DNA of 64,000 nucleotides from Lachnospiraceae bacterium MD329 (lineage in GTDB: Bacteria > Bacillota > Clostridia > UBA1381): positions 186,001 through 250,000 of the forward strand of contig VIQV01000026.1 of assembly GCA_010206265.1 (NCBI GenBank), in the 5' to 3' direction. Position numbers and translations under genes: made by a program. Below are positions 1 through 64,000 of the stretch, one piece after another (the first letter of the stretch is position 1; every line of letters starts with the position of its first letter). The notes under the pieces were generated by a model that did not search any database, had not been told where the DNA came from, and saw only the letters and a list, made by a program, of their open reading frames with translations.

Positions 1-2920
1 AAGAATTTGAAAAATTATTTAGAGTAAGACTTACTGAATTTCCGTTAATAGAGTTTATCGAACTGTATCCGTAAAGCACTGCATTTTCAATTGCAAAGCT
101 TGCGGAAGTACCTTCTTCAGACGCTTGATTTGTGATTTCAATATATTTTAACGGATTAACCTTTTGCTTGTCGTTTGTCATATTTCTTAGTTCCAAACCG
201 CTTGTATCAGTTATAACATTGCCGTCCAAATCGCTTATTATAAGCTGAACTAATGCGCCTTCACCTGTTGCTACTTTTGTAAGAATATATTTAAATCTGT
301 AAGTTTCACCAAGATTTAATGTGGTTGGCTGATCGTCGTTAGAGGGGACTGTTATAGCTTTTGAGCCCTTCCAGAAAAGCTCATATTTATTGTCGTCAGC
401 CTTTCTTATCGACCAGCCGCCGCCTGTGCCGCTGTCGGGCTGGAATCTGAAGAAAAATCCACTGCTGTCATATTTGTCGTAAGTACCGTTTGCAGGGAAG
501 GAATTAAGCGTAAAGGTATGCTCAATTACAAATGCACCTTCATATCCTTTAGAATCTGTAATCGGTATTTTGTTTCTGGATAATTCGGCTGAAGATGTGG
601 TATAAATGCCGTTTATATCTGAAATGCTTGCGCCTTTAACTATTGCAGTAAAAGAATATGATTTTCCGAGATAGGAGATTGTAACACGCTGTTCGCCTTC
701 AAGTGAGCTGTCAAAACCTGATATTATATATCCCGACAGCTCCTCAGATGTGCCGTCTGAATAAATTGCAGTAACTTTGATTTTCGATTTGTCAAAGCTT
801 TCTCCTAAAGTGAAAACATTGTTTAAAACATCAACCTTGATATTGGTCACTTGAGGTTTAAAAACTTCTTCGCTCATATAAAATCCGACGTGTGGAGGCT
901 GATTATAAGCTGTCTGCTCAGCCGCAACACCGCTGCGGTAGACAGGGTCGTGCATAAGAGTTTTAATCTTGTAATCAGTTGGAGTGGTAGTAGTAAATAC
1001 TCTCAGGTTATTTCCGTCGGTGGTAGGGTAGATAAGTTCTTCACGCCAGTCACCGAATAAATCTGCCTGCAGTGCAGGGTTTGATTTTGTTCCGTTAATT
1101 TTTACGCAGTTATACCGTCCTGTGTTGAAAACAGACGACATACTGTTGCCGTTCCAATTTGTTATTGTAGTACCGTCAAGAAGTTCGTCATATAAATCTC
1201 CGTCCCAGAATATGCGGAAATTTGAACCGGCTCCGTTCCGTGTATATGTAAAGTTGTTATTACCGTTGCACTGATATGAGCCTACGCCTGTTATCTGATA
1301 ATATCCGCCTGAGCCTGTATTGGCCATAACACCTCTGGCAGTATCTTCTCTGTTGGGAACGTGGAATATTATATCACCATTGTTAGCGTCAATTACTGAC
1401 ATACCAAAGTCACACCATACCCCCTGAGCATTGGTATATCCATAGCCGCCTGTAGTATTGGTAGAGTCACCGTCTTCGTGTACGGTGAAAAATTCAAGAC
1501 CGGGGTGGGTAGGGTCGTAATCGCCTATATGAAGTGCGTCGCCGTGTTCTTTATATGTACACCAACGCGGTTTAAACTCGTTATCATCATTGACTTCCAT
1601 ACATAGCGCGCCTGTTATAAACTCGTCCTTGCCGTCATTGTCTACGTCCGCAACAGTACAGTTGTGGTTGCCGTTTCCTACATATTTATCAGCGCCGTCA
1701 TAATAACCGGGTTCACCTTCTTTTGTATCAAAACGGTAATCGGGTGAAAGTCTTTCTCCGTCAAAACTGATACCGGCTATACTTGTACGTTGTTTTCCGT
1801 TTCTGCCGAAGTAATATCCCCGAAGATATACAGCATAGGGTTTTATACCGTCAAGATATGCAACGTCGGCAACAAAACGGTTTGAGCGGTTTCCAAAATC
1901 GTCGCCATAATCAATACCTTTATCACTGCCGCGGGAAGTCGGTAAATCGATAGTATCAATTGCTCTGCCTGTTTCACCTTCAAATACGGTCATAAACTCC
2001 CTGCCTGTATTTATAACCCAGCCCGTGCGATAGTCTGTATTTGCGTTTTCATCATCAGTAATCGCGTAAATATCGCTGTCCTCTTTTGCCGCTGTTGTAA
2101 CATAACGTCCATTCGCGTCTGTTGAACCGAGAGAGGTCTGACACGTCATTTCAGCCTTGCCGTCGCCGTCAAAATCATACACAAGGAACTGAACCGTGTG
2201 CGCGCTTGAGAATACGTTCTTACCTAAATTAATATCATTATCCCATAATTTTGTTCCGTTAAGCTTGTATGCCGCCAAACGAACAGTTCCTGAATATACG
2301 GGTGAGTCGCCTGGTGAACCGACATCTCTTTCAGATGATGTCCATTTAACTACTATTTCATATTCTCCGTCGCCGTCAAGGTCGCCCGTTGAGCAGTCGG
2401 CAGGGAAAAAAGAATAAGTATTATGGACGGTTCCTGAGGCGTCGTAAACCGTTTCAGGCGCAGGCTTTTCAATAGGAATATCAAAATAACTGTTGTTCAT
2501 CACTGATACAGCCTCGCATTTTGCGCCTTCAACGCCGTCCCTGACAGGCGCGACAAAATAACTTGTTCCGATTACTGTATCTATATAATTTGTTGTCTTT
2601 GTTTCAGAGGCGATTTTTTTACCGTCACGGTAAACATTGAATGATACATTGCTGTCAGAACTGCCGTATACAGCGTCCTCACTGTCGAATAGCCGCCAGC
2701 TTAAATAAACGCCGTCGGTTGTTCTTACTGCTATTAAACCACGGTCAAGGCGTTCCATCTGCCTTGTATGATTTTTCGATTTATCATAGCCGTTCTCTAA
2801 ATCATATGAGTAATTATAACTTATTGTTTCTGTTTTTTTGCCTGCAGCCGATACTATCATATAAGGAAGTGTCGGTATAAGCAGAGATATTGACAGAATT
2901 ATGCCAAGCAATCGTTTCAT
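1..2920 (-). CDS. Secreted rhamnogalacturonan lyase, PL11 family (3' end cut by window edge)
   Basis: Read from ATG 2920 downwards, open to the window edge (about 973 codons), so the C-terminus is missing. Residues 1-26 form a signal peptide (MKRLLGIILSISLLIP...). An FnIII-like region follows (about 35-130), then a long beta-propeller (about 135-650) with repeated acidic calcium loops such as DLDGDGEYEIVVKW, DFDGDGKAEM and DVDNDGKDEF, as in polysaccharide lyase family 11. Near residue 690 comes a bacterial Ig-like domain (KVDVLNNVFTLGESFDKS), then a jelly-roll-like C-terminal part. The family cleaves the rhamnose-galacturonate backbone of pectin outside the cell. No SLH or anchor is seen, but the end is missing. 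Family call is strong; endo versus exo mode is not decidable here. Confidence 0.9.
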   Translation of the reverse strand, partial: MKRLLGIILSISLLIPTLPYMIVSAAGKKTETISYNYSYDLENGYDKSKNHTRQMERLDRGLIAVRTTDGVYLSWRLFDSEDAVYGSSDSNVSFNVYRDGKKIASETKTTNYIDTVIGTSYFVAPVRDGVEGAKCEAVSVMNNSYFDIPIEKPAPETVYDASGTVHNTYSFFPADCSTGDLDGDGEYEIVVKWTSSERDVGSPGDSPVYSGTVRLAAYKLNGTKLWDNDINLGKNVFSSAHTVQFLVYDFDGDGKAEMTCQTSLGSTDANGRYVTTAAKEDSDIYAITDDENANTDYRTGWVINTGREFMTVFEGETGRAIDTIDLPTSRGSDKGIDYGDDFGNRSNRFVADVAYLDGIKPYAVYLRGYYFGRNGKQRTSIAGISFDGERLSPDYRFDTKEGEPGYYDGADKYVGNGNHNCTVADVDNDGKDEFITGALCMEVNDDNEFKPRWCTYKEHGDALHIGDYDPTHPGLEFFTVHEDGDSTNTTGGYGYTNAQGVWCDFGMSVIDANNGDIIFHVPNREDTARGVMANTGSGGYYQITGVGSYQCNGNNNFTYTRNGAGSNFRIFWDGDLYDELLDGTTITNWNGNSMSSVFNTGRYNCVKINGTKSNPALQADLFGDWREELIYPTTDGNNLRVFTTTTPTDYKIKTLMHDPVYRSGVAAEQTAYNQPPHVGFYMSEEVFKPQVTNIKVDVLNNVFTLGESFDKSKIKVTAIYSDGTSEELSGYIISGFDSSLEGEQRVTISYLGKSYSFTAIVKGASISDINGIYTTSSAELSRNKIPITDSKGYEGAFVIEHTFTLNSFPANGTYDKYDSSGFFFRFQPDSGTGGGWSIRKADDNKYELFWKGSKAITVPSNDDQPTTLNLGETYRFKYILTKVATGEGALVQLIISDLDGNVITDTSGLELRNMTNDKQKVNPLKYIEITNQASEEGTSASFAIENAVLYGYSSINSINGNSVSLTLNNFSNS

Positions 2921-2962
2921 ATTTGCAAATCCCTCTCTCTCATTGTATACTTATTCATAATA

Positions 2963-2991
2963 ATTTTATCATATTTTATCTAATAAAACAA
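2963..2991 (-). promoter_or_regulatory. Sigma-A-type promoter for the PL11 lyase
   Basis: On the minus strand TTGTTT (2991-2986) is followed after exactly 17 bases by TAAAAT (2968-2963), about 43 bases upstream of ATG 2920. Fits the vegetative consensus; by eye only. Confidence 0.5.
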
Positions 2992-3056
2992 CAATAAAAA
3001 GTAGACCTTTTGTTGTGAAATAACGATAAAAAATTTAACTTTATTGCATATAATGG

Positions 3057-3086
3057 TTGAAAAATGTGGTAAAGGTGTGGTATACT
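3057..3086 (+). promoter_or_regulatory. Promoter with extended -10 for the toroid surface protein
   Basis: TTGAAA (3057-3062), an 18-base spacer and TATACT (3081-3086), preceded by TGG (3078-3080), giving an extended -10. A ribosome-binding site AAAGGAG (3113-3119) sits 10 bases before ATG 3130. Confidence 0.55.
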
Positions 3087-3129
3087 ATAATATGAATGAA
3101 TTTGACTAATTAAAAGGAGTTCCTAATAG

Positions 3130-4635
3130 ATGAAAAAAAGAATTATTGCGGCTTTATGTGCGGCGGTTCTTATTCCGACAATATGCGTAAATGCAGAGTA
3201 TAAGGAAAGCGACCTGAAAAATGCTGTAGATAAAGCTATAGAGTGGAAGGACGCTAATGATAATCCGCTTTACGGTATAGGTACAAGCAGCGCGGATTGG
3301 TACATTATAGCGCTTAACCGTCTTGGCAAGAGCTATGACTATAAAGAATATCTTGCCGGACTTGACGGTGTTGCCGCCGGTTATGACGAGGAGAATAATG
3401 CGTCAGATATGCATAGAACTGCAATGGCTGCTTCTGCGTCGGGAGGCAATCCTATGTATATAGGAGGCAGAGATTTAATTGCCGACGGAACATATTTTCG
3501 CGATAATACAGCTCCTCTCGGACAAGAGGGTGTAAACGGTTATTCGTGGGCGCTTATTGCGCTTGATTCAAAGGATTATGACGTCCCTGAGTGGGCTCTT
3601 AAAAACAGAAATGATATAATTGTCGGAATACTTTCACATCAGAATACAGACGGCAGCTTTGATGGCAGTGTATATGATACAGCCTCGGCAGTTACTGCGC
3701 TTGCGCCGTACTGTGAAACAAGCGGAGCTTATACAATAACTCAGAATCAGACAGGATATACTTTTGATATAAGTCCTGCCGACGCAGTGGATAATGCTCT
3801 GCGCTATCTGGCAGATGAACAGGATATAGACGGCGACTGGGGTGATCTTCGTTCAACAGCAATGACAGTAGTTGCACTTGGCGCAATGGATATTGATGCT
3901 GATAACGACGACAGATTTACCGCCAAAAAGGGAACGGCTATAGACGGTTTGATGTCGTTCCAGAAACGTAACGGCGGATTTGCAATGAACAATAATACGG
4001 CAGACGGAGAGGCGACCTCGCTTGCGCTGTGCGCGCTGACAAGCCATCTTCGTTATATGGAGAATAAGGCACCGTTGTTTAGAATGACGGTAAATGATTC
4101 AATATCGTTTGCGACAGCCGCTCCTGCGACGGTTAAACCAACTGCAAAGCCTGCAACTACCAAAAAACCGACTGCAACGACAAAGGCTACGACGAAACCG
4201 ACGACAACTAAGAAACCGTCAAATACAATGAAACCTACAAAGACTGCAGCACCTGCTGACGGCTCGCCAAAACCGTCGGCAACACCAAGAGCAACAAAAC
4301 GTCCTGCTCTTGTGGGACCTGTAGAAATGCCGGGGCCTATGCCAACGCCTACCCCTGAAGTTACAGAGGAAAATGAGGCAGAAAACGGAAAAACGTCAAA
4401 CGGGACAGCAGCTGTGGTGATTGCTGTAGTTGTATTGATTTTGTTGTGTGCCTCGGCAGTTTTATGGTATCTGCAAAAGAAGGGCAAAATAAGACTGGAA
4501 AAACTGTTTGTTAGAGCAAAGAAAAAAGATGATAAGCTGTATAAGGCTAAAAAGCATAGAAAAACAGAACTTCATAGAAGATACGAGCAGAGAGAAAAGT
4601 ATAAAACAAGAAAAAAGTACAATAAAAAAAGATAA
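3130..4635 (+). CDS. Membrane-anchored terpene-cyclase-like (alpha/alpha-toroid) surface protein
   Basis: 501 residues. A signal peptide (1-22) is followed by an extracellular alpha/alpha-toroid region (about 25-310) carrying QW-like repeats: HQNTDGSFDGSVYDTASAVTAL... near 178, EQDIDGDWGDLRSTAMTVVAL near 232 and FQKRNGGF near 277. These resemble the prenyltransferase/squalene-cyclase repeat fold. A Thr/Pro/Lys-rich linker (about 330-415), one transmembrane helix (about 424-447) and a Lys/Arg-rich cytoplasmic tail of about 54 residues follow. No LPXTG motif and no DUF4430 domain are present, and the DXDD motif of squalene-hopene cyclases is not evident, so binding (ligand or glycan) is more likely than cyclisation. 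Function unknown. It is monocistronic, between its own promoter and a terminator. Confidence 0.75.
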   Translation: MKKRIIAALCAAVLIPTICVNAEYKESDLKNAVDKAIEWKDANDNPLYGIGTSSADWYIIALNRLGKSYDYKEYLAGLDGVAAGYDEENNASDMHRTAMAASASGGNPMYIGGRDLIADGTYFRDNTAPLGQEGVNGYSWALIALDSKDYDVPEWALKNRNDIIVGILSHQNTDGSFDGSVYDTASAVTALAPYCETSGAYTITQNQTGYTFDISPADAVDNALRYLADEQDIDGDWGDLRSTAMTVVALGAMDIDADNDDRFTAKKGTAIDGLMSFQKRNGGFAMNNNTADGEATSLALCALTSHLRYMENKAPLFRMTVNDSISFATAAPATVKPTAKPATTKKPTATTKATTKPTTTKKPSNTMKPTKTAAPADGSPKPSATPRATKRPALVGPVEMPGPMPTPTPEVTEENEAENGKTSNGTAAVVIAVVVLILLCASAVLWYLQKKGKIRLEKLFVRAKKKDDKLYKAKKHRKTELHRRYEQREKYKTRKKYNKKR

Positions 4636-4646
4636 ATAGATAAAAT

Positions 4647-4677
4647 AAAACGGCATCTGTTGATGCCGTTTTATTTT
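4647..4677. terminator. Bidirectional terminator between the toroid gene and spoVT
   Basis: AAAACGGCATC (4647-4657) and GATGCCGTTTT (4662-4672) form a hairpin with T-rich runs on both sides. It serves both convergent genes. Confidence 0.8.
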
Positions 4678-4681
4678 ATAT

Positions 4682-5218
4682 TCAGCCTTCCATATGCTTG
4701 CCCAAGAAACCTGCAGCGGTTTCAGCAAGCTTTTCGTCAACTTCTGACGGGCTTTCGCCTTCGTTCATAATGAAAAGAACAGAACCAAGTGTGTCGCCGT
4801 CTGATACGATAGGAACAACGATACCTGCGTTATATTTGTCGTTGCCGTCAGCGACAGATACAGGCTTGCCGTCCTTATAGCTTACAATAAGCTTTTCGTT
4901 CATAACGTTTTCAAGCTCTGAGCTTACCGGTTTTTCCATAAGTTCCTTCTTTGGAAGTCCCGAAACAGCGATTACGCTGTCACGGTCTGTAATACAAGCT
5001 CCGTGACCGCTTGCTTTTGCAAGTGTTTCAACATAGTTGGTGGCGAAGTCACCAAGCTCGCCGATTGGCGAATACTTCTTGAAAATAACTTCTCCGTCTT
5101 TCTCTGTATAAATTTCAAGCGGGTCCCCCTCGCGTATACGCATAGTACGGCGTATTTCCTTGGGAATAACAACACGTCCCAAATCGTCTATTCTTCTTAC
5201 AATACCTGTGGCCTTCAT
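4682..5218 (-). CDS. spoVT: Stage V sporulation protein T, AbrB-family regulator
   Basis: 178 residues, the usual SpoVT length. Residues 1-50 are an AbrB-type swapped-hairpin DNA-binding domain (MKATGIVRRIDDLGRVVIPK, then EIRRTMRIREGDPLEIY). Residues about 60-178 form a GAF-like domain. In Bacilli it tunes forespore genes late in sporulation as a tetramer. The start follows a strong AGGAGG and upstream lies a good match to a sigma-G promoter. It is separated from the spoVB-like flippase, unlike in B. subtilis where spoVT precedes yabM. Confidence 0.92.
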   Translation of the reverse strand: MKATGIVRRIDDLGRVVIPKEIRRTMRIREGDPLEIYTEKDGEVIFKKYSPIGELGDFATNYVETLAKASGHGACITDRDSVIAVSGLPKKELMEKPVSSELENVMNEKLIVSYKDGKPVSVADGNDKYNAGIVVPIVSDGDTLGSVLFIMNEGESPSEVDEKLAETAAGFLGKHMEG

Positions 5219-5263
5219 AATAAATTCCTCCTGTATATAATATAAAAATCTCTGTTATGAACT

Positions 5264-5294
5264 TATTATGATTTTTTTTCTTGCGGATTATTCA
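5264..5294 (-). promoter_or_regulatory. Candidate sigma-G (forespore) promoter for spoVT
   Basis: On the minus strand TGAATA (5294-5289), 18 bases, then CATAATA (5270-5264). The known sigma-G consensus is roughly GHATR, 17-18 bases, CATNHTA; every defined position is matched. It sits about 45 bases before the spoVT start. spoVT is a sigma-G gene in B. subtilis. Confidence 0.6.
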
Positions 5295-5303
5295 AAAAAA
5301 GTC

Positions 5304-5334
5304 AAAAAAGGTGTTTTTTTAAACACCTTTTTCT
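5304..5334 (-). terminator. Terminator after glmS
   Basis: AAAAAAGGTGTTT (5304-5316) pairs with AAACACCTTTTT (5321-5332). On the minus strand the hairpin ends in a run of T just after the glmS stop codon. Confidence 0.75.
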
Positions 5335-5341
5335 GACTGAA

Positions 5342-7168
5342 TTATTCTACTGTAACAGATTTTGCCAAATTACGGGGTTTATCAATATCGCAGCCTTTTA
5401 ATGACGCTACATAATAACCGAATAATTGCAGAGGTATAACCGACAGCGACGGCAGCAGCGCCTCGTGAACAGACGGGATTTTAACTACATAATCAGCCAC
5501 GTCGTCCATATTGTCGTGTGTATCGGTAGTAACGCCCATAACGACAGCGCCGCGTGCTTTTACTTCTTTAACATTTGAAACGGTTTTATCAAACAATTCC
5601 TGACCTGTTGCAAGAGCAACGACGAGCGTACCGTCCTCAATAAGCGATATAGTGCCGTGTTTTAATTCGCCTGCGGCATATGCCTCGCTGTGTATATAGG
5701 AAATTTCTTTTAATTTTAACGAGCCTTCAAGTGATACCGCATAATCAAGATTTCTTCCTATAAAGAATATTGAATGACAGTTGAAGAATTTTGACGCGAG
5801 GTACTGAACTTCTTCTTTTGATTTTAATATATCCGAAACCTTGTCGGGGAGTGAAACAAGCTCTTCTATAAACCGCGCATATTCACCGCTGGTAAACATT
5901 CCGAGTTTTTCCGCCATATAAGCCGCAATAAGATAAATAACAGTGAGCTGGGTACTGTATGCCTTTGTGGTGGCAACGGCGATTTCAGGACCTGCCCAAG
6001 TGTAAATTACATCGTCAGATGCGTTGGCAATAGCACTGCCGACAACGTTTACAATTGATAATATTCTTGCGCCGTGATTTTTAGCCTCTTTCAGCGCTGC
6101 AAGAGTATCTGCCGTTTCGCCTGACTGGCTGATAACGATAACAAGGTCGTTTTTGTTTATAATCGGGTCGCAATATCTGAATTCTGACGCAACCTGTACT
6201 TCAACGGGAATACGGCAAAGCTTTTCAATTACATATTTGCCGACAACACCGACGTGGTACGCGCTGCCGCAGGCAACAATATAAATTTTATTGATATTTT
6301 TTATGTCCTCGGTTGTAAGTGAAATATCGTCAAGAACTATTTTGCCGTCCTTAATTCTTGGACTTATTGTATCGCGTATAGCAGTTGGCTGTTCCTCGAT
6401 TTCCTTCATCATAAAGTGCTCGTAACCGCCCTTTTCAGCGGCGCTGACGTCCCAGTCAACTGTAAACTTTTCCTTCTGCACCTCTTCTTTATCAGTGTTG
6501 TATATCTTAACACTGTCTTTTTTCAGCACAACTACTTCATTATCCTCAAGATAGTAAATATCTCTTGTATGCTTTAAAATAGCGGTAACGTCCGAGGCAA
6601 TAAAGTTTTCTTTATCACCCAGACCGACAATAAGCGGGCTTGATTTTCTGACAGCAATAAAGCTGTCGGGATAGTCGGAGCATAGTACACCGAGAGCGTA
6701 AGAGCCTTCAACGCGGTTAATAACCTTAACCATAGTATCAAGAATATCTCCTGTGTAATAATACTCAAATAAATGCGCTATAACTTCGGTATCGGTTTCT
6801 GAAATAAATTCAAAACCCTTATCAATAAGTTTTTTCTTTAAAGATATGTAATTTTCAATTATGCCGTTATGTACTACCGCAAATCGTCCTGACATTGAAA
6901 TGTGGGGATGGGAATTAACGTCTGAAGGTTCACCGTGCGTTGCCCAGCGTGTGTGACCGATACCCATTGTGCCCTGAACTGTTTTGCCGTTGTCCGTTTT
7001 TTCGGAGAGTACCGCAAGCCGTCCTTTCGCTTTTGCGACTTTAATTTCATTATTATTAAAAATGGCGATTCCTGCGCTGTCATAGCCTCTGTATTCAAGC
7101 TTGGAAAGACCTTCAAGCAAAATCGGCGCAGCCTGATTTTCGCCTATATATCCTACAATACCGCACAT
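5342..7168 (-). CDS. glmS: Glutamine-fructose-6-phosphate aminotransferase (isomerising)
   Basis: 608 residues, full length. The N-terminus MCGIVGYIG carries the catalytic Cys2 of the class II glutamine amidotransferase domain (2 to about 230). Two SIS sugar-isomerase domains follow (about 285-425 and 455-600; ISQSGETADT is the typical sugar-phosphate loop). The C-terminus PRNLAKSVTVE is canonical. It makes glucosamine-6-phosphate for peptidoglycan and opposes NagB, encoded at 49.4 kb. The start follows AGGAGG. The upstream region is short and AT-rich, without the glmS ribozyme core. Confidence 0.97.
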   Translation of the reverse strand: MCGIVGYIGENQAAPILLEGLSKLEYRGYDSAGIAIFNNNEIKVAKAKGRLAVLSEKTDNGKTVQGTMGIGHTRWATHGEPSDVNSHPHISMSGRFAVVHNGIIENYISLKKKLIDKGFEFISETDTEVIAHLFEYYYTGDILDTMVKVINRVEGSYALGVLCSDYPDSFIAVRKSSPLIVGLGDKENFIASDVTAILKHTRDIYYLEDNEVVVLKKDSVKIYNTDKEEVQKEKFTVDWDVSAAEKGGYEHFMMKEIEEQPTAIRDTISPRIKDGKIVLDDISLTTEDIKNINKIYIVACGSAYHVGVVGKYVIEKLCRIPVEVQVASEFRYCDPIINKNDLVIVISQSGETADTLAALKEAKNHGARILSIVNVVGSAIANASDDVIYTWAGPEIAVATTKAYSTQLTVIYLIAAYMAEKLGMFTSGEYARFIEELVSLPDKVSDILKSKEEVQYLASKFFNCHSIFFIGRNLDYAVSLEGSLKLKEISYIHSEAYAAGELKHGTISLIEDGTLVVALATGQELFDKTVSNVKEVKARGAVVMGVTTDTHDNMDDVADYVVKIPSVHEALLPSLSVIPLQLFGYYVASLKGCDIDKPRNLAKSVTVE

Positions 7169-7231
7169 ATTTTATGTACCTCCTTAATATTTTAAGCAAT
7201 CATATTCTTACAATAATTTATATATGATAAT

Positions 7232-7260
7232 ATTTTATACTATATTTGCTTTTTTTTCAA
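7232..7260 (-). promoter_or_regulatory. glmS promoter
   Basis: Minus strand TTGAAA (7260-7255), 17 bases, TAAAAT (7237-7232), about 64 bases before ATG 7168. It lies back to back with the divergent promoter at 7280-7308. Confidence 0.55.
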
Positions 7261-7279
7261 TCCTTTTTTCATAAATAAG

Positions 7280-7308
7280 TTGTAATTAGTAAAATTTGCT
7301 GATATAAT
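7280..7308 (+). promoter_or_regulatory. Promoter for the YesU-like gene and probably mutS2
   Basis: TTGTAA (7280-7285), 17 bases, TATAAT (7303-7308). No terminator is seen before mutS2, so it may drive the following genes too. Confidence 0.6.
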
Positions 7309-7395
7309 ATAGGATAAGCCTGAATAAAATTGCCTGATTCGCCATTTTTCGGGAATTAAGGTATTATTGTCGTGAAGGGAGTTAATATTGCAATT

Positions 7396-8055
7396 ATGAA
7401 GAAACTAATTTATGAAAATAAGCTTTCCTGTAAAGAGGACGTAAAGGATTTTGTTCTTGAAGGAAGCGCTGAAATATATTTTGAAGACGGGAAAATGCGT
7501 ATGAAAAATGTGCTGAGTGCGGATTTGGGACAAAAGTCCAATTTTGTATATTGGTGCAATGAGGATTTTCCGTCTGATGTAATGATTGAATGGGATTTTA
7601 AACCGATTGAAGAACCGGGGCTTGCTATAATGTTTTTCAGCGCAAAGGGCTGTAACGGAGAGGATTTGTTTGATAATAACCTTCAGCCGCGCGACGGACA
7701 GTATAACCTGTATCATTCGGGAGATATTAACGCATATCATATTTCATATTTTCGAAGAAAATGGGACGAGGAACGCGCTTTCCATACCTGCAATCTTAGA
7801 AAAAGCAAGGGATTTTATCTTGTTACGCAGGGCGCAGACCCGATACCCGATTGTGCCGACGCGAAGGAAAGCTATCATATCCGCATTACGAAAAAGAACG
7901 GAAAAATTGACTTTGCAATAGATGATTTAACAGTGTTTTCGTGGCAGGACGACGGCAGTGAATACGGAGAAGTTCTCGAAGGCGGAAAGATAGGATTCAG
8001 ACAAATGGCACCTATGATAGGAGAATATTCCGATTTAAAGGTTTATGAAATTTAG
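7396..8055 (+). CDS. DUF1961 (YesU-like) protein
   Basis: 219 residues from ATG 7396. A GTG at 7372 would add eight residues but has no ribosome-binding site, whereas AGGGAG (7376-7381) precedes ATG 7396 by a slightly long 14 bases. The fold is predicted concanavalin-like; motifs include VMIEWDFKP, LQPRDGQYNLYHSGDINAYH and FSWQDDGSEYGEVLEGGKIG. B. subtilis YesU, in the rhamnogalacturonan operon, belongs to this family, which suits an organism with a PL11 lyase. No signal peptide, so presumably cytoplasmic. The exact reaction is not known to me. It sits 9 bases ahead of mutS2, an unusual partner. Confidence 0.78.
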   Translation: MKKLIYENKLSCKEDVKDFVLEGSAEIYFEDGKMRMKNVLSADLGQKSNFVYWCNEDFPSDVMIEWDFKPIEEPGLAIMFFSAKGCNGEDLFDNNLQPRDGQYNLYHSGDINAYHISYFRRKWDEERAFHTCNLRKSKGFYLVTQGADPIPDCADAKESYHIRITKKNGKIDFAIDDLTVFSWQDDGSEYGEVLEGGKIGFRQMAPMIGEYSDLKVYEI

Positions 8056-8064
8056 GAGGAAACA

Positions 8065-10458
8065 ATGGATAAAACAAACAAGGCATTCAAGGTACTGGAA
8101 TTTGATAAAATCCTTGAACGGCTTTCAGCATATACGGACAGTGAGGACGTAAAGAAACACGTACTTTCTTTAACACCGTGCGAGGATATAGACAGTGCGC
8201 GTGAAATGCAGAAGGAAACGACAGAGGCAATGTCAACGCTGTTAAAACTCGGCTCACCGCCTGTAAGCCTGTCGGTAAAGAATGTGACAGACTCGGTTAA
8301 ACGCGCCGAAATGGGAGGCGTACTTCACGCTGACGAGCTTTTGAATATATCACGTCTGTTATACGTTGCAAGACGAATGAAATCATATATTGGTGAAACG
8401 TCGGAAGAATGTACGATTTTGCGTGAAATAGAGAGTAATATAATAACGGCTAAAGTGCTTGAGGATAAAATCAATTCCTGTATAATCTCAGAAAATGAGA
8501 TTGCCGACGACGCGTCGCCCGAATTGAATACCATACGCCGTAAAATCAGAAATTTAAACGGTAAAATCAAAGACAGTCTTAATTCAATGATACATTCGGC
8601 GCATTATAAAAAGTATCTGCAGGACCCGATAGTTACAATGCGTTCAGACAGATATGTAATACCCGTAAAGAGCGAGTACCGCGCGGAGGTGCAGGGAATA
8701 GTGCACGATACATCTGCAAGCGGCGCGACGCTTTTTATAGAGCCTATGAGCGTTGTTACGAGCAATAATGAAATACGTGACCTGCTGAACAGAGAACAGC
8801 TTGAAATAGAGCGTATACTGGCGGAATTGAGCGCGCTTGCGGCGGAAAACGGTCATACTATATTTGTTGATTACGAAAATGTTATAAATCTTGATTTTAT
8901 ATTCTGCAAGGGCAGACTGTCGCTTGATATGGACGCGAATGAACCGCAGTTAAACGATAAGGGAATAATTCGTTATAAAAAAGCGCGTCATCCGCTTATT
9001 GATAAAGACAAAGTGGTAGCAAACGATATCAGCCTCGGTGGAAATTATGACACTCTTGTGGTCACGGGTCCGAACACGGGCGGAAAAACTGTTACGCTGA
9101 AAACAATTGGTTTGTTTTCACTTATGGCAGCGTCAGGACTGCACATACCTGCAAACGAAAACAGTGAAACTGCGTTTTTTTATAATGTGTTTGCCGATAT
9201 TGGGGATGAGCAGTCTATAGAACAGAGCCTTTCAACGTTTTCGTCGCATATGGTGAATATAGTAAATATTTTAAATAATATAGAGCCAAATTCATTGGCG
9301 CTTTTTGATGAACTTGGAGCAGGTACAGACCCGACGGAGGGAGCCGCGCTGGCGGTTTCCGTACTGGAATTTTTGCGCGCTCGCGGCGTTACAACGGTTG
9401 CTACGACGCACTACAGTGAATTAAAGCTGTATGCGCTGTCAACGGACGGTGTTGAAAATGCGTCCTGCGAGTTTGACGTAGCTACTCTTCAGCCTACTTA
9501 CAGGCTTTTAATCGGAGTACCGGGCAAGTCAAATGCGTTTGCAATATCGCGCCGTCTTGGTCTTGACGAGCGCGTTATAAACCGCGCAAACGAGATATTA
9601 TCTGACGAGGATATAAAGTTTGAGGACGTCATAACCGACCTCGAATTAAACCGTACAAGAGCACGTCAGGAGGCGGACGCGGCTCACCATATGAAAAATG
9701 AAATAAAGGATTTAAGACGTCAGCTTGAAAATGAGCGGATAAAGCTCAAGGAAAGCAAGTCACGAATACTTGACGAGGCTCGCAGAGAGGCGAAAATTCT
9801 GGTAATGGACGCAAAAGAGGAGGCAAATGCGATAATACGCGACCTTGAAAAAATGCGTCAGCAGGGAATGACAGGCGGTAATTTTGACAAGAAAACCGCG
9901 GTAATGCGTGACAAACTCAATAAAAAGGAAAATACAATAGACGCGGCAATGGCGCGCGCGGCAAAGCCAAAGAAAACGTATGTTGACCCGCCGAAGAACC
10001 TGAAAGCAGGTTCAACAGTCAAAATAGTTGATATGAATCAGGAGGCGACCGTACTGAAGGAACCTGATAAAAACGGAAATGTACGTGTACAGGCAGGTAT
10101 AATAAAAATGGACGTGCATATTACCAATTTGAGAAGGGTAGAGGAGAACAGTTCAAAGGAGCTTGCTCAGAAGTATGCAAGAAGTACACGTGCTTTTGAA
10201 TCAAAGACGAAAAATGTGTCTACGGAGGTTGACGTACGCGGACAGAATATTGAAGAGGCGTGGATGAACGTCGAAAAGTTCCTTGATGACTGCTATCTTG
10301 CAGGTATACCGCAGGTGAATATTATTCACGGCAAAGGTACAGGAGTTTTGAGAAAGGGAATACAGGAATATCTGCGTAAGCACCGATATGTCAAGTCATA
10401 CCGCAACGGAAAGTATGGTGAAGGTGAAGACGGAGTAACCGTAGTTGAATTAAAATAG
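8065..10458 (+). CDS. mutS2: MutS2 ATPase/endonuclease with Smr domain
   Basis: 797 residues, normal length. A MutS-like core and lever region is followed by an ATPase domain with Walker A TGPNTGGKTVTLK (near residue 332) and DELGAGTDPTEGAALA (near 418). A long charged coiled coil (about 520-640) follows, and a C-terminal Smr nuclease domain (about 720-797) with DVRG and HGKGTG. MutS2 suppresses recombination and, as RqcU, acts on collided ribosomes in B. subtilis; RqcP of the same rescue pathway is encoded at 37053. Ribosome-binding site AGGAGG at 8054-8059. Confidence 0.96.
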   Translation: MDKTNKAFKVLEFDKILERLSAYTDSEDVKKHVLSLTPCEDIDSAREMQKETTEAMSTLLKLGSPPVSLSVKNVTDSVKRAEMGGVLHADELLNISRLLYVARRMKSYIGETSEECTILREIESNIITAKVLEDKINSCIISENEIADDASPELNTIRRKIRNLNGKIKDSLNSMIHSAHYKKYLQDPIVTMRSDRYVIPVKSEYRAEVQGIVHDTSASGATLFIEPMSVVTSNNEIRDLLNREQLEIERILAELSALAAENGHTIFVDYENVINLDFIFCKGRLSLDMDANEPQLNDKGIIRYKKARHPLIDKDKVVANDISLGGNYDTLVVTGPNTGGKTVTLKTIGLFSLMAASGLHIPANENSETAFFYNVFADIGDEQSIEQSLSTFSSHMVNIVNILNNIEPNSLALFDELGAGTDPTEGAALAVSVLEFLRARGVTTVATTHYSELKLYALSTDGVENASCEFDVATLQPTYRLLIGVPGKSNAFAISRRLGLDERVINRANEILSDEDIKFEDVITDLELNRTRARQEADAAHHMKNEIKDLRRQLENERIKLKESKSRILDEARREAKILVMDAKEEANAIIRDLEKMRQQGMTGGNFDKKTAVMRDKLNKKENTIDAAMARAAKPKKTYVDPPKNLKAGSTVKIVDMNQEATVLKEPDKNGNVRVQAGIIKMDVHITNLRRVEENSSKELAQKYARSTRAFESKTKNVSTEVDVRGQNIEEAWMNVEKFLDDCYLAGIPQVNIIHGKGTGVLRKGIQEYLRKHRYVKSYRNGKYGEGEDGVTVVELK

Positions 10459-10468
10459 AGGTACACAA

Positions 10469-10963
10469 ATGGCGAAGGACAAGAAAACAGTAACAAATGC
10501 AATGCGTCTGTTAAATGCATCAGGCGTTGAATATGAAACAATTGAATATACTGCCGACGGCGTAGGGGAGCATTTTGGTGAAACTATTGCCCAAATGACA
10601 GGTATACCGCCTGAAAAATCGTTTAAAACACTTGTAGCAAGGGGTGATAAAACGGGAATAATGGTTTGCTGTGTGCCTGTGAACAGTGAGGTTGACCTGA
10701 AAAAACTGGCTAAGGTATCGGGAGATAAAAAGGCAGAAATGACACACGTTAAAGAGCTTTTGTCGCTCACAGGTTATATACGCGGCGGCGTATCGCCGAT
10801 TGGTATGAAAAAGAAATACCCGACATATATAAATGAAACAGCGCTTGGATTTGATAAAATCGCTGTAAGCGCGGGTGTGTGCGGTGCAACGCTTATGATA
10901 GCGCCGAAGGATATGGAAAAGGTAATAAATTGTAAGTTTGCAGATATTACAAAGGAGGATTAA
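10469..10963 (+). CDS. ybaK: YbaK/EbsC-type aminoacyl-tRNA(Pro) deacylase
   Basis: 164 residues. A single YbaK/ProRS-type editing domain. Visible features are KSFKTLVARGDKTGIMVCCVP, here given as KSFKTLVARGDK, with the conserved lysine, and GGVSPIGMKKKYPTYI. The family hydrolyses Cys-tRNA(Pro) in trans. It lies 11 bases after mutS2 and just ahead of the DUF1015 gene, so all are likely co-transcribed. YbaK versus the closely related ProX group is not settled by eye, but the GGxSPxG motif favours YbaK. Confidence 0.88.
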   Translation: MAKDKKTVTNAMRLLNASGVEYETIEYTADGVGEHFGETIAQMTGIPPEKSFKTLVARGDKTGIMVCCVPVNSEVDLKKLAKVSGDKKAEMTHVKELLSLTGYIRGGVSPIGMKKKYPTYINETALGFDKIAVSAGVCGATLMIAPKDMEKVINCKFADITKED

Positions 10964-10964
10964 A

Positions 10965-12224
10965 ATGTCAGCATTTAAACCTGCGGATATACTTATTCCG
11001 CAAAACGTAGATTTTACAAAATGGAGCGTGGTTGCCTGCGATCAGTATACCTCAGAGAAGGAATATTGGCAGGACGTGGAACAGTTTGTCGGTTCTGCGC
11101 CGTCAACGCTTAATATTATATTTCCCGAAGTGTATCTTGAAGAGGACGGAGTCGTCGAGCGTATAAAACAGATAAACGCACAGATGGAAAACTATCTTGA
11201 CAGCAGCTTGTTCAGGGAATTAAAGGATTCGCTGATATATGTAAAACGCAGACAATCAAACGGTAAAACACGCAGCGGAATTGTTGGAAAAATCGACCTT
11301 GAAGAATATGATTTCAGTAAAGGCTCGCAGTCGGAGATACGCGCAACAGAAGGAACGATTATTGAACGTATACCGCCAAGACAGCGAATAAGAATAAACG
11401 CGCCTCTGGAATCACCGCATATTCTGATTTTGATAGACGACAGGGAAAAGACCGTAGTAGAACCGTTGTGCGATAAGACAGGCGATTTTGAAAAGCTGTA
11501 CGATTTTGAGCTTATGAAAAATTCGGGGCATATAGAGGGGTATTTGCTGAATGAAGAGGCAAAGAAGAACGTGCTTTCAGAAATTGAAAAACTTGGAGAT
11601 AAGGAGTTGTTTGAGCGTAAGTACGGAGTAAAGAATAAGGGTGTGCTTATGTTTGCGGCAGGCGACGGCAATCATTCTTTGGCGACGGCTAAAACGTGCT
11701 GGGAGGAAATAAAAAAAGGGCTTTCCGAGTCTGAGAGAAATAACCACCCTGCCCGTTACGCGCTTGTCGAGCTGATGAATATACACGATGAGGCACTGGA
11801 ATTTGAACCGATACAGAGGGTTATTTTTGATACGGAACCTGAAGAGTTGTTAAATGAGCTGAAAAATCATTATAATGCTTCAGACAGAGATAACGGAGGT
11901 CAGAGGATTGACTATACTTATCAGGGAATTGACGGAAGTATATACATTAAGGAAACAAGTTCTAATTTGCCGGTAGGAACGCTGCAAGACTTTCTTGACG
12001 GCTATTTAAAGGAAAACGGCGGCAGGATTGATTATATACACGGAAATGATGTGGTTAAATCACTTGCGAATAAACCGAATACAATAGGATTTATGGTTGA
12101 CGCAATGGAGAAAAATGACCTGTTTACAACAGTTATAAAGGACGGTTCACTTCCAAGAAAAACATTCTCAATGGGTGAGGCGGCTGATAAGCGGTTTTAT
12201 CTTGAATGTAAAAAAATAAGGTGA
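10965..12224 (+). CDS. DUF1015 family protein
   Basis: 419 residues from ATG 10965, chosen because AAAGGAGG (10950-10957) is ideally placed; an earlier in-frame ATG at 10938 would overlap ybaK by 26 bases. Family motifs are present: PADILIPQNVDFTKWSVVACDQ at the start, IPPRQRIRINAPLESPHILI mid-protein and FAAGDGNHSLATAK near residue 230. DUF1015 is widespread in Clostridia, often near serine-biosynthesis genes, but its activity is not established. It is cytoplasmic (no signal or membrane segment). Last gene before a strong terminator. Confidence 0.85.
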   Translation: MSAFKPADILIPQNVDFTKWSVVACDQYTSEKEYWQDVEQFVGSAPSTLNIIFPEVYLEEDGVVERIKQINAQMENYLDSSLFRELKDSLIYVKRRQSNGKTRSGIVGKIDLEEYDFSKGSQSEIRATEGTIIERIPPRQRIRINAPLESPHILILIDDREKTVVEPLCDKTGDFEKLYDFELMKNSGHIEGYLLNEEAKKNVLSEIEKLGDKELFERKYGVKNKGVLMFAAGDGNHSLATAKTCWEEIKKGLSESERNNHPARYALVELMNIHDEALEFEPIQRVIFDTEPEELLNELKNHYNASDRDNGGQRIDYTYQGIDGSIYIKETSSNLPVGTLQDFLDGYLKENGGRIDYIHGNDVVKSLANKPNTIGFMVDAMEKNDLFTTVIKDGSLPRKTFSMGEAADKRFYLECKKIR

Positions 12225-12240
12225 ATTTCATAGTGGATAG

Positions 12241-12273
12241 AAAAAAGGAACAAGTAAAACTTGTTCCTTTTTT
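12241..12273. terminator. Strong bidirectional terminator after the DUF1015 gene
   Basis: AAAAAAGGAACAAG (12241-12254) pairs perfectly with CTTGTTCCTTTTTT (12260-12273). The stem is almost the same as the one at 15089-15119, which closes the accessory patch on the other side. Confidence 0.85.
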
Positions 12274-12432
12274 GGTACGGTTACGCTTACAGAACCTGTA
12301 CACAAATCGCATAAAATCAAGGGTTTTGAGCAGTCGATAAACAGTATTAACCTCAAAAATAAATATTTTAAGGATTAAAAAATGCCGTGATTGAAAAATT
12401 TACGGTATTTTTTATTTCCTTTGCGTACCAAA
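12271..12432. repeat. 9-base inverted repeat enclosing about 144 bases
   Basis: TTTGGTACG (12271-12279) and CGTACCAAA (12424-12432) are exact inverted copies. They bracket an AT-rich stretch without genes that contains a terminator-like hairpin. It could be an element-end remnant; chance is possible at this length. Confidence 0.3.
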
Positions 12433-12846
12433 GAGCCGGCCTTTTTCGTTCTTAGATAGTATATCATAAAGACATAAAACGGTCAATAAAAAAACAAAAG
12501 AACCGACAAATTTTTTATTTGTCAAGGTAAAACAGAATACTTTATATAAGGCATTGAGAACTGAACAAAATCAATGCCTTTTTTCTTTACTCAAAAGGAG
12601 GGGCAGACAATGCAGCTTGATTATTTTTAATATAAAAATATAGTTTATCTCAAAAAAGCCTTGAAACAAGGGAATATTCAGAGGATTTCTAAATGAATTT
12701 ACTACTAAATTACTACTTTTGCGGATTGAGCCTTGATAATACCGTGAAACTCCTATGAATATGAAGTACAAAATTGAATATTTGAAAATATGGCAGATAG
12801 AAATATCTGCTTTTTTCATACCCTAAAACCGAAAGGAATTTTGACA
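12274..12846. other. Gene-poor stretch rich in terminator-like hairpins and a tiny leader ORF
   Basis: No convincing gene. Hairpins followed by T runs lie at 12378-12416 (ATGCCGTGA against TTACGGTAT, with wobble pairs), 12511-12529 (GACAAAT against ATTTGTC), 12548-12586 (GGCATTGA against TCAATGCC, then six T) and 12793-12816 (GCAGATA against TATCTGC, then six T). Between them AAAGGAGG (about 12594-12601) is followed by a six-codon frame MQLDYF (ATG 12610). This resembles leader/attenuator DNA of Firmicute conjugative elements, but the gene such a leader would control is not there. Confidence 0.45.
12548..12586 (+). terminator. Rho-independent terminator or attenuator in element remnant
   Basis: AAGGCATTGA (12548-12557) and TCAATGCCTT (12571-12580) form the stem and a T run follows. 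It lies just before the AAAGGAGG and the MQLDYF mini-ORF. Confidence 0.65.
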
Positions 12847-13011
12847 ATGAAAACCAAAAATTCAAAGCAGCTATGCCCCACTTGCAAAGTCGGACAGGAC
12901 ACATACATACTTGACAACAGAAATCCGTTTTGTCCGTATTTGCATTGTCATAACGGCAAAACCTGTTCGGCGTATGTGCCGCTTGAAAAAATGAATAAGG
13001 TAAAGCGATAG
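12847..13011 (+). CDS. Cysteine-rich KTR-type small protein of conjugative elements
   Basis: 54 residues from ATG 12847, preceded by GAAAGGA (12831-12837). Cysteines in CPTC (near residue 10) and CPYLHC (near 31) suggest a small zinc ribbon, and the rest (KTCSAYVPLEKMNK) matches the Cys-rich KTR family known from Tn916/Tn1549-like elements. Function unknown, presumed zinc binding. It is isolated between two terminators (12793-12816 and 13011-13047). A second, divergent member lies at 60837-61025. Confidence 0.7.
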   Translation: MKTKNSKQLCPTCKVGQDTYILDNRNPFCPYLHCHNGKTCSAYVPLEKMNKVKR

Positions 13012-13047
13012 CGTTAGGATTTAACAAAAAATCTTAACGCTTTTTTT
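13011..13047 (+). terminator. Terminator after the KTR gene
   Basis: GCGTTAGGATTTAAC pairs with most of the mirrored arm ending in CTTAACGC and is followed by seven T. The hairpin begins at the stop codon. Confidence 0.75.
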
Positions 13048-13078
13048 ATTGTCTGAAATCTGAAAGGAGGATTTTTGT

Positions 13079-13573
13079 ATGGCAGTTTTCAGAATAAACA
13101 AAACCCGTGATTATACCGTGATGTCAAACTATCACTTGAAAGATACGCGTCTGTCCCTGAAATCAAAGGGGCTTTTATCTATGATGTTATCCTTGCCGGA
13201 GGAATGGAATTACACCACAAGAGGACTTGCGGCAATCTGCAAAGAAGGCGTTGACAGTATCGGAACAGCACTAAAGGAATTGGAGCGCAGCGGATATATT
13301 CAAAGAAACCGCGTCCGTGATGAAAAAGGCAAGATAACCGATACCGAGTACATCATTTTTGAGAAGCCGCAGGAAACACCCAATACGGAAAGTCAAGATA
13401 CGGCAAAGCCATATACGGAAAATCCGTATATGGATAAACCGAATACGGAAGCGCCGGGTACGGAAAACACCGCACAATTAAATACTAATATATCAAATAC
13501 ACAAGAATTAAATACTGATATAATCAGTATCAGCCCAAAGGCTATAATACGGAAGTGTGGTGCAGTCACCTGA
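13079..13573 (+). CDS. Truncated helix-turn-helix (replication-type) protein of a conjugative element
   Basis: 164 residues, ribosome-binding site GAAAGGAGG (13063-13071). Residues 1-90 form a winged-helix domain (MAVFRINKTRDYTVMSNYHL, then LSLKSKGLLSMMLSLPEEW and GTALKELERSGYIQRNR), as in the element-borne HTH proteins that normally run to about 270-300 residues. Residues 95-150 are a low-complexity, repeat-like linker rich in NTE/YTE/NPY units. The family's C-terminal domain is missing: after about residue 151 the frame runs into unrelated DNA and stops at 13571-13573 inside the SLH gene remnant. Likely a broken gene, though a shortened protein could still be made and bind DNA. Confidence 0.7.
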   Translation: MAVFRINKTRDYTVMSNYHLKDTRLSLKSKGLLSMMLSLPEEWNYTTRGLAAICKEGVDSIGTALKELERSGYIQRNRVRDEKGKITDTEYIIFEKPQETPNTESQDTAKPYTENPYMDKPNTEAPGTENTAQLNTNISNTQELNTDIISISPKAIIRKCGAVT

Positions 13574-15081
13574 ATCCTCAGGATGATATATGGTCAAAAA
13601 ATATTGCTGTTGAATCTGACTTGCTTGCAATGAAGTATAAGGATGATTTTAAACTTCAGCATTATGGAGCGAATATACCTGAGGAAGAAAAGGATAATGT
13701 CTGGATTTGGGACGCATACCATAGTGATACGCCTGCTTATCAGGGGAGTGTGACGGGCTATGATAAAGAAAACTATATACCTAATTATCCGCTTTCAGTG
13801 AGTAGAAAAAATGAGGGGTATGCTTGTAATCTCGGTAATTACGGTGTTATTGAAAGCTATAACCTAAAAGTTAAGAATACCACTGATAAGGACAAGTATT
13901 TTGAATATGTAGCCGAAACGATTTCGAGTATAGCGGCTTATGTAGAAGATGAAGATGGAGTGCACAGCGGATTTTTGAAAGGCACAAAAAGTAAGGCTGA
14001 AAAAGATACAATGGCAAGTGTACTTATACCTGCCGGCGGTGAAAAGGAGTTTTCAGTTAATGTTGTTTTGCCTATAAACTATGTGGGCGGAATAAGAAAT
14101 TATTTTCAGATTTGTGATGAAACACATATAAAGCGTACATATGAAGATTACCTGAATGACCCGAGAACGGAAAAAGGACCTGTGGTTGCAGGTATTCTTG
14201 CAGAGGAGGTAAAACATCTTTTAAGTGATGAAGTGAAAGAGATTATAAACGGCGATTATGACTGCTATGAGCTTATAAAAACAAATACGGGATATATGAT
14301 GAGATGGATTGAATGGGACGGTGCGCCGTATTATTACTATAAGCCTCATTGGGAGTTGGTCAAGACGATTTATTATCTTGATGATAACTATAATATTACA
14401 GGTAAATATGATTTTGACGCTATTCCTCAGCTTGGATTATTCTATGACGGATACTTTTATATTGAGGACGCTGACGGCAGACGCTATAAGTCAAATGACG
14501 GATACAATTGGGAGAGCTATACAAAGCGTATGCCGCTCCCTGCGGTGAAATTTAATAATGATACCCCGTCTGACTGGGCAGATGGAGAGGTAAGACTGGC
14601 TTATACGCTGGATGTTGTTCCGTATTCTATGAAGGATGTCCTTGTTTATGCGGATAATACAACACGTGAAACATTTTGCGATATTCTTGCGCATATGCTT
14701 TTGCTAAAGGATAAAATGCCGTCTGAAATTTCTGCCGGATTTAGTGATACGGAGAATAAGAATGTATTGATGCTTGGCAGCGCGGGTATTATAAGCGGTT
14801 ATGAGGACGGAAGTTTCAGACCGTTAAATGCAATAACACGTGAGGAGGCGGCAACGCTTCTGTATAAAGCAGCTCAGTATATGGGTTGTGAGAATATGGA
14901 GGACCAGTCGTATGTATACGCGGATAATGAGAGTATAGGCGACTGGGCGAAAGAGGCGGTTTATCAAATGTATGCGGCTCAGATTATGACAGGAATGGGT
15001 GACGATATGTTTGCGCCGAAGAACGGATATACAAACGAACAGTCAATAGCAACAATTTTAAGACTGTATGAAGGTCAATAG
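13555..15081 (+). pseudogene. 5'-truncated SLH-domain surface protein
   Basis: The frame is open from 13519 to 15081 but has no plausible start: GTG 13555 lacks a ribosome-binding site, and no signal peptide precedes the first recognisable sequence (GYNTEVWCSHLNPQDD). About 390 residues of unrecognised, presumably extracellular sequence, rich in Tyr, Asp and Glu, lead to a C-terminal SLH region. One SLH motif lies near residue 396 (AGIISGYEDGSFRPLNAITR then EEAAT) and another near 455 (DWAKEAVYQMYAAQIMTGMG). SLH domains tether proteins to pyruvylated cell-wall polymers. The intact gene would encode a secreted protein; its 5' part has been replaced by the helix-turn-helix gene. It is probably silent. 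Confidence 0.75.
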
Positions 15082-15088
15082 AGAATAT

Positions 15089-15119
15089 AAAAAGGAACAA
15101 GCATTGCTTGTTCCTTTTT
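15089..15119. terminator. Bidirectional terminator between the SLH remnant and ssrA
   Basis: AAAAAGGAACAAGC (15089-15102) pairs with GCTTGTTCCTTTTT (15106-15119) around a short loop. It serves the plus-strand SLH remnant and minus-strand ssrA. Confidence 0.85.
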
Positions 15120-15122
15120 GCG

Positions 15123-15472
15123 TGGTGGAGCTGAGGAGAATCGAACTCCTGTCCGAAAACAAGTCCACCCAAGCTTCTCCGAGTGCAGGTTATGATTTAA
15201 ATTCCCTTTGATACTACTTCATAACCAAAGTTATATCATCGGTAGCTCCCAAGGCGTGGAAAAGGCAGGAGCAAGCCTTAACTCACGTTCACCACTAAAA
15301 TGATGCCTTAGCCTGCGCCGTGGTACTCGCAGGGAAGACAACGCCGCAATTAGGCAGCGTAAGCTAATTCTGTATCGTTAGCGTTTATATTTAAGTTTGA
15401 GCTGATTAAAGTGGAACTCAACACTACTCGCTACTCGGGATTCATTATCCCCGTCGAAGCCATTGCAGCCCC
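15123..15472 (-). ncRNA. ssrA: Transfer-messenger RNA (tmRNA)
   Basis: On the minus strand the 5' end GGGGCTGCAATGG (15472 downwards) pairs with the 3' end ...CAGCTCCACCA (ending 15123), and a T-arm GGAGTTCGATTCTCC is present; CCA is encoded. About 350 bases, normal for one-piece tmRNA. The tag reading frame at 15382-15350 reads ANDTELAYAA and stops at TAA; the resume codon may lie one or two codons earlier (NINANDTELAYAA). tmRNA with SmpB rescues stalled ribosomes and tags the product for proteolysis. The 3' end of ssrA is a classical island integration site and the accessory patch abuts it. Confidence 0.97.
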
Positions 15473-15488
15473 ATATGGATTTATATAT

Positions 15489-15517
15489 ATTCTAACATAA
15501 GTTTACGCAAAAATCAA
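15489..15517 (-). promoter_or_regulatory. ssrA promoter
   Basis: Minus strand TTGATT (15517-15512), 17 bases, TAGAAT (15494-15489). Transcription would begin close to the mature 5' end at 15472. Confidence 0.65.
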
Positions 15518-15554
15518 ATATTTTAAAACGCTAATTTTGTAAATAATTTGTTAA

Positions 15555-16697
15555 TTAACCAATTATCAAAGGAGATGTTGTTAAATCCTTATTTCCAAAA
15601 CGTAAATCGGCATTGTCAGAACATAGACAGGCTATATCAGTTGCGCGTAAATCCAGATTGAACTGACGACTGCCGTTTTTAAAATCAGCAGTTTTTGTTA
15701 TAATCGGAACGGTACATACTTTTTTTGCTTTCTTTAAAATTTCCATACCCTTTTTGTTCATTCCGAGAACCCGTATATATTCGGGATAGGGGGAGTATAT
15801 GTCTTTTGTGAAATTCAGCAGTGAGGCGATAACGATACGCCGTATCCTGCTCATTGTATACCGTTTGGTTTTGATATTTTCAATAAGCGAATTAAAATCG
15901 GTTGATTTTTGTGCGGCGGATATAATTCGGTTTTCAAGTCCCTCTGACATCTCGCTGATATTTTGTATATCTGACGGTGAAGACAGGCGCAGTTTTGATA
16001 AAACTGCATTGTCAAGGTGCGACAGTGATTGCAGTGGCAGATTAGATACGGGATAGGGGACAAGGCTGTTTATCTTTTCGCCTGCAAAAAGCATATTCCG
16101 TATTTTTGATGCGCTTGCGATATTGTCCGAGATTGTATCGTCATTGTGCCCTACGGCCGTACGCTTTATTGTTACAGGCTTTATTTTACTTTCTGACTTA
16201 ATCAAAGCTCGTATATACTCAATTGCAAGAATATTATTGGGCTGCTGCAGTGCCTCATTTTCGTATGCCTTAGACAATGCGGCAGGGTATGAGATGCCTT
16301 CTGCCATATATTCTTTGATTTTGAGGGATACATCGTAACTTTCATTTTCAAAGCTATGGGCTAAATTTAACAATTCAGAAATATCTCCGCTTTCTGAACC
16401 AAAAACAACCTCATCAATAATTCTGAGTGCGTTAAGCGTATTAATACCGCCTGCGGCAAAATTGGGCGCGGCATTTAACGCATAACATACAGGCAGCTCA
16501 AGAACAAGGTCAGCACCGTTTGACAAAGCCATACCTGCGCGTGTCCATTTGTCTGTAACAGCAACGTCGCCGCGCTGTACAAAACTGCCGCTCATTACTG
16601 CAACAACGGCGTCTGAATGTTTTTTTATCTCATTTATTTGATATTTATGACCGTTATGAAAAATGTTGTATTCCGCAATAATTCCTGAAATCATCAT
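15555..16697 (-). CDS. tmcAL: tRNA(Met) cytidine acetate ligase
   Basis: 380 residues from ATG 16697 or 379 from the adjacent ATG 16694; the AGAGGTGAT just upstream fits the second slightly better. The N-terminal nucleotidyltransferase domain shows AEYNIFHNGHKYQI with the HxGH motif, then SGSFVQRGDVAV and DLVLELPVCYALNAA. This is the YlbM/TmcAL family, which uses acetate and ATP to make N4-acetylcytidine at the wobble position of elongator tRNA(Met). Length is close to the B. subtilis protein (about 415) but a little short at the C-terminus. Single gene, convergent to none, divergent from nifS. Confidence 0.9.
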   Translation of the reverse strand: MMISGIIAEYNIFHNGHKYQINEIKKHSDAVVAVMSGSFVQRGDVAVTDKWTRAGMALSNGADLVLELPVCYALNAAPNFAAGGINTLNALRIIDEVVFGSESGDISELLNLAHSFENESYDVSLKIKEYMAEGISYPAALSKAYENEALQQPNNILAIEYIRALIKSESKIKPVTIKRTAVGHNDDTISDNIASASKIRNMLFAGEKINSLVPYPVSNLPLQSLSHLDNAVLSKLRLSSPSDIQNISEMSEGLENRIISAAQKSTDFNSLIENIKTKRYTMSRIRRIVIASLLNFTKDIYSPYPEYIRVLGMNKKGMEILKKAKKVCTVPIITKTADFKNGSRQFNLDLRATDIACLCSDNADLRFGNKDLTTSPLIIG

Positions 16698-16792
16698 ATC
16701 ACCTCTGAAATTAAGTATATACTAAATTTGAATATTTCACAAGAGTACTGTAAAAAATAGTTGTATATTTTGTAAATAATTCGGAACACCTA

Positions 16793-16821
16793 TTGACAAA
16801 GTAGGAAATATAAAGTAAAAT
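16793..16821 (+). promoter_or_regulatory. nifS-nifU promoter
   Basis: Perfect -35 TTGACA (16793-16798), 17 bases, TAAAAT (16816-16821). The ribosome-binding site CAGGGAG (16858-16864) follows. Confidence 0.75.
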
Positions 16822-16872
16822 ATATGTGAACAGTTATTCAATTGTTCAATCTTAGGTCAGGGAGATGATATA

Positions 16873-18057
16873 ATGACAGTATATATGGATAATAATGCTA
16901 CAACCTCTTTAAGAAAAGAGGCGCTTGACGCAATGATACCATATTACACGGATATATACGGAAACGCCTCGTCGAAGTTTTATAAAATCGGCAGAGATGC
17001 GGAGCAGGCGCTCTATAAAATGCGTGAAAACGTGGCTAAAAGCATAGGAGCGGCTAACGTGAATGAGATTTATTTCACGAGCTCGGGCTGTGAGGCTGAT
17101 AACTGGGCGATAAAAGGTGCAGCATTTGCGAATCAGGCTAAAGGCAATCATATTATTACAACTAAAATTGAACATCACGCGATTTTAAATGCTTGCGAAT
17201 ATCTTGAAAAGCACGGCTTTGAAGTGACATATCTTGATGTTGACGAGTACGGGTGCGTAAGTGCTGAGGCGGTTGAAAAGGCAATTACGGATAAGACGAT
17301 TCTTATTTCAGTAATGACTGCAAATAACGAAATAGGAACGATTGAACCGATAAAGGAAATCTCAGAGGTGGCGAAACGGCATAAAATAATATTCCATACC
17401 GACGCGGTACAAGCCGTAGGGCATATGCCTGTAAACGTTCAGGAAACGGGAGTGGATATGCTGTCGCTGTCGGCGCATAAGTTCCATGGACCAAAGGGCG
17501 CAGGTGTGCTTTATATAAGAAACGGTGTTCGTATTGATAATCTTATTCACGGCGGCGGACAGGAACGCGGAAAAAGAGCTGCAACCGAAAATTTGGCAGG
17601 AATTGCAGGTTTGGATAAAGCTCTTGAACTGGCAGTTGCAGAGCTTGGTAAAAATACGGCGCATATGAAAAAAATGCGTGACAGACTGATTGAAGGAATT
17701 AAAAAGAATATTCCTTATTGCAGATTGAACGGTCCTGAGGACGAAAGACGTCTTTGCAATAATGTAAATTTCTCTTTTCAGTATGTTGAGGGAGAATCAA
17801 TTCTGATGATGCTTGATATGAAGGGTGTTGCGGCGTCCAGCGGCAGCGCGTGCGCTTCGGGTTCGCTTGACCCGTCACACGTTCTTCTGGCTATCGGACT
17901 TCCTCACGAAATAGCTCACGGTTCGTTGAGGCTGAGCGTAAGCGAGGATACAACAGCGGAAGAGGTTGATTATATAATTGAAGTTCTTCCGCCTATAATT
18001 CAGAGATTGAGAGATATGTCACCGCTATATGAAGGTGTTGCGAAAGGAGATAAATAA
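16873..18057 (+). CDS. nifS: Cysteine desulfurase NifS
   Basis: 394 residues. A PLP-dependent class V aminotransferase. It opens with MTVYMDNNATTSLRKEAL; the PLP lysine lies in SLSAHKFHGPKGAG (near residue 203) and the catalytic cysteine in SSGSACASGSLDPSHV (near 325). It moves sulfur from cysteine to the scaffold encoded next, for Fe-S cluster assembly. Firmicutes of this type often use NifS/NifU as housekeeping Fe-S genes, independent of nitrogen fixation; no nif structural genes are here. nifU starts 2 bases after the stop codon. Confidence 0.95.
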   Translation: MTVYMDNNATTSLRKEALDAMIPYYTDIYGNASSKFYKIGRDAEQALYKMRENVAKSIGAANVNEIYFTSSGCEADNWAIKGAAFANQAKGNHIITTKIEHHAILNACEYLEKHGFEVTYLDVDEYGCVSAEAVEKAITDKTILISVMTANNEIGTIEPIKEISEVAKRHKIIFHTDAVQAVGHMPVNVQETGVDMLSLSAHKFHGPKGAGVLYIRNGVRIDNLIHGGGQERGKRAATENLAGIAGLDKALELAVAELGKNTAHMKKMRDRLIEGIKKNIPYCRLNGPEDERRLCNNVNFSFQYVEGESILMMLDMKGVAASSGSACASGSLDPSHVLLAIGLPHEIAHGSLRLSVSEDTTAEEVDYIIEVLPPIIQRLRDMSPLYEGVAKGDK

Positions 18058-18059
18058 CT

Positions 18060-18488
18060 ATGTATAGTGAAAAAGTAATGGACCATTTTTCAAATCCAAG
18101 AAATGTCGGAGAGATTGAGGGCGCAAATGCAGTCGGTGAAGTAGGTAATGCAAAGTGCGGCGATATAATGAAGATATATATGGATATACAGGATAATGTT
18201 ATACAGGACGTTAAATTTAAAACATTCGGCTGCGGCGCGGCAATAGCTACAAGCTCTATGGCAACTGAAATGGTAAAGGGTAAGACGGTGGACGAGGCTC
18301 TGGCGCTTACAAATAAGGCGGTTATGGAGGCTCTTGACGGACTCCCGAAAGAAAAGATACACTGCTCCGTGCTTGCGGAGGAGGCAATACAGTCAGCTAT
18401 TGAGGACTATAAAAGACGTAACGGAGAATCAAGCGGCGAAAGTAAATGTGATTTTTGCTGTCATAAATGTAATGATATAAGCGAATAG
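18060..18488 (+). CDS. nifU: Fe-S cluster scaffold NifU/IscU-type
   Basis: 142 residues: the IscU domain only, without the C-terminal Nfu domain of true nitrogen-fixation NifU. Three scaffold cysteines are visible in AKCGDIMKIYM, TFGCGAAIATSSM and KIHCSVLAEEA. The protein ends in an extra cysteine cluster, KCDFCCHKCNDISE, after a Ser/Gly/Glu-rich linker; such a tail is not part of the core fold and might bind metal. It works with NifS to build clusters. Confidence 0.93.
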   Translation: MYSEKVMDHFSNPRNVGEIEGANAVGEVGNAKCGDIMKIYMDIQDNVIQDVKFKTFGCGAAIATSSMATEMVKGKTVDEALALTNKAVMEALDGLPKEKIHCSVLAEEAIQSAIEDYKRRNGESSGESKCDFCCHKCNDISE

Positions 18489-18495
18489 AACATAT

Positions 18496-18547
18496 AATAT
18501 GGTGTTGGTATCTGGTAACAAATCAGACGGCTGACACCATATTTTGT
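18496..18547 (+). terminator. Hairpin terminator after nifU
   Basis: AATATGGTGT (18497-18506 region) pairs with ACACCATATT (18535-18544 region), followed by TTTG. The loop holds a further short pairing (TCTG with CAGA). Confidence 0.55.
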
Positions 18548-18630
18548 GTATTACGGGGTAAAAGTAACTATATTTAATACTATATATTTTGGCAAAATTA
18601 ACAATATTTTTATTAATTTCAAATAATATA

Positions 18631-18659
18631 TTGCAATAGAGGGGCGGATAGTATATAAT
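18631..18659 (+). promoter_or_regulatory. fapR operon promoter
   Basis: TTGCAA (18631-18636), 17 bases, TATAAT (18654-18659). The start of transcription would fall near 18666, immediately upstream of the FapR operator. Confidence 0.7.
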
Positions 18660-18674
18660 CATTTAGATGATATT

Positions 18675-18691
18675 TTAGTACCTGTTACTAA
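18675..18691 (+). promoter_or_regulatory. FapR operator
   Basis: TTAGTACCTGTTACTAA is a 17-base near-palindrome that closely matches the known FapR box (TTAGTACCTGATACTAA type). It overlaps the likely start of transcription, so FapR bound here would block its own operon until malonyl-CoA accumulates. Confidence 0.88.
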
Positions 18692-18736
18692 CAATAATTG
18701 ATAAAATGTCGAATTTTACGGAAAGGAGCGCTCAGA

Positions 18737-19297
18737 ATGACGAGAACTGCGCTGAAAAAACAGCGTCACGAATTTTTGTTACGGCAGATAAAGCAGAACC
18801 CGTTTCTTAAAGACGAGGAGCTTGCAGAAGTCTGTAATGTGAGTGTGTCCACCATACGTTTTGACAGGGCTGAACTTGGAATTGCGGAATACAGGGAAAG
18901 AGTGAAATCCGCTGCCGAGGAAGGTATGGGAACAGGTATCATTGCTACAGGCGAAGTGCTTGACCTTAATTTGTTTCGTGACGGAATATCGGTTTTAAAA
19001 ACAGATAAAACAATGGTATTTCCTGAAACGGATATAGTTAAGGGACAATATATATACGCGTTTGCCGAAAATCTTGCGCTGAGCGTAATAGACGCGAAGG
19101 CGGCGCTTGTGAAAATAGCGAATGTTAAGTATACGCACGAGGCGCACGCAGGTGAAAGCCTTGTTGCAAAATCCGAGGTTATGCGCGTAAAAGAAAAAGA
19201 ATTTGTTGTCCGTGTAGTCATAAAAGCGAATTTGAACGAGGTTTTCAGAGGAAAGTTCAATATGCTTGTGACTGACGGAGAATTTGCGGAGGAATAA
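18737..19297 (+). CDS. fapR: Fatty acid and phospholipid biosynthesis regulator FapR
   Basis: 186 residues from ATG 18737, preceded by GAAAGGAG (18720-18727). An earlier in-frame codon at 18698 would place translation inside the leader and is unlikely. Residues 1-60 are a DeoR-like helix-turn-helix (LKDEELAEVCNVSVSTIRFD, then RAELGI). Residues about 75-186 form a hotdog-fold domain that in the family binds malonyl-CoA, the inducer. It heads the plsX-fab operon and its own operator lies just upstream. Confidence 0.95.
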   Translation: MTRTALKKQRHEFLLRQIKQNPFLKDEELAEVCNVSVSTIRFDRAELGIAEYRERVKSAAEEGMGTGIIATGEVLDLNLFRDGISVLKTDKTMVFPETDIVKGQYIYAFAENLALSVIDAKAALVKIANVKYTHEAHAGESLVAKSEVMRVKEKEFVVRVVIKANLNEVFRGKFNMLVTDGEFAEE

Positions 19298-20305
19298 ATG
19301 AAAATTATAATTGATGCTATGGGCGGTGATAACGCTCCTCAGGCGCCTGTTGAGGCGGCTGTAAAGGCAGTTGAAACGCTTGATGTAGATATAGTTCTTG
19401 TGGGAGATACAGAAAGACTGAAAGCGGAAGTTAAAAAATACGGAAAAAAGTCTGACCGTATAGCATACGCTCAGGCAGATGATATAATATCAAATCACGA
19501 GGAACCTGCTATGGCTGTAAGGAGCAAGAAAAATGCGTCTGTAGTCGTGGCGGCAAGAATGTTGAAAAACGGTGATGGTGACGCAATGCTGTCAATGGGA
19601 AATACGGGCGCACTGCTTGCCGCAGGACTGTTGATTGTAGGCAGAATCAAAGGCGTTCTGCGTCCTGCAATAGGAACACTTTTGCCAAGCGCAAAGGGTC
19701 CGAAAATGCTTATAGACGCAGGAGCTAATACAAATTGTAAAGCTGAAAATCTTGTACAGTTTGCCACAATGGGCAGTATTTATATGAAAAATGTTCTCGG
19801 AGCCGAGAACCCGACTGTGGGAATAATATCAAACGGCGAGGAAGAAGGGAAAGGCGACGAGCTTACAAAAGAAACGTTCCAGTTGTTAAAAAAAGCTCCC
19901 GTAAACTTTATAGGCAATATTGAGGGCCGCGACGTTATGGAGGGCACTGCAGAAGTTATGGTATGCGACGGGTTTGTAGGTAATGTGATTCTGAAAACCG
20001 TTGAAGGTATGGGGCACGTTGTGAGCAGTAAGATTCGTGAGATATTTGAAAAGAGTATAATAACAAAGCTTGCCGCAGTTCTTGTTATGGGCGGCATAAG
20101 AGAGTTTAAGCAGTCAATGGACTACCGTGAATACGGAGGCGCACCTTTGCTGGGAACGAAAAAACCTGTAATCAAAGGACACGGCTCGTCAGATGCGAAA
20201 GCGGTATTGTCCGCGATACGTCAGGCAAAAAGGTTTGTCGAAACGGAACTGACTGAAACAATTGCAAAGAATATAACCGATATGGAGGCTGGGACAAATG
20301 ATTAA
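19298..20305 (+). CDS. plsX: Phosphate acyltransferase PlsX
   Basis: 335 residues. The start MKIIIDAMGGDNAPQAPVEA and the GAD loops ISNGEEEGKGDELTKETF are typical. It converts acyl-ACP to acyl-phosphate for PlsY, the first step of phospholipid synthesis. The ATG follows the fapR stop directly, and the last 8 bases overlap fabH, so the genes are translationally coupled. Confidence 0.96.
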   Translation: MKIIIDAMGGDNAPQAPVEAAVKAVETLDVDIVLVGDTERLKAEVKKYGKKSDRIAYAQADDIISNHEEPAMAVRSKKNASVVVAARMLKNGDGDAMLSMGNTGALLAAGLLIVGRIKGVLRPAIGTLLPSAKGPKMLIDAGANTNCKAENLVQFATMGSIYMKNVLGAENPTVGIISNGEEEGKGDELTKETFQLLKKAPVNFIGNIEGRDVMEGTAEVMVCDGFVGNVILKTVEGMGHVVSSKIREIFEKSIITKLAAVLVMGGIREFKQSMDYREYGGAPLLGTKKPVIKGHGSSDAKAVLSAIRQAKRFVETELTETIAKNITDMEAGTND

Positions 20306-21269
20306 CGCAAAAATAACCGGTGTGGGAGGATATGTACCCGAAAAGGTTTATGACAATGCGTATATGGAAAGTATTGTTGATACGAGTGACGAATGGATTA
20401 TAAGACGTACGGGAGTAAAAGAAAGGCATATTTCCGACGATAATGAATATACCTCGGATATGGCTATTAAGGCATCTCAGATTGCTCTTGAAAATTCAGG
20501 CTTGAAGGCAGAGGAACTTGACCTTATAATTCTGGCTACCGTAACTCCTGATTATTTCACGCCTGCGTGCGCTTGTCTTGTGCAAAAGGCTCTTGGTGCG
20601 GTAAATGCGGCGGCGTTTGATTATAATGCGGCGTGTTCGGCATTTGTAACGGGACTTACGATAGCAAAACAGTTTATAGCGGCAGGTACATATAAAAATG
20701 TACTTGTTGTGTGCGCAGATACACTTAGCAAGGCGACAGACTATGCTGACAGAGCAACGTGCGTATTGTTTGGTGATGCTGCCGGAGCGGCAGTTGTATC
20801 CGCGACAGAGGAAAACGGAATAATGGAAACAGAGCTTGGCTCAGACGGTGATTTGGCTATTACTGCGCTTGCATACAGAAACAGTGATGAAGAAAATGAA
20901 AAGCGCGTAAGCAAAAGAAAAGAAACAATATGGATGGCAGGTCAGGCAGTAATGAAGTTTGCTGTAAAGGCTATGGCAGACGCGTCGCTGAGAGTGCTTG
21001 AAAAATCAGGTCTAAGCTGGGACGATATTACTCTTGTAATACCACATCAGGCGAACTATAGAATAGTTGACAGCGCAATAAAAAGAATGGGAATAACAGA
21101 AGATAAGGTATTTTTAACACTTGAAAAATACGGAAATACTTCTGCGTCGTGTATACCTGTTGCTCTTAGCGAGGCAGTGGCGGAAGGCAGAATAAAAAAA
21201 GGCGATAAGATTATACTTGTCGGCTTTGGCGGTGGATTGACTTGGGGCGCGGCACTTCTTGAATGGTAA
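20298..21269 (+). CDS. fabH: Beta-ketoacyl-ACP synthase III
   Basis: 323 residues. Thiolase fold with catalytic Cys in FDYNAACSAFVTGL (near residue 113), His in VIPHQANYRI (near 250) and Asn in EKYGNTSASCIP (near 280). It condenses acetyl- or branched acyl-CoA with malonyl-ACP to start fatty acid synthesis. ATG 20298 overlaps the end of plsX. Confidence 0.96.
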   Translation: MINAKITGVGGYVPEKVYDNAYMESIVDTSDEWIIRRTGVKERHISDDNEYTSDMAIKASQIALENSGLKAEELDLIILATVTPDYFTPACACLVQKALGAVNAAAFDYNAACSAFVTGLTIAKQFIAAGTYKNVLVVCADTLSKATDYADRATCVLFGDAAGAAVVSATEENGIMETELGSDGDLAITALAYRNSDEENEKRVSKRKETIWMAGQAVMKFAVKAMADASLRVLEKSGLSWDDITLVIPHQANYRIVDSAIKRMGITEDKVFLTLEKYGNTSASCIPVALSEAVAEGRIKKGDKIILVGFGGGLTWGAALLEW

Positions 21270-21301
21270 AAAATTTTATTCTAAGAAAGGAATATACAAT
21301 T

Positions 21302-22243
21302 ATGAACACAAGAATATGTAAATTACTTGGAATTGAATATCCGATTTTTCAGGGCGGTATGGCTTGGGTAGCTACTGCTGAACTTGCGGCAGCCGTATCA
21401 AACGGCGGCGGAATAGGATTTATAGCGGCAGGTAATGCGCCTGCTGACGTGGTACGTGAACAAATTCATAAAGCTAAATCGCTTACGGATAAACCGTTTG
21501 GCGTTAATGTTATGATGATGTCGCCTTTTGTTGAGGAAGTAATGCAGGTTATTATTGAGGAAAAACCTGCCGCAGTTGCAACCGGTGCGGGAAATCCGGG
21601 AAAGTACATACCTGCTCTTAAGGAGGCAGGCATAAAGGTAATGCCTGTTGTAGCGAGTGTGGCTATGGCGAAGAAAATGGAAAAAGACGGTGCAGATGCA
21701 GTAATTGCAGAGGGTACTGAGGCAGGCGGACATATCGGAGAACTTACCACTATGGTGCTTGTACCGCAGGTTGCGGACGCTGTAGAGATACCTGTAGTTG
21801 CAGCAGGTGGTATTGCAGACAGCCGCGGCGCTGTTGCGGCATTTGCTCTTGGCGCGGACGGTATACAGGTCGGAACACGCTTTATCTGTTCTTGCGAATG
21901 TATCGCACACGAGAATTATAAACAAGCGGTTGTAAAAGCAAAGGATAGAGATGCGGTTGTTACGGGACGCAGTACAGGCGCGCCTGTAAGAGCGTTAAAG
22001 AATAAACTTACACGTGAATATGACAGACTTGAAAAGTCAGGTGCGTCATTTGAAGAAATTGAGGCGCTTGGAGTAGGCGGACTGAGAAAGGCGTTTACTG
22101 ACGGTGATACACAGATGGGTTCGCTTATGGCAGGTCAATCGGCGGCTATGGTAGATAAAATTGAATCTTGTGCCGATATAATAAAGAGTTATTTTAATGG
22201 TGTTGAGAGCGTAATTGAAACGATAAACTCAAAATTGAATTAA
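21302..22243 (+). CDS. fabK: Enoyl-ACP reductase II (FMN-dependent)
   Basis: 313 residues from ATG 21302 (MNTRICKLLGIEYPIFQGG), preceded by AAAGGAA (21285-21291); the earlier frame start at 21263 overlaps fabH and is unlikely. A nitronate monooxygenase/FabK TIM barrel with GGMAWVATAELAAAVSNGGG and AEGTEAGGHIG. FabK catalyses the last step of each elongation cycle and is not inhibited by triclosan. No fabI is in the window, consistent with FabK use in Clostridia. Confidence 0.93.
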   Translation: MNTRICKLLGIEYPIFQGGMAWVATAELAAAVSNGGGIGFIAAGNAPADVVREQIHKAKSLTDKPFGVNVMMMSPFVEEVMQVIIEEKPAAVATGAGNPGKYIPALKEAGIKVMPVVASVAMAKKMEKDGADAVIAEGTEAGGHIGELTTMVLVPQVADAVEIPVVAAGGIADSRGAVAAFALGADGIQVGTRFICSCECIAHENYKQAVVKAKDRDAVVTGRSTGAPVRALKNKLTREYDRLEKSGASFEEIEALGVGGLRKAFTDGDTQMGSLMAGQSAAMVDKIESCADIIKSYFNGVESVIETINSKLN

Positions 22244-22256
22244 GGAGAACGTAATA

Positions 22257-23192
22257 ATGGGTAAATTAGCATTTGTATTCGCAGGACAGGGCGCGCAGGC
22301 TGTCGGAATGGGCAAGGAGCTTGCAGAAAATTTCCCTGTTGCAGATAAGGCATTTGACGAGGCAAGCGAGGCACTGGGATTTGATATTAAAGATATGATT
22401 TTTAATGGTGACGCGGAAACTCTTATGATTACTGAAAATACTCAGCCTACAATAGTAACAATGAGTGTTGCGGCATTAAGAGTTCTGGAGGAAAAAGGTA
22501 TAAAACCTGATGTTGTTGCAGGTCTTAGTCTTGGAGAATATACAGCGCATATTGCGTCGGGTTCAATGAATTTTGCTGACGGCGTAAGACTTGTGAAAAA
22601 ACGCGGTAAGTATATGCAGGAAGAAGTTCCTGTCGGTAAAGGTGCAATGGCGGCTATAATCGCGCTGAGCGCTGACGACGTTATGAAATGCTGTGAGGCG
22701 GCGTCTGAAATAGGCGTATGCTCACCTGCAAACTTCAATTGCCCCGGACAGATTGTTGTATCAGGCGAAGTGGACGCGGTTAACAAATGCTGTGAGCTTG
22801 CCAAGGAAAAGGGCGCAAAACGCGCAATGCTGCTGCCTGTTTCGGCTCCGTTCCATTGTTCAATGCTGATTGGCGCAGGTGAAAAGCTTGCAAAGGAGCT
22901 TGAAAATGTTGAAGTGAGCGATATGCAGATACCTGTTATTACAAACGTAACGGCAGATTACGTTTCTTCCAAAGAAGATATTAAACCACTTTTAATTAAG
23001 CAGGTTTCTTCATCGGTAAAATGGGAGGATACAATAAGAAAAATGATTGCAGACGGTGTCGATACATTTGTTGAAGTGGGACCGGGTAAGGCTTTAAGCG
23101 GTTTTATAAAGAAGGTTTCGCGTGATGTAAGAGTATATAATGTAGAAGATATGGCGTCATTGGAAAAAACTTTAGAAGGGCTTAATGCATAA
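22257..23192 (+). CDS. fabD: Malonyl-CoA:ACP transacylase
   Basis: 311 residues. The start GKLAFVFAGQGAQAVGMGKE, the catalytic Ser in VAGLSLGEYTAH (near 92) and the His in PVSAPFHCSML (near 200) are all present. It loads malonyl groups on ACP. Ribosome-binding site AAGGAG at 22242-22247, overlapping the fabK stop. Confidence 0.96.
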   Translation: MGKLAFVFAGQGAQAVGMGKELAENFPVADKAFDEASEALGFDIKDMIFNGDAETLMITENTQPTIVTMSVAALRVLEEKGIKPDVVAGLSLGEYTAHIASGSMNFADGVRLVKKRGKYMQEEVPVGKGAMAAIIALSADDVMKCCEAASEIGVCSPANFNCPGQIVVSGEVDAVNKCCELAKEKGAKRAMLLPVSAPFHCSMLIGAGEKLAKELENVEVSDMQIPVITNVTADYVSSKEDIKPLLIKQVSSSVKWEDTIRKMIADGVDTFVEVGPGKALSGFIKKVSRDVRVYNVEDMASLEKTLEGLNA

Positions 23193-23206
23193 AGGGGGTA
23201 ATATAT

Positions 23207-23947
23207 ATGTTAAAAGGGAGAACAGCTGTAATTACAGGTTCGGGAAGAGGAATCGGAAAGGCTATAGCCTTAAAGCTTGCGGCGAATGGAGCAAATATCG
23301 TTATTAACGATATTCCGTCCTCGGACTATGCAGACGAAACTTGTGAGGAGATTAAGGCGCTTGGCGTTGACGCTATTGTCGTAAAAGGCGACGTAAGAAA
23401 GAAAGATGATGTTGAGGCTCTTATTTCAGCAGCTATAGAAAAATTCGGAAAGATAGATATATTTGTAAATAACGCAGGCATTACCCGTGACGGTCTTATG
23501 ATTAGAATGAACGAAGAGGATTGGGACCTTGTAATGGACATAAATCTCAAAGGCTCATTTAACTGTATTAAGGCTGTTGCAAGACCTATGATGAAACAGA
23601 GAAGCGGTTCAATTATAAATATAGCCTCTATTGTAGGAGTAATGGGTAACGCAGGACAGGCGAACTATGTTGCGTCTAAAGCAGGACTTATCGGTCTTAC
23701 AAAGACAACTGCAAAAGAATTTGCGTCAAGAGGTATAAGATGTAATGCCGTTGCGCCGGGATTTATACGTTCTGCAATGACGGACGTTTTAACAGACGAA
23801 GTTAAACAGCAATATTTTAATGCAATACCGCTTGGAAAATTCGGTGAAACCGATAATATTGCAGATGTTGTAGTATTCCTTGCGTCAGATATGTCGAAGT
23901 ATGTTACAGGTCAGACTATTAATGTAGACGGCGGCTTAGTGATGTAG
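23207..23947 (+). CDS. fabG: 3-oxoacyl-ACP reductase
   Basis: 246 residues. Short-chain dehydrogenase: [15 protein letters not shown] binds NADPH, NNAG is present (near 86), and the catalytic set includes Ser in [11 protein letters not shown] and YVASKAG (Tyr near 150). It reduces beta-ketoacyl-ACP. Ribosome-binding site AAAGGGGG (23191-23198). Confidence 0.95.
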
Positions 23948-24005
23948 CTATATAATTCCTTGTGAATTTTATATAAACAATACCGAAAGGGGGTGCAGTA
24001 AGATA

Positions 24006-24236
24006 ATGGAGGAATTTGAAAGAGTAAAGAACGTTATCGTTGACCAGCTTAGCGTTGATGCTGAAGAAGTAACAATGGAGGCATCATTTGTTGACGATTT
24101 GGGTGCAGACTCATTGGATGTTGTTGAGCTTATTATGGGACTTGAAACAGAATTTGATATTGAAATCCCTGATGAAGATGCTGAAAAAATCGGTACAGTA
24201 GGCGATGCAGTAGACTATATCAAGAGTCATGCGTAA
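24006..24236 (+). CDS. acpP: Acyl carrier protein
   Basis: 76 residues. Phosphopantetheine attachment Ser in [13 protein letters not shown] (near residue 37). Strongly acidic, as usual. Ribosome-binding site AAAGGGGG about 10-15 bases upstream. A hairpin directly downstream may end or process part of the operon transcript, allowing acpP to be made in excess of fabF. Confidence 0.97.
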
Positions 24237-24240
24237 GGAG

Positions 24241-24286
24241 TAGTGCCCTGCAGCTAATACGCTTGGGTGCGGGGCACTAACTTTTT
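24241..24286 (+). terminator. Hairpin between acpP and fabF (attenuator or processing site)
   Basis: TAGTGCCC (24241-24248) pairs with GGGCACTA (24272-24279), followed by ACTTTTT. The T run is short, so termination is probably partial. Confidence 0.6.
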
Positions 24287-24322
24287 AAGTAAGAAGAATA
24301 AATGATATTTATATATACAAAT

Positions 24323-24375
24323 AGGAGGTGAATAGCTTGTTATGCAGAATTTAATCAGCATAGCAAGTAAGACAG
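24323..24375 (+). promoter_or_regulatory. Leader with displaced ribosome-binding site before fabF
   Basis: AGGAGG (24323-24328) is well placed for a TTG at 24337 (six-codon frame, stop at 24352) or, less ideally, an ATG at 24342 whose 28-codon frame overlaps the start of fabF. The fabF ATG at 24376 has no close ribosome-binding site. Translation of fabF may be coupled to one of these short frames. Confidence 0.45.
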
Positions 24376-25614
24376 ATGAAACGAGTTGTTGTAACCGGCT
24401 TGGGTGCGGTAACCCCTATCGGAAATAATGTTGAGTCCTTTTGGAACGGTATAAAAGAAGGTAAATGCGGTATAGATAAGGTAACGCATTTTGACGCGTC
24501 AGAATTTAAAACACAAATAGCAGGTGAAGTAAAAGATTTTGACCCTACAGAATATATAGAAAAGAAAGAAGCGCGTAAAATGGACAGATATACACAGCTT
24601 GCTGTAGTTGCGGCAAGTGAGGCTGTAAAGGATTCCGGACTTAATATGGAGGAAGAGGACGCGTGGAGAGTCGGAGTTATAACAGGCTCCGGAATCGGCG
24701 GTATTACCACCTTGGAAGAACAGCATAACGCACTTCTGGAAAAAGGTCCGGGACGTGTAAGCCCGTTCTTTATACCTATGATGATTGGAAATATGGGCGC
24801 GGCTCAGATTGCAATTAAGTTTAAGGCAAGAGGTATTAATGAGAATATTGTTACAGCCTGTGCGTCAAGTACAAATGCAATAGGCGACGCATTAAGACAT
24901 ATTCAGCACGGTCATAATGATGTGATTATTGCAGGCGGTGCAGAGGCGGCTGTAAGTCCACTGTCATTTGCAGGATTTTGCAGTATGAAGGCTATGTCAA
25001 CGAGAAACGACGACCCTCAGACTGCGTCAAGACCATTTGACGCTGAACGCGACGGTTTTGTACTTAGCGAGGGTGCAGGTTTTGTTGTACTTGAAGAATT
25101 AGAGCACGCTAAAAAACGCGGAGCTAATATTTACTGCGAGCTTGTGGGCTACGGTGCAACTGACGACGCATACCATATCACAAGTCCCATTCCGGGCGGT
25201 GAAGGCGGAGCAAAGGCAATGGAGCTTGCAATAAAAGATGCAGGTTTAGAGCCTAAAGACATAACATATATCAATGTGCACGGTACATCTACAAAATATA
25301 ACGATAGTTTTGAAACACAGGCAATAAAGAGTGTATTTGGCAGTGCGGCAGAAACTGTTGCGGTAAGTTCAACAAAGTCAATGACAGGACATCTTCTTGG
25401 CGCCGCAGGCGGTATAGAGGCTATAGTATGTGCATTGTCGATAAAGGAAGGTTATATTCCTGCTACAATAAACTATCAGAATCCTGACCCTGAATGTGAC
25501 CTTGACATTGTTCCGAATAAAGGAAGAGAACAGGAAGTTAAGACTGCAATGTCAAATTCACTTGGTTTTGGCGGACATAATGCAACTATCGTATTAAAGA
25601 AGTACGAAGACTAA
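24376..25614 (+). CDS. fabF: Beta-ketoacyl-ACP synthase II
   Basis: 412 residues. The N-terminus [19 protein letters not shown] fixes the start. Catalytic Cys in [14 protein letters not shown] (near 163), His in [11 protein letters not shown] (near 303) and His in [14 protein letters not shown] (near 340). It elongates acyl-ACP. fabZ and acetyl-CoA carboxylase genes, usually next in related Clostridia, are not here; the operon ends at the hairpin at 25635. Confidence 0.96.
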
Positions 25615-25634
25615 TTTAATAAATTATTACAAAT

Positions 25635-25663
25635 AGAGGATGTTTCTGAGAAACACCCTCTAA
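25635..25663 (+). terminator. Hairpin after fabF
   Basis: AGAGGATGTTTC (25635-25646) pairs with GAAACACCCTCT (about 25650-25661) with one mismatch. A weak T-rich tract follows. Confidence 0.5.
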
Positions 25664-25704
25664 TTGTTCATTTATGTGACTTGATTTGTGAAAGGAGTTT
25701 TAAA

Positions 25705-26385
25705 ATGACAAATGACATAGAACAGAAGATAGGATATACATTTAAAAACCGTACGCTGCTTGATACCGCGCTTACGCATAGCTCCTACGCAAACGAGAGA
25801 AAGACTGAGAGTAATGAGCGCCTTGAATTTTTAGGTGACTCGGTTCTGAGCATTATAATAAGCGATTATCTTTTCAGACATCTTTCAGAGATTGACGAGG
25901 GAAGATTGTCTAAATTTCGTGCAACACTTGTATGTGAGCAGTCGCTTGATGAAGTTGCAAAGCAGATTGAATTAAGTTCGCTGATAAAGCTTGGCAGAGG
26001 CGAGGAAATGACGGGAGGACGCCAAAGAGCGTCAATTGTATCCGATGCATTTGAGGCATTATTGGCAGCAATTTATCTGGACGGCGGAATGGAAACAGCA
26101 AGAGAATGGGTTCTTAATTTAATGATTGATTCAATTAAGGACGTAGCCAAGGGACACCGCTATGCTGATTATAAAACAATGCTGCAGGAGGCTCTCCAGC
26201 GCGGAACAGTCGGAAAAGTTACATATAGAACTGTATCCGAAGAAGGGCTGGAACACGATAAGACATTTAAAGTAGAAGTGTTGGTTGACGGAGTTGCAAA
26301 AGCTACAGGTACGGGACACAATAAAAAAGTTGCTGAACAGGACGCCGCGCATACGCTGCTCAGAGAAATGGGAAAACAGGTATGA
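25705..26385 (+). CDS. rnc: Ribonuclease III
   Basis: 226 residues from ATG 25705, preceded by GAAAGGAG (25690-25697). The RNase III signature NERLEFLGDSVLSI is near residue 40 and a double-stranded RNA-binding domain fills about 155-226 (ending GHNKKVAEQDAAHTLLREMG). It processes rRNA precursors and other duplex RNA. First gene of a run with smc and ftsY, a common Clostridia arrangement; it overlaps the next gene by 4 bases (ATGA). Confidence 0.95.
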   Translation: MTNDIEQKIGYTFKNRTLLDTALTHSSYANERKTESNERLEFLGDSVLSIIISDYLFRHLSEIDEGRLSKFRATLVCEQSLDEVAKQIELSSLIKLGRGEEMTGGRQRASIVSDAFEALLAAIYLDGGMETAREWVLNLMIDSIKDVAKGHRYADYKTMLQEALQRGTVGKVTYRTVSEEGLEHDKTFKVEVLVDGVAKATGTGHNKKVAEQDAAHTLLREMGKQV

Positions 26386-27386
26386 GGACGTATAATATAC
26401 CTATTTTTGTACCGCATAAGGGGTGTCCGTATGACTGTGTTTTCTGTAATCAAAAGCGTATTACAGGCACTCAGAGCGAAGTTACTGCCGACGATGTGCG
26501 TTCAATTATTGAAAATTGTATAAAAACAATTAAGATAAAGGATAGATATGTAGAAGCGGCATTTTTCGGAGGAAGTTTTACCGGAATACCGATTGAGGAG
26601 CAGACAAGTCTGCTTTTCGCTGCGAATGAATATTTGAAAAAAGGTCTTATAGACGGTATACGTCTTTCAACACGACCTGATTATATAGACATAACCATAC
26701 TTGATAATCTTAAACGTTTTGGTGTTACAACGATTGAACTTGGTGTTCAGTCGATGTCTCAGGAGGTGCTGAAAAAATCCAACCGCGGACATACGAGAGA
26801 TGATGTAATAAAAGCGGTTGAGCTTATACGAAAATATCCGTTTAAGCTGGGACTTCAGATGATGACGGGATTGCCTGCTGATACTGACGAGCGTTCTTTG
26901 CAGACTGCTGACGATATAATAGAATTAAAACCTGATTTTGTGCGTATTTATCCTACGCTTACAATAAAGGATACGTTTCTTGAAAAACTGTATTGTAATG
27001 GCGATTATATGCCTCAGACACTTGATGAGGCGGTAGAGCTTGCCAAAAAGCTGCTGATGAAATTTGAGAAAAATAATATACAGGTTATAAGGATAGGCTT
27101 GCAGGCAACAGGTGAAATAAGCGAGAGTGGCAGTGTTGTTGCAGGACCCGTACACAGTTCATTCAGGGAGCTTGTGGAGAGCAGTATTTATTATGATATT
27201 ATTGCGGACTCCGTCAGTGAAGGAGCGGAGCGTGCAGAAGTGTTTGTTAACCCGTCGGAGCTCTCAAAGGCGACAGGGAATAGGCGTTCAAACATTATTA
27301 AAATTAAAAATGAAAAAAATATTGATATACGGGTTTGTCCCGATAAAGCTTTGAAAAAAAGAGAGGTGAGATGTGTTTGCTATTAA
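26382..27386 (+). CDS. Radical SAM protein of the Elp3-like group
   Basis: 334 residues. The radical SAM cysteine motif is CPYDCVFCNQKRITG (CxxxCxxC, near residue 14), with FFGGSFTGIP following. It belongs to the Elp3-like radical SAM group, but at this length it lacks the C-terminal acetyltransferase domain that makes true Elp3 a tRNA wobble-uridine modifier. Such short forms sit between rnc and smc in many Clostridia; their substrate is not established. Its 3' end overlaps the start of smc by 16 bases. Confidence 0.82.
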   Translation: MRTYNIPIFVPHKGCPYDCVFCNQKRITGTQSEVTADDVRSIIENCIKTIKIKDRYVEAAFFGGSFTGIPIEEQTSLLFAANEYLKKGLIDGIRLSTRPDYIDITILDNLKRFGVTTIELGVQSMSQEVLKKSNRGHTRDDVIKAVELIRKYPFKLGLQMMTGLPADTDERSLQTADDIIELKPDFVRIYPTLTIKDTFLEKLYCNGDYMPQTLDEAVELAKKLLMKFEKNNIQVIRIGLQATGEISESGSVVAGPVHSSFRELVESSIYYDIIADSVSEGAERAEVFVNPSELSKATGNRRSNIIKIKNEKNIDIRVCPDKALKKREVRCVCY

Positions 27387-30300
27387 AGAGATTGGAATTG
27401 CAGGGCTTTAAGTCGTTTGCAGATAAGACAGTGCTTGATTTTGTTGACGGTTCGACGGCGGTTGTAGGACCTAACGGCAGCGGTAAAAGTAATATTTCCG
27501 ACGCCATACGCTGGGTAATAGGTGAAATGAGCGCTAAAACACTTCGCGGAGCAAATATGCAGGACGTAATTTTTGCGGGTACGGAAACAAGAAAACCCGT
27601 TAATTTTGCGGAGGTAAGTCTTGTTCTTGATAACAGCACACATTTGTTTGATATAGAATTTGACGAGGTTATTGTAACACGCAGGCTGTTCAGGAGCGGT
27701 GAGAGTGTATATCAGATAAACAGGGCAAATTGCCGTCTGAAGGATATACACGAGCTGTTTATGGATACGGGACTTGGTCGTGACGGATATTCTATTATAG
27801 GACAGGGCAATGTGTCCCAGATACTTTCTACTAAGGCTGAGGATAGGCGCAGTCTTTTTGAGGAGGCTGCGGGCGTGTCAAAATATAAGTACAGAAAAGA
27901 AGAGGCGGAGAGAAAGCTAAAGGGTGTAGAGGAAAATCTGGTAAGAATATCTGATATTACTTCTGAACTTGAATCGCAGAGAGAACCTCTCAGACATCAG
28001 TCAGAAAAGGCGCGTAAGTATCTTGGCTTATATGAGGAATACAAGGGACTTGACGTTAATTTAAGTATACTCACAATTGATAAAAATAAGACGCAGTCTG
28101 AGGAAACCGAAAAGCTGTATAAAAGCGTTGAAGAGGAGCTTTCCGACCTGCGTGTGACAGAGAGTGAAACAGAGCGGAAAATCACTTCTCTTTATGACGA
28201 AAGCAAACAAAAAGATGAAGAGATTGCAGAAAGCAACAGACTTCTCAGAGAGGCGCAGTCAGAGAGTATGTCGGCTGAAAATGAAATCTCAATTGCAGAA
28301 AACAATATTAAGAATAATCATACAATGCTTGCCCGTATTGACAGTGAAATAAAGGCTATTTATGAAAAAAATACTGAACGTGAAAAAAATATTGAGGAAT
28401 ATAAAAAGCAGATTGAAGAAAAGAAACAATCTGCTGAAGGGATTTTAAAAGAGTTTGACAGTGTTAAAGAGGAACAGGATAAGCTGTCTGAGATAAGGGA
28501 CGGATTATCTGAGGAGATTGAAGAATTAAAGAGCAATATTATAGAAAAACTAAATGAGGCTTCAGCAAAAAAAGCGCAGATGAACGGTATTGAAACGCTG
28601 CGTTCAAACTTTATAGAGCGGCGTGAGGTTGTAGAGGCTGAAATTAAGAGCTTTAAAGACGGAGTTAAGAATACTCAAAAGGATATTGAAGACTGTAAAA
28701 TTCAGATTGTTCAAAAAAACGAAAAGCTTGATAAAATGAAGTCAACGGTTGAACGTCATACGGAGAATATAAATAATCTCCGTGCACAGCACGAGGAAAT
28801 TACAGGTACAATTAATTCTCTTAACGTTGAATATAACTCAAAATCCTCAAAGAAAAAAATTCTTGAGGGTATGGAAAACGATTATGCAGGCTACGCTAAG
28901 AGCGTAAAATTTGTGTTAAAAGCAGATGAACTTAAGCGTCTGGCTATTTACGGAACGGTTTCAGGTCTTATAGACGTTGATAAAAAATATGTTACGGCTA
29001 TTGAAATAGCGCTTGGCGGTGCATTGCAGAATATAATTGTTGAGAGCGAGGAGGACGCAAAGAAGGCAATTGAGTTTTTGCGCCGAAATAATGCGGGAAG
29101 AGCCACATTCTTACCTCTTACATCAGTTAAGGGCAGAGAGCTTGACAATCTTAACGAGGTTTCAAAATGTGAAGGATTTATTGGGCTTGCGAGTAATCTT
29201 GTACGTTTTGATAAAAAGTATGAAGGTATATTTAAAAGCCTGCTCGGACGCATTGTTGTTGTGGATAATGTGGATAATGCAATCGCTCTGAGTCGTAAAT
29301 TCGGTTATCGTTTCAGAACTGTAACGCTTGAAGGCGATATTTTGAATACAGGCGGTTCAATGTCGGGCGGAAGTGTAAACAAGCAGAGCGGATTTTTGTC
29401 GCGCGCGGCAGAGATTAAAACGCTCTCGGCAGAGATTGTTGAATTGTCAGCAAAACTGCGTGACGATAATGAAAAGAAACAAAAGCTTGAAAATGATATT
29501 CGTATGATAAATAATCAGCTGTCTTCGTATGTGCCTCTTGTAAGAGAGTATGAGGACGAAATACTTCGTCTTGAAAGTACGCAAAAGCACTTAGAGCAGT
29601 CTTTGGAGTCTGACAGCGATACAGAAAAGAATCATCAGGCGGAACTTGAACAGCTTGAACAGCAGCTTTCGGAATCATCAGAGGAAATAGCTTTATTGCT
29701 GCAAAGTATAAGAGCGGTTGAAAATGAGGCTGCTGAAATGCAGGAAAAAGCCGAAGAAATGACAGAAGAACTTACAAAGGCGTCAAACGAACGCGAGGAA
29801 AGAACCCAGAGCATTATGGACAAAACGCTTGAAATAGCCGCGCTTGAAAAGGATATTAAGGTTATTGAAACGTCTGCTCAGAATGCTCAAAACGAAATCG
29901 AGGCGTCAAAAGCAGAAATTGAACAGCGTAATAATGACAAAGAGCGTATTTGCGTTGAAAATGACAGTTTATACAAACTTATAAATGAGAAACAGCATTT
30001 TACGAAAGATATAGCTGAACGAATTGCAAAGCTAAGAGAAGGAATAACCGAAATTGAGAAGGGTAAGGAAAGTCTTGTTGAAACACTCAAGAGTATTCAA
30101 AGCTCAAATAAAGACCTTACAGATAAACTTCTAAATCTTCAGCAGGAGCTTACACGTCTTGAAAACAGGCGCGAAAGACTGCAAAGTGATACGGAAAATA
30201 TTTTAAACAGGATTTGGGACAGCTATGAGCTGACATATGCAACTGCGGTTGAGTTAAAGACGGAACTTGAAGACGAAAAGGCGTCATTTGCCCGTTTGGC

Positions 30301-30943
30301 GGAGTTAAAGGGGCAAATAAAATCTCTCGGCAGTGTAAATGTAGATTCTATTGAGGAATATGTGGCAGTGGAGGAACGATTCAAATTCCTGACAAACCAG
30401 AAAAATGACCTTGATAAATCAAAAGCTGATCTAAATGAAATTATAGTTTCAATGGAAGAACATATGGAAAAACTGTTTGAAAGCCGTTTTAAAGAGATAA
30501 ACGAAAGTTTCGGTATTGTATTTAAGGAGCTTTTCGGCGGCGGAACGGGAAAACTGTCACTCTCAAATCCGCAGGATTTGCTGGAAAGCGGTATAGAAAT
30601 TGAGGTACAGCTACCCGGAAAAGGACTGCAGAATATAAACCTGTATTCAGGCGGTGAGAAGTCGTTCATAGCGATTGCATTGCTGTTTGCAATACTTCGT
30701 GTAAAACCTGCGCCGTTCTGTATTCTGGACGAGATAGATGCGGCGCTGGACGACGTAAATGTATCAAGGTTTGCTACATATTTAAAAAATTACATTGAAC
30801 AAACTCAGTTTATTGTTATAACTCACAGGCGAGGCACAATGGAGGCGGCGAATATCCTGTACGGCGTTACAATGCAGGAGAAGGGCGTTTCAAAACTGTT
30901 GTCGCTTAATATTGACGATGTTGCTGAGGATATGGTAGGTTAG
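27371..30943 (+). CDS. smc: Chromosome segregation protein SMC
   Basis: 1190 residues, full length. Walker A VVGPNGSGKSNISDAIRWV (near 32), long coiled coils (about 170-500 and 680-1010), a hinge (about 515-660, with YGTVSGLIDVDKKYVTAIEI here split by the gene's variation), the ABC signature LYSGGEKSF (near 1092) and Walker B FCILDEIDAALDD (near 1116). With ScpA/ScpB it compacts and separates chromosomes. Its start lies within the previous gene. Confidence 0.97.
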   Translation: MCLLLKRLELQGFKSFADKTVLDFVDGSTAVVGPNGSGKSNISDAIRWVIGEMSAKTLRGANMQDVIFAGTETRKPVNFAEVSLVLDNSTHLFDIEFDEVIVTRRLFRSGESVYQINRANCRLKDIHELFMDTGLGRDGYSIIGQGNVSQILSTKAEDRRSLFEEAAGVSKYKYRKEEAERKLKGVEENLVRISDITSELESQREPLRHQSEKARKYLGLYEEYKGLDVNLSILTIDKNKTQSEETEKLYKSVEEELSDLRVTESETERKITSLYDESKQKDEEIAESNRLLREAQSESMSAENEISIAENNIKNNHTMLARIDSEIKAIYEKNTEREKNIEEYKKQIEEKKQSAEGILKEFDSVKEEQDKLSEIRDGLSEEIEELKSNIIEKLNEASAKKAQMNGIETLRSNFIERREVVEAEIKSFKDGVKNTQKDIEDCKIQIVQKNEKLDKMKSTVERHTENINNLRAQHEEITGTINSLNVEYNSKSSKKKILEGMENDYAGYAKSVKFVLKADELKRLAIYGTVSGLIDVDKKYVTAIEIALGGALQNIIVESEEDAKKAIEFLRRNNAGRATFLPLTSVKGRELDNLNEVSKCEGFIGLASNLVRFDKKYEGIFKSLLGRIVVVDNVDNAIALSRKFGYRFRTVTLEGDILNTGGSMSGGSVNKQSGFLSRAAEIKTLSAEIVELSAKLRDDNEKKQKLENDIRMINNQLSSYVPLVREYEDEILRLESTQKHLEQSLESDSDTEKNHQAELEQLEQQLSESSEEIALLLQSIRAVENEAAEMQEKAEEMTEELTKASNEREERTQSIMDKTLEIAALEKDIKVIETSAQNAQNEIEASKAEIEQRNNDKERICVENDSLYKLINEKQHFTKDIAERIAKLREGITEIEKGKESLVETLKSIQSSNKDLTDKLLNLQQELTRLENRRERLQSDTENILNRIWDSYELTYATAVELKTELEDEKASFARLAELKGQIKSLGSVNVDSIEEYVAVEERFKFLTNQKNDLDKSKADLNEIIVSMEEHMEKLFESRFKEINESFGIVFKELFGGGTGKLSLSNPQDLLESGIEIEVQLPGKGLQNINLYSGGEKSFIAIALLFAILRVKPAPFCILDEIDAALDDVNVSRFATYLKNYIEQTQFIVITHRRGTMEAANILYGVTMQEKGVSKLLSLNIDDVAEDMVG

Positions 30944-30954
30944 GAGCAGAAACT

Positions 30955-31869
30955 ATGGGATTTTTTGAAAAACTTAAATCAGGGCTTACAAAAACTCGTG
31001 AGTCAATTTCCGAACAGATGAACAGTGTATTTAGCGTGTTTGTACGTGTTGACGAGGAGCTTTTTGAAAGTCTGGAGGAGGCGCTTATTATGGCAGATAT
31101 AGGCGTTGAATCAACTGAATATATAATAGAAACTCTCCGTGAGAATGTAAAACAAAAGCATATTACTGATGGAACGGTTGTAAAAGAGGAGCTAAAGAAT
31201 ATAATAAGTGATATACTTAGTTCTCAGGATTCAGCTGTTGATGTATCTACAAAACCTGCGGTTATATTAGTAATTGGAGTAAACGGAGTAGGTAAAACTA
31301 CAAGTATAGGTAAAATCGCCTCGCATTACAGAGCACAGGGGAAGAAGGTAATGCTTGCCGCGGCTGATACATTTCGTGCGGCAGCGATAGACCAGCTTGA
31401 TGTATGGGCGCAGAGAAGCGGTTCCGATATAATAAAGCATATGGAGAACAGTGACCCTGCGGCGGTTGTTTTTGACGCCTGCGCGGCGGCAAAGGCAAGA
31501 AATGCTGATATATTAATATGTGATACGGCAGGCAGACTGCACAACAAGAAAAATCTTATGGCGGAACTTGCGAAAATTAATCGAGTTATAGAACGCGAAC
31601 TTCCTGAATCGTCAAGAGAAACATTGCTTGTTCTGGACGCGTCTACAGGTCAGAACGCTGTAAGTCAGGCTAAATTATTTGGTGAAACTACAGATATAAC
31701 AGGTATAGTGTTGACAAAGCTGGACGGTACGGCAAAGGGCGGTATAGTGATTTCACTTGCAAAGGAACAGAATCTGCCGGTTAAATTTGTAGGTGTAGGA
31801 GAGGGCGTTGATGATTTACAGGAGTTTAATCCTTTGGATTTTGCAGGGGCGCTTTTTGATGAAGAATAA
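30955..31869 (+). CDS. ftsY: Signal recognition particle receptor FtsY
   Basis: 304 residues. NG domain of the SRP GTPases: GVNGVGKTTSIGKIA (G1, near 105), DTFRAAAIDQL, DTAGRLHNKKNLM (G3) and TKLDGTAKGG (G4, near 260). The acidic N-terminal A domain of proteobacterial FtsY is absent, as in other Firmicutes. It docks ribosomes carrying membrane proteins at the membrane. ATG 30955 is 11 bases after smc. Confidence 0.96.
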   Translation: MGFFEKLKSGLTKTRESISEQMNSVFSVFVRVDEELFESLEEALIMADIGVESTEYIIETLRENVKQKHITDGTVVKEELKNIISDILSSQDSAVDVSTKPAVILVIGVNGVGKTTSIGKIASHYRAQGKKVMLAAADTFRAAAIDQLDVWAQRSGSDIIKHMENSDPAAVVFDACAAAKARNADILICDTAGRLHNKKNLMAELAKINRVIERELPESSRETLLVLDASTGQNAVSQAKLFGETTDITGIVLTKLDGTAKGGIVISLAKEQNLPVKFVGVGEGVDDLQEFNPLDFAGALFDEE

Positions 31870-31891
31870 AATATATTGAGGGTGATATTTT

Positions 31892-32764
31892 GTGGATTTG
31901 AAAAATACAGCAAAAAAATACATTTTGCCGTATTTGGCTATGACAATAGGTACTGCGGCGGCAGCATTTGCATTAGAGGAATTTTTGATACCATCGACAA
32001 TTCTTGACGGCGGAGTTATGGGTATAAGCATTATTCTGGCGCAGATTTTAAAAAGAGGAGTCAGCCTGTTTGTAATTGTGCTTAATCTGCCGTTTTTAAT
32101 TGTGGGATTTCGTCAGCTTGGCTGGCGGTTCCTTATAAGAGGTACATATTGTATGCTGCTGCTTGCGGGTTTGCTTGAACTGTTTAAGGACGTACCTGCC
32201 ATAACAAATACAGAGCTTTTAGCAGTTGTATTCGGAGGCGTTATACTTGGTTTTGGCGTGGGTACGGTAATACGGTACGGCGGCTGTCTGGACGGTACTG
32301 AAATCGTTGCAATGCTTTTGAGCAAAAAACTGAATTTTTCTGTCGGACAAATTATTTTTGCGATTAATATAGCTATTTATGCGGTTGCGGGTTTGCTGTT
32401 CGGCTGGGACAGAGCGCTTTACAGCCTGCTCACATATTTTATTTCATTTAAAATTATTGATATGGTTGAAATAGGAATGGAACAAGCAAAGGCAGTTATG
32501 ATTATTACGAACGAAGGCAGAAATATTGCTGATGAACTGTATAAATCTCTTGGAAGAACCTGTACTTTACTGGAAGGCGAAGGACTGATAAGCGGAAAAA
32601 AAGTGGTGCTTTATTGTGTTGTTACAAGAATTGAGCTTGCCGAAGTAAAGCGTATTGTAAATGATGATGACGCGTCGGCGTTTGTAACGGTAACAGATGT
32701 TTCGGAGATAATAGGCAAGCATATTAAAAATACAAATGTTGAGATTCTGGCTGAAGGTGAATAA
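31892..32764 (+). CDS. YitT-family membrane protein
   Basis: 290 residues, GTG start at 31892 behind GAGGGTGA (31878-31885). About five or six transmembrane helices in residues 10-190 (DUF161-type), with GTVIRYGGCLDGTEIVAMLL typical of the family, then a soluble DUF2179 domain (about 215-285). The family is common in Firmicutes, but its transported substrate, if any, is unknown. Last gene of the rnc-smc-ftsY run. Confidence 0.88.
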   Translation: MDLKNTAKKYILPYLAMTIGTAAAAFALEEFLIPSTILDGGVMGISIILAQILKRGVSLFVIVLNLPFLIVGFRQLGWRFLIRGTYCMLLLAGLLELFKDVPAITNTELLAVVFGGVILGFGVGTVIRYGGCLDGTEIVAMLLSKKLNFSVGQIIFAINIAIYAVAGLLFGWDRALYSLLTYFISFKIIDMVEIGMEQAKAVMIITNEGRNIADELYKSLGRTCTLLEGEGLISGKKVVLYCVVTRIELAEVKRIVNDDDASAFVTVTDVSEIIGKHIKNTNVEILAEGE

Positions 32765-32793
32765 AAAAAGCAGTACATTGCGTACTGCTTTTT
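32765..32793. terminator. Bidirectional terminator between the yitT-like gene and aroA
   Basis: AAAAAGCAGTAC (32765-32776) pairs with GTACTGCTTTTT (32782-32793) around ATTGC, with A and T runs on either side. Confidence 0.85.
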
Positions 32794-32800
32794 AAATTTG

Positions 32801-34075
32801 TTAATTCCCAAGTTTATAAAAATCTTCAAAGAAAGAAGGATATGAAACACAGGCGCAATCGCTGTCGTCAAGCGTACATTCTCCGTTTGCAAGCTGAGCG
32901 AGTACGGTAAGGCTCATAGCCATTCTATGGTCGCCGTAAGTCTTAAAATCAGCTCCGTGAATATTTTTTCCGCCGTTTATAATCATACCGTCGTCAGTTT
33001 CGGTAATATCAACACCGCATTTTGAAAGCTCGTCTACAACCGCGCGTATTCTGTTTGTTTCCTTAACCTTTAATTCTTCCGCGTCTTTTATGACGGTCTG
33101 ACCATCTGCAAATACAGCAGCTACTGCTATAATCGGAAGTTCGTCAATAAGTCGGGGGATAATATCTCCGCTGATTGTTGTACCGTGTAAAGCTGATGAA
33201 CTGACAGTTATATCGGCTACGCTTTCACCTGCGCTTGAACGAAGATTTTCAAGTTTTATATTAGCGCCCATATCGTGCAGAACATCTATAATACCGGTTC
33301 TGGTAGGATTGACACCGACATTTGTAACTGTAATTTTGGAATTCGGCATAATCAAGCCAAGTACCATAAAGAAGGCGGCAGAAGAAATATCACCTGGTAC
33401 ATCGACATTTACAGGCTCAAGCAGACCTGTTTTTTTTATGTGTATGTCAAGACCGTCGGTGTGAATATCCGCGCCCATTGCGCTTAACATCAATTCAGTG
33501 TGGTCGCGTGATTTTTCGATTTCGTGAATAACGGTTTCCCCGTCTGCATAAAGAGAGGCAAGAATTATTGCTGTTTTTACCTGAGCTGACGCAACGGGCA
33601 TTGTATAGTTTATACCGTGAAGTGATGAACCTTGTATGTACAGAGGACAGTAGTCGTTTTTGATTTTTGCACCCATAAGAGAAAGCGGCTCGGTCACTCT
33701 TTTCATAGGACGCTTTTGGATTGAGGCGTCGCCGGTGATTGAGCTGTCAAAAGTTTGTCCCGACAAAATACCGCATAAAAGACGAGTAGTAGTGCCGCTG
33801 TTTCCCGTGTACAGCATTTGTTCAGGAGCTTTCAGACCGTTAAGACCGTTTCCGTGAACAGTAACATTTTCTCCGTTTACATCTATATCAATTCCCATAT
33901 TTCTAAAACAGTCAATAGTAGAAAGGCAGTCTGCACCCTGTAAAAAGCCTGTGATTTCAGTAGATCCTCCTGCAAGCGCTCCAAGTATAACAGCGCGGTG
34001 TGAGATTGATTTATCGCCGGGGACTTTTATTGTGCCGGACGCTTTTGAAATTTTTCTTATAACCATTTTTAACAA
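32801..34075 (-). CDS. aroA: 3-phosphoshikimate 1-carboxyvinyltransferase (EPSP synthase)
   Basis: About 421-424 residues: a TTG at 34075 and an ATG at 34066 both follow AAGGGAG, 4 and 13 bases away, so the start is ambiguous. PGDKSISHRAVILGALAGG and GNSGTTTRLLCGIL (phosphoenolpyruvate site) identify it. It acts in the shikimate pathway; aroB lies at 53499. Sixth step, and the target of glyphosate in the family. Confidence 0.95.
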   Translation of the reverse strand: MLKMVIRKISKASGTIKVPGDKSISHRAVILGALAGGSTEITGFLQGADCLSTIDCFRNMGIDIDVNGENVTVHGNGLNGLKAPEQMLYTGNSGTTTRLLCGILSGQTFDSSITGDASIQKRPMKRVTEPLSLMGAKIKNDYCPLYIQGSSLHGINYTMPVASAQVKTAIILASLYADGETVIHEIEKSRDHTELMLSAMGADIHTDGLDIHIKKTGLLEPVNVDVPGDISSAAFFMVLGLIMPNSKITVTNVGVNPTRTGIIDVLHDMGANIKLENLRSSAGESVADITVSSSALHGTTISGDIIPRLIDELPIIAVAAVFADGQTVIKDAEELKVKETNRIRAVVDELSKCGVDITETDDGMIINGGKNIHGADFKTYGDHRMAMSLTVLAQLANGECTLDDSDCACVSYPSFFEDFYKLGN

Positions 34076-34112
34076 TTAACTCCCTTCAGTGCGTTAAAGT
34101 TATTCTAAAATT

Positions 34113-34141
34113 ATTATAGCACAAATAGTATGTAAAGACAA
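34113..34141 (-). promoter_or_regulatory. aroA promoter
   Basis: Minus strand TTGTCT (34141-34136), 17 bases, TATAAT (34118-34113). It lies in the divergent region with the spoVB-like gene. Confidence 0.65.
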
Positions 34142-34164
34142 GTTTTAAATACTCGGAGGGAATT

Positions 34165-35697
34165 ATGAAAAAACAAAGCTTTTTAACAGGTGCTGTAATA
34201 CTTATGATAGCAAACGGAATATCAAAAATACTGGGCGCTGTGTTTAAAATACCGCTCGCCTGTATCATTCACGAGGAAGGAATGGCGGTATTTAACATTG
34301 CGTTTGAAGTATATGTAATGTTTCTTTCGTTTATAATATCAGGACTGCCGTTTGCAATATCAAAACTGGTGGCCGAGAGTAATTCGCGCGGAATGGACGC
34401 ACGTACACATAAAATAGTACGTATTTCAACAATTTTACTTGTAGTTATAGGAGTGCTCGGAAGTATTGCTCTTTATATTGGCGCACCGTTTTTTGCGCTT
34501 GCGATGAAGGAGGAAAAGGCAGTTTATGCTATACGAATGATAGCTCCTGCAATATTTTTTGTGGCACTGGGAACAGCTTACAAAAGTTATTATCAGGGTG
34601 TTTCCAATATGATACCGACGGCATTGTCACAGGTGAGCGAAGCGGTGGTAAAGCTTGCTGCAGGATATTATTTGGCGGTGCTTTTTATAGAATACGGTGT
34701 TGATAAAACGGCAGGCGGCGCTATAATGGGCGTAACAGCAGGTGAAATAGTGGCTACAGCAATATTAATGCTGATGTACATATTAAGGAGAAAAGAACCG
34801 TATATAAAAACAGAAAATGTATCAACACGTGAGATTTTAAAAGATTTAATAGCGGTTGCCTTGCCGCTTTTATGTGCGTCTGTTGTATCAAATGCAATAA
34901 ATGTAGCAGATACAACGCTTGTACGTTCACGCTTGCTTGACGCAGGATTTGCGCCCGACGAGGCGCGTTTTCTGTACGGCGCATACACCGGTTATGCGCT
35001 TACCGTATTTCATTTGCCGGTAGGAATACTCGGTACGTTGGGAGTAAGCATATTGCCTGTAATTGCAGGCGCTGTTGCCGTAAATAACAGTCAGAAGGCG
35101 CAGAGGGCAACAGATATAGGAATAAGACTGGCGGTGATATTATCCCTGCCTTGTGGTGTTATAATGTATACGCTGAGCAGTGAAATACTGTCAACTTTGT
35201 TTCATAATGACACCTCGGCGCAAATGCTTACGGTAGTTGCACCGTGTGTTGTGATGATGTGTGTAACGCAGATTAGCGGAGCGATACTGCAGTCTGCAGG
35301 AAAAATAATGCTGCCGTTTTTCTATGCTCTTATAGGCAGTGCAATAAAACTGTCAATAGAATGGTTCCTTATTGCCGACCCTGAAATACATATATACGGT
35401 TCAGCCATAGGTTCGACAGCCGCGTATACTGTAATTATGGTGTTAAATCTTTTAGCGGTAAAAAAGCATTTAGGTTTAAAACAGAAATTTATGGAAATAA
35501 TGATAAAGCCCGTGATTGCAGCGGCGGTAATGTTTGCCGCAATACGTTTGCTGTACTTACCGGTAACTGCGTATACAGGAGGCGGATTTATAGCTTTGGC
35601 ACTTTTGTGCGCTGTAAGCTGTGCGGCATATGCAGCCGTACTGCTTGTAACTGATGCTGTATCTGTACGGGAAATAAAAAAAATACTTAAAGGATAG
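34165..35697 (+). CDS. SpoVB/YabM-like lipid-linked oligosaccharide flippase (MOP superfamily)
   Basis: 510 residues, about 14 transmembrane helices. The start KKQSFLTGAVILMIANGISK and NIAFEVYVMFLSFIISGLPF are typical of the SpoVB/MurJ-related polysaccharide flippase group. By position (before mazG, rqcP, yabP, yabQ, divIC, yabR) it corresponds to B. subtilis yabM, a SpoVB paralogue. It probably moves a lipid-linked cell-wall or spore-cortex precursor across the membrane. Ribosome-binding site GGAGGG (34156-34161). Confidence 0.87.
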   Translation: MKKQSFLTGAVILMIANGISKILGAVFKIPLACIIHEEGMAVFNIAFEVYVMFLSFIISGLPFAISKLVAESNSRGMDARTHKIVRISTILLVVIGVLGSIALYIGAPFFALAMKEEKAVYAIRMIAPAIFFVALGTAYKSYYQGVSNMIPTALSQVSEAVVKLAAGYYLAVLFIEYGVDKTAGGAIMGVTAGEIVATAILMLMYILRRKEPYIKTENVSTREILKDLIAVALPLLCASVVSNAINVADTTLVRSRLLDAGFAPDEARFLYGAYTGYALTVFHLPVGILGTLGVSILPVIAGAVAVNNSQKAQRATDIGIRLAVILSLPCGVIMYTLSSEILSTLFHNDTSAQMLTVVAPCVVMMCVTQISGAILQSAGKIMLPFFYALIGSAIKLSIEWFLIADPEIHIYGSAIGSTAAYTVIMVLNLLAVKKHLGLKQKFMEIMIKPVIAAAVMFAAIRLLYLPVTAYTGGGFIALALLCAVSCAAYAAVLLVTDAVSVREIKKILKG

Positions 35698-35699
35698 AC

Positions 35700-35728
35700 T
35701 TGTAAAAAGAAGTGCGAGGTGGTATAAT
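35700..35728 (+). promoter_or_regulatory. mazG promoter
   Basis: TTGTAA (35700-35705), 17 bases, TATAAT (35723-35728), starting 3 bases after the flippase stop codon. Confidence 0.6.
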
Positions 35729-35786
35729 TATCTGAGTGGAAAAAATTCACTTAATTACGCATTGAGGTGGAAGGATAGGTACAGAT

Positions 35787-36563
35787 ATGAAAAATTATAC
35801 AATAGACGAGTTACTTGAAATTATGCAGACACTTCGCGGTGAAAACGGCTGTCCGTGGGACAGGGCGCAGACTCACCAAAGCATTAAAAAAAGTATGATA
35901 GAGGAATGTTATGAGGCTATTGACGCTCTTGATTCGGGTGACGATCACGCTTTTGCAAATGAGCTGGGCGACGTGCTTTTACAGGTAGTATTTCATTCAC
36001 AGCTTGCAAAAGAGAGAAATGCTTTTGATTTTCAGAGTGTTGTAAATGAAATATGCACCAAACTGATAACACGTCATACTCACGTTTTCGGAGAGGATAA
36101 GGCAGTATCAGCCGAGGAGGCTCTGGGACAGTGGGAGAAGAATAAGAAAAAGGAAAAAAATCTGGATACTTATTCTGCAATGCTTTGTGATGTGCCGAAT
36201 TATCTGCCGTCGCTTATGAGAAGTGAAAAGATACAAAAGAAGGCAGGCAGTGTCGGATTTGACTGGGACAGCCTTGAAGGTGTTTATGAAAAGCTTGCTG
36301 AGGAAACGGAAGAATTGAAATCTGCCGTGAATTCGGGTGACAGTGATAAGATTGAAGAGGAGTACGGTGATTTATTGTTTACAGCCGTAAATTTGGGGCG
36401 TCATCTAAAGCTTACGCCTGAGATTTCATTGACAAAAGCTTCAGAAAAGTTTATAAAGCGTTTTGCAAGAATGGAAGAATTTGCAATTGCAGACGGACTG
36501 GATTTGGCAGAACTCAGCGCAGATGAATTAGATGCGTTATGGAAAAAATCAAAAAAAGCATAA
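35787..36563 (+). CDS. mazG: Nucleoside triphosphate pyrophosphohydrolase MazG
   Basis: 258 residues with two MazG domains: the first shows LRGENGCPWDRAQTHQSIKK, EECYEA and ELGDVLLQVVFHS; the second EKLAEETEELKSAV and EEEYGDLLFTAVNL. It removes pyrophosphate from non-canonical or excess NTPs. The B. subtilis counterpart YabN carries an extra N-terminal methylase-like domain that is absent here. It follows the yabM-like gene, as in B. subtilis. Confidence 0.94.
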   Translation: MKNYTIDELLEIMQTLRGENGCPWDRAQTHQSIKKSMIEECYEAIDALDSGDDHAFANELGDVLLQVVFHSQLAKERNAFDFQSVVNEICTKLITRHTHVFGEDKAVSAEEALGQWEKNKKKEKNLDTYSAMLCDVPNYLPSLMRSEKIQKKAGSVGFDWDSLEGVYEKLAEETEELKSAVNSGDSDKIEEEYGDLLFTAVNLGRHLKLTPEISLTKASEKFIKRFARMEEFAIADGLDLAELSADELDALWKKSKKA

Positions 36564-36610
36564 ATAAGCCGTTTTTTTAGGAAATTTTGACCTAAAATGC
36601 CAAAAAAGTA

Positions 36611-36639
36611 TTGACATATTAAAAAAAATATAATAGAAT
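36611..36639 (+). promoter_or_regulatory. HU promoter
   Basis: TTGACA (36611-36616), 17 bases, TAGAAT (36634-36639). A TATAAT at 36629 is too close to the -35 to be used with it. Confidence 0.65.
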
Positions 36640-36717
36640 TATTGGCGAACAGGTATTTTTGAAAAATAGTCTGTTAAGACAAAATAAATATCTAAGTGAT
36701 ATAGGAGGAAAAAAATT

Positions 36718-36993
36718 ATGAACAAGACAGAGTTAGTTGCAGCAGTTGCTCAGAAAGCTGAGCTATCAAAGAAAGATGCAGAGAAGGCAGTTGCAGCAGT
36801 TACAGCAGCAATTACAGACGCTCTTTGTGCAGGCGATAAAGTACAGCTTGTAGGTTTCGGTACATTTGAAGTTAGAAACAGAGATGCAAGAACAGGTAAG
36901 AACCCGCGTACAGGCGAGGCTATTAAGATTCCTGCTTCAAAGAATCCTGCATTCAAGGCTGGTAAGGCTCTTAAGGACGTTGTAAATAAGTAA
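36718..36993 (+). CDS. hup: DNA-binding protein HU
   Basis: 91 residues. [20 protein letters not shown], then [20 protein letters not shown], with the beta-arm proline, is a clear HU. Codon choice (gca, gtt, aag) suggests high expression. It has its own promoter, ribosome-binding site AGGAGG (36703-36708) and terminator. HU bends and compacts DNA. In B. subtilis this slot between yabN and yabO is empty. Confidence 0.96.
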
Positions 36994-37005
36994 TTTGCAA
37001 TAATT

Positions 37006-37038
37006 AAACGGGTGCTGTATCTGCAGTACCCGTTTTTT
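37006..37038 (+). terminator. HU terminator
   Basis: AAACGGGTGCTG (37006-37017) pairs with CAGTACCCGTTT (37024-37035), one G-U pair, followed by more T. Confidence 0.85.
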
Positions 37039-37052
37039 CATCGGAGGATATA

Positions 37053-37292
37053 ATGAGAATTGATAAATATTTAAAGGTGGCGCGTCTTATAAAAAGACGT
37101 TCCGTAGCAAATGAGGCGTGCGATCAGGGAAGAATTACGGTGAACGGACGTATTGTTAAAGCGTCGTACGATGTTAAGGAAAATGATATAATTGAAATAA
37201 AAATGGGTGAGCGAGTAATAAAGGTACAGGTTGCGGCTATTGCAGAGCACGTCTTAAAAAATGACGCGTCAAGCTTGTATAAACAGCTTTAG
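37053..37292 (+). CDS. rqcP: RqcP/YabO S4-domain RNA-binding protein
   Basis: 79 residues, a single S4 domain (MRIDKYLKVARLIKRRSVAN, then GRITVNGRIVKASYDVKEND). B. subtilis RqcP (YabO) binds the 50S subunit with RqcH during alanine tailing of stalled chains; Hsp15 is the related proteobacterial form. The position just ahead of yabP supports the RqcP call. Ribosome-binding site CGGAGGA (37041-37047). Confidence 0.9.
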   Translation: MRIDKYLKVARLIKRRSVANEACDQGRITVNGRIVKASYDVKENDIIEIKMGERVIKVQVAAIAEHVLKNDASSLYKQL

Positions 37293-37321
37293 TAATAAAA
37301 CGCGGCGGCGGCGCATAGACT
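37293..37321 (+). promoter_or_regulatory. Candidate sigma-E (mother-cell) promoter for yabP-yabQ
   Basis: TAATAAA (37293-37299), 14 bases, CATAGACT (37314-37321). The known sigma-E consensus is about KMATATT, 14-15 bases, CATACAHT; matches are 5 of 7 and 7 of 8. yabP and yabQ are sigma-E genes in B. subtilis. A GC-rich spacer makes it stand out from the surrounding AT-rich DNA. Confidence 0.45.
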
Positions 37322-37355
37322 TAATCAGATAATGAAGATAGGGGGCGCAGTCGTT

Positions 37356-37622
37356 ATGGAAAAGGTTGTAAGCCGTGAACATTCGATGACTATGATGAAC
37401 AGGGCAAATATGTCGCTGTCAGGAGTTACTGAGGTGTCGGAATTTTCACAGAACAAGGTGGTTTTAAAAACTACGATGGGAGATTTGTGCATTAAGGGAA
37501 AAAGGCTCAGTGTAAACCAGCTTAATACCGAAAGCGGTACGCTGGACGTAAAAGGAGAGATACAGTCGATACAATATACAACAGCAGCAAAGGACGGATT
37601 TTTGACGGGATTGTTTAAGTAA
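37356..37622 (+). CDS. yabP: Sporulation protein YabP
   Basis: 88 residues from ATG 37356, preceded by ATAGGGGG (37338-37345); an upstream in-frame ATG at 37332 lacks a ribosome-binding site. The sequence SREHSMTMMNRANMSLSGVT and GDLCIKGKRLSVNQLNTESG matches the YabP/YqfC fold. It is needed for spore cortex or coat formation in B. subtilis. Stop and the next ATG are adjacent (TAAATG). Confidence 0.93.
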   Translation: MEKVVSREHSMTMMNRANMSLSGVTEVSEFSQNKVVLKTTMGDLCIKGKRLSVNQLNTESGTLDVKGEIQSIQYTTAAKDGFLTGLFK

Positions 37623-38063
37623 ATGGCGCAGGAGGTTATATTTTTTCTGGCATTGACAGCCTGCGGTGCGGCTATTGCTTTTTTGCTTGACATATTCAGA
37701 GCATTTCGGATAGCTGTAAGACCTTCTTCGGCGGCGGTTGCGGTAAGTGATGTGCTTTGTTGCGCAGGCGCAATGTTTATTGCGCTTGCGTGCGTATGGA
37801 ATCTGAACAGCGGAATTTTCAGATTTTATGAGATAGTAGGAATAATACTGGGAGCAACCTTGTATTTTTCCTCTATAAGTAAATGGATTTTACGGTTTTT
37901 TGTATTTGTGTTTAGAAAAATTTTGAAATTCATAAAAATAATTTGCAAAATACTCTTGACACCGTTATCATTTTTGTATAAAATTTTAGTAGTACCTGTA
38001 AAAAATAAAATACGAAAGGATAATGGTACTTATGGCGAACGAGTACAAGGACAGAATCACTGA
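37623..38063 (+). CDS. yabQ: Spore cortex protein YabQ
   Basis: 146 residues with about four transmembrane segments (near 3-22, 38-60, 65-85, 88-110) and a basic C-terminus. MAQEVIFFLALTACGAAIAF and the order after yabP identify it. B. subtilis YabQ is a membrane protein in the outer forespore membrane, required for the cortex. It overlaps the start of divIC. Confidence 0.88.
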   Translation: MAQEVIFFLALTACGAAIAFLLDIFRAFRIAVRPSSAAVAVSDVLCCAGAMFIALACVWNLNSGIFRFYEIVGIILGATLYFSSISKWILRFFVFVFRKILKFIKIICKILLTPLSFLYKILVVPVKNKIRKDNGTYGERVQGQNH

Positions 38064-38355
38064 ATATCTGTCAGAACATAGAAAAGGAATCAAGCTTGCA
38101 TTATTTTTTGTTCTGGTGCTTGCAATGCTTTTTAAAGGCGTAATGCAGATACCGCAGATAGTTTCCGGTAAAGCGGAAATTGCGCGTCTGCAAACTCAGA
38201 TTGAGTATGAAAAGGAACGTCAGCAGGAGATAAGCGAGCTTAAAGATAAGGTTAATACTGACGAGTACATAGAAAAAATAGCTACTGAAAAGCTTGGGCT
38301 TGTAAAGAGCAATGCGAAAATTTTTGTGGACGTGTCGGGCGAACAACAGCAATAA
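38032..38355 (+). CDS. divIC: Septum formation initiator, DivIC/FtsB-type
   Basis: 107 residues from ATG 38032 (AAAGGA at 38015-38020 is 11 bases away); an ATG at 38023 is too close to it. One transmembrane helix (about 20-42), then a leucine-zipper-like coiled coil (about 48-78) and the tail EYIEKIATEKLGLVKSNAKI. It forms a division complex with FtsL and DivIB. The position after yabQ is as in B. subtilis. Confidence 0.9.
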   Translation: MANEYKDRITEYLSEHRKGIKLALFFVLVLAMLFKGVMQIPQIVSGKAEIARLQTQIEYEKERQQEISELKDKVNTDEYIEKIATEKLGLVKSNAKIFVDVSGEQQQ

Positions 38356-38386
38356 TAAACAGTAAGAGAGGAAAAACAAAATAATT

Positions 38387-38836
38387 ATGATTTCAGTTGG
38401 TAGCATAGTAGAGGGGACAGTTGTCAGCGTAATGCCGTTCGGAGTGTTTGTGGATATAGGAAACAAACAGTCGGGACTTGTTCACATATCTGAAATATCT
38501 TCGAGATATGTGAAGGATATTAACGAATGTATAAAGAAAGGCGATACTGTAAAAGCAAAGGTTATAAAAATTGATGATGCAGGAAAAATAAGCCTTTCCA
38601 TTAGACAGGCAAACGAGGAAAAGCGTGAGTCCAGACCGAGGGCGGAAAAAAAAGAACGCGGACCTATACGTCCTGCTGAAATTGATTGGGGTATGTCAGA
38701 AAGTTCGGGTTTGTCATTTGAGGATAAGCTGTCAAGATTTAAACAGGACAGTGACGAAAAAATGCAGACACTTCGCCGTAATAACGATTCAAAGCGTTCA
38801 GGCGGATACAGCAGAAAGGGCAGCCATTCGTTTTAA
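38387..38836 (+). CDS. yabR: S1-domain RNA-binding protein YabR
   Basis: 149 residues. S1 domain in residues 1-75 (SVGSIVEGTVVSVMPFGVFV, then GLVHISEIS); the rest is charged, low complexity (ESRPRAEKKERG) and probably disordered. A general stress or translation-related protein in Firmicutes, function not settled. Synteny with divIC supports the name. Confidence 0.9.
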   Translation: MISVGSIVEGTVVSVMPFGVFVDIGNKQSGLVHISEISSRYVKDINECIKKGDTVKAKVIKIDDAGKISLSIRQANEEKRESRPRAEKKERGPIRPAEIDWGMSESSGLSFEDKLSRFKQDSDEKMQTLRRNNDSKRSGGYSRKGSHSF

Positions 38837-38898
38837 ATAGAATTTTATTGGGCGGAAAGTGATTTCCGCCTGTTTTGTGTATTATGGAGAGAAAGGAT

Positions 38899-40980
38899 AT
38901 GACATCATTAAAAGAAAACAAAAGAATATTTCCGCTTTTAGGCGCAATTATTGTGTTTGTGCTTTCTTTTACCGTGCTCTATTTCGGAGATAATACAGGA
39001 CTGAGCGATAACGGCGATTTCCGTCGTGTATTGCTGGCAAATAATATTGAATATGCAGATGATACAAATTATTATTATCTCTTTAAACAGGACTATAAAA
39101 TGGAGGTAGAGGGCGACGGCTTTTGGGACAAGCTTGCATATCTCACAGAAAATAATACTGAAGAAGAAATATATTCCTCACCGCAGTTTATAATAATAAA
39201 AGCTTCAAAAATACTCAATTTTGTTATGAATACAGTTCTTGTAAAAGATGAAACTAATTATAATATTGCATATCTGGCGTTTCTGTATATATTAATGCTT
39301 GCAGTTGCTGCTTGGGGGATATTTACGTTTTTTGCGGACGAGAGCAGAAAACTGCAGATAACAGTGTTTGTGCTGTTTATACTGATGTTTTGTGACGCAG
39401 GATATATATTGTATTTTAATTCGTTTTATGGTGAACCCCTGCAATATGTCGCACTTATGACGCTTATAGCACTTGGACTGCTTATTTATAAACGTCCCAC
39501 AATACCAAAGGTAGCGCTCTTTTTCGTATATCTGTACTTCTTTGCGGGTTCAAAGCTCGCCAATGTACCGTATTCGGTAATAATATCGCTTTTAGCATTG
39601 TCTTTTGCATTTTTGAGAAAGGATAAGCGTTACAGAGTAGGTGTTGCCCTATCGGTTGCTGTAGCGGTGATATGTACCGTTAATTTATATAGGAGTATTC
39701 CTGACTGGATGCATAACGACACGACATATCAAGCAGTATTTTTTGGGGCGGTTAAAGAAACGGAAACTCCCGAAAAAGATTTCAGGCAACTTGGAATTGA
39801 TGAAAAATATATGCCGTTGATAAATACTCACGCGTATATGGACGCTGACGAATATCCGATTGACATTACTACAGACGAATTTAAGCGCGATTTCTATGAT
39901 AAAGTTTCCAAAATGGACGTGGCGCTGTTTTATCTCAGACATCCGATAAGGTTTGCGAAGAAAGTGGCATTTTCCATTGAAAATGCGTCGTGTCTGAAAC
40001 CGCTTAACTGCGGAAACAGTGAAACGGTGTCAATGTATTATTCAAACCGCTACAGTATATGGAGCGATTTACGTGTAGCCACAAAAATTTTATATAACCC
40101 GTATATTGTGCCTATAATTGCGCTTATAATGACGGCATATGCCGTGCTTATCCATATGTATCTTGTGCGTAACAAACGCCAGACAAACGAAAAGAGAATA
40201 TACCTTATAAGCGCGCTGTACGTCCTTATGGCAGGATTGTGGATAAATATGTGTCTGCCTGTTATAGGTAACGGCGAGGCGGATATTATGAAACATATGT
40301 TCCTGTTTGCAAACTGTATGGATATACTTTTCGCCTCAATTATAATAGGAATAGTGAATATGCAGAAACGAAACCGTATAGTTACAATATCGGTTCTTGT
40401 TGTTACGGTGCTGCTATTGCAGATTGAACCTCCGAAAAAGACTGTTGAATTTGGTTCATATAACGGTAAAAAGATAAAGTGGGAGATTATGAACGAATAT
40501 GACGATGGAACTGTAGATATGGTTACAAAGAAATGTATAGACAAGCTCCCGTTTGATTATGAGAATAATATGTGGGAAACAAGCTATATTCGGAACTGGC
40601 TTAACAGTGACTTTATAAAGGAGTTTACGTTGGAGGAGCTTTCGGCTCTGCAGTCTAACAGGAATGAGGTTATGCTCACTTATAATGATAGAGGTCTGGC
40701 AGTGAGCGGTGACCATACACACTATTGGAGCGCGACTGTAGGAGAGGTCAATGACTTGTCAGAAACAGCGTATAAGTATTACGTTGATGATATAGTATAT
40801 ATACCAACTCTTGAAATGATGAAAGAGATAGACGTAAACGGTTCATACTGGATACTGTGTCCGTATGGCGGCAATGACAGAATGCAAAGGTATATGACAA
40901 ATGACGGCTTTGTACTGCATACCAATGTCGACAATGTTCAGGGAGTAAGAGCCGCGGTGCGTGTTAAATTGGGGGATTAA
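38899..40980 (+). CDS. WsfD-like membrane glycosyltransferase fused to a DUF6273 domain
   Basis: 693 residues from ATG 38899 (GGAG at 38886-38889, nine bases away); ATG 38884 has no ribosome-binding site. Residues 1-510 hold about ten to twelve transmembrane helices with a large loop after the first, GDNTGLSDNGDFRRVLL, whose acidic residues fit the GT-C-type loop of WsfD-like hexose transferases. Residues about 515-693 form a soluble domain typical of DUF6273 (GKKIKWEIMNEYDDG, WETSYIRNWLNSDFI, SYWILCPYG), common in extracellular Firmicute proteins. The combination suggests an envelope glycan-modifying enzyme with an attached recognition domain. Substrate unknown; no glycan operon is near. Confidence 0.7.
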   Translation: MTSLKENKRIFPLLGAIIVFVLSFTVLYFGDNTGLSDNGDFRRVLLANNIEYADDTNYYYLFKQDYKMEVEGDGFWDKLAYLTENNTEEEIYSSPQFIIIKASKILNFVMNTVLVKDETNYNIAYLAFLYILMLAVAAWGIFTFFADESRKLQITVFVLFILMFCDAGYILYFNSFYGEPLQYVALMTLIALGLLIYKRPTIPKVALFFVYLYFFAGSKLANVPYSVIISLLALSFAFLRKDKRYRVGVALSVAVAVICTVNLYRSIPDWMHNDTTYQAVFFGAVKETETPEKDFRQLGIDEKYMPLINTHAYMDADEYPIDITTDEFKRDFYDKVSKMDVALFYLRHPIRFAKKVAFSIENASCLKPLNCGNSETVSMYYSNRYSIWSDLRVATKILYNPYIVPIIALIMTAYAVLIHMYLVRNKRQTNEKRIYLISALYVLMAGLWINMCLPVIGNGEADIMKHMFLFANCMDILFASIIIGIVNMQKRNRIVTISVLVVTVLLLQIEPPKKTVEFGSYNGKKIKWEIMNEYDDGTVDMVTKKCIDKLPFDYENNMWETSYIRNWLNSDFIKEFTLEELSALQSNRNEVMLTYNDRGLAVSGDHTHYWSATVGEVNDLSETAYKYYVDDIVYIPTLEMMKEIDVNGSYWILCPYGGNDRMQRYMTNDGFVLHTNVDNVQGVRAAVRVKLGD

Positions 40981-40981
40981 A

Positions 40982-41998
40982 ATGGAAACACTGATATTAA
41001 CTACTGATGACAATGAAATAAATAAAGCAGGAAAAATAATAATGGACGGCGGACTTGTTGCGTTTCCGACTGAAACTGTGTACGGACTCGGAGCATCGGC
41101 ACTGTCGGCGGACGCGGCAAAAAAAATATATGCCGCAAAAGGAAGACCGTCTGATAATCCGCTGATTGTTCATATATGCAAAAAAGAGCAGATAGCTGGC
41201 GTGACAGAGGAAATTCCCGAAACCGCGCGGATAGTAATAGATAAGCTTATGCCAGGACCTGTAACAATAATATTAAAGAAAAAGGCGATTGTTCCGGACG
41301 CAGTTACAGCAGGACTTGACAGCGTTGCTGTACGCTTTCCTGCCAATAAGACTGCACAGAAGCTTATAAACGCTGCTGGAGTACCTGTTGCAGCTCCCAG
41401 CGCAAACCTGTCAGGTAAACCAAGCCCCACAAAAGCAAAGCACGTTATAGACGATATGACAGGACGTATTGACGCAATAATTAACGGCGGTGACTGCACT
41501 GTGGGCGTAGAGTCAACCATAATTGATTTTACAGGAGATGTGCCTGTTATTTTACGCCCTGGCGGAATTACGATTGACGATTTAAAAGCGATAGGTGTTG
41601 ATGCCGTTATAGATAAGAATATTTTACAGTCAGTGTCAGCTGATGAAGTGCCTAAATGTCCGGGAATGAAGTATAAACATTATGCGCCGAATGCTGAAGT
41701 GATTGTGATTGAAGGCAAAAAAGCGGCTGTACAGGAAAAAATAAAGGAACTGCTTATGAAGGAGGGTAGGATTGCAGGGGTTCTTGCGATGTATGGAGCT
41801 GAGTATGATAATGCTGTAATTCTGTCTGCAGGCAGTTCAAATAAGGAGTATGCAAAAAAACTGTTTTCCGCACTGCGTGAGTTTGATGAACTTGGTGTAG
41901 CAGTGGTTTTTGCAGAGTTTTGCGAGGAAGACGGTTACGGCTTGGCGGTAAAAAACAGGTTGTATAAGGCGGCAGGCGGTAATGTTGTACACGTGTAA
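40982..41998 (+). CDS. Threonylcarbamoyl-AMP synthase (Sua5/YwlC)
   Basis: 338 residues from ATG 40982, behind GGGGGAT (40973-40979). A YrdC domain (about 10-200; GGLVAFPTETVYGLGASAL, then KGRPSDNPLIVH, and SANLSGKPSPT) is followed by a C-terminal Sua5 domain (about 225-338). It makes threonylcarbamoyl-AMP for t6A in ANN-decoding tRNAs; TsaD at 52462 completes the reaction. Normally ywlE follows closely; here the two are 9.5 kb apart. Confidence 0.95.
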   Translation: METLILTTDDNEINKAGKIIMDGGLVAFPTETVYGLGASALSADAAKKIYAAKGRPSDNPLIVHICKKEQIAGVTEEIPETARIVIDKLMPGPVTIILKKKAIVPDAVTAGLDSVAVRFPANKTAQKLINAAGVPVAAPSANLSGKPSPTKAKHVIDDMTGRIDAIINGGDCTVGVESTIIDFTGDVPVILRPGGITIDDLKAIGVDAVIDKNILQSVSADEVPKCPGMKYKHYAPNAEVIVIEGKKAAVQEKIKELLMKEGRIAGVLAMYGAEYDNAVILSAGSSNKEYAKKLFSALREFDELGVAVVFAEFCEEDGYGLAVKNRLYKAAGGNVVHV

Positions 41999-42029
41999 CA
42001 TAAAAAATAGAATTTATGAGGTTAATGAT

Positions 42030-43502
42030 ATGAGAAAAAGAGAGAAATTTGGTTCAAGATTAGGATTTATATTGGTATCTGCAGGATGTGCTGTAGGACT
42101 GGGCAATGTGTGGAAATTTCCATATATGTGCGGAAAATACGGAGGAGCGGCATTTATACTAATATATCTGGTTTTCCTTGTAATACTTGGATTTCCAATT
42201 ATAATATGTGAGTTTTCAGTGGGACGGGGAAGTCAGAAAAGCTGTGCAGCTTCATTTAAAGAACTTGAAAACAAAGGCACTAAATGGCATTATTACAGCT
42301 ATTTTGGTATTGCAGGAAATTACCTGCTTATGATGTTTTACACGATGGTTTCCGGTTGGATGATGTACTATTGCTATCGGTGTGCGGTGGGAGAGTTTAC
42401 AAATACAGTATTGACAGCAGCTGAAGTGCAGAGCAAGTTTAATGCGATGACTGCTTCGCCTAAGGCATTGATTTTATGGACGATAATATCAATTCTGCTC
42501 GCGTTTGGAATTTGCTCAAGAGGATTAAAAAAGGGAGTAGAGAAGATTACGAAGATAATGATGATATGTTTGCTGGTGCTTATTGCTGTACTGGCAGTTC
42601 ATTCTGTTATACTTCCAAACGCGATGGAAGGAGTTAAGTTCTATTTAATGCCTGATTTTAAGTCAATAGCCGATAATGGTATAGGAAACGTTGTATTTGG
42701 TGCAATGTCACAGGCATTTTTCACATTGAGCATAGGAATTGGTTCAATGGCTATTTTTGGAAGTTATCTGGGTAAAGACCGTTCGCTTACGGGTGAGGCG
42801 CTGAGCATTGGTATACTTGATACTTTTGTTGCTCTTATGGCTGGATTGATTATAATTCCTGCTTGCTTTTCTTTTGGAATTGAGCCTGATGCAGGACCGT
42901 CCCTGATATTCATTACACTGCCAAATATCTTTAATCAGATGGCGGGCGGACGTATATGGGGAACTTTGTTCTTTTTATTCCTGTCTTTTGCCGCATTGTC
43001 AACTGTGATTGCCGTATTTGAAAATATAATATCATTTGCAATTGATTTGTGGGGTTGGAGCCGGAAGAAAGCGGTTATAGTCAATATCATAGCTATTATA
43101 ATATTGTCAATGCCGTGTATTTTCGGATTTAATCTTTTATCACAGTTTCAGCCGTTGGGTGCAGGAAGTAATATTATGGACTTAGAGGACTTTATTGTGT
43201 CCAATAATCTTTTGCCGATTGGTTCGCTTGTATATCTTTTGTTTTGCACCACAAAAAACGGATGGGGATGGGATAATTTTATTAAAGAGGCTAACAGCGG
43301 AAAGGGTATTAAGCTTTCAAGCAAAGTCAGATGGTATATGACATATGTTTTGCCCGTTATAGTAGTTGCAATTTATCTGAAAGGGTATTATGATATGTTC
43401 AGTTCTAAAGGTATAACGTATATGGTACCTTGGTTTAGCGCTGCTGTAATATTTCTTGGAATTATATTTAGTCTGGCATTTGTCAGGAACAAAAAGGAGT
43501 GA
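42030..43502 (+). CDS. Sodium-dependent NSS/SNF-family symporter
   Basis: 490 residues from ATG 42030 (GAGG at 42018). The family signature CAVGLGNVWKFPYMCGKYGG near residue 20 forms the sodium and substrate site, and about twelve transmembrane segments follow. Bacterial members such as LeuT and MhsT import amino acids with sodium. The substrate is not readable here; it is likely hydrophobic or aromatic. It starts 31 bases after sua5 and leads into the aldo/keto reductase, so may be co-transcribed with both. Confidence 0.9.
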   Translation: MRKREKFGSRLGFILVSAGCAVGLGNVWKFPYMCGKYGGAAFILIYLVFLVILGFPIIICEFSVGRGSQKSCAASFKELENKGTKWHYYSYFGIAGNYLLMMFYTMVSGWMMYYCYRCAVGEFTNTVLTAAEVQSKFNAMTASPKALILWTIISILLAFGICSRGLKKGVEKITKIMMICLLVLIAVLAVHSVILPNAMEGVKFYLMPDFKSIADNGIGNVVFGAMSQAFFTLSIGIGSMAIFGSYLGKDRSLTGEALSIGILDTFVALMAGLIIIPACFSFGIEPDAGPSLIFITLPNIFNQMAGGRIWGTLFFLFLSFAALSTVIAVFENIISFAIDLWGWSRKKAVIVNIIAIIILSMPCIFGFNLLSQFQPLGAGSNIMDLEDFIVSNNLLPIGSLVYLLFCTTKNGWGWDNFIKEANSGKGIKLSSKVRWYMTYVLPVIVVAIYLKGYYDMFSSKGITYMVPWFSAAVIFLGIIFSLAFVRNKKE

Positions 43503-43518
43503 CAGGGAGGCAGGATTT

Positions 43519-44544
43519 ATGAAAAATATAGTATTAGGTAAAACGGGCATTACAGTACCTCAGAATGCGTTTGGGGCATTGCCGATACAGAGAATAAACG
43601 AGTATGACGCAGTAAAATTACTTAGACATGCATATGAGGGCGGAATGAGGTTTTTTGATACAGCAAGAGCATATACGGACAGCGAGGTTAAGCTCGGCAA
43701 AGCCTTTGAAGATATAAGAGAAAAAATATATATAGCCTCAAAATCTATGGCAAAAACACCTGAGGAATTTTGGGAACAGCTTGATATTACTCTGAATAAT
43801 CTTAAAACCGATTATTTGGACATATATCAGTTCCATTGTGCAGATATGTGTTATGCTCCTAACGACGGAACGGGAATGTATGAGTGTATGCTGAAGGCGA
43901 AAGAACAGGGAAAAATCCGTCATATTGGAATTACTGCTCATAAAATTGGTATAGCGGAGGAAATTGCGGAGTCAGGCTTATATGAAACTTTGCAGTTTCC
44001 GTTTAGCTACCTGTCCTCAGCTCGTGAATTAAATCTTGTAGATACTTGCCGTAAAAACAATATAGGTTTTATCGCAATGAAAGGTCTTGCAGGCGGTTTG
44101 CTGACTAATTCCAAGGCTTGTATGGCATATATGCTGCAATTCGATAATGTTTTGCCTATATGGGGAATACAAAGAGAAAAAGAGCTTGAAGAATGGTTAA
44201 ACTTTATGAAGAATACTCCCGAAATGGATGAAGAAACAGCGGCGTTCATAGAAAAAGAAAGACAGGAACTTACAGGTGAGTTCTGCCGTGGCTGCGGATA
44301 TTGTATGCCGTGTCCGTCAGGAATTATGATTAACCAATGTGCAAGAATGTCCTTGATGTTAAGACGCGCGCCGTCAGCAGCGTGGCTTAGTGAATCAATG
44401 CAGGCTGAAATGATGAAAATAGAGGAGTGCTTAAACTGCGGACAATGTATAAGCAAATGTCCGTATGAATTGAACACTCCTGGACTGCTAAAGAAAAATT
44501 TAGAAGATTATAAAAATGTGCTTGAAGGAAAGGTGAAAATATAA
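43519..44544 (+). CDS. Aldo/keto reductase with ferredoxin-type C-terminus
   Basis: 341 residues from ATG 43519, behind AGGGAGG (43503-43509). The N-terminal aldo/keto reductase barrel (MKNIVLGKTGITVPQNAFGA, FFDTARAYTDSE, YIASKSMAKT, TDYLDIYQFH) is followed by a 4Fe-4S region with CRGCGYCMPCPSGI (near 258) and CLNCGQCISKCPYEL (near 305). These proteins are common in Clostridia, presumably electron-linked oxidoreductases; the substrate is unknown. Adjacent to the NSS symporter. It has no known part in sialic acid breakdown. Confidence 0.88.
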   Translation: MKNIVLGKTGITVPQNAFGALPIQRINEYDAVKLLRHAYEGGMRFFDTARAYTDSEVKLGKAFEDIREKIYIASKSMAKTPEEFWEQLDITLNNLKTDYLDIYQFHCADMCYAPNDGTGMYECMLKAKEQGKIRHIGITAHKIGIAEEIAESGLYETLQFPFSYLSSARELNLVDTCRKNNIGFIAMKGLAGGLLTNSKACMAYMLQFDNVLPIWGIQREKELEEWLNFMKNTPEMDEETAAFIEKERQELTGEFCRGCGYCMPCPSGIMINQCARMSLMLRRAPSAAWLSESMQAEMMKIEECLNCGQCISKCPYELNTPGLLKKNLEDYKNVLEGKVKI

Positions 44545-44594
44545 AATGTTCTGATACATATTCCATTTGAACATTTGTTTATCTCTATTGTATA

Positions 44595-45488
44595 TTATAA
44601 GAATATTTTACTCGTTTCCTGAAAATGATAGAAGGCGCCCAGCATTCCTGCGCGGTTTTTATGTTTGGCAAAGACTACATTAAGGTTTTCAGAAAGTTCA
44701 GGCAATAAATATTTTTTTATTCTTTCCGACAGCCTCGGAGAGAAATATTCTTCTTCTTGCATAATGCCTCCGCCAAGAATAATGACCTGAGGATTTAAAA
44801 CATAGCATATATTAGCAATTCCTTCAGCAAGACCGTCAATCATACGGTCGATTTCTTCGATGCATATCAAGTCGCCGCTGAGCGCTAAGTCTATAATCTC
44901 TTTTCCGTCGATTTCTTCTGCTTTCTTCATTTTCCTGCTTGCAATCCTGCGAATAAGAGCACTGGTAGAGGAAATATCCTGAAAAGTGCTGTTCCTCATT
45001 TTGATATAGCCAATCTCCATAGCGTTTTGTGTTGCACCGTGATAAATCTGTTTATTAATTAAAAAGCAACCGCCTATACCGGTACCGATGGTAAGACAAA
45101 GACATAGGTTATAATTGTTTCCTGCTCCGGATATGACTTCCGCAAGTCCCGCGCAATTAACGTCGTTTTCTACCGAGCAGGGCAGATGATATGCGTCATA
45201 AATAATTTTTTTCCAGTCAGTTCCTGTATAATTCGGAATTAACTCGCTGGAAAATGTGATTACCCCTCGTTTTGAGTCAACCATTCCGGCGGTGGAGATG
45301 GCTACACCGGCACAAGTTTCGTTATTGATGTAGTCATCTATAATTCCTTTTACCCGTCGAATAATTCCGGGACCGCCTTCCGCGGCGTTTGTTGGTATTT
45401 GAGAGTGTGAAAGAAATCTGGCTTCAGAATCAATGATTCCGTGTTTAATGCAAGTTCCGCCAATGTCAATACAGATATATTTATCCAT
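44595..45488 (-). CDS. nanK: ROK-family N-acetylmannosamine kinase
   Basis: 297 residues from ATG 45488, behind AGGAGGG. ROK sugar kinase: DIGGTCIKHGIID (phosphate 1, near 6), SVENDVNCAGLAEVISGAGN (catalytic Asp near 105) and LTIGTGIGGCFLINKQIYHG. The zinc-binding CxCGxxGC motif after the EIG sequence is absent: MEIGYIKMRNSTFQDISSTS contains no cysteine. Some NanK proteins lack zinc, so activity is not excluded. Phosphorylates ManNAc to ManNAc-6-P in the pathway; last gene of the nan run. Confidence 0.88.
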   Translation of the reverse strand: MDKYICIDIGGTCIKHGIIDSEARFLSHSQIPTNAAEGGPGIIRRVKGIIDDYINNETCAGVAISTAGMVDSKRGVITFSSELIPNYTGTDWKKIIYDAYHLPCSVENDVNCAGLAEVISGAGNNYNLCLCLTIGTGIGGCFLINKQIYHGATQNAMEIGYIKMRNSTFQDISSTSALIRRIASRKMKKAEEIDGKEIIDLALSGDLICIEEIDRMIDGLAEGIANICYVLNPQVIILGGGIMQEEEYFSPRLSERIKKYLLPELSENLNVVFAKHKNRAGMLGAFYHFQETSKIFL

Positions 45489-45502
45489 AAACCCTCCTGA
45501 AG

Positions 45503-45955
45503 TTATATGCGTATTTTGAATATCGCTTTTTTTATTGGTGTAGATTGTGTTTGTGATAACGCAGTCATATGGGCGTCTTCCGGATAGCATATGAGAAAAT
45601 CTCCGGGAGTTAAGATTATACTTGCTGTAGATTCGCCCTCCAAAGGGAGAAAATCGTCCTCTTCCGAAAAAGCGCCTTGTTTCATTCTGCTGATAAAGTT
45701 CAGATTTATTTTTTCACTGCCGCGCAGAAGATAATGAAGATCGATATACCGTCGGTGAGCTTCCCAAAAACCTTCGCTTTCATCTGTTTTGGTATTGTAC
45801 TCAGCAATGTTGAAAAAAAGAATATTATCATCAATAGGATAACTGCCCTTTTCAAAGTCTTCAAGACGATGTTCTTTAATATATGCGAAACATTTTTGTA
45901 TATTATCATCAAGAAATCTATATCGGTTCAGGTCATTAATCGTTCCATAAATCAT
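45503..45955 (-). CDS. YhcH/YjgK/YiaL-family (DUF386) protein
   Basis: 150 residues, cupin-like. MIYGTINDLNRYRFLDDNIQ, HRRYIDLHYLLRG and GDFLICYPEDAHMTAL are typical, with histidines and glutamates placed as metal ligands. E. coli YhcH (NanQ) lies in the nan operon and acts as an anomerase of sialic acid. Its place between the transporter and nanK supports the same role. Confidence 0.9.
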   Translation of the reverse strand: MIYGTINDLNRYRFLDDNIQKCFAYIKEHRLEDFEKGSYPIDDNILFFNIAEYNTKTDESEGFWEAHRRYIDLHYLLRGSEKINLNFISRMKQGAFSEEDDFLPLEGESTASIILTPGDFLICYPEDAHMTALSQTQSTPIKKAIFKIRI

Positions 45956-46008
45956 AGCAAAAATCTCCTTTTATTTTTTATAAGAAACCGCTTGAAAATA
46001 TAAGCCAT

Positions 46009-47544
46009 TTATGCTTTTGACGTGTAATATATGGTTGTTTCAGGTTTTGCCTCAACGGTCACTCCTTTGACCTTTCTCTCAATAAAGCTGTATATTAAGC
46101 CAATAATCAAAGATACGGAGATAGAGATCAAGGCATAAGACCAAGATGAAATATGGGTGAAAGCTTCAATATTAAACGGATTATATTTAATAAGAATAAT
46201 CAAGACAGAGGCAACAATAAATGCGGCATACGCACTGTTTTTTGTTGTACGTCTGGTAAATGCACCAAGTGCAAATGTTCCGCCCAAAACGCCAAGAACT
46301 AAGCCCATAAATGCATTGAACCATTCATATGCGGATTTGATTTCTCCATTTGCCAAAATCAGAGCAACAACGATTGAGAGAACACCGACGCCCAAAGAAA
46401 CATATTGAGCAATTCGTGTCTGTCGTTTCATTGACAGTTCTTTCTTGGATACCAATGACTGAACGTCTAAGACCCAGCTTGTTGCCACAGAGTTTAAGCC
46501 TGTGGAAAGTGTAGACTGAGATGCGGCATAAATGGCAGCAAGCAAAATACCTGTTATACCAATCGGGAGTTCATATGCAATATAATAGGCAAATATCTGA
46601 TCCTGAGCAACACCTTCTGCCAGTGACGGATTCTGATTGTAGAAAACAAATAAAGAAGTACCAATCAGATAAAAGACAGTTGCAATAAAAATAGACAGCA
46701 CACCATTTCCCAAAGTCATCTTTGTTAATTTCTTAATGTCTGTTGTAGTGGTAAAACGCTGAACGATGTCCTGACTGGATACATAGGAAGAACAGGTATT
46801 CAAACCGGCGCCAAGGATAATGATAAAAACACTGTTTCGGATAAAGACAGGATCAAACCAAACCTCTGTATCAGCAAGGAATTTTCCTGATGCCAATGTA
46901 TTCCATACTTCGCCGAAACCACCGTTGATTTGGAACATCAGAAAAATCAGCACAAAAGAAACACCAACAATTAAAACGCTGCCCTGAATAAAATCTGTCC
47001 ACAAAACAGCCTTTAATCCGCCTGTATAGGAATAAATAATAGCAATAACACCCATAGCAATAATCAATACTGTAATTGGTATATTGGTGAGCTTTGCAAG
47101 TACCATAGACGGCAGATACATAATAATTGACATACGGCCGATTTGATAGATGATAAACATAACCGCACCCAGAATACGAAGTCCTTTACTGTCAAACCGA
47201 TTTTCCAGATACTGATATGCAGTATCAATGTCCATTCTGCTGTATAAAGGCAGGAAGAAACGAATGGTAATAGGAATTGCAACCAGCATACCCAACTGTG
47301 CAAACCATAAAATCCAAGTGCCTCCATAGGAATTTCCCGCAAGGGATAAAAATGAAATCGGACTCAACAAGGTAGCAAAAATTGAAACAGAAGTGACCCA
47401 CCAGGGAATTGTTCCATCTCCTTTAAAAAATTCTTTGCCTTTCATTTCTTTTTTTGAAAATGCAAGACCGACAATCAAAACCGCTGCCAAATAAATGACC
47501 AATATGGTCATATCAATCCAAGTAAAACCTACTTTACCACTCAT
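46009..47544 (-). CDS. Sodium:solute symporter, sialic acid-type SSS
   Basis: 511 residues, about thirteen transmembrane helices. SSS family features: KGKEFFKGDGTIPWWVTSVS near 35, YSYTGGLKAVLWTDFIQGS near 165 and the discontinuous core with AAIYAASQSTLSTGLNSVAT near 335. Set between yhcH and nanA, it very likely imports sialic acid with sodium, as in the SiaT/NanT-SSS group. No sialidase is in the window, so the substrate would be free sialic acid. Ribosome-binding site AGGAGG. Confidence 0.9.
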   Translation of the reverse strand: MSGKVGFTWIDMTILVIYLAAVLIVGLAFSKKEMKGKEFFKGDGTIPWWVTSVSIFATLLSPISFLSLAGNSYGGTWILWFAQLGMLVAIPITIRFFLPLYSRMDIDTAYQYLENRFDSKGLRILGAVMFIIYQIGRMSIIMYLPSMVLAKLTNIPITVLIIAMGVIAIIYSYTGGLKAVLWTDFIQGSVLIVGVSFVLIFLMFQINGGFGEVWNTLASGKFLADTEVWFDPVFIRNSVFIIILGAGLNTCSSYVSSQDIVQRFTTTTDIKKLTKMTLGNGVLSIFIATVFYLIGTSLFVFYNQNPSLAEGVAQDQIFAYYIAYELPIGITGILLAAIYAASQSTLSTGLNSVATSWVLDVQSLVSKKELSMKRQTRIAQYVSLGVGVLSIVVALILANGEIKSAYEWFNAFMGLVLGVLGGTFALGAFTRRTTKNSAYAAFIVASVLIILIKYNPFNIEAFTHISSWSYALISISVSLIIGLIYSFIERKVKGVTVEAKPETTIYYTSKA

Positions 47545-47610
47545 TACTTGTTACCTCCTACAGTATTTACTGTTTCTTAATTCTCATAATGGTTATAAAT
47601 TTCAAATAAA

Positions 47611-48495
47611 CTATACCAGATATTTTTGGTAAATCTCTTTTGCTTTTGCTTTTTGTTCAGGTGTTGAACTTGCCATAGGTCTACGGCAGTAACCGGCATT
47701 GACGCCTTGTTCTTCTAAAATATTTTTTAGTGTTGAGTATAGTCCGTTGTTCAAAATAGCCTCGATTAAATCGTTAGTGATATGCTGAAGTTCCAGAGCT
47801 TCACTGAATTTTCCCTCTTGTGCAAGATTGAAAATCTGACGGGCTCGGATACCATTGACATTGAAGGTGGAACCAATGGCGCCATCTACATTCAGAGATA
47901 ATGCAGGAAGCATCATTTCGTCAAATCCTGCCCATAACAGTTTGTCGGGGAATGCTTTTCTCGTTCGCTCAAGCAAAAAGAAATCTGCGGCAGTAAACTT
48001 TATGCCAATAATATTTTTGTTTTCCAATAATTCGCCAAATTGTGAAACGTCCATATTTACGTTAGTCAGGAATGGAATAGAATAAATAATCATCCTGTTA
48101 TTACAGCTGTTAACAATAGTGTTGTAATATTCTTTGATTTCAGAGAAACTGAATTTGTAATAGAATGGCGTAACGGCAGAGATTGCGTCGTAGCCAAGCT
48201 CCGTTACATATTTCGCAAGTTCAACCGCTTCTTTTACATTAATAGAGCCAACCTGTGCAATTAGACGGACGTCGTTTTTTACTTCATCTTTGGCAATGCG
48301 GAAGATTTCTTTTTTCTCCTCGGTAGAAAGCATAAAATTTTCTCCCGTGCTGCCGCCGACGTATAGACCGTCAATTTTCATTTTATCTATATTATGACGT
48401 ATAATTTCTCGGATTCCTTGTTCATTGATATGACCGTTTTCATCAAACGAAATCAATAGTGCGCTGAATATTCCTTTTAAATCTGTGTTATCCAT
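47611..48495 (-). CDS. nanA: N-acetylneuraminate lyase
   Basis: 294 residues, DHDPS/NAL barrel. The Schiff-base lysine is in IIGIKFTAADFFLLE (near 165), the tyrosine in TPFYYKFSFSEI (near 137), and GGSTGENFMLSTEEK matches the carboxylate loop. It splits sialic acid to ManNAc and pyruvate. Second gene of the minus-strand nan run. Confidence 0.94.
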   Translation of the reverse strand: MDNTDLKGIFSALLISFDENGHINEQGIREIIRHNIDKMKIDGLYVGGSTGENFMLSTEEKKEIFRIAKDEVKNDVRLIAQVGSINVKEAVELAKYVTELGYDAISAVTPFYYKFSFSEIKEYYNTIVNSCNNRMIIYSIPFLTNVNMDVSQFGELLENKNIIGIKFTAADFFLLERTRKAFPDKLLWAGFDEMMLPALSLNVDGAIGSTFNVNGIRARQIFNLAQEGKFSEALELQHITNDLIEAILNNGLYSTLKNILEEQGVNAGYCRRPMASSTPEQKAKAKEIYQKYLV

Positions 48496-48515
48496 TTTTC
48501 TTTCTCCTTCAATTT

Positions 48516-49211
48516 TTATATATGTTTCGTTTCAATTGCATCTACAAAAGTTCGGGTAATTAATTGCGGTCGGGTAATAATGGAACCGACAACAACACTG
48601 TAGCAGCCCATATCTAAAACACGCCGTGCCTTTTCAGGTGTGTTGATGTTTCCCTCTGCAATGACAGGATGTTTTACCGATTGCAGAATCTCTCTGATTA
48701 TTTCAAAATCATTGTCTGCAATCTTTAGATTGTTGCTCTGCTGAGTATATCCGACCATCGTTGTACCGATAAAATCAAACCCCAGACGGTCAGCAAAACG
48801 TGCTTCATCAATAGTGGAGCAATCCGCCATAAAGAATTGTTTGGGGTATTTCTTTTTCACTTCTGTGAAAAAATCAGCTAAAGTTTTCCCATTGGGACGA
48901 AGGTCGTCTGTCGCCTGTACGGCGATGATTTCTGCACCGGCATCCACTGCTTCATCAACCTCTGCCATTGTGGGGGTGATATATACTTTACTATCGGGAT
49001 AATCCTTTTTGACAATACCGATAACAGGCAGGTCAACATTCTTTTTTATCTCGACTATATCCGCTTTTGTATTCGCCCGAATACCTGAAGCGCCGCCTTC
49101 TTTTGCCGCCCGTGCCATTCTTCCCATAATAAAAGAAGAATGAAGAGGTTCGTTTTCCAATGCCTGACAGGATACAATGAGTTTTCCTTTTATTTGTTCT
49201 ACTCTCTCCAT
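48516..49211 (-). CDS. nanE: N-acetylmannosamine-6-phosphate 2-epimerase
   Basis: 231 residues. TIM barrel with [19 protein letters not shown] at the start (catalytic lysine and glutamate region), [13 protein letters not shown] and [20 protein letters not shown]. It turns ManNAc-6-P into GlcNAc-6-P, the substrate of NagA encoded next door. Ribosome-binding site AAAGGA. First gene of the nan run. Confidence 0.95.
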
Positions 49212-49428
49212 CTATTTTATCCTTTCTTTATAACTTGAATTCTTGTGTGAGAGAACCGATTTTTTACAATTCCGCTATAGCAAATGTTTTCAAACTTTTG
49301 ATTATTTTGCGTAATATTTAGTTATAATAGTATGTGAATGCATAAATGCCACAATCACAAATATTATTGAAATTTATTTTCACATATAAATAATATTTAG
49401 TATGAACAATAATTCGGAGGTTATACGA
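49212..49428. promoter_or_regulatory. Divergent nanE/nagB control region
   Basis: 217 bases without a gene. On the plus strand TATAAT (49323-49328) has only a poor -35 (TTGATT at 49298-49303, spacer 19). No clear minus-strand promoter is seen. The low match suggests activator- or CcpA-dependent transcription. Confidence 0.4.
49279..49292 (-). promoter_or_regulatory. Candidate catabolite-response (cre-like) site
   Basis: Minus strand TGAAAACATTTGCT matches the CcpA consensus TGWAARCGYTWNCW at all positions but one (the central CG is CA). It lies about 70 bases upstream of nanE and 137 of nagB, in the divergent control region. No pathway regulator gene is adjacent. Confidence 0.4.
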
Positions 49429-50193
49429 ATGAGAATATATTCGGTAAAAAATTATGATGAAATGAGCAGAAAAGCGGCAAACATTGTTTCGGCACAGATT
49501 ATTTTAAAACCCGATTGTGTTTTAGGGCTGGCGACGGGCTCTACGCCGGAAGGTTTGTATAGGCAGCTGATAGAATGGTACCAAAAGGGTGATTTGGATT
49601 TTGCTCAGGTGCGGTCAGTAAATCTTGATGAATATAAGGGACTTTCACCAGAAAACGAGCAGAGCTACCATTATTATATGAATAAGAACTTGTTTAACGG
49701 AATTAATATAAAACCTGAGAACACACACTTGCCAGACGGTATGGCAAAAGACGAAGAAAAGGAATGTTTGCGGTATGACCGCGTTGTCAAAATGATGGGC
49801 GGTGTTGATTTGCAAATTCTGGGACTTGGTGAAAACGGGCATATAGGATTTAATGAACCCTGTGAAAATTTTGCAAAGGGAACTCATTGTATCCGACTGA
49901 CCGACAGTACCATTACGGCAAATGCACGTTTTTTTGAAAATGCAGATATGGTACCAAAGTATGCATTTTCAGTAGGAATTCGAACTATTATGATGGCAAA
50001 AAAGATTTTATTGGTAGTGAGTGGCAAAGCAAAAGCACACGCCCTTTATCAGACCTTGTTCGGACCTATTAATCCGAGAGTTCCATCTTCGATTTTGCAG
50101 CTGCACCCTGATGTAACTATTGTCGCGGATAAAGACGCATTATCACACATAGACCGCAAAGATGACAAAAGCGGTGATATTTATTTTTATTAG
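49429..50193 (+). CDS. nagB: Glucosamine-6-phosphate deaminase
   Basis: 254 residues from ATG 49429 (MRIYSVKNYDEMS), behind GGAGG (49416-49420); an ATG at 49402 lacks a ribosome-binding site. Motifs: LGLATGSTPEGLYRQLI, NLDEYKG and GLGENGHIGFNEP, covering the phosphate loop, base Asp and His. It makes fructose-6-phosphate and ammonia from GlcN-6-P, feeding sialic acid carbon into glycolysis. Begins the plus-strand nag operon. Confidence 0.95.
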   Translation: MRIYSVKNYDEMSRKAANIVSAQIILKPDCVLGLATGSTPEGLYRQLIEWYQKGDLDFAQVRSVNLDEYKGLSPENEQSYHYYMNKNLFNGINIKPENTHLPDGMAKDEEKECLRYDRVVKMMGGVDLQILGLGENGHIGFNEPCENFAKGTHCIRLTDSTITANARFFENADMVPKYAFSVGIRTIMMAKKILLVVSGKAKAHALYQTLFGPINPRVPSSILQLHPDVTIVADKDALSHIDRKDDKSGDIYFY

Positions 50194-50207
50194 AAAGGCG
50201 GAAACAT

Positions 50208-51326
50208 ATGATAATAAAAAACGCACTGGTTTTTACGGAAAAAGAAGAATTTGAAAAGCAAGATTTATACATCAGAGGAGAACGGCTTGCAGACAATGCA
50301 GAATCAGAAGACGTGCTGGATGCAGAAGGGCTTTATGCGATACCGGGATTGATTGATATCCATTTACACGGCTGTATGGGCGATGATTTTTGCGATGGAA
50401 CAGACAAGGCTCTGGAAACCATAGCAGAATATCAGGCAAGTTGTGGAGTAACCGCATTTGCACCGGCTTCAATGACATTATCAGAAGAAACATTGGAAAA
50501 CATATTCCAGAATGCCGCGGAATATCGTTCGGAAAAAGGCGCAATGTTTTGCGGAATCCATATGGAAGGACCTTTCTTCTCAGCGGAAAAGAAAGGCGCG
50601 CAAAACGGGAAGTTTTTAAGAAAACCTGATATTGCAGTTTTTGAACGGTTGCTTGCGGCAAGCAAAGGAATGATTAAAATTGTTGATATTGCTCCGGAAC
50701 TGGAGAATGCGATGTCTTTTATCAAAGCAGCCGCGGCAAAGCAGGTGACGGTATCTATCGCGCATACCACAGCAGACTATGAAATTGCGAAACAAGCTTT
50801 TGAAAACGGCGTAAGTCACGTCACGCATATGTGGAATGCAATGCCTGCATTTACACATAGGAAACCGGGAGTAATTGGCGCGGCGTGTGAGTCTGAATGT
50901 ACGGTAGAGTTGATTTGTGACGGAATCCATATCCATCCTGCCGTTGTTACTGCAATGTATAAAATGTTTGGTCCGGAGAGAATTGTACTTGTGAGTGACA
51001 GTATGTGCGCGGCAGGACTCTCTGATGGAGAGTATACACTGGGAGGGCAAAAAGTTGGAGTAAATGGACAGTTGGCAACATTGGCTGATGGTACAATTGC
51101 AGGTTCGGTAACAAATTTGATGGAATGTCTGCGTAGGGCAGTTCGGTTTGGTGTGCCGCTTGATTGGGCGGTGAAGACAGCAACCATAAATCCTGCGAAA
51201 GTTATTGGTATGGAAACTGAGATGGGAAGTTTATCAGCAGGAAAACTTGCCAATATTGTATTGCTGGATAAAAATTTACAGGTGAGGAAAGTATTAATCC
51301 GAGGTAAAATTGCTTTTGAAAATTAA
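50208..51326 (+). CDS. nagA: N-acetylglucosamine-6-phosphate deacetylase
   Basis: 372 residues. Amidohydrolase motifs: PGLIDIHLHGCMGDD (near 50), GIHMEGPFFSAEKKGAQN (metal Glu near 125), AHTTADY (His near 187), THMWNAMPAFTHR (His near 208) and LVSDSMCAAGLSDG (Asp near 263). It removes acetate from GlcNAc-6-P for NagB. It starts 14 bases after nagB with AAAGGCGG. The HLHG variant of HxH at the first metal site is as in many NagA proteins. Confidence 0.95.
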   Translation: MIIKNALVFTEKEEFEKQDLYIRGERLADNAESEDVLDAEGLYAIPGLIDIHLHGCMGDDFCDGTDKALETIAEYQASCGVTAFAPASMTLSEETLENIFQNAAEYRSEKGAMFCGIHMEGPFFSAEKKGAQNGKFLRKPDIAVFERLLAASKGMIKIVDIAPELENAMSFIKAAAAKQVTVSIAHTTADYEIAKQAFENGVSHVTHMWNAMPAFTHRKPGVIGAACESECTVELICDGIHIHPAVVTAMYKMFGPERIVLVSDSMCAAGLSDGEYTLGGQKVGVNGQLATLADGTIAGSVTNLMECLRRAVRFGVPLDWAVKTATINPAKVIGMETEMGSLSAGKLANIVLLDKNLQVRKVLIRGKIAFEN

Positions 51327-51362
51327 GAAATAGATATTGCTGTATGAAATTGCAATATTGTT

Positions 51363-51401
51363 AAACCACGCAGAACGTTTTAAGTGCTCTGTGTGGTTTT
51401 T
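51363..51401 (+). terminator. Terminator after nagA
   Basis: AAACCACGCAGA (51363-51374) pairs with TCTGTGTGGTTT (51389-51400), one G-U pair, then TTG. Ends the island on this side. Confidence 0.75.
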
Positions 51402-51432
51402 GTTTATTAAAAAAGTTTTCGTGGACTGCTGA

Positions 51433-51461
51433 TTGCAATTTTAACTGAAATATGATAAAAT
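51433..51461 (+). promoter_or_regulatory. Promoter for the ywlE-rimI-tsaD run
   Basis: TTGCAA (51433-51438), 17 bases, TAAAAT (51456-51461). A long leader of about 90 bases follows before ATG 51559. Confidence 0.55.
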
Positions 51462-51558
51462 ATAAAAGTTAAGGAGATATTCGTATATGCCTTACAAATA
51501 ATGTAAAGTGTAAGAATAGAACCTCAAAATAAGGATTTAAAGGAGTTTAAAAGGTGCT

Positions 51559-51999
51559 ATGAATATACTGTTTGTCTGCACAGGCAATACCTGCCGCAGT
51601 GCAATGGCGGCGGCAATGATGAATAAAATTGCTGTGGAGAATGACCTTGATATTCGTATTGAATCGGCAGGAGTTTTCGCAGAAATAGGACAAAAAGCAA
51701 GTGAAAACGCAATAAAAGCGCTTGAAAAATACGATATTAATTTAAAAGAACATCTTACCAAGCCTGTAACGGACGAGCTGATTGAAAAAAGTGATATTAT
51801 CCTTACTATGACAGAGGGGCATAAAATGCTTTTAAGCTCTATGGCAAAAGACAAGGTGTATACACTGCTGGAGTTTTCAGGCTCAAGCGGTGATATTTCA
51901 GACCCGTATGGCGGTGACTTAGAGGAATATGAGGATTGCGCGCGTGAAATTTATGATGCGCTTGTGGACGCGGCTGAAAAAATAGCAGATAAGAATTAA
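51559..51999 (+). CDS. Protein arginine phosphatase YwlE-type
   Basis: 146 residues. Low-molecular-weight phosphatase fold with the P-loop VCTGNTCRSAMA (Cys near residue 7). The threonine at the CTGNTCRS position is the residue that gives YwlE its preference for phosphoarginine, where tyrosine phosphatases carry isoleucine. The acid DPYGGD (near 115) is present. It reverses McsB marks in protein quality control. In B. subtilis it neighbours ywlC (sua5); here an island separates them. Ribosome-binding site AAAGGAG is about 13 bases away (51540-51546). Confidence 0.88.
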   Translation: MNILFVCTGNTCRSAMAAAMMNKIAVENDLDIRIESAGVFAEIGQKASENAIKALEKYDINLKEHLTKPVTDELIEKSDIILTMTEGHKMLLSSMAKDKVYTLLEFSGSSGDISDPYGGDLEEYEDCAREIYDALVDAAEKIADKN

Positions 52000-52000
52000 A

Positions 52001-52453
52001 ATGGATAACATTGTTATAACAAGAATGACGGAAGAAGATATTTGTGAAATAGCGGAACTTGATAAGCTGTGTTTTAAGGTATCGTGGTCGGAAAAATCCT
52101 TTAGGGACGAAATGCAGAATAAACTTGCGGTTTACTTCACGGCGAAAAAAGACGGTGAATGTATAGGCTATGCAGGTTTTTGGAATGTATCGGGTGAGGG
52201 CGGCATAACCAATATTGCCGTTTTACCCGAGTATAGGCGTATGGGGGTAGGAACGGCTCTTGTGAGTGCGCTTGTGCGCGAGGCGGAGAAGCTGTGCCTT
52301 GACATTTTAACTCTTGAGGTCAGAAAGAGTAATTTTGCGGCGCAGGGGTTGTATAACAGTTTTGGTTTTGATATAATAGGAGAAAGAAAAAGATATTACA
52401 GCGATAACGGAGAGGACGCTTTTATTATGACTAAGGAACTAAAGCGGAGGTAG
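52001..52453 (+). CDS. rimI: RimI-like ribosomal-protein alanine N-acetyltransferase
   Basis: 150 residues, GNAT fold: [20 protein letters not shown] is the acetyl-CoA loop (near 65) and [20 protein letters not shown] the C-terminal part. RimI acetylates the N-terminal alanine of S18; in t6A clusters it commonly sits between TsaB and TsaD. tsaB and tsaE are not in the window. ATG 52001 is 1 base after the phosphatase stop codon. Confidence 0.9.
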
Positions 52454-52461
52454 TTTTGCAG

Positions 52462-53472
52462 ATGAAAGATATACTTATACTGGGAATAGAAAGCTCGTGT
52501 GATGAAACGGCGGCAGCTGTTGTTAAAAACGGAAGAGAGGTTTTGTCTAATGTAATAAATACACAGATAGCATTGCATAAAAAATTCGGCGGAGTAGTGC
52601 CTGAAGTGGCGTCAAGACGTCATATAGAAACAATTGACGCTGTAATAGACGAGGCTCTCAGCGAGGCGAATGTTACCTTTAATGATATTGACGCTATTGC
52701 GGTTACATACGGACCGGGACTGGTCGGAGCTCTTCTTGTCGGAGTGTCAACCGCAAAGGCGCTTGCGTTTGCACTGGGTAAACCACTCGTTGCGGTACAC
52801 CACATAAAAGGACATATAATGGCGAATTTTGTGTCGCATAAGAATCTTGAACCGCCGTTTATCTGTCTGGTGGCGTCGGGCGGTCATAGCCATATAGTAG
52901 CAGTGGAGGATTATACAAAGCTGGAGATTATGGGAAGAACGCGTGATGACGCGGCAGGGGAGGCTTTTGATAAAATTGCACGTGTGCTGGGACTGGGTTA
53001 TCCGGGCGGACCGCTTATTGATAAGCTTGCAAAGGAAGGAAATCCTGATGCAGTACAATTTCCGCGAGTAAGAATGGATAAGGATTCGCTTGATTTTTCC
53101 TTCAGCGGTGTAAAAACTGCAGTAATAAATTATCTGCATAAGCTTGAGCAAAACGGAGAGGAATATAATAAGGCAGATATTGCGGCAAGCTTTCAGAATG
53201 CCGTTACTGACGTTTTATGTGAGCATACACTGGAGGCGGCATTGAGAAGAGGCAGTAAAACAATCGCGCTTGCGGGAGGTGTTGCCTCAAACAGCGCTTT
53301 GCGTGAAAAAATGACAAGAACAGCTGAAAAACAGGGAATAAACGTCGTATATCCGGAACCTGTGCTTTGTACGGACAATGCTGTAATGATAGCCTGCGCA
53401 GGATATTATGAATATCAGGAGAACAATTTTGCAGATATGACGCTCAATGCAGTGCCGTCACTGCAATTATAA
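52462..53472 (+). CDS. tsaD: tRNA N6-adenosine threonylcarbamoyltransferase TsaD
   Basis: 336 residues from ATG 52462 (a TTG at 52456 is an alternative, closer to GCGGAGG at 52444-52450). ASKHA fold; [18 protein letters not shown] at the start, the iron-binding HxxxH in [14 protein letters not shown] (near 110) and [14 protein letters not shown] (near 270). It transfers threonylcarbamoyl to A37 with TsaB and TsaE. Works downstream of Sua5 at 40982. Confidence 0.96.
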
Positions 53473-53474
53473 TA

Positions 53475-53498
53475 GGGACACTAAAAGGGGACACTAAA
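53475..53498 (+). repeat. Short tandem repeat before aroB
   Basis: GGGACACTAAAA occurs at 53475-53486 and again at 53488-53499, the two units one base apart, so the second runs into the aroB start. A third copy, inside aroB, lies at 54000-54011 and encodes GTLK. A related GGGACACT phrase is common in intergenic repeats of Clostridia (general recollection). Confidence 0.55.
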
Positions 53499-54578
53499 AT
53501 GGATAAATTATTTGTAGACTTAGGTAAAAATTCATATAATATATTGTTTTCAGACAGTTTTTCAGGTCTTGCGGAGGCACTGACTGAAATTAACGCGCCT
53601 AAAAAACTGCTTATAGTAACAGACAGTAATGTAAATGAGCTGTATGCAGATGAGGTAAACAATATACTTCATAAAAAAGGATATGACAGCGCAGTGTATG
53701 CATTCAATGCAGGTGAAGAAAACAAAAAAATGGACACTATTCTCGGAATATGCGAGGCGTGTATAAAGTATGGACTTGACAGAAAGAGTATGATAATCGC
53801 GCTTGGCGGCGGTGTGGTCGGAGATATGGCAGGCTTTGCGGCGGCTATATTTATGCGAGGAATTGATTTTGTGCAAATTCCGACTACATTGCTTTCTCAG
53901 TCTGACAGCTCTGTCGGAGGTAAGACAGGCATAGACTTTTTGGAAAGTAAAAATATACTTGGTGCATTCCATCAGCCTAAATTGGTTTATATAAATGTAG
54001 GGACACTAAAAACCCTGCCTCAGGAACAATTTGTTTCGGGAATGGGTGAGGTAATAAAACACGGCATAATCTGTGACAGAGAGTTTTTTAATTATCTTGA
54101 AGAAAACCATAGTGAAATAAAGAGCCTCGACAGCCGAAATCTTATTAAGATGGACAAAGTTAATTGTTCAATAAAAGCGAAGGTTGTTGAGCAGGACGAG
54201 AAGGAAAACGGACTGAGGGCGGTTTTGAATTTTGGTCATACCATAGGTCACGCGGTTGAGTCTGCATATGATTTTAAAATGACGCACGGCGAATGTGTCG
54301 GAATAGGAATGATAGCAGCGTCATATATTGCGTATAAGCGAGATATGATAAGCTTGAATGATTTGGAACGGATAGAAAATGTTTTAACCTTGTATGGTTT
54401 CAGAACGCGCGTTAAGCTGCCGAAGGAGGAAAAAATTCTTGAATTTATGAATAAGGATAAGAAGAAAATTGCAGGCAAGCTGAAATTTGTTCTGCCGACA
54501 GAGATAGGCGCGGTAATGCAGACAACAGATGTCAAACCGTCAGAAATCAGCGGCGCGCTGAAATATATATCGGAGTAG
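53499..54578 (+). CDS. aroB: 3-dehydroquinate synthase
   Basis: 359 residues. NAD loop IALGGGVVGDMAGFAAAIFM (near 103) and QIPTTLLSQSDSSVGGKTGI (near 127), metal His in GHTIGHAVE and HGECVGIGM (near 250-270). Second step of the shikimate pathway; aroA is at 32801, other aro genes are not here. Ribosome-binding site is weak (AAGGGG at 53484-53489), within the GGGACACTAAAA repeat. Confidence 0.95.
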   Translation: MDKLFVDLGKNSYNILFSDSFSGLAEALTEINAPKKLLIVTDSNVNELYADEVNNILHKKGYDSAVYAFNAGEENKKMDTILGICEACIKYGLDRKSMIIALGGGVVGDMAGFAAAIFMRGIDFVQIPTTLLSQSDSSVGGKTGIDFLESKNILGAFHQPKLVYINVGTLKTLPQEQFVSGMGEVIKHGIICDREFFNYLEENHSEIKSLDSRNLIKMDKVNCSIKAKVVEQDEKENGLRAVLNFGHTIGHAVESAYDFKMTHGECVGIGMIAASYIAYKRDMISLNDLERIENVLTLYGFRTRVKLPKEEKILEFMNKDKKKIAGKLKFVLPTEIGAVMQTTDVKPSEISGALKYISE

Positions 54579-54587
54579 GTGAGATTT

Positions 54588-55055
54588 ATGATTTGGTTGC
54601 TTGTTTCATTGGCAATATTGGCGGCAGACCAGATAGTCAAATATCTTGTGTCGGTAAATATTGGTGTAGGCGAAACTGCCTTTTCTGTATTAAATATTTT
54701 TGATGTTACCTATGTACAGAATCAGGGGGCAGCTTTTTCGGTGCTTTCAGGGAGAACGGTGGTATTAAGTGTAATTTCCGTGGTGTTCTGCATTGCGGTT
54801 GCAGTATTCTGGACAAAGAAAAAACCATCAAATCCACTGTTGTGCACGTCGTTGTCGTTGCTGTTTGCAGGTGCATTGGGAAATGGAATAGACAGAATAT
54901 TCCGAGGTTATGTCGTGGATTATATCAATCTGACTTTTATAAATTTTCCTGTGTTTAATATTGCGGATATAGGGGTTACGGTTGGAGCAGCGTTGTTTAT
55001 ACTGTATATAATATTTTTTGACAAAGAGGATAAAAATGGAAACAATAACGCTTGA
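54588..55055 (+). CDS. lspA: Lipoprotein signal peptidase II
   Basis: 155 residues from ATG 54588, behind AGGTGAG (54576-54582); a GTG at 54579 is possible. Four transmembrane helices; catalytic Asp pair in GNGIDRIFRGYVVDYINL (near 108) and VFNIADIGVTVGA (near 128). It trims lipoproteins after Lgt acts. The last 20 bases overlap the next gene. Confidence 0.94.
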   Translation: MIWLLVSLAILAADQIVKYLVSVNIGVGETAFSVLNIFDVTYVQNQGAAFSVLSGRTVVLSVISVVFCIAVAVFWTKKKPSNPLLCTSLSLLFAGALGNGIDRIFRGYVVDYINLTFINFPVFNIADIGVTVGAALFILYIIFFDKEDKNGNNNA

Positions 55056-55947
55056 GGTTAAGCCAGAAAATGAAGGCGAACGCCTTGATAAATTTATAGC
55101 GGATAACAGTGATATTTCACGCAGTTATGCGGCAAAGTTATGTGATGAGGGACTTGTCACGCTTTCGGATAAACAGTTAAAGAAAAAAGACAGGGTTTCC
55201 GTCGGAGATAAGATTGTAATACAGATTCCTGAACCGACAGAGTTGTCTGTTGAAGGAGAGGATATACCGCTTGATATTGTTTATGAGGACAGTGACGTTA
55301 TAGTAATAAACAAACCTCAGGGTATGTGCGTACATCCGGCTGTAGGAAATGAGAGCGGTACGCTTGTAAACGGGCTTGTTTATCATTGCGGCAACGAGCT
55401 GTCGGCAATAAACGGTGTTATACGTCCGGGAATTGTTCATAGGATAGATAAAGACACATCGGGACTTTTAATTGTTGCAAAGAATAACGATGCGCATTTA
55501 AAGCTGTCAGAACAGCTGAAGGAGCGTAAGGCATTAAGAAAGTACATTGCAATAGTAAACGGAAATATTCGTGAAGATGGAGGCACGGTAAACAAACCTA
55601 TTTCAAGAAATCCGTCAGACAGAAAAAAGATGGCGGTTGTCGCAGGAGGAAGAGAGGCTGTAACTCATTTTAACGTGCTTGAACGTTTTGGACAGTATAC
55701 TTTGATAGAATGTATTCTGGAAACGGGCAGAACACATCAGATACGCGTGCATATGGCGTCAATCGGTCATAGCATAGTTGGCGATCCTCTGTACGGCATT
55801 AAAAAAGAAAAGTTTAATCTGAACGGTCAATTGCTCCACGCAAAGACAATTGGATTCGAACATCCGAGTACAGGTAAGATGATGGAGTTCTCATCAGAAA
55901 TACCTGAGTATTTTGTAAATGTGTTAAAAAAACTGAGGAAATTATAA
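55036..55947 (+). CDS. RluD-family pseudouridine synthase
   Basis: 303 residues from ATG 55036, behind AGAGGAT. N-terminal S4 domain (about 12-60; EGERLDKFIADNSDISRSYA), then the synthase domain with the catalytic Asp in VHRIDKDTSGLLIVAK (near 135). LspA followed by RluD-like is the ylyB/lspA order found in Firmicutes. It modifies large-subunit rRNA; the exact site is not readable. Confidence 0.94.
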   Translation: METITLEVKPENEGERLDKFIADNSDISRSYAAKLCDEGLVTLSDKQLKKKDRVSVGDKIVIQIPEPTELSVEGEDIPLDIVYEDSDVIVINKPQGMCVHPAVGNESGTLVNGLVYHCGNELSAINGVIRPGIVHRIDKDTSGLLIVAKNNDAHLKLSEQLKERKALRKYIAIVNGNIREDGGTVNKPISRNPSDRKKMAVVAGGREAVTHFNVLERFGQYTLIECILETGRTHQIRVHMASIGHSIVGDPLYGIKKEKFNLNGQLLHAKTIGFEHPSTGKMMEFSSEIPEYFVNVLKKLRKL

Positions 55948-55975
55948 ACTTTTAATTAAATTTCTGCGCTAAGTC

Positions 55976-56004
55976 TTGAATTTTTATGCAAGAAAGCGTA
56001 TTAT
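55976..56004 (+). promoter_or_regulatory. Promoter for the ddl-murI run
   Basis: TTGAAT (55976-55981), 17 bases, TATTAT (55999-56004). Ribosome-binding site AAGGGGTGA (56024-56032) follows. Confidence 0.55.
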
Positions 56005-56041
56005 AGAAGATATAGAACTGAATTAAGGGGTGAAGTGCATA

Positions 56042-57097
56042 ATGAAAGAATTGTGCGTTATATTCGGCGGACGCTCGCCTGAGCATACTATTTCAAGAAT
56101 GTCGGTTACATCAATTTTACATAATCTTAATAAAAACAAATATAACATAACGCTTATCGGAATCACGGAAAAAGGCGAATGGTACTTATATACTGGTGAT
56201 TGGGATAAAATAAAAAATGGTGACTGGGAGAAGGATAACGAGCATAAAAGACGTGCCGTTTTGTCGCCTGACGCGGTGGATAAATCTATACTGTTGCTTG
56301 ACGGTGGTATGGAGAAAATACATCCCGACGTTATTTTTCCAGTACTTCACGGTGAGTTTGGCGAGGACGGAACAATTCAGGGTCTTTTTGAGCTTGCCGA
56401 TATTCCGTATGTAGGAATGGGCGTAATGGCGTCGGCAAACAGTATTGACAAAACATCTACCAAAATTGTCTTGCAAAGTGCAGGGATTCCGCAGGCTGAC
56501 TGGGTAGTCGTGCAGAGGAATGATGATTTTGAAAAGAAAATGGATGAAATTGAAGAGAAGCTTGGTTATCCGTGCTTTGTAAAGCCTGCGAGAACAGGTT
56601 CGTCTGTAGGAGTAGGAAAAGCGCATAACAGGGCTGAGCTTATGGACGCGCTTAGAAATGCGGCTCAGTTTGACAGGAAGATACTTGTGGAGGAGAATAT
56701 TGACGGTCACGAGGTGGAGTGTGCCGTTTTGGGTAATGATGAACCTAAAGCCGCAACTGTAGGTGAAATTATGCCGACTGTTGAATTTTATGATTTTGAC
56801 GCTAAATATAATGATGATTCAACAAAACTGCAGATTCCTGCCGACTTGCCTAACGATACTATTGAAAAAATCAGAGAATATGCGGTTACTGCATTTAAGG
56901 CGCTTGACGGCAGCGGTTTGTCACGTGTTGATTTTTTTGTTCGTCATAGTGACGGAAGTGTTGTGCTGAATGAAATAAATACTTTACCGGGTTTCACTGA
57001 TATCAGTATGTATCCGAAACTTTGGGGAGCAGTGGGAATAGAATACAGCGAGCTTTTAGACAGACTGATTGAGCTTGCGGAAAAGAGAGTCAGATAA
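56042..57097 (+). CDS. ddl: D-alanine--D-alanine ligase
   Basis: 351 residues from ATG 56042 (MKELCVIFGGRSPEHTISRM). ATP-grasp with FGGRSPEHTIS, PVLHGEFGEDGTIQGLFELA, FVKPARTGSSVGVGKA and NEINTLPGFTDISMYPKLW. It joins D-Ala for peptidoglycan; the active-site loop is of the D-Ala, not D-lactate, type as far as can be seen. TAATG overlap with murI. Confidence 0.95.
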   Translation: MKELCVIFGGRSPEHTISRMSVTSILHNLNKNKYNITLIGITEKGEWYLYTGDWDKIKNGDWEKDNEHKRRAVLSPDAVDKSILLLDGGMEKIHPDVIFPVLHGEFGEDGTIQGLFELADIPYVGMGVMASANSIDKTSTKIVLQSAGIPQADWVVVQRNDDFEKKMDEIEEKLGYPCFVKPARTGSSVGVGKAHNRAELMDALRNAAQFDRKILVEENIDGHEVECAVLGNDEPKAATVGEIMPTVEFYDFDAKYNDDSTKLQIPADLPNDTIEKIREYAVTAFKALDGSGLSRVDFFVRHSDGSVVLNEINTLPGFTDISMYPKLWGAVGIEYSELLDRLIELAEKRVR

Positions 57098-57906
57098 TGA
57101 ATAACAAGAGTATCGGTGTTTTCGACTCCGGACTTGGCGGTCTTACGGCAGTTAAACAGATTATGCAGGAACTTCCCAATGAGAGTATTATATATTTCGG
57201 CGATACAGGCAGAGTACCGTACGGTACACGTTCGCGTGATACAATTTTAAAATATACACGCGGGGATATTCGTTTTTTGCAGACATTTGATGTTAAGGTG
57301 ATTGTTATAGCCTGCGGTACGGCAAGTTCAGCCGCGCTGCCTATGATAAAGGACGAATTTAACGTACCGATAGTAGGAGTTATAGATGCTGCTGTATATG
57401 CGGCAGTACGTGCTACCAGAAATAAGAAAATAGGAGTAATAGGCACACAGGGTACTATAAAAAGCGGTGAATATGAAAAACAGATAAATGATTATGATAA
57501 TGAAATGCAGGTGTTTTCCAGAGCGTGTCCGCTGTTTGTACCGCTTGTTGAAAACGGACATTTCAACACTCCCGTGACTAAATTGTTAGTTGAAGAATAT
57601 TTACAGGAAATACGCTCGGAGGGTGTGGATACGCTTATTCTGGGCTGTACGCATTATCCTCTTCTTGAAAAAGCAATAGGCGAGTATATGGGAGAAGATG
57701 TTACGCTTATCAATTCAGGCGCGGAGGTTGCAAAGTACCTCAAAAAGAAATTGGACAGTGATATGGCGCACAGTGATAAAACTGAGGGAAACAGATACAG
57801 ATATTATGTGAGCGACGATATATCAAGCTTTGAGGAATTGGGAGGCATATTCCTTGAACGTGAAATAAACGGACAGGTGACTAAGATTGACATTGAAAAA
57901 TACTGA
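57097..57906 (+). CDS. murI: Glutamate racemase
   Basis: 269 residues. DSGLGGLTAVKQIMQ (near 9), catalytic Cys in VIACGTASSAALP (near 72) and LILGCTHYPLLE (near 184). It supplies D-glutamate for the cell wall. It overlaps ddl by one base and the following gene by 20 bases, so all are likely co-expressed. Confidence 0.96.
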   Translation: MNNKSIGVFDSGLGGLTAVKQIMQELPNESIIYFGDTGRVPYGTRSRDTILKYTRGDIRFLQTFDVKVIVIACGTASSAALPMIKDEFNVPIVGVIDAAVYAAVRATRNKKIGVIGTQGTIKSGEYEKQINDYDNEMQVFSRACPLFVPLVENGHFNTPVTKLLVEEYLQEIRSEGVDTLILGCTHYPLLEKAIGEYMGEDVTLINSGAEVAKYLKKKLDSDMAHSDKTEGNRYRYYVSDDISSFEELGGIFLEREINGQVTKIDIEKY

Positions 57907-58309
57907 TAACGAATACATAATAGCAGTTGTCAATAAACAGATGATTGACGGACATACAGAAGAAATATCGGAAACTGCCTGCGGCAGTTTTTATGAAAAG
58001 AACGATAAACAGTATATACTGTATAAAATTGAATCAGACGGTGACAGAATATCTGTTATGATAAAAATAGATAATGACACGGTTATTATAAAGCGCAGCG
58101 GTTCGGTTCAGAGCTCAATGGAATATAGAATCGGAGGCAAACGCAGTTTTTTATATAGACTGCCTTATGGTGAAATTGAAATGGAGCTTGAAACACAGCA
58201 GATTATTTCAAGTCTTACTCCCCAAGGAGGCAAGGTAAAGCTTGTTTATACGCTGTCAATGCAGGGTGAAGAGTATTATAACGACACAGAAATAACGGTT
58301 AAGAGGTAA
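57887..58309 (+). CDS. DUF1934 (YwiB-like) protein
   Basis: 140 residues, TTG start at 57887 behind AGGTGA (57875-57880), with a near-ideal 6-base gap. Beta-rich, calycin-like family: QYILYKIESDGDRISVMIKI and KRSFLYRLPYGEIEMELETQ. Seen next to envelope or arginine-tRNA genes in Firmicutes; function not known. It ends 4 bases before ctpA. Confidence 0.8.
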   Translation: MTLKNTDNEYIIAVVNKQMIDGHTEEISETACGSFYEKNDKQYILYKIESDGDRISVMIKIDNDTVIIKRSGSVQSSMEYRIGGKRSFLYRLPYGEIEMELETQQIISSLTPQGGKVKLVYTLSMQGEEYYNDTEITVKR

Positions 58310-58313
58310 GGAT

Positions 58314-59765
58314 ATGAAGTTCAGAAAATTAACAGCGGCGGCAATAACGATTGTGATGTTGTTTTCATCACAGTCTATATTTGCAGCGCCGCAGGAAAAT
58401 ACACAGGAATACAGCGGAGAGTTTGAGGTGTTTAGAAGTATAGCGGATTTTGTTGCGAATAATTATATTGACGATTCGTATACAATTGAAGATATAATGA
58501 AAAAAGGACTTTCAGAGCTTTTAGAGAATGATGAACAGCTGTTGATTGAACTGCTAAAGGCAACGCTTGAAAGTATGGACGATTACAGCGAGTTTTACAC
58601 TCCGGAAGAGTTTAAAAAGTTTCAGGAACAGCTGAATAAGACTTTTTATGGTATCGGAGTGTCTGTAAAGCAGATGGAAAGCGGTTATATAGAAATTGTA
58701 GGATTTCCGTCCGGCAGTGATAATGCGCAGAAAGCAGGTTTTGAAGTCGGAGATAAAATTGTTAAGGTTGACGGTAATGATGTGACAGGTCTTGACCTTC
58801 AGTCAGTTCGTGACAGACTGGTTGGTGAAGAAGGTACTACAGTTGCGGTTACAGTCCTTCGTGATGGTAAAGAAATTGAGCTTACTGCACAGCGCATTGC
58901 GACTAACGACAGAACCGTGGCAGGCGCGGTGCTCAAAGGTGATATAGGATATATACAAATACTTACTTTCGGTCTGAAAACAGATGAGGAATTTGCAGAA
59001 CAGCTTGATGTAATGCGTGAAAAAGGTGTTAAAAAGATTATACTTGACCTTAGAAATAACGGCGGAGGCGTTGTAAATGCGGCAATAGGAATAGCGGAAT
59101 TGATTGTGCCGAAGGGTAAAATTATTGATGTTAAATACAGACAGCCTGAATATAACGCTACATATAATTCACAGTTAGAGAAAAAGGAATTTGACTTTGC
59201 AGTGCTTGTAAACAGTCATACGGCGTCGTCGGCTGAAATACTGGCAAGCGCAATACAGGATTCGGGCGCAGGTAAATTGGTTGGTGAAACAACATTCGGC
59301 AAGGCGGTAATACAGAATACATATACAACCGTAAGTTCTGCAATTAAGCTGACAACAGGAAAGTATATTACAAGAAACGGAAAAGAGATAAATAAGGTTG
59401 GTTTAACGCCTGATATAGAAGTAAAAGATACAATTTCGGGTGTTGATATGAATGAATTTACTGCTTTTGATTATACAACACGCACCTCCTGCGGATTCAG
59501 GAGTAATAACGTAAAATCAGCGAAGGAAAAACTGAAATTGCTCGGAATTTATGAAGGTGATACAGAAAATGATATGTTAGATACAGGTTTCAGAAACGTA
59601 TTGAAGGAATTTCAGCGTCAGAATGATATTCTTGCATACGGAGTACTTGATGTAGTAACACAGGAAACTATAGATGATATTATATCCAAAGTGGAAATAA
59701 CAGATAATAAGCAGTTTGAAACAGCGTATGAACTGCTCGGCGGAAATGTTGACAATCTGGAATAA
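58314..59765 (+). CDS. Secreted S41-family C-terminal processing peptidase with peptidoglycan-binding domain
   Basis: 483 residues. A signal peptide (1-25, ending IFAAPQ) precedes a PDZ domain (about 95-185; EVGDKIVKVDGNDVTGLDLQ), the S41 protease core with catalytic Ser in NSHTASSAEILASAI (near 303) and Lys in GETTFGKAVIQNTYTT (near 328), then a C-terminal peptidoglycan-binding repeat (about 395-460; FRSNNVKSAKEKLKLLGIYEG, shortened here). CtpA/CtpB proteases cleave envelope and sporulation regulators. Ribosome-binding site GAGGTAAGGA. Confidence 0.92.
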   Translation: MKFRKLTAAAITIVMLFSSQSIFAAPQENTQEYSGEFEVFRSIADFVANNYIDDSYTIEDIMKKGLSELLENDEQLLIELLKATLESMDDYSEFYTPEEFKKFQEQLNKTFYGIGVSVKQMESGYIEIVGFPSGSDNAQKAGFEVGDKIVKVDGNDVTGLDLQSVRDRLVGEEGTTVAVTVLRDGKEIELTAQRIATNDRTVAGAVLKGDIGYIQILTFGLKTDEEFAEQLDVMREKGVKKIILDLRNNGGGVVNAAIGIAELIVPKGKIIDVKYRQPEYNATYNSQLEKKEFDFAVLVNSHTASSAEILASAIQDSGAGKLVGETTFGKAVIQNTYTTVSSAIKLTTGKYITRNGKEINKVGLTPDIEVKDTISGVDMNEFTAFDYTTRTSCGFRSNNVKSAKEKLKLLGIYEGDTENDMLDTGFRNVLKEFQRQNDILAYGVLDVVTQETIDDIISKVEITDNKQFETAYELLGGNVDNLE

Positions 59766-59849
59766 GAAAAAACAGCGTTCTTTTGGTAAATGGTAATAAG
59801 GAAGTATTAAAAACCATTACTATTTACCGACAAACAGAGTGTAAAGGAA

Positions 59850-59897
59850 ACGCGCATATCACTTGATTACAGATTGATATGCGTGTTTTATTTTTCT
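59850..59897 (+). terminator. ctpA terminator
   Basis: ACGCGCATATCA (59850-59861) pairs with TGATATGCGTGT (59875-59886), one wobble pair, followed by TTTATTTTTC. Confidence 0.7.
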
Positions 59898-60037
59898 CTA
59901 AATGCTTATGGTCTATATGTCAGCATTTAGAGGTTAAAAAAGCCTTATTTTATGCGGCTTTCAGAGGTCGAAACAGCCAAAGTAATGATATTATATTAAA
60001 ACCCTCAAAATCGCACTTCTAACCGTCCCTCAAAACA

Positions 60038-60068
60038 GAAAAAGAGTAACCATTTTTTGTGGTTACTC
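60038..60068 (-). terminator. Terminator of the element gene run
   Basis: On the minus strand GAGTAACCA (60068-60060) pairs with TGGTTACTC (60052-60044), then a T run, directly after the last gene's stop codon. Confidence 0.75.
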
Positions 60069-60077
60069 TCAATCCAT

Positions 60078-60281
60078 TTATCTGTCAATGTCAAATTTTA
60101 ATACCGCTTTCATCAGTCTTGCTCTGATTTCTTCCGCATACACATAATTAACAACGCCGTTATATGTTGCAAAAAACTGAATGTATGCGTTGTAATGTGC
60201 TAACAGTTTTTGCATAGCTTCGGAGTCGCCGACATTCGCCTTTCTGATTGTTTCAAAGTCGGGCGAGATATACTTATTCAT
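60078..60281 (-). CDS. Small helix-turn-helix protein of Tn1549-like elements
   Basis: 67 residues from ATG 60281 (MNKYISPDFETIRKANVGD). It resembles the HTH_16 group found beside the sigma factor at the ends of Tn1549-type elements: EAMQKLLAHYNAYIQFFATY and a C-terminal RARLMKAVLKFDI. It overlaps the sigma factor gene's 3' end by 8 bases, so the two are coupled. It is likely a regulator of the element's recombination genes, which are missing. Confidence 0.75.
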   Translation of the reverse strand: MNKYISPDFETIRKANVGDSEAMQKLLAHYNAYIQFFATYNGVVNYVYAEEIRARLMKAVLKFDIDR

Positions 60282-60702
60282 TTTCGCCGCCCTCCATAAG
60301 CTCACGCAGCTTTCCTAATGCCCGGACGTGAATGTAGCTGATACTCTGATGTGGTTTACCTAACATCTTTGCAATCTCGGTCAGCTTGAAATTTGCAAAG
60401 TAGTACATCAAAATTATATCTCGCTTTTTCTTTGGCAACTGCAATAATGCGTTCCCTAAATCGTAATCATTGATAGAAAATTGATATCCAAAGGCTTCAA
60501 AGTGATATTGCAAAATCGGGTATGTATCACATCCGCCGCACTCTGAAAAATAGTCGTTTGGTATGTCCTCAAAAGAAACATAGCGCTCCGCATATTTAGC
60601 GCTTTCACGGTAAAGGTTAATTGACTGATACCGTATTGTCTTTTTGCAATAGTAGTCAAAACAATGTCTGATATGCTCCTTTTGTTCGTCCGTATATTTC
60701 AT
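60274..60702 (-). CDS. Sigma-70-family sigma factor of conjugative elements
   Basis: 142 residues from ATG 60702, behind GGAGGAAT. The C-terminal half is a region-4 helix-turn-helix (LPKKKRDIILMYYFANFKLT, then EIAKMLGKPHQSISYIHVRA). Residues 1-75 are short and lack a typical region 2, as in Tn916/Tn1549 Orf-type sigma factors. It probably activates transfer or excision genes of the element. Confidence 0.85.
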   Translation of the reverse strand: MKYTDEQKEHIRHCFDYYCKKTIRYQSINLYRESAKYAERYVSFEDIPNDYFSECGGCDTYPILQYHFEAFGYQFSINDYDLGNALLQLPKKKRDIILMYYFANFKLTEIAKMLGKPHQSISYIHVRALGKLRELMEGGENE

Positions 60703-60836
60703 TGTTATTCCTCCAGAATTGATTTTTATTTTTTCAAAATCAATTCTGAATGGCGGGGAGTGACAGCAGGGCAAAAGAAAAAGCCGACAATTTGCTATGC
60801 TTCTGCAAATTATCGGCTCTGCGTCTTGCGGCTTTG

Positions 60837-61025
60837 TTATAAACTCTGCGTCTGTGCGTCTGGCTCTTTAATAACGGTTATATTAAATTGCTTTGCGTTT
60901 ATCAATGTTTCATTTTTGCACTTGGGACAGAATAAAGGAAAATTCTTTAATTCTGTATCTTCCCGCAATTTTACCCTTGCCTTGTTATGGCATATCGGGC
61001 AAAATAGCCATTTATAATTATTCAT
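60837..61025 (-). CDS. Cysteine-rich KTR-type protein
   Basis: 62 residues from ATG 61025, behind AGGAGC. Two CxxC pairs, FCPICHNKAR (near 10) and FCPKCKNETL (near 32), suggest a zinc ribbon; KARVKLREDTELKNFPLFCP is typical of the KTR group. Companion of the sigma factor in Tn1549-like elements. Different from the member at 12847, so not a local duplicate. Confidence 0.8.
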   Translation of the reverse strand: MNNYKWLFCPICHNKARVKLREDTELKNFPLFCPKCKNETLINAKQFNITVIKEPDAQTQSL

Positions 61026-61048
61026 ACTTAGTTGCTCCTATAAGCTCT

Positions 61049-61516
61049 TTATTCGATATTCAGTTCTATATTTCCCGTAAAGGATTTTCCGCAGACACCA
61101 ATATAATTGCCGCCCTCCGGTAATGTTATTGTGTCATTATATCTGCCGCTTACTTCAAGCAGAATAACAGGTTCATTACTGCCGGAAGTCCAAAACAGCT
61201 GTGCTGTTCCGTCTGTGATTTCCAAATTACAGGAAACGAAAATATCCTTGCCGTTTTCACGGTCAATAGACGTTCCGCCGAATAAGTATTCGGTATCGGA
61301 AAAATCTTTATATTCTGCCTTATATGTTCCTGTGTAATGGTCGTCTCCGTATTTGCGCTCGCCTTTTAACGAAATATTATTGGTAAGAGCTGCATTTCCG
61401 GCTAACTGAAGAATGCTGTTATAACCGCCGAGTATTTGGTCTTTTGAACACGAGCAAAAAAAGGAGCTGCCTATACATACACATAATATTGCAATTATCT
61501 TTTTCAATGCAATCAC
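61049..61516 (-). CDS. Putative lipoprotein beside the ABC transporter
   Basis: 155 residues. The N-terminus MIALKKIIAILCVCIGSSFF then CSCSKDQ reads as a lipoprotein signal with an atypical box (Phe-Phe-Cys-Ser-Cys; two candidate cysteines). The mature part is beta-rich with GTYKAEYKDFSDTEYLFGG and SGRYNDTITLPEGGNYIGV. Its start overlaps the permease gene by 4 bases, so it belongs to that operon. It may be an immunity-type accessory lipoprotein (like NisI or LanI), but no homologous motif is recognised. Confidence 0.6.
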   Translation of the reverse strand: MIALKKIIAILCVCIGSSFFCSCSKDQILGGYNSILQLAGNAALTNNISLKGERKYGDDHYTGTYKAEYKDFSDTEYLFGGTSIDRENGKDIFVSCNLEITDGTAQLFWTSGSNEPVILLEVSGRYNDTITLPEGGNYIGVCGKSFTGNIELNIE

Positions 61517-62292
61517 CAGCCTTTCTTTTGTGCAGGACTTTTTTTCTTTTTAACTGTTTTTTTCGGTTCTCTGTCTTTTATCAGAATTATAATAAGCGCT
61601 GTCAGCACTATCATAATAAGCATACTGAAAACACACACCGGCATATTCCAATTTACAGCGGTGTCATAGTTTCGGTAGCCAATCAAGCCTAAACTTGCAG
61701 TAATCGGATAAAGATTTGCCAAAGTCATATTTCCTGCGGCAAACATTCCGCCGTATCCGTAAACGAACGCTATAATTGCGCCTATCATATTGCCATTCGG
61801 TATTTGAGCCGCTATGGCGATAATCGGCAATACGGCAATATATAGAAACAAACAATTTAATGTAATTTGAATAAGCGCCTGTAATGACAACATTACAGAA
61901 AATCCCGGAAATCCTACCACTAATTCAGCGCAAACAGTGAATAATGTACTTATCACACCAAAGAATACAGAAATCAGTCCGCATACAATAAGTTTTCCGC
62001 ATAATAATCTTCGATATGAAATCGGTATCGGCAAGATGATTTTCAGAGTATCGTCTTTTTCTTCTCTTGCTATTGTATATCCTGCGATTAAAGTAATACA
62101 CATAGGAAATATTGTCAAAGCGTTATTCTTAATAACCTGTTCAGCCAAATTTGAAAATGTCCAGACACTCCCGTCTTCTGCCGTTGAAGTAAACAATGTC
62201 AGAAAAACGGTAAACAGCATTAGTAAAACGCCCGCCCACAGTATATGATAACGCTTTAATTTCAATAATTCTGTTTTAACAATTCGGTACAT
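61513..62292 (-). CDS. Lantibiotic-immunity-type ABC permease (LanG/MutG-like)
   Basis: 259 residues from ATG 62292, behind GGAGTGA. Six or so transmembrane helices; the N-terminus MYRIVKTELLKLKRYHILWA and IAREEKDDTLKIILPIPISY are typical of ABC-2-type permeases for lantibiotic self-protection. With the second permease and ATPase upstream it forms a LanFEG-like exporter. The C-terminus ends in a lysine-rich tail. Substrate peptide unknown; no lantibiotic precursor or two-component sensor is in the window. Confidence 0.85.
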   Translation of the reverse strand: MYRIVKTELLKLKRYHILWAGVLLMLFTVFLTLFTSTAEDGSVWTFSNLAEQVIKNNALTIFPMCITLIAGYTIAREEKDDTLKIILPIPISYRRLLCGKLIVCGLISVFFGVISTLFTVCAELVVGFPGFSVMLSLQALIQITLNCLFLYIAVLPIIAIAAQIPNGNMIGAIIAFVYGYGGMFAAGNMTLANLYPITASLGLIGYRNYDTAVNWNMPVCVFSMLIMIVLTALIIILIKDREPKKTVKKKKSPAQKKGW

Positions 62293-62296
62293 AATG

Positions 62297-63082
62297 CTAT
62301 TCACTCCTTTTTTTATACAGCCAATCAATCAGTATTACCGACAAAACTGCCATAATTCCTAAAATCATAACTGTTTCAAATGTTGACGGTATTTTATCAG
62401 CCAATAAACTTATATTCAAATTTATTCCGTGTTTTACCATATCTCCGGCGCACCAAAGAGTAGTCAATGGGATAGGTATAGCCAATGCTACAAATTTCGG
62501 TACTGCTACAAACACACATTCCACCATAAGACAAAGAACGGTGTAAAATAGACACAGCAGTACGGAAAATATATATGTTCTGCTGAAGAACACAACGCAC
62601 ACAATCAGCGGCAATGTACCTGCTGCTACAAATATTCCCAGTTTCACGGCCATAATCAGCTTGTATGCCAATCCGTTTACTTCTGTTGCAAAACCGCCCA
62701 ATACTGTTGTAACAATGAATGAGACTACGCTGAAAAGTACCGCGCAAATAAACAGTACAACGATTTTAGCAAGAACCATTTGAGTGCTTGTTACAGGAAT
62801 TGTACGCAGATTTTTAAACGTGTCGTTGTCTCGCTCCATAAAGAATAGTATAGCCGCGATTATGCCGAGCACACACGGCAAAAGAAGCTGTACTCCATTT
62901 CCCAAAACCATATTAAAAAGTCCATCAAAGGCTTCCGCTTTGCTGTCATACCTTGCTATTTCCTGCGGCATTAACATTAAAACAGTAATGGGTATCGGGA
63001 ACAGCAGCGCGGATAATGCTACAAGCAGCATAAACTTTTTTCGTTTCAATTTCATAAATTCACATTGTATAAGTCTAAGCAA
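62297..63082 (-). CDS. Lantibiotic-immunity-type ABC permease (LanE/MutE-like)
   Basis: 261 residues from TTG 63082, eight bases after GGAGGT; a GTG at 63091 lies within that ribosome-binding site and is less likely. It starts LRLIQCEFMKLKRKKFMLLV, which is typical of the MutE/EpiE group, and has about six transmembrane helices. It pairs with the LanG-like permease; the genes are 4 bases apart. Confidence 0.85.
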   Translation of the reverse strand: MLRLIQCEFMKLKRKKFMLLVALSALLFPIPITVLMLMPQEIARYDSKAEAFDGLFNMVLGNGVQLLLPCVLGIIAAILFFMERDNDTFKNLRTIPVTSTQMVLAKIVVLFICAVLFSVVSFIVTTVLGGFATEVNGLAYKLIMAVKLGIFVAAGTLPLIVCVVFFSRTYIFSVLLCLFYTVLCLMVECVFVAVPKFVALAIPIPLTTLWCAGDMVKHGINLNISLLADKIPSTFETVMILGIMAVLSVILIDWLYKKRSE

Positions 63083-63998
63083 TGCCCTCACCTCCGGTTA
63101 TACGCTTAAAGTAATCTTCAAGGCTTTCCTCGCAGGTATGAGCCTGTGAAACCTCTAATCCCTCCTGGACAAATGCAGTTACTATTTTAGATATAGGCAA
63201 ATCAAGATTATGAATACTCAAATTATGGTCGTCCTGTATTTCAAAATCTTTTTCATGAAATACATTCTCTAAAATTCTTGCTCCTTGTGCCGTATCGGAA
63301 ATTGTAAACTGAATACGCTTATTACTTTTGCGCTCCAATTCTTCAAGGCTTTCTTCCTCCAGCAATACGCCGTTGTCAATAATTCCGACATCATCGGCAA
63401 GCAACGCTATCTCTGACAGAATATGACTTGAAATTAAAATAGTTTTTCCCCGCGCGTTGCACAATTCACGGATAAAATCGCGCACCTCCGCAATACCAAT
63501 CGGGTCAAGACCATTAATAGGCTCGTCTAAAATCAAAAGTTCGGGATCGTGCATAACCGCAAGCGCGATAGCCAATCTCTGTTTCATTCCGAGCGAGTAT
63601 TGAGAAAACAGCTTTTTATCATTGTATGGCAGACTGACTAAATTCAATGCGTCTTTGATAGAATGACGGTGCGGCACTCCGCGCAGCGTTGCAAATATAC
63701 GCAGATTTTCCGTAGCTGTCAGATTGGGATAGAAGCCGGGGGACTCTATCAGGCTTCCGATACGCGGAAGTATTTTCTTTTCGTTTCCCCTCAGTGGTTT
63801 TCCGAAGATTGTTACCTCGCCGGCAGTAGGCTTCGTAAGACCAAGCAGCATTTTCATAGCCGTAGTTTTTCCCGCACCGTTTCTGCCAAGCAGACCGTAA
63901 ATCCGCCCTTTCTGAATGTGAATGTTCAAGTCGGCAACGCTTTTTTGCGTGCCATATTGTTTTGTAAGATTTTTTGTTTCAATAATGTATTTGTTCAT
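63075..63998 (-). CDS. Lantibiotic-immunity-type ABC ATPase (LanF/MutF-like)
   Basis: 307 residues from ATG 63998, intact within the window. Walker A GLLGRNGAGKTTAMKMLLG (near 34), Q loop LIESPGFYPNLTATEN, signature YSLGMKQRLAIALAVMHD (near 133) and Walker B ELLILDEPINGLDP. The C-terminal part (about 215-307) is the extra domain common to bacitracin/lantibiotic ATPases. It overlaps the permease gene by 8 bases. Further upstream genes of the element lie outside the window. Confidence 0.93.
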   Translation of the reverse strand: MNKYIIETKNLTKQYGTQKSVADLNIHIQKGRIYGLLGRNGAGKTTAMKMLLGLTKPTAGEVTIFGKPLRGNEKKILPRIGSLIESPGFYPNLTATENLRIFATLRGVPHRHSIKDALNLVSLPYNDKKLFSQYSLGMKQRLAIALAVMHDPELLILDEPINGLDPIGIAEVRDFIRELCNARGKTILISSHILSEIALLADDVGIIDNGVLLEEESLEELERKSNKRIQFTISDTAQGARILENVFHEKDFEIQDDHNLSIHNLDLPISKIVTAFVQEGLEVSQAHTCEESLEDYFKRITGGEGIA

Positions 63999-64000
63999 TG

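Follow-up and report, generated by a model that had tools for sequence, protein, structure and literature searches.

Bacterial chromosomal inversions are mostly symmetric about the origin (PMC9584773), and those described in that study are bounded on either side by copies of one repeat, in many cases a transposase gene (PMC9584773). The rearrangement that we propose for the locus described here is like them in being balanced, in keeping replication polarity and in having a mobile-element gene at a breakpoint, whereas any repeat shared by its two joints spans at most a few bases. Two further known systems meet at this locus. The first is the left-end module of Gram-positive ICEs (HTH_36+DUF6017, surface protein, DUF3801/PcfB-like, VirD4), to which positions 12273–13520 correspond; only the left end is kept here, and its fusion partner is a member of a host SLH family, not of the CxxC-repeat/SLH surface family of the element. 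The second is the host SLH gene linked to lon-engB, to which the SLH remnant is homologous over its whole length; that gene is intact on another contig (C15) of the same genome, whereas the copy at the present locus is split and extra.

The stretch of DNA analysed (the window, 64,000 nucleotides) is C1:186001–250000 of a 2.74 Mb metagenome-assembled genome (MAG) of 86 contigs with a contamination estimate of 0.18%. Among named genomes the closest to it are uncultured Clostridia/Oscillospiraceae MAGs, and an alignment-based scan of the genome contigs returned relatives mostly already within the compared genome set. Gene order around the joint is MutS2, a YbaK-like gene, DUF1015, a terminator, element DNA, a small Cys-rich gene, an HTH gene, an SLH remnant, a second terminator, tmRNA and a nucleotidyltransferase. 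The MutS2-YbaK-like-DUF1015 block is conserved in relatives; MutS2 is an NCBIfam equivalog match, and the DUF1015 gene (10938–12224, + strand; Pfam DUF1015, 5.7e-59), with which the core genes on the left side of the joint end, is followed by a terminator hairpin at 12242–12272. On the far side a bidirectional terminator (15089–15119) occupies the gap between the SLH remnant and the tmRNA gene ssrA (15123–15472, − strand; ARAGORN; Rfam RF00023, 168.7 bits), which specifies the tag ANDTELAYAA. The nucleotidyltransferase beyond it (PRK13670, TmcAL type; 15555–16697, − strand; NCBIfam NF010191 and synteny) is a conserved tmRNA neighbour in the relatives G010, G001 and G015.

The element DNA starts at 12273 with a conjugative-element left end (12273–12600, + strand; TGGTRCG...AAATCGCATAAAATCAAGGGTTTTGA..GTCRATAAACAGTATTAACCT) that also opens the T4SS elements on G014:C18 and G027:C20 at their left ends. 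There an intact HTH/DUF6017 gene comes next, and after it a 1741-aa surface protein (SLH/Big_1 with CxxC repeats), DUF3801, VirD4 and VirB4. The small Cys-rich gene (12835–13011, + strand) gave no strong match in a family-model search; its homologues, 68–72% identical, lie just 5' of the HTH gene in G040, G023 and G037. The 5' half of the HTH_36+DUF6017 gene itself (13079–13520, + strand; ~147 codons; Pfam HTH_36, 4.8e-9) has its best homologue in G040, at 84%. With its left-end sequence and its HTH/DUF6017 gene, the interval 12273–13520 is classed as the left end of an ICE (T4SS element), and a complete or mobile ICE at the site is not supported, as the window holds only ~1.25 kb of element DNA before the joint. 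A plasmid collection searched with 12225–13560 gave no match, an exact search of viral contigs for the unbroken HTH sequence gave none, and none of the papers listed by a literature search mentioned DUF6017.

Several features of this element type were seen outside the locus. The left end (TGGTRCG...) at most sites adjoins the end of a terminator hairpin whose sequence is unrelated, suggesting that the element may integrate next to intrinsic terminators; in G027 it instead lies within a gene that it interrupts. A large secreted CxxC-repeat surface protein is found in ICEs of these Clostridia (G014:C18, G027:C20, G040, G023, G037 and G004), where it adjoins an HTH/DUF6017 or ParB-like gene 5' of DUF3801-VirD4 and carries SLH domains where complete; the element surface-protein family is present in 17 of the 61 related genomes, and a role as a mating-surface adhesin is possible. 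In G007, G034, G015 and G002, too, the HTH/DUF6017 gene breaks off within or shortly past the AT-rich repetitive linker in which the window copy breaks, by a short ORF end or by fusion to another gene, which makes this linker a possible fragile spot. Other decayed remnants of this type of element occur elsewhere in the present genome (C33:1923–2040, C31:9962–10611 and C43) and comprise the left end, a degenerate HTH gene with stops and the surface-protein N-terminus.

The joint in the window, J1 (13515–13530, AAATACTGATA/TAATCAGTATCAG), is delimited from both sides: DNA alignments with HTH genes end at ~13515–13526 and those with SLH genes begin at 13518–13521, and we place the joint before base 13521. 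The HTH ORF (13079–13573, 164 aa) retains HTH_36 and lacks DUF6017, which follows residue 168 in intact homologues. A preliminary description of this DNA had the gene lose its C-terminus after about residue 151; the loss is real, and its point lies instead at about residue 147 (442 nt). As that description also held, the HTH frame runs out of frame into an SLH frame open at 13519–15081, and the SLH part is preceded by no usable initiation signals: its first in-frame start is a GTG at 13555 that lacks a spaced RBS, and neither a signal peptide nor a plausible start was found for the remnant. This 3' part of the SLH gene (13521–15081, + strand; ~518 codons; Pfam SLH, 1.9e-17) aligns over ~518 residues to intact proteins of 792–872 aa, with 272–274 N-terminal residues missing. 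An origin of the remnant as the element's own surface cargo was ruled out, as only the SLH domains align (23–26% identity). In related ICEs the normal layout is an intact HTH gene and, after it, a complete SLH surface gene of a different kind, and a search of 61 genomes for this fusion with a start conserved between unrelated genomes found no fused copy. The structure is confirmed as a scar rather than a normal gene, in which a conjugative-element HTH gene and a decapitated host SLH gene are joined at the level of the sequence.

The SLH gene has one homologue in each of 15 genus members, with an intact copy of ~800–870 aa in 14 and a contig-edge piece in the fifteenth (G004). It lies near Lon and EngB in most flanks read (five relatives and the genome's own C15), and no tmRNA was found beside the scanned SLH copies in the relatives and on C15. 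The vertical orthologue is intact on C15, and contamination as the source of that contig was ruled out on the ground that it carries the genome's sole complete Lon gene. The window remnant is 53–66% identical to the intact orthologues and 58% identical to the C15 paralogue, is placed weakly with G014, G003 and G007, and represents an extra copy confined to the present genome among 16 genus members. The split copy is an extra paralogue or xenologue whose former place was between smpB and ssrA. Its dN of ~0.25 at saturated dS, with no stops, indicates constraint as a functional gene until lately. The intact C15 copy is also what would be needed if the remnant were an antigenic-variation reservoir, a spare SLH 3' end awaiting gene conversion with a complete copy, as had been suggested. 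Such a paralogue was sought and one was found, but the long identical stretch for exchange was not: beyond the 58% protein identity, the longest exact DNA run is 17 bp, below the usual need of homologous exchange, no further close copies exist, and the joints carry no inverted repeats of useful length. We regard the idea of a variation cassette as close to negligible.

The reading preferred in the preliminary description was an illegitimate deletion that brought an element end up against a host SLH gene and removed the rest of the element and the SLH 5' part. The window alone shows exactly such a pattern, and the other element remnants in the genome (C33, C31 and C43) are truncated. When the same genome was searched with the two missing pieces, the SLH N-terminus and the DUF6017 half, both were found side by side on contig C86 in a fused region at 91411–92641, with the reciprocal joint, J2, at C86:92229. 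C86:91411–92235 encodes SLH residues 1–275 (69% to G014; 273 codons up to 92229), and C86:92261–92641 is the DUF6017 half of the HTH gene (80% to G040), the HTH 3' part being in frame and uninterrupted from C86:92231 (LNTYPIKS...YGGNYE-stop). The C86 HTH sequence LNTYPIKSHQQETQDTIGYDEVEAYRQ...NHDMYGGNYE-stop continues the window's ...NTQELNTDI, and the SLH 5' part on C86 ends in ...RNTV where the window SLH 3' part begins with (F/Y)NQY. Since ...RNTV/(Y)NQY and ...NTDI/LNTYPIKS both continue in frame, no codon of either gene is missing. The SLH 5' and 3' halves rank the relatives alike (Spearman 0.91 over 15 orthologues), and because their identities to these orthologues vary together, the two halves were once a single gene. 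Both reciprocal joints are thus present in one genome, their halves are complementary with no net loss, and all four half genes keep open reading frames. A deletion does not account for SLH and HTH halves that survive fused to each other downstream of smpB, and we consider it extremely unlikely, indeed refuted if the C86 joint is genuine.

The neighbourhoods of the two joints complement each other as well. C86 reads recN-thioesterase-smpB, the SLH5'-HTH3' fusion and then the remains of an element surface gene, with decayed element sequence and an ICE/IS-like sequence at the contig end; the identities of SmpB and DUF6017 on C86, like that of MutS2 in the window, are backed by family models. G014 has recN-thioesterase-smpB-tmRNA, G001 has recN-thioesterase-smpB, a different SLH gene, tmRNA and the nucleotidyltransferase on one contig, and G010 and G015 retain tmRNA-nucleotidyltransferase. 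In the present genome, smpB-SLH5' stands on C86 and SLH3'-tmRNA-nucleotidyltransferase on C1, which implies that the SLH paralogue lay between smpB and ssrA; this division of a block that G001 and G014 retain whole also stands against a deletion. The gene in the smpB-ssrA slot of G001:C7 (locus L150, 5484–7038) is a different SLH-domain gene of ~370 aa (Pfam SLH, 4e-27).

We propose that a balanced rearrangement, in the simplest case an inversion, has one of its two breakpoints at the joint 13520/13521, and put the probability of this reading at roughly 0.84. Ancestral locus a would have comprised MutS2-YbaK-DUF1015 followed by an element starting with the small Cys-rich gene, HTH/DUF6017 and the surface protein; ancestral locus b would have comprised recN-thioesterase-smpB, the SLH paralogue, ssrA (tmRNA) and the nucleotidyltransferase. 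If the HTH gene suffered a double-strand break in its AT-rich linker and the SLH gene one at about codon 274, crosswise rejoining would yield HTH5'-SLH3'-tmRNA on C1 and smpB-SLH5'-HTH3'-element on C86. We infer an inversion rather than another balanced exchange, since it is the simplest crosswise exchange on one circular chromosome that keeps both products, and a probably recent event, as the four half genes are all still open-framed. The assembly does not link C1 to C86; both have positive GC skew, C86 along its length and C1 to the left (for >130 kb) and right of J1, with no break at the joint. Because replication polarity is unchanged across the joint, the breakpoints are suggested to lie on opposite replichores. 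The fusion products are almost certainly non-functional, as the SLH part is unsecretable, the HTH protein is without DUF6017 and the SLH head is without SLH anchors.

Two other explanations of the joints were weighed. A circular HTH-bearing form integrated into the SLH gene by crossover within hth would give SLH5'-HTH3'-...-HTH5'-SLH3' with no inversion, but the HTH5' side should then lead to the other element end; instead the element ends at 12273 against DUF1015-YbaK-MutS2, with >130 kb of chromosome-like skew, which makes this origin very unlikely. A chimera, in which metagenome assembly misjoined the two loci crosswise, is conceivable in a MAG of 86 contigs and would leave four half genes as undamaged as those observed. 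It would, however, need two reciprocal misjoins at complementary positions, the longest exact sharing at the joints is a few bases, far below an assembler k-mer, and the low contamination estimate also speaks against it, so that we judge an artefact unlikely.

The sequences at the breaks were compared, with the qualification that the joints are those of the MAG assembly and that the ancestral breakpoint bases are inferred from homologues 60–85% identical. A long repeat shared by both breakpoints, as in repeat-mediated inversion, was sought and only short AT-rich similarity was found; the sense-sense similarity is ordinary, 11% of random window pairs being as good. End-joining of the two breaks, the simplest guess for the mechanism, is more likely where, as here, the joints have so little sequence in common. 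In reverse complement, the SLH break is similar to the HTH break (ATACTGAT..TAAATACT), a likeness matched by 0.3% of random window pairs in a post hoc comparison, and J1 contains an 8-bp palindrome, ATACTGAT-ATA-ATCAGTAT, equalled at 1% of positions (likewise a post hoc figure); we draw no conclusion from either value. Together with the conservative exchange and the intactness of all halves, these would suit a reversible inversion switch, a form of phase variation that swaps surface-protein gene ends. No substantial inverted repeat is common to both joints, though, one partner is a transposon gene, so that the protein made after a switch would be of no use, and among the 16 genus members the present genome alone has the extra SLH copy; such a switch is thus highly improbable. 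Equally doubtful is a reversible inversion driven by a recombinase that would recognise a short site (ATACTGAT..TAAATACT) common to the hth linker of the ICE and the SLH gene; if true, an element at one locus could flip the smpB-ssrA region and turn a surface protein off.

Two features are left unexplained by the proposed balanced rearrangement. The terminators at 12242–12272 and 15089–15119, which flank the fused piece, are identical at 27 of 31 positions, and AAAGGAACAAG-N-CTTGTTCCTTT matches only these two in the genome, with GGAAC-stem terminators also present at other loci (C15, C2). An inversion, which derives the two from different loci, does not predict near-identical flanking terminators; coincidence is possible but uncomfortable. 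In G003:C5 (locus L086, 304–2028) the tmRNA directly follows DUF1015, with other genes beyond, and is 75% identical to the window tmRNA, compared with 80–89% in other genus members. This adjacency and the terminators repeated at both ends had once favoured an ICE inserted at the tmRNA 3' end between DUF1015 and tmRNA, an idea dropped because the reciprocal joint shows the smpB locus to be the source of the tmRNA together with SLH3'. A 94% match on C38 to the tmRNA 3' end, considered as an att site, is instead a tRNA-Ala-like sequence (TGC anticodon by eye).

The event, though well resolved, belongs to a known kind, and a new molecular system is not implied. It gives a base-level record of a probable inversion that lacks repeats, took a conjugative-element gene as one breakpoint and parted smpB from ssrA. 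Its main bearing is on genome evolution and correct annotation: what looks at a single locus like a deletion scar can be one end of a balanced rearrangement, which is seen only by searching for the missing halves.
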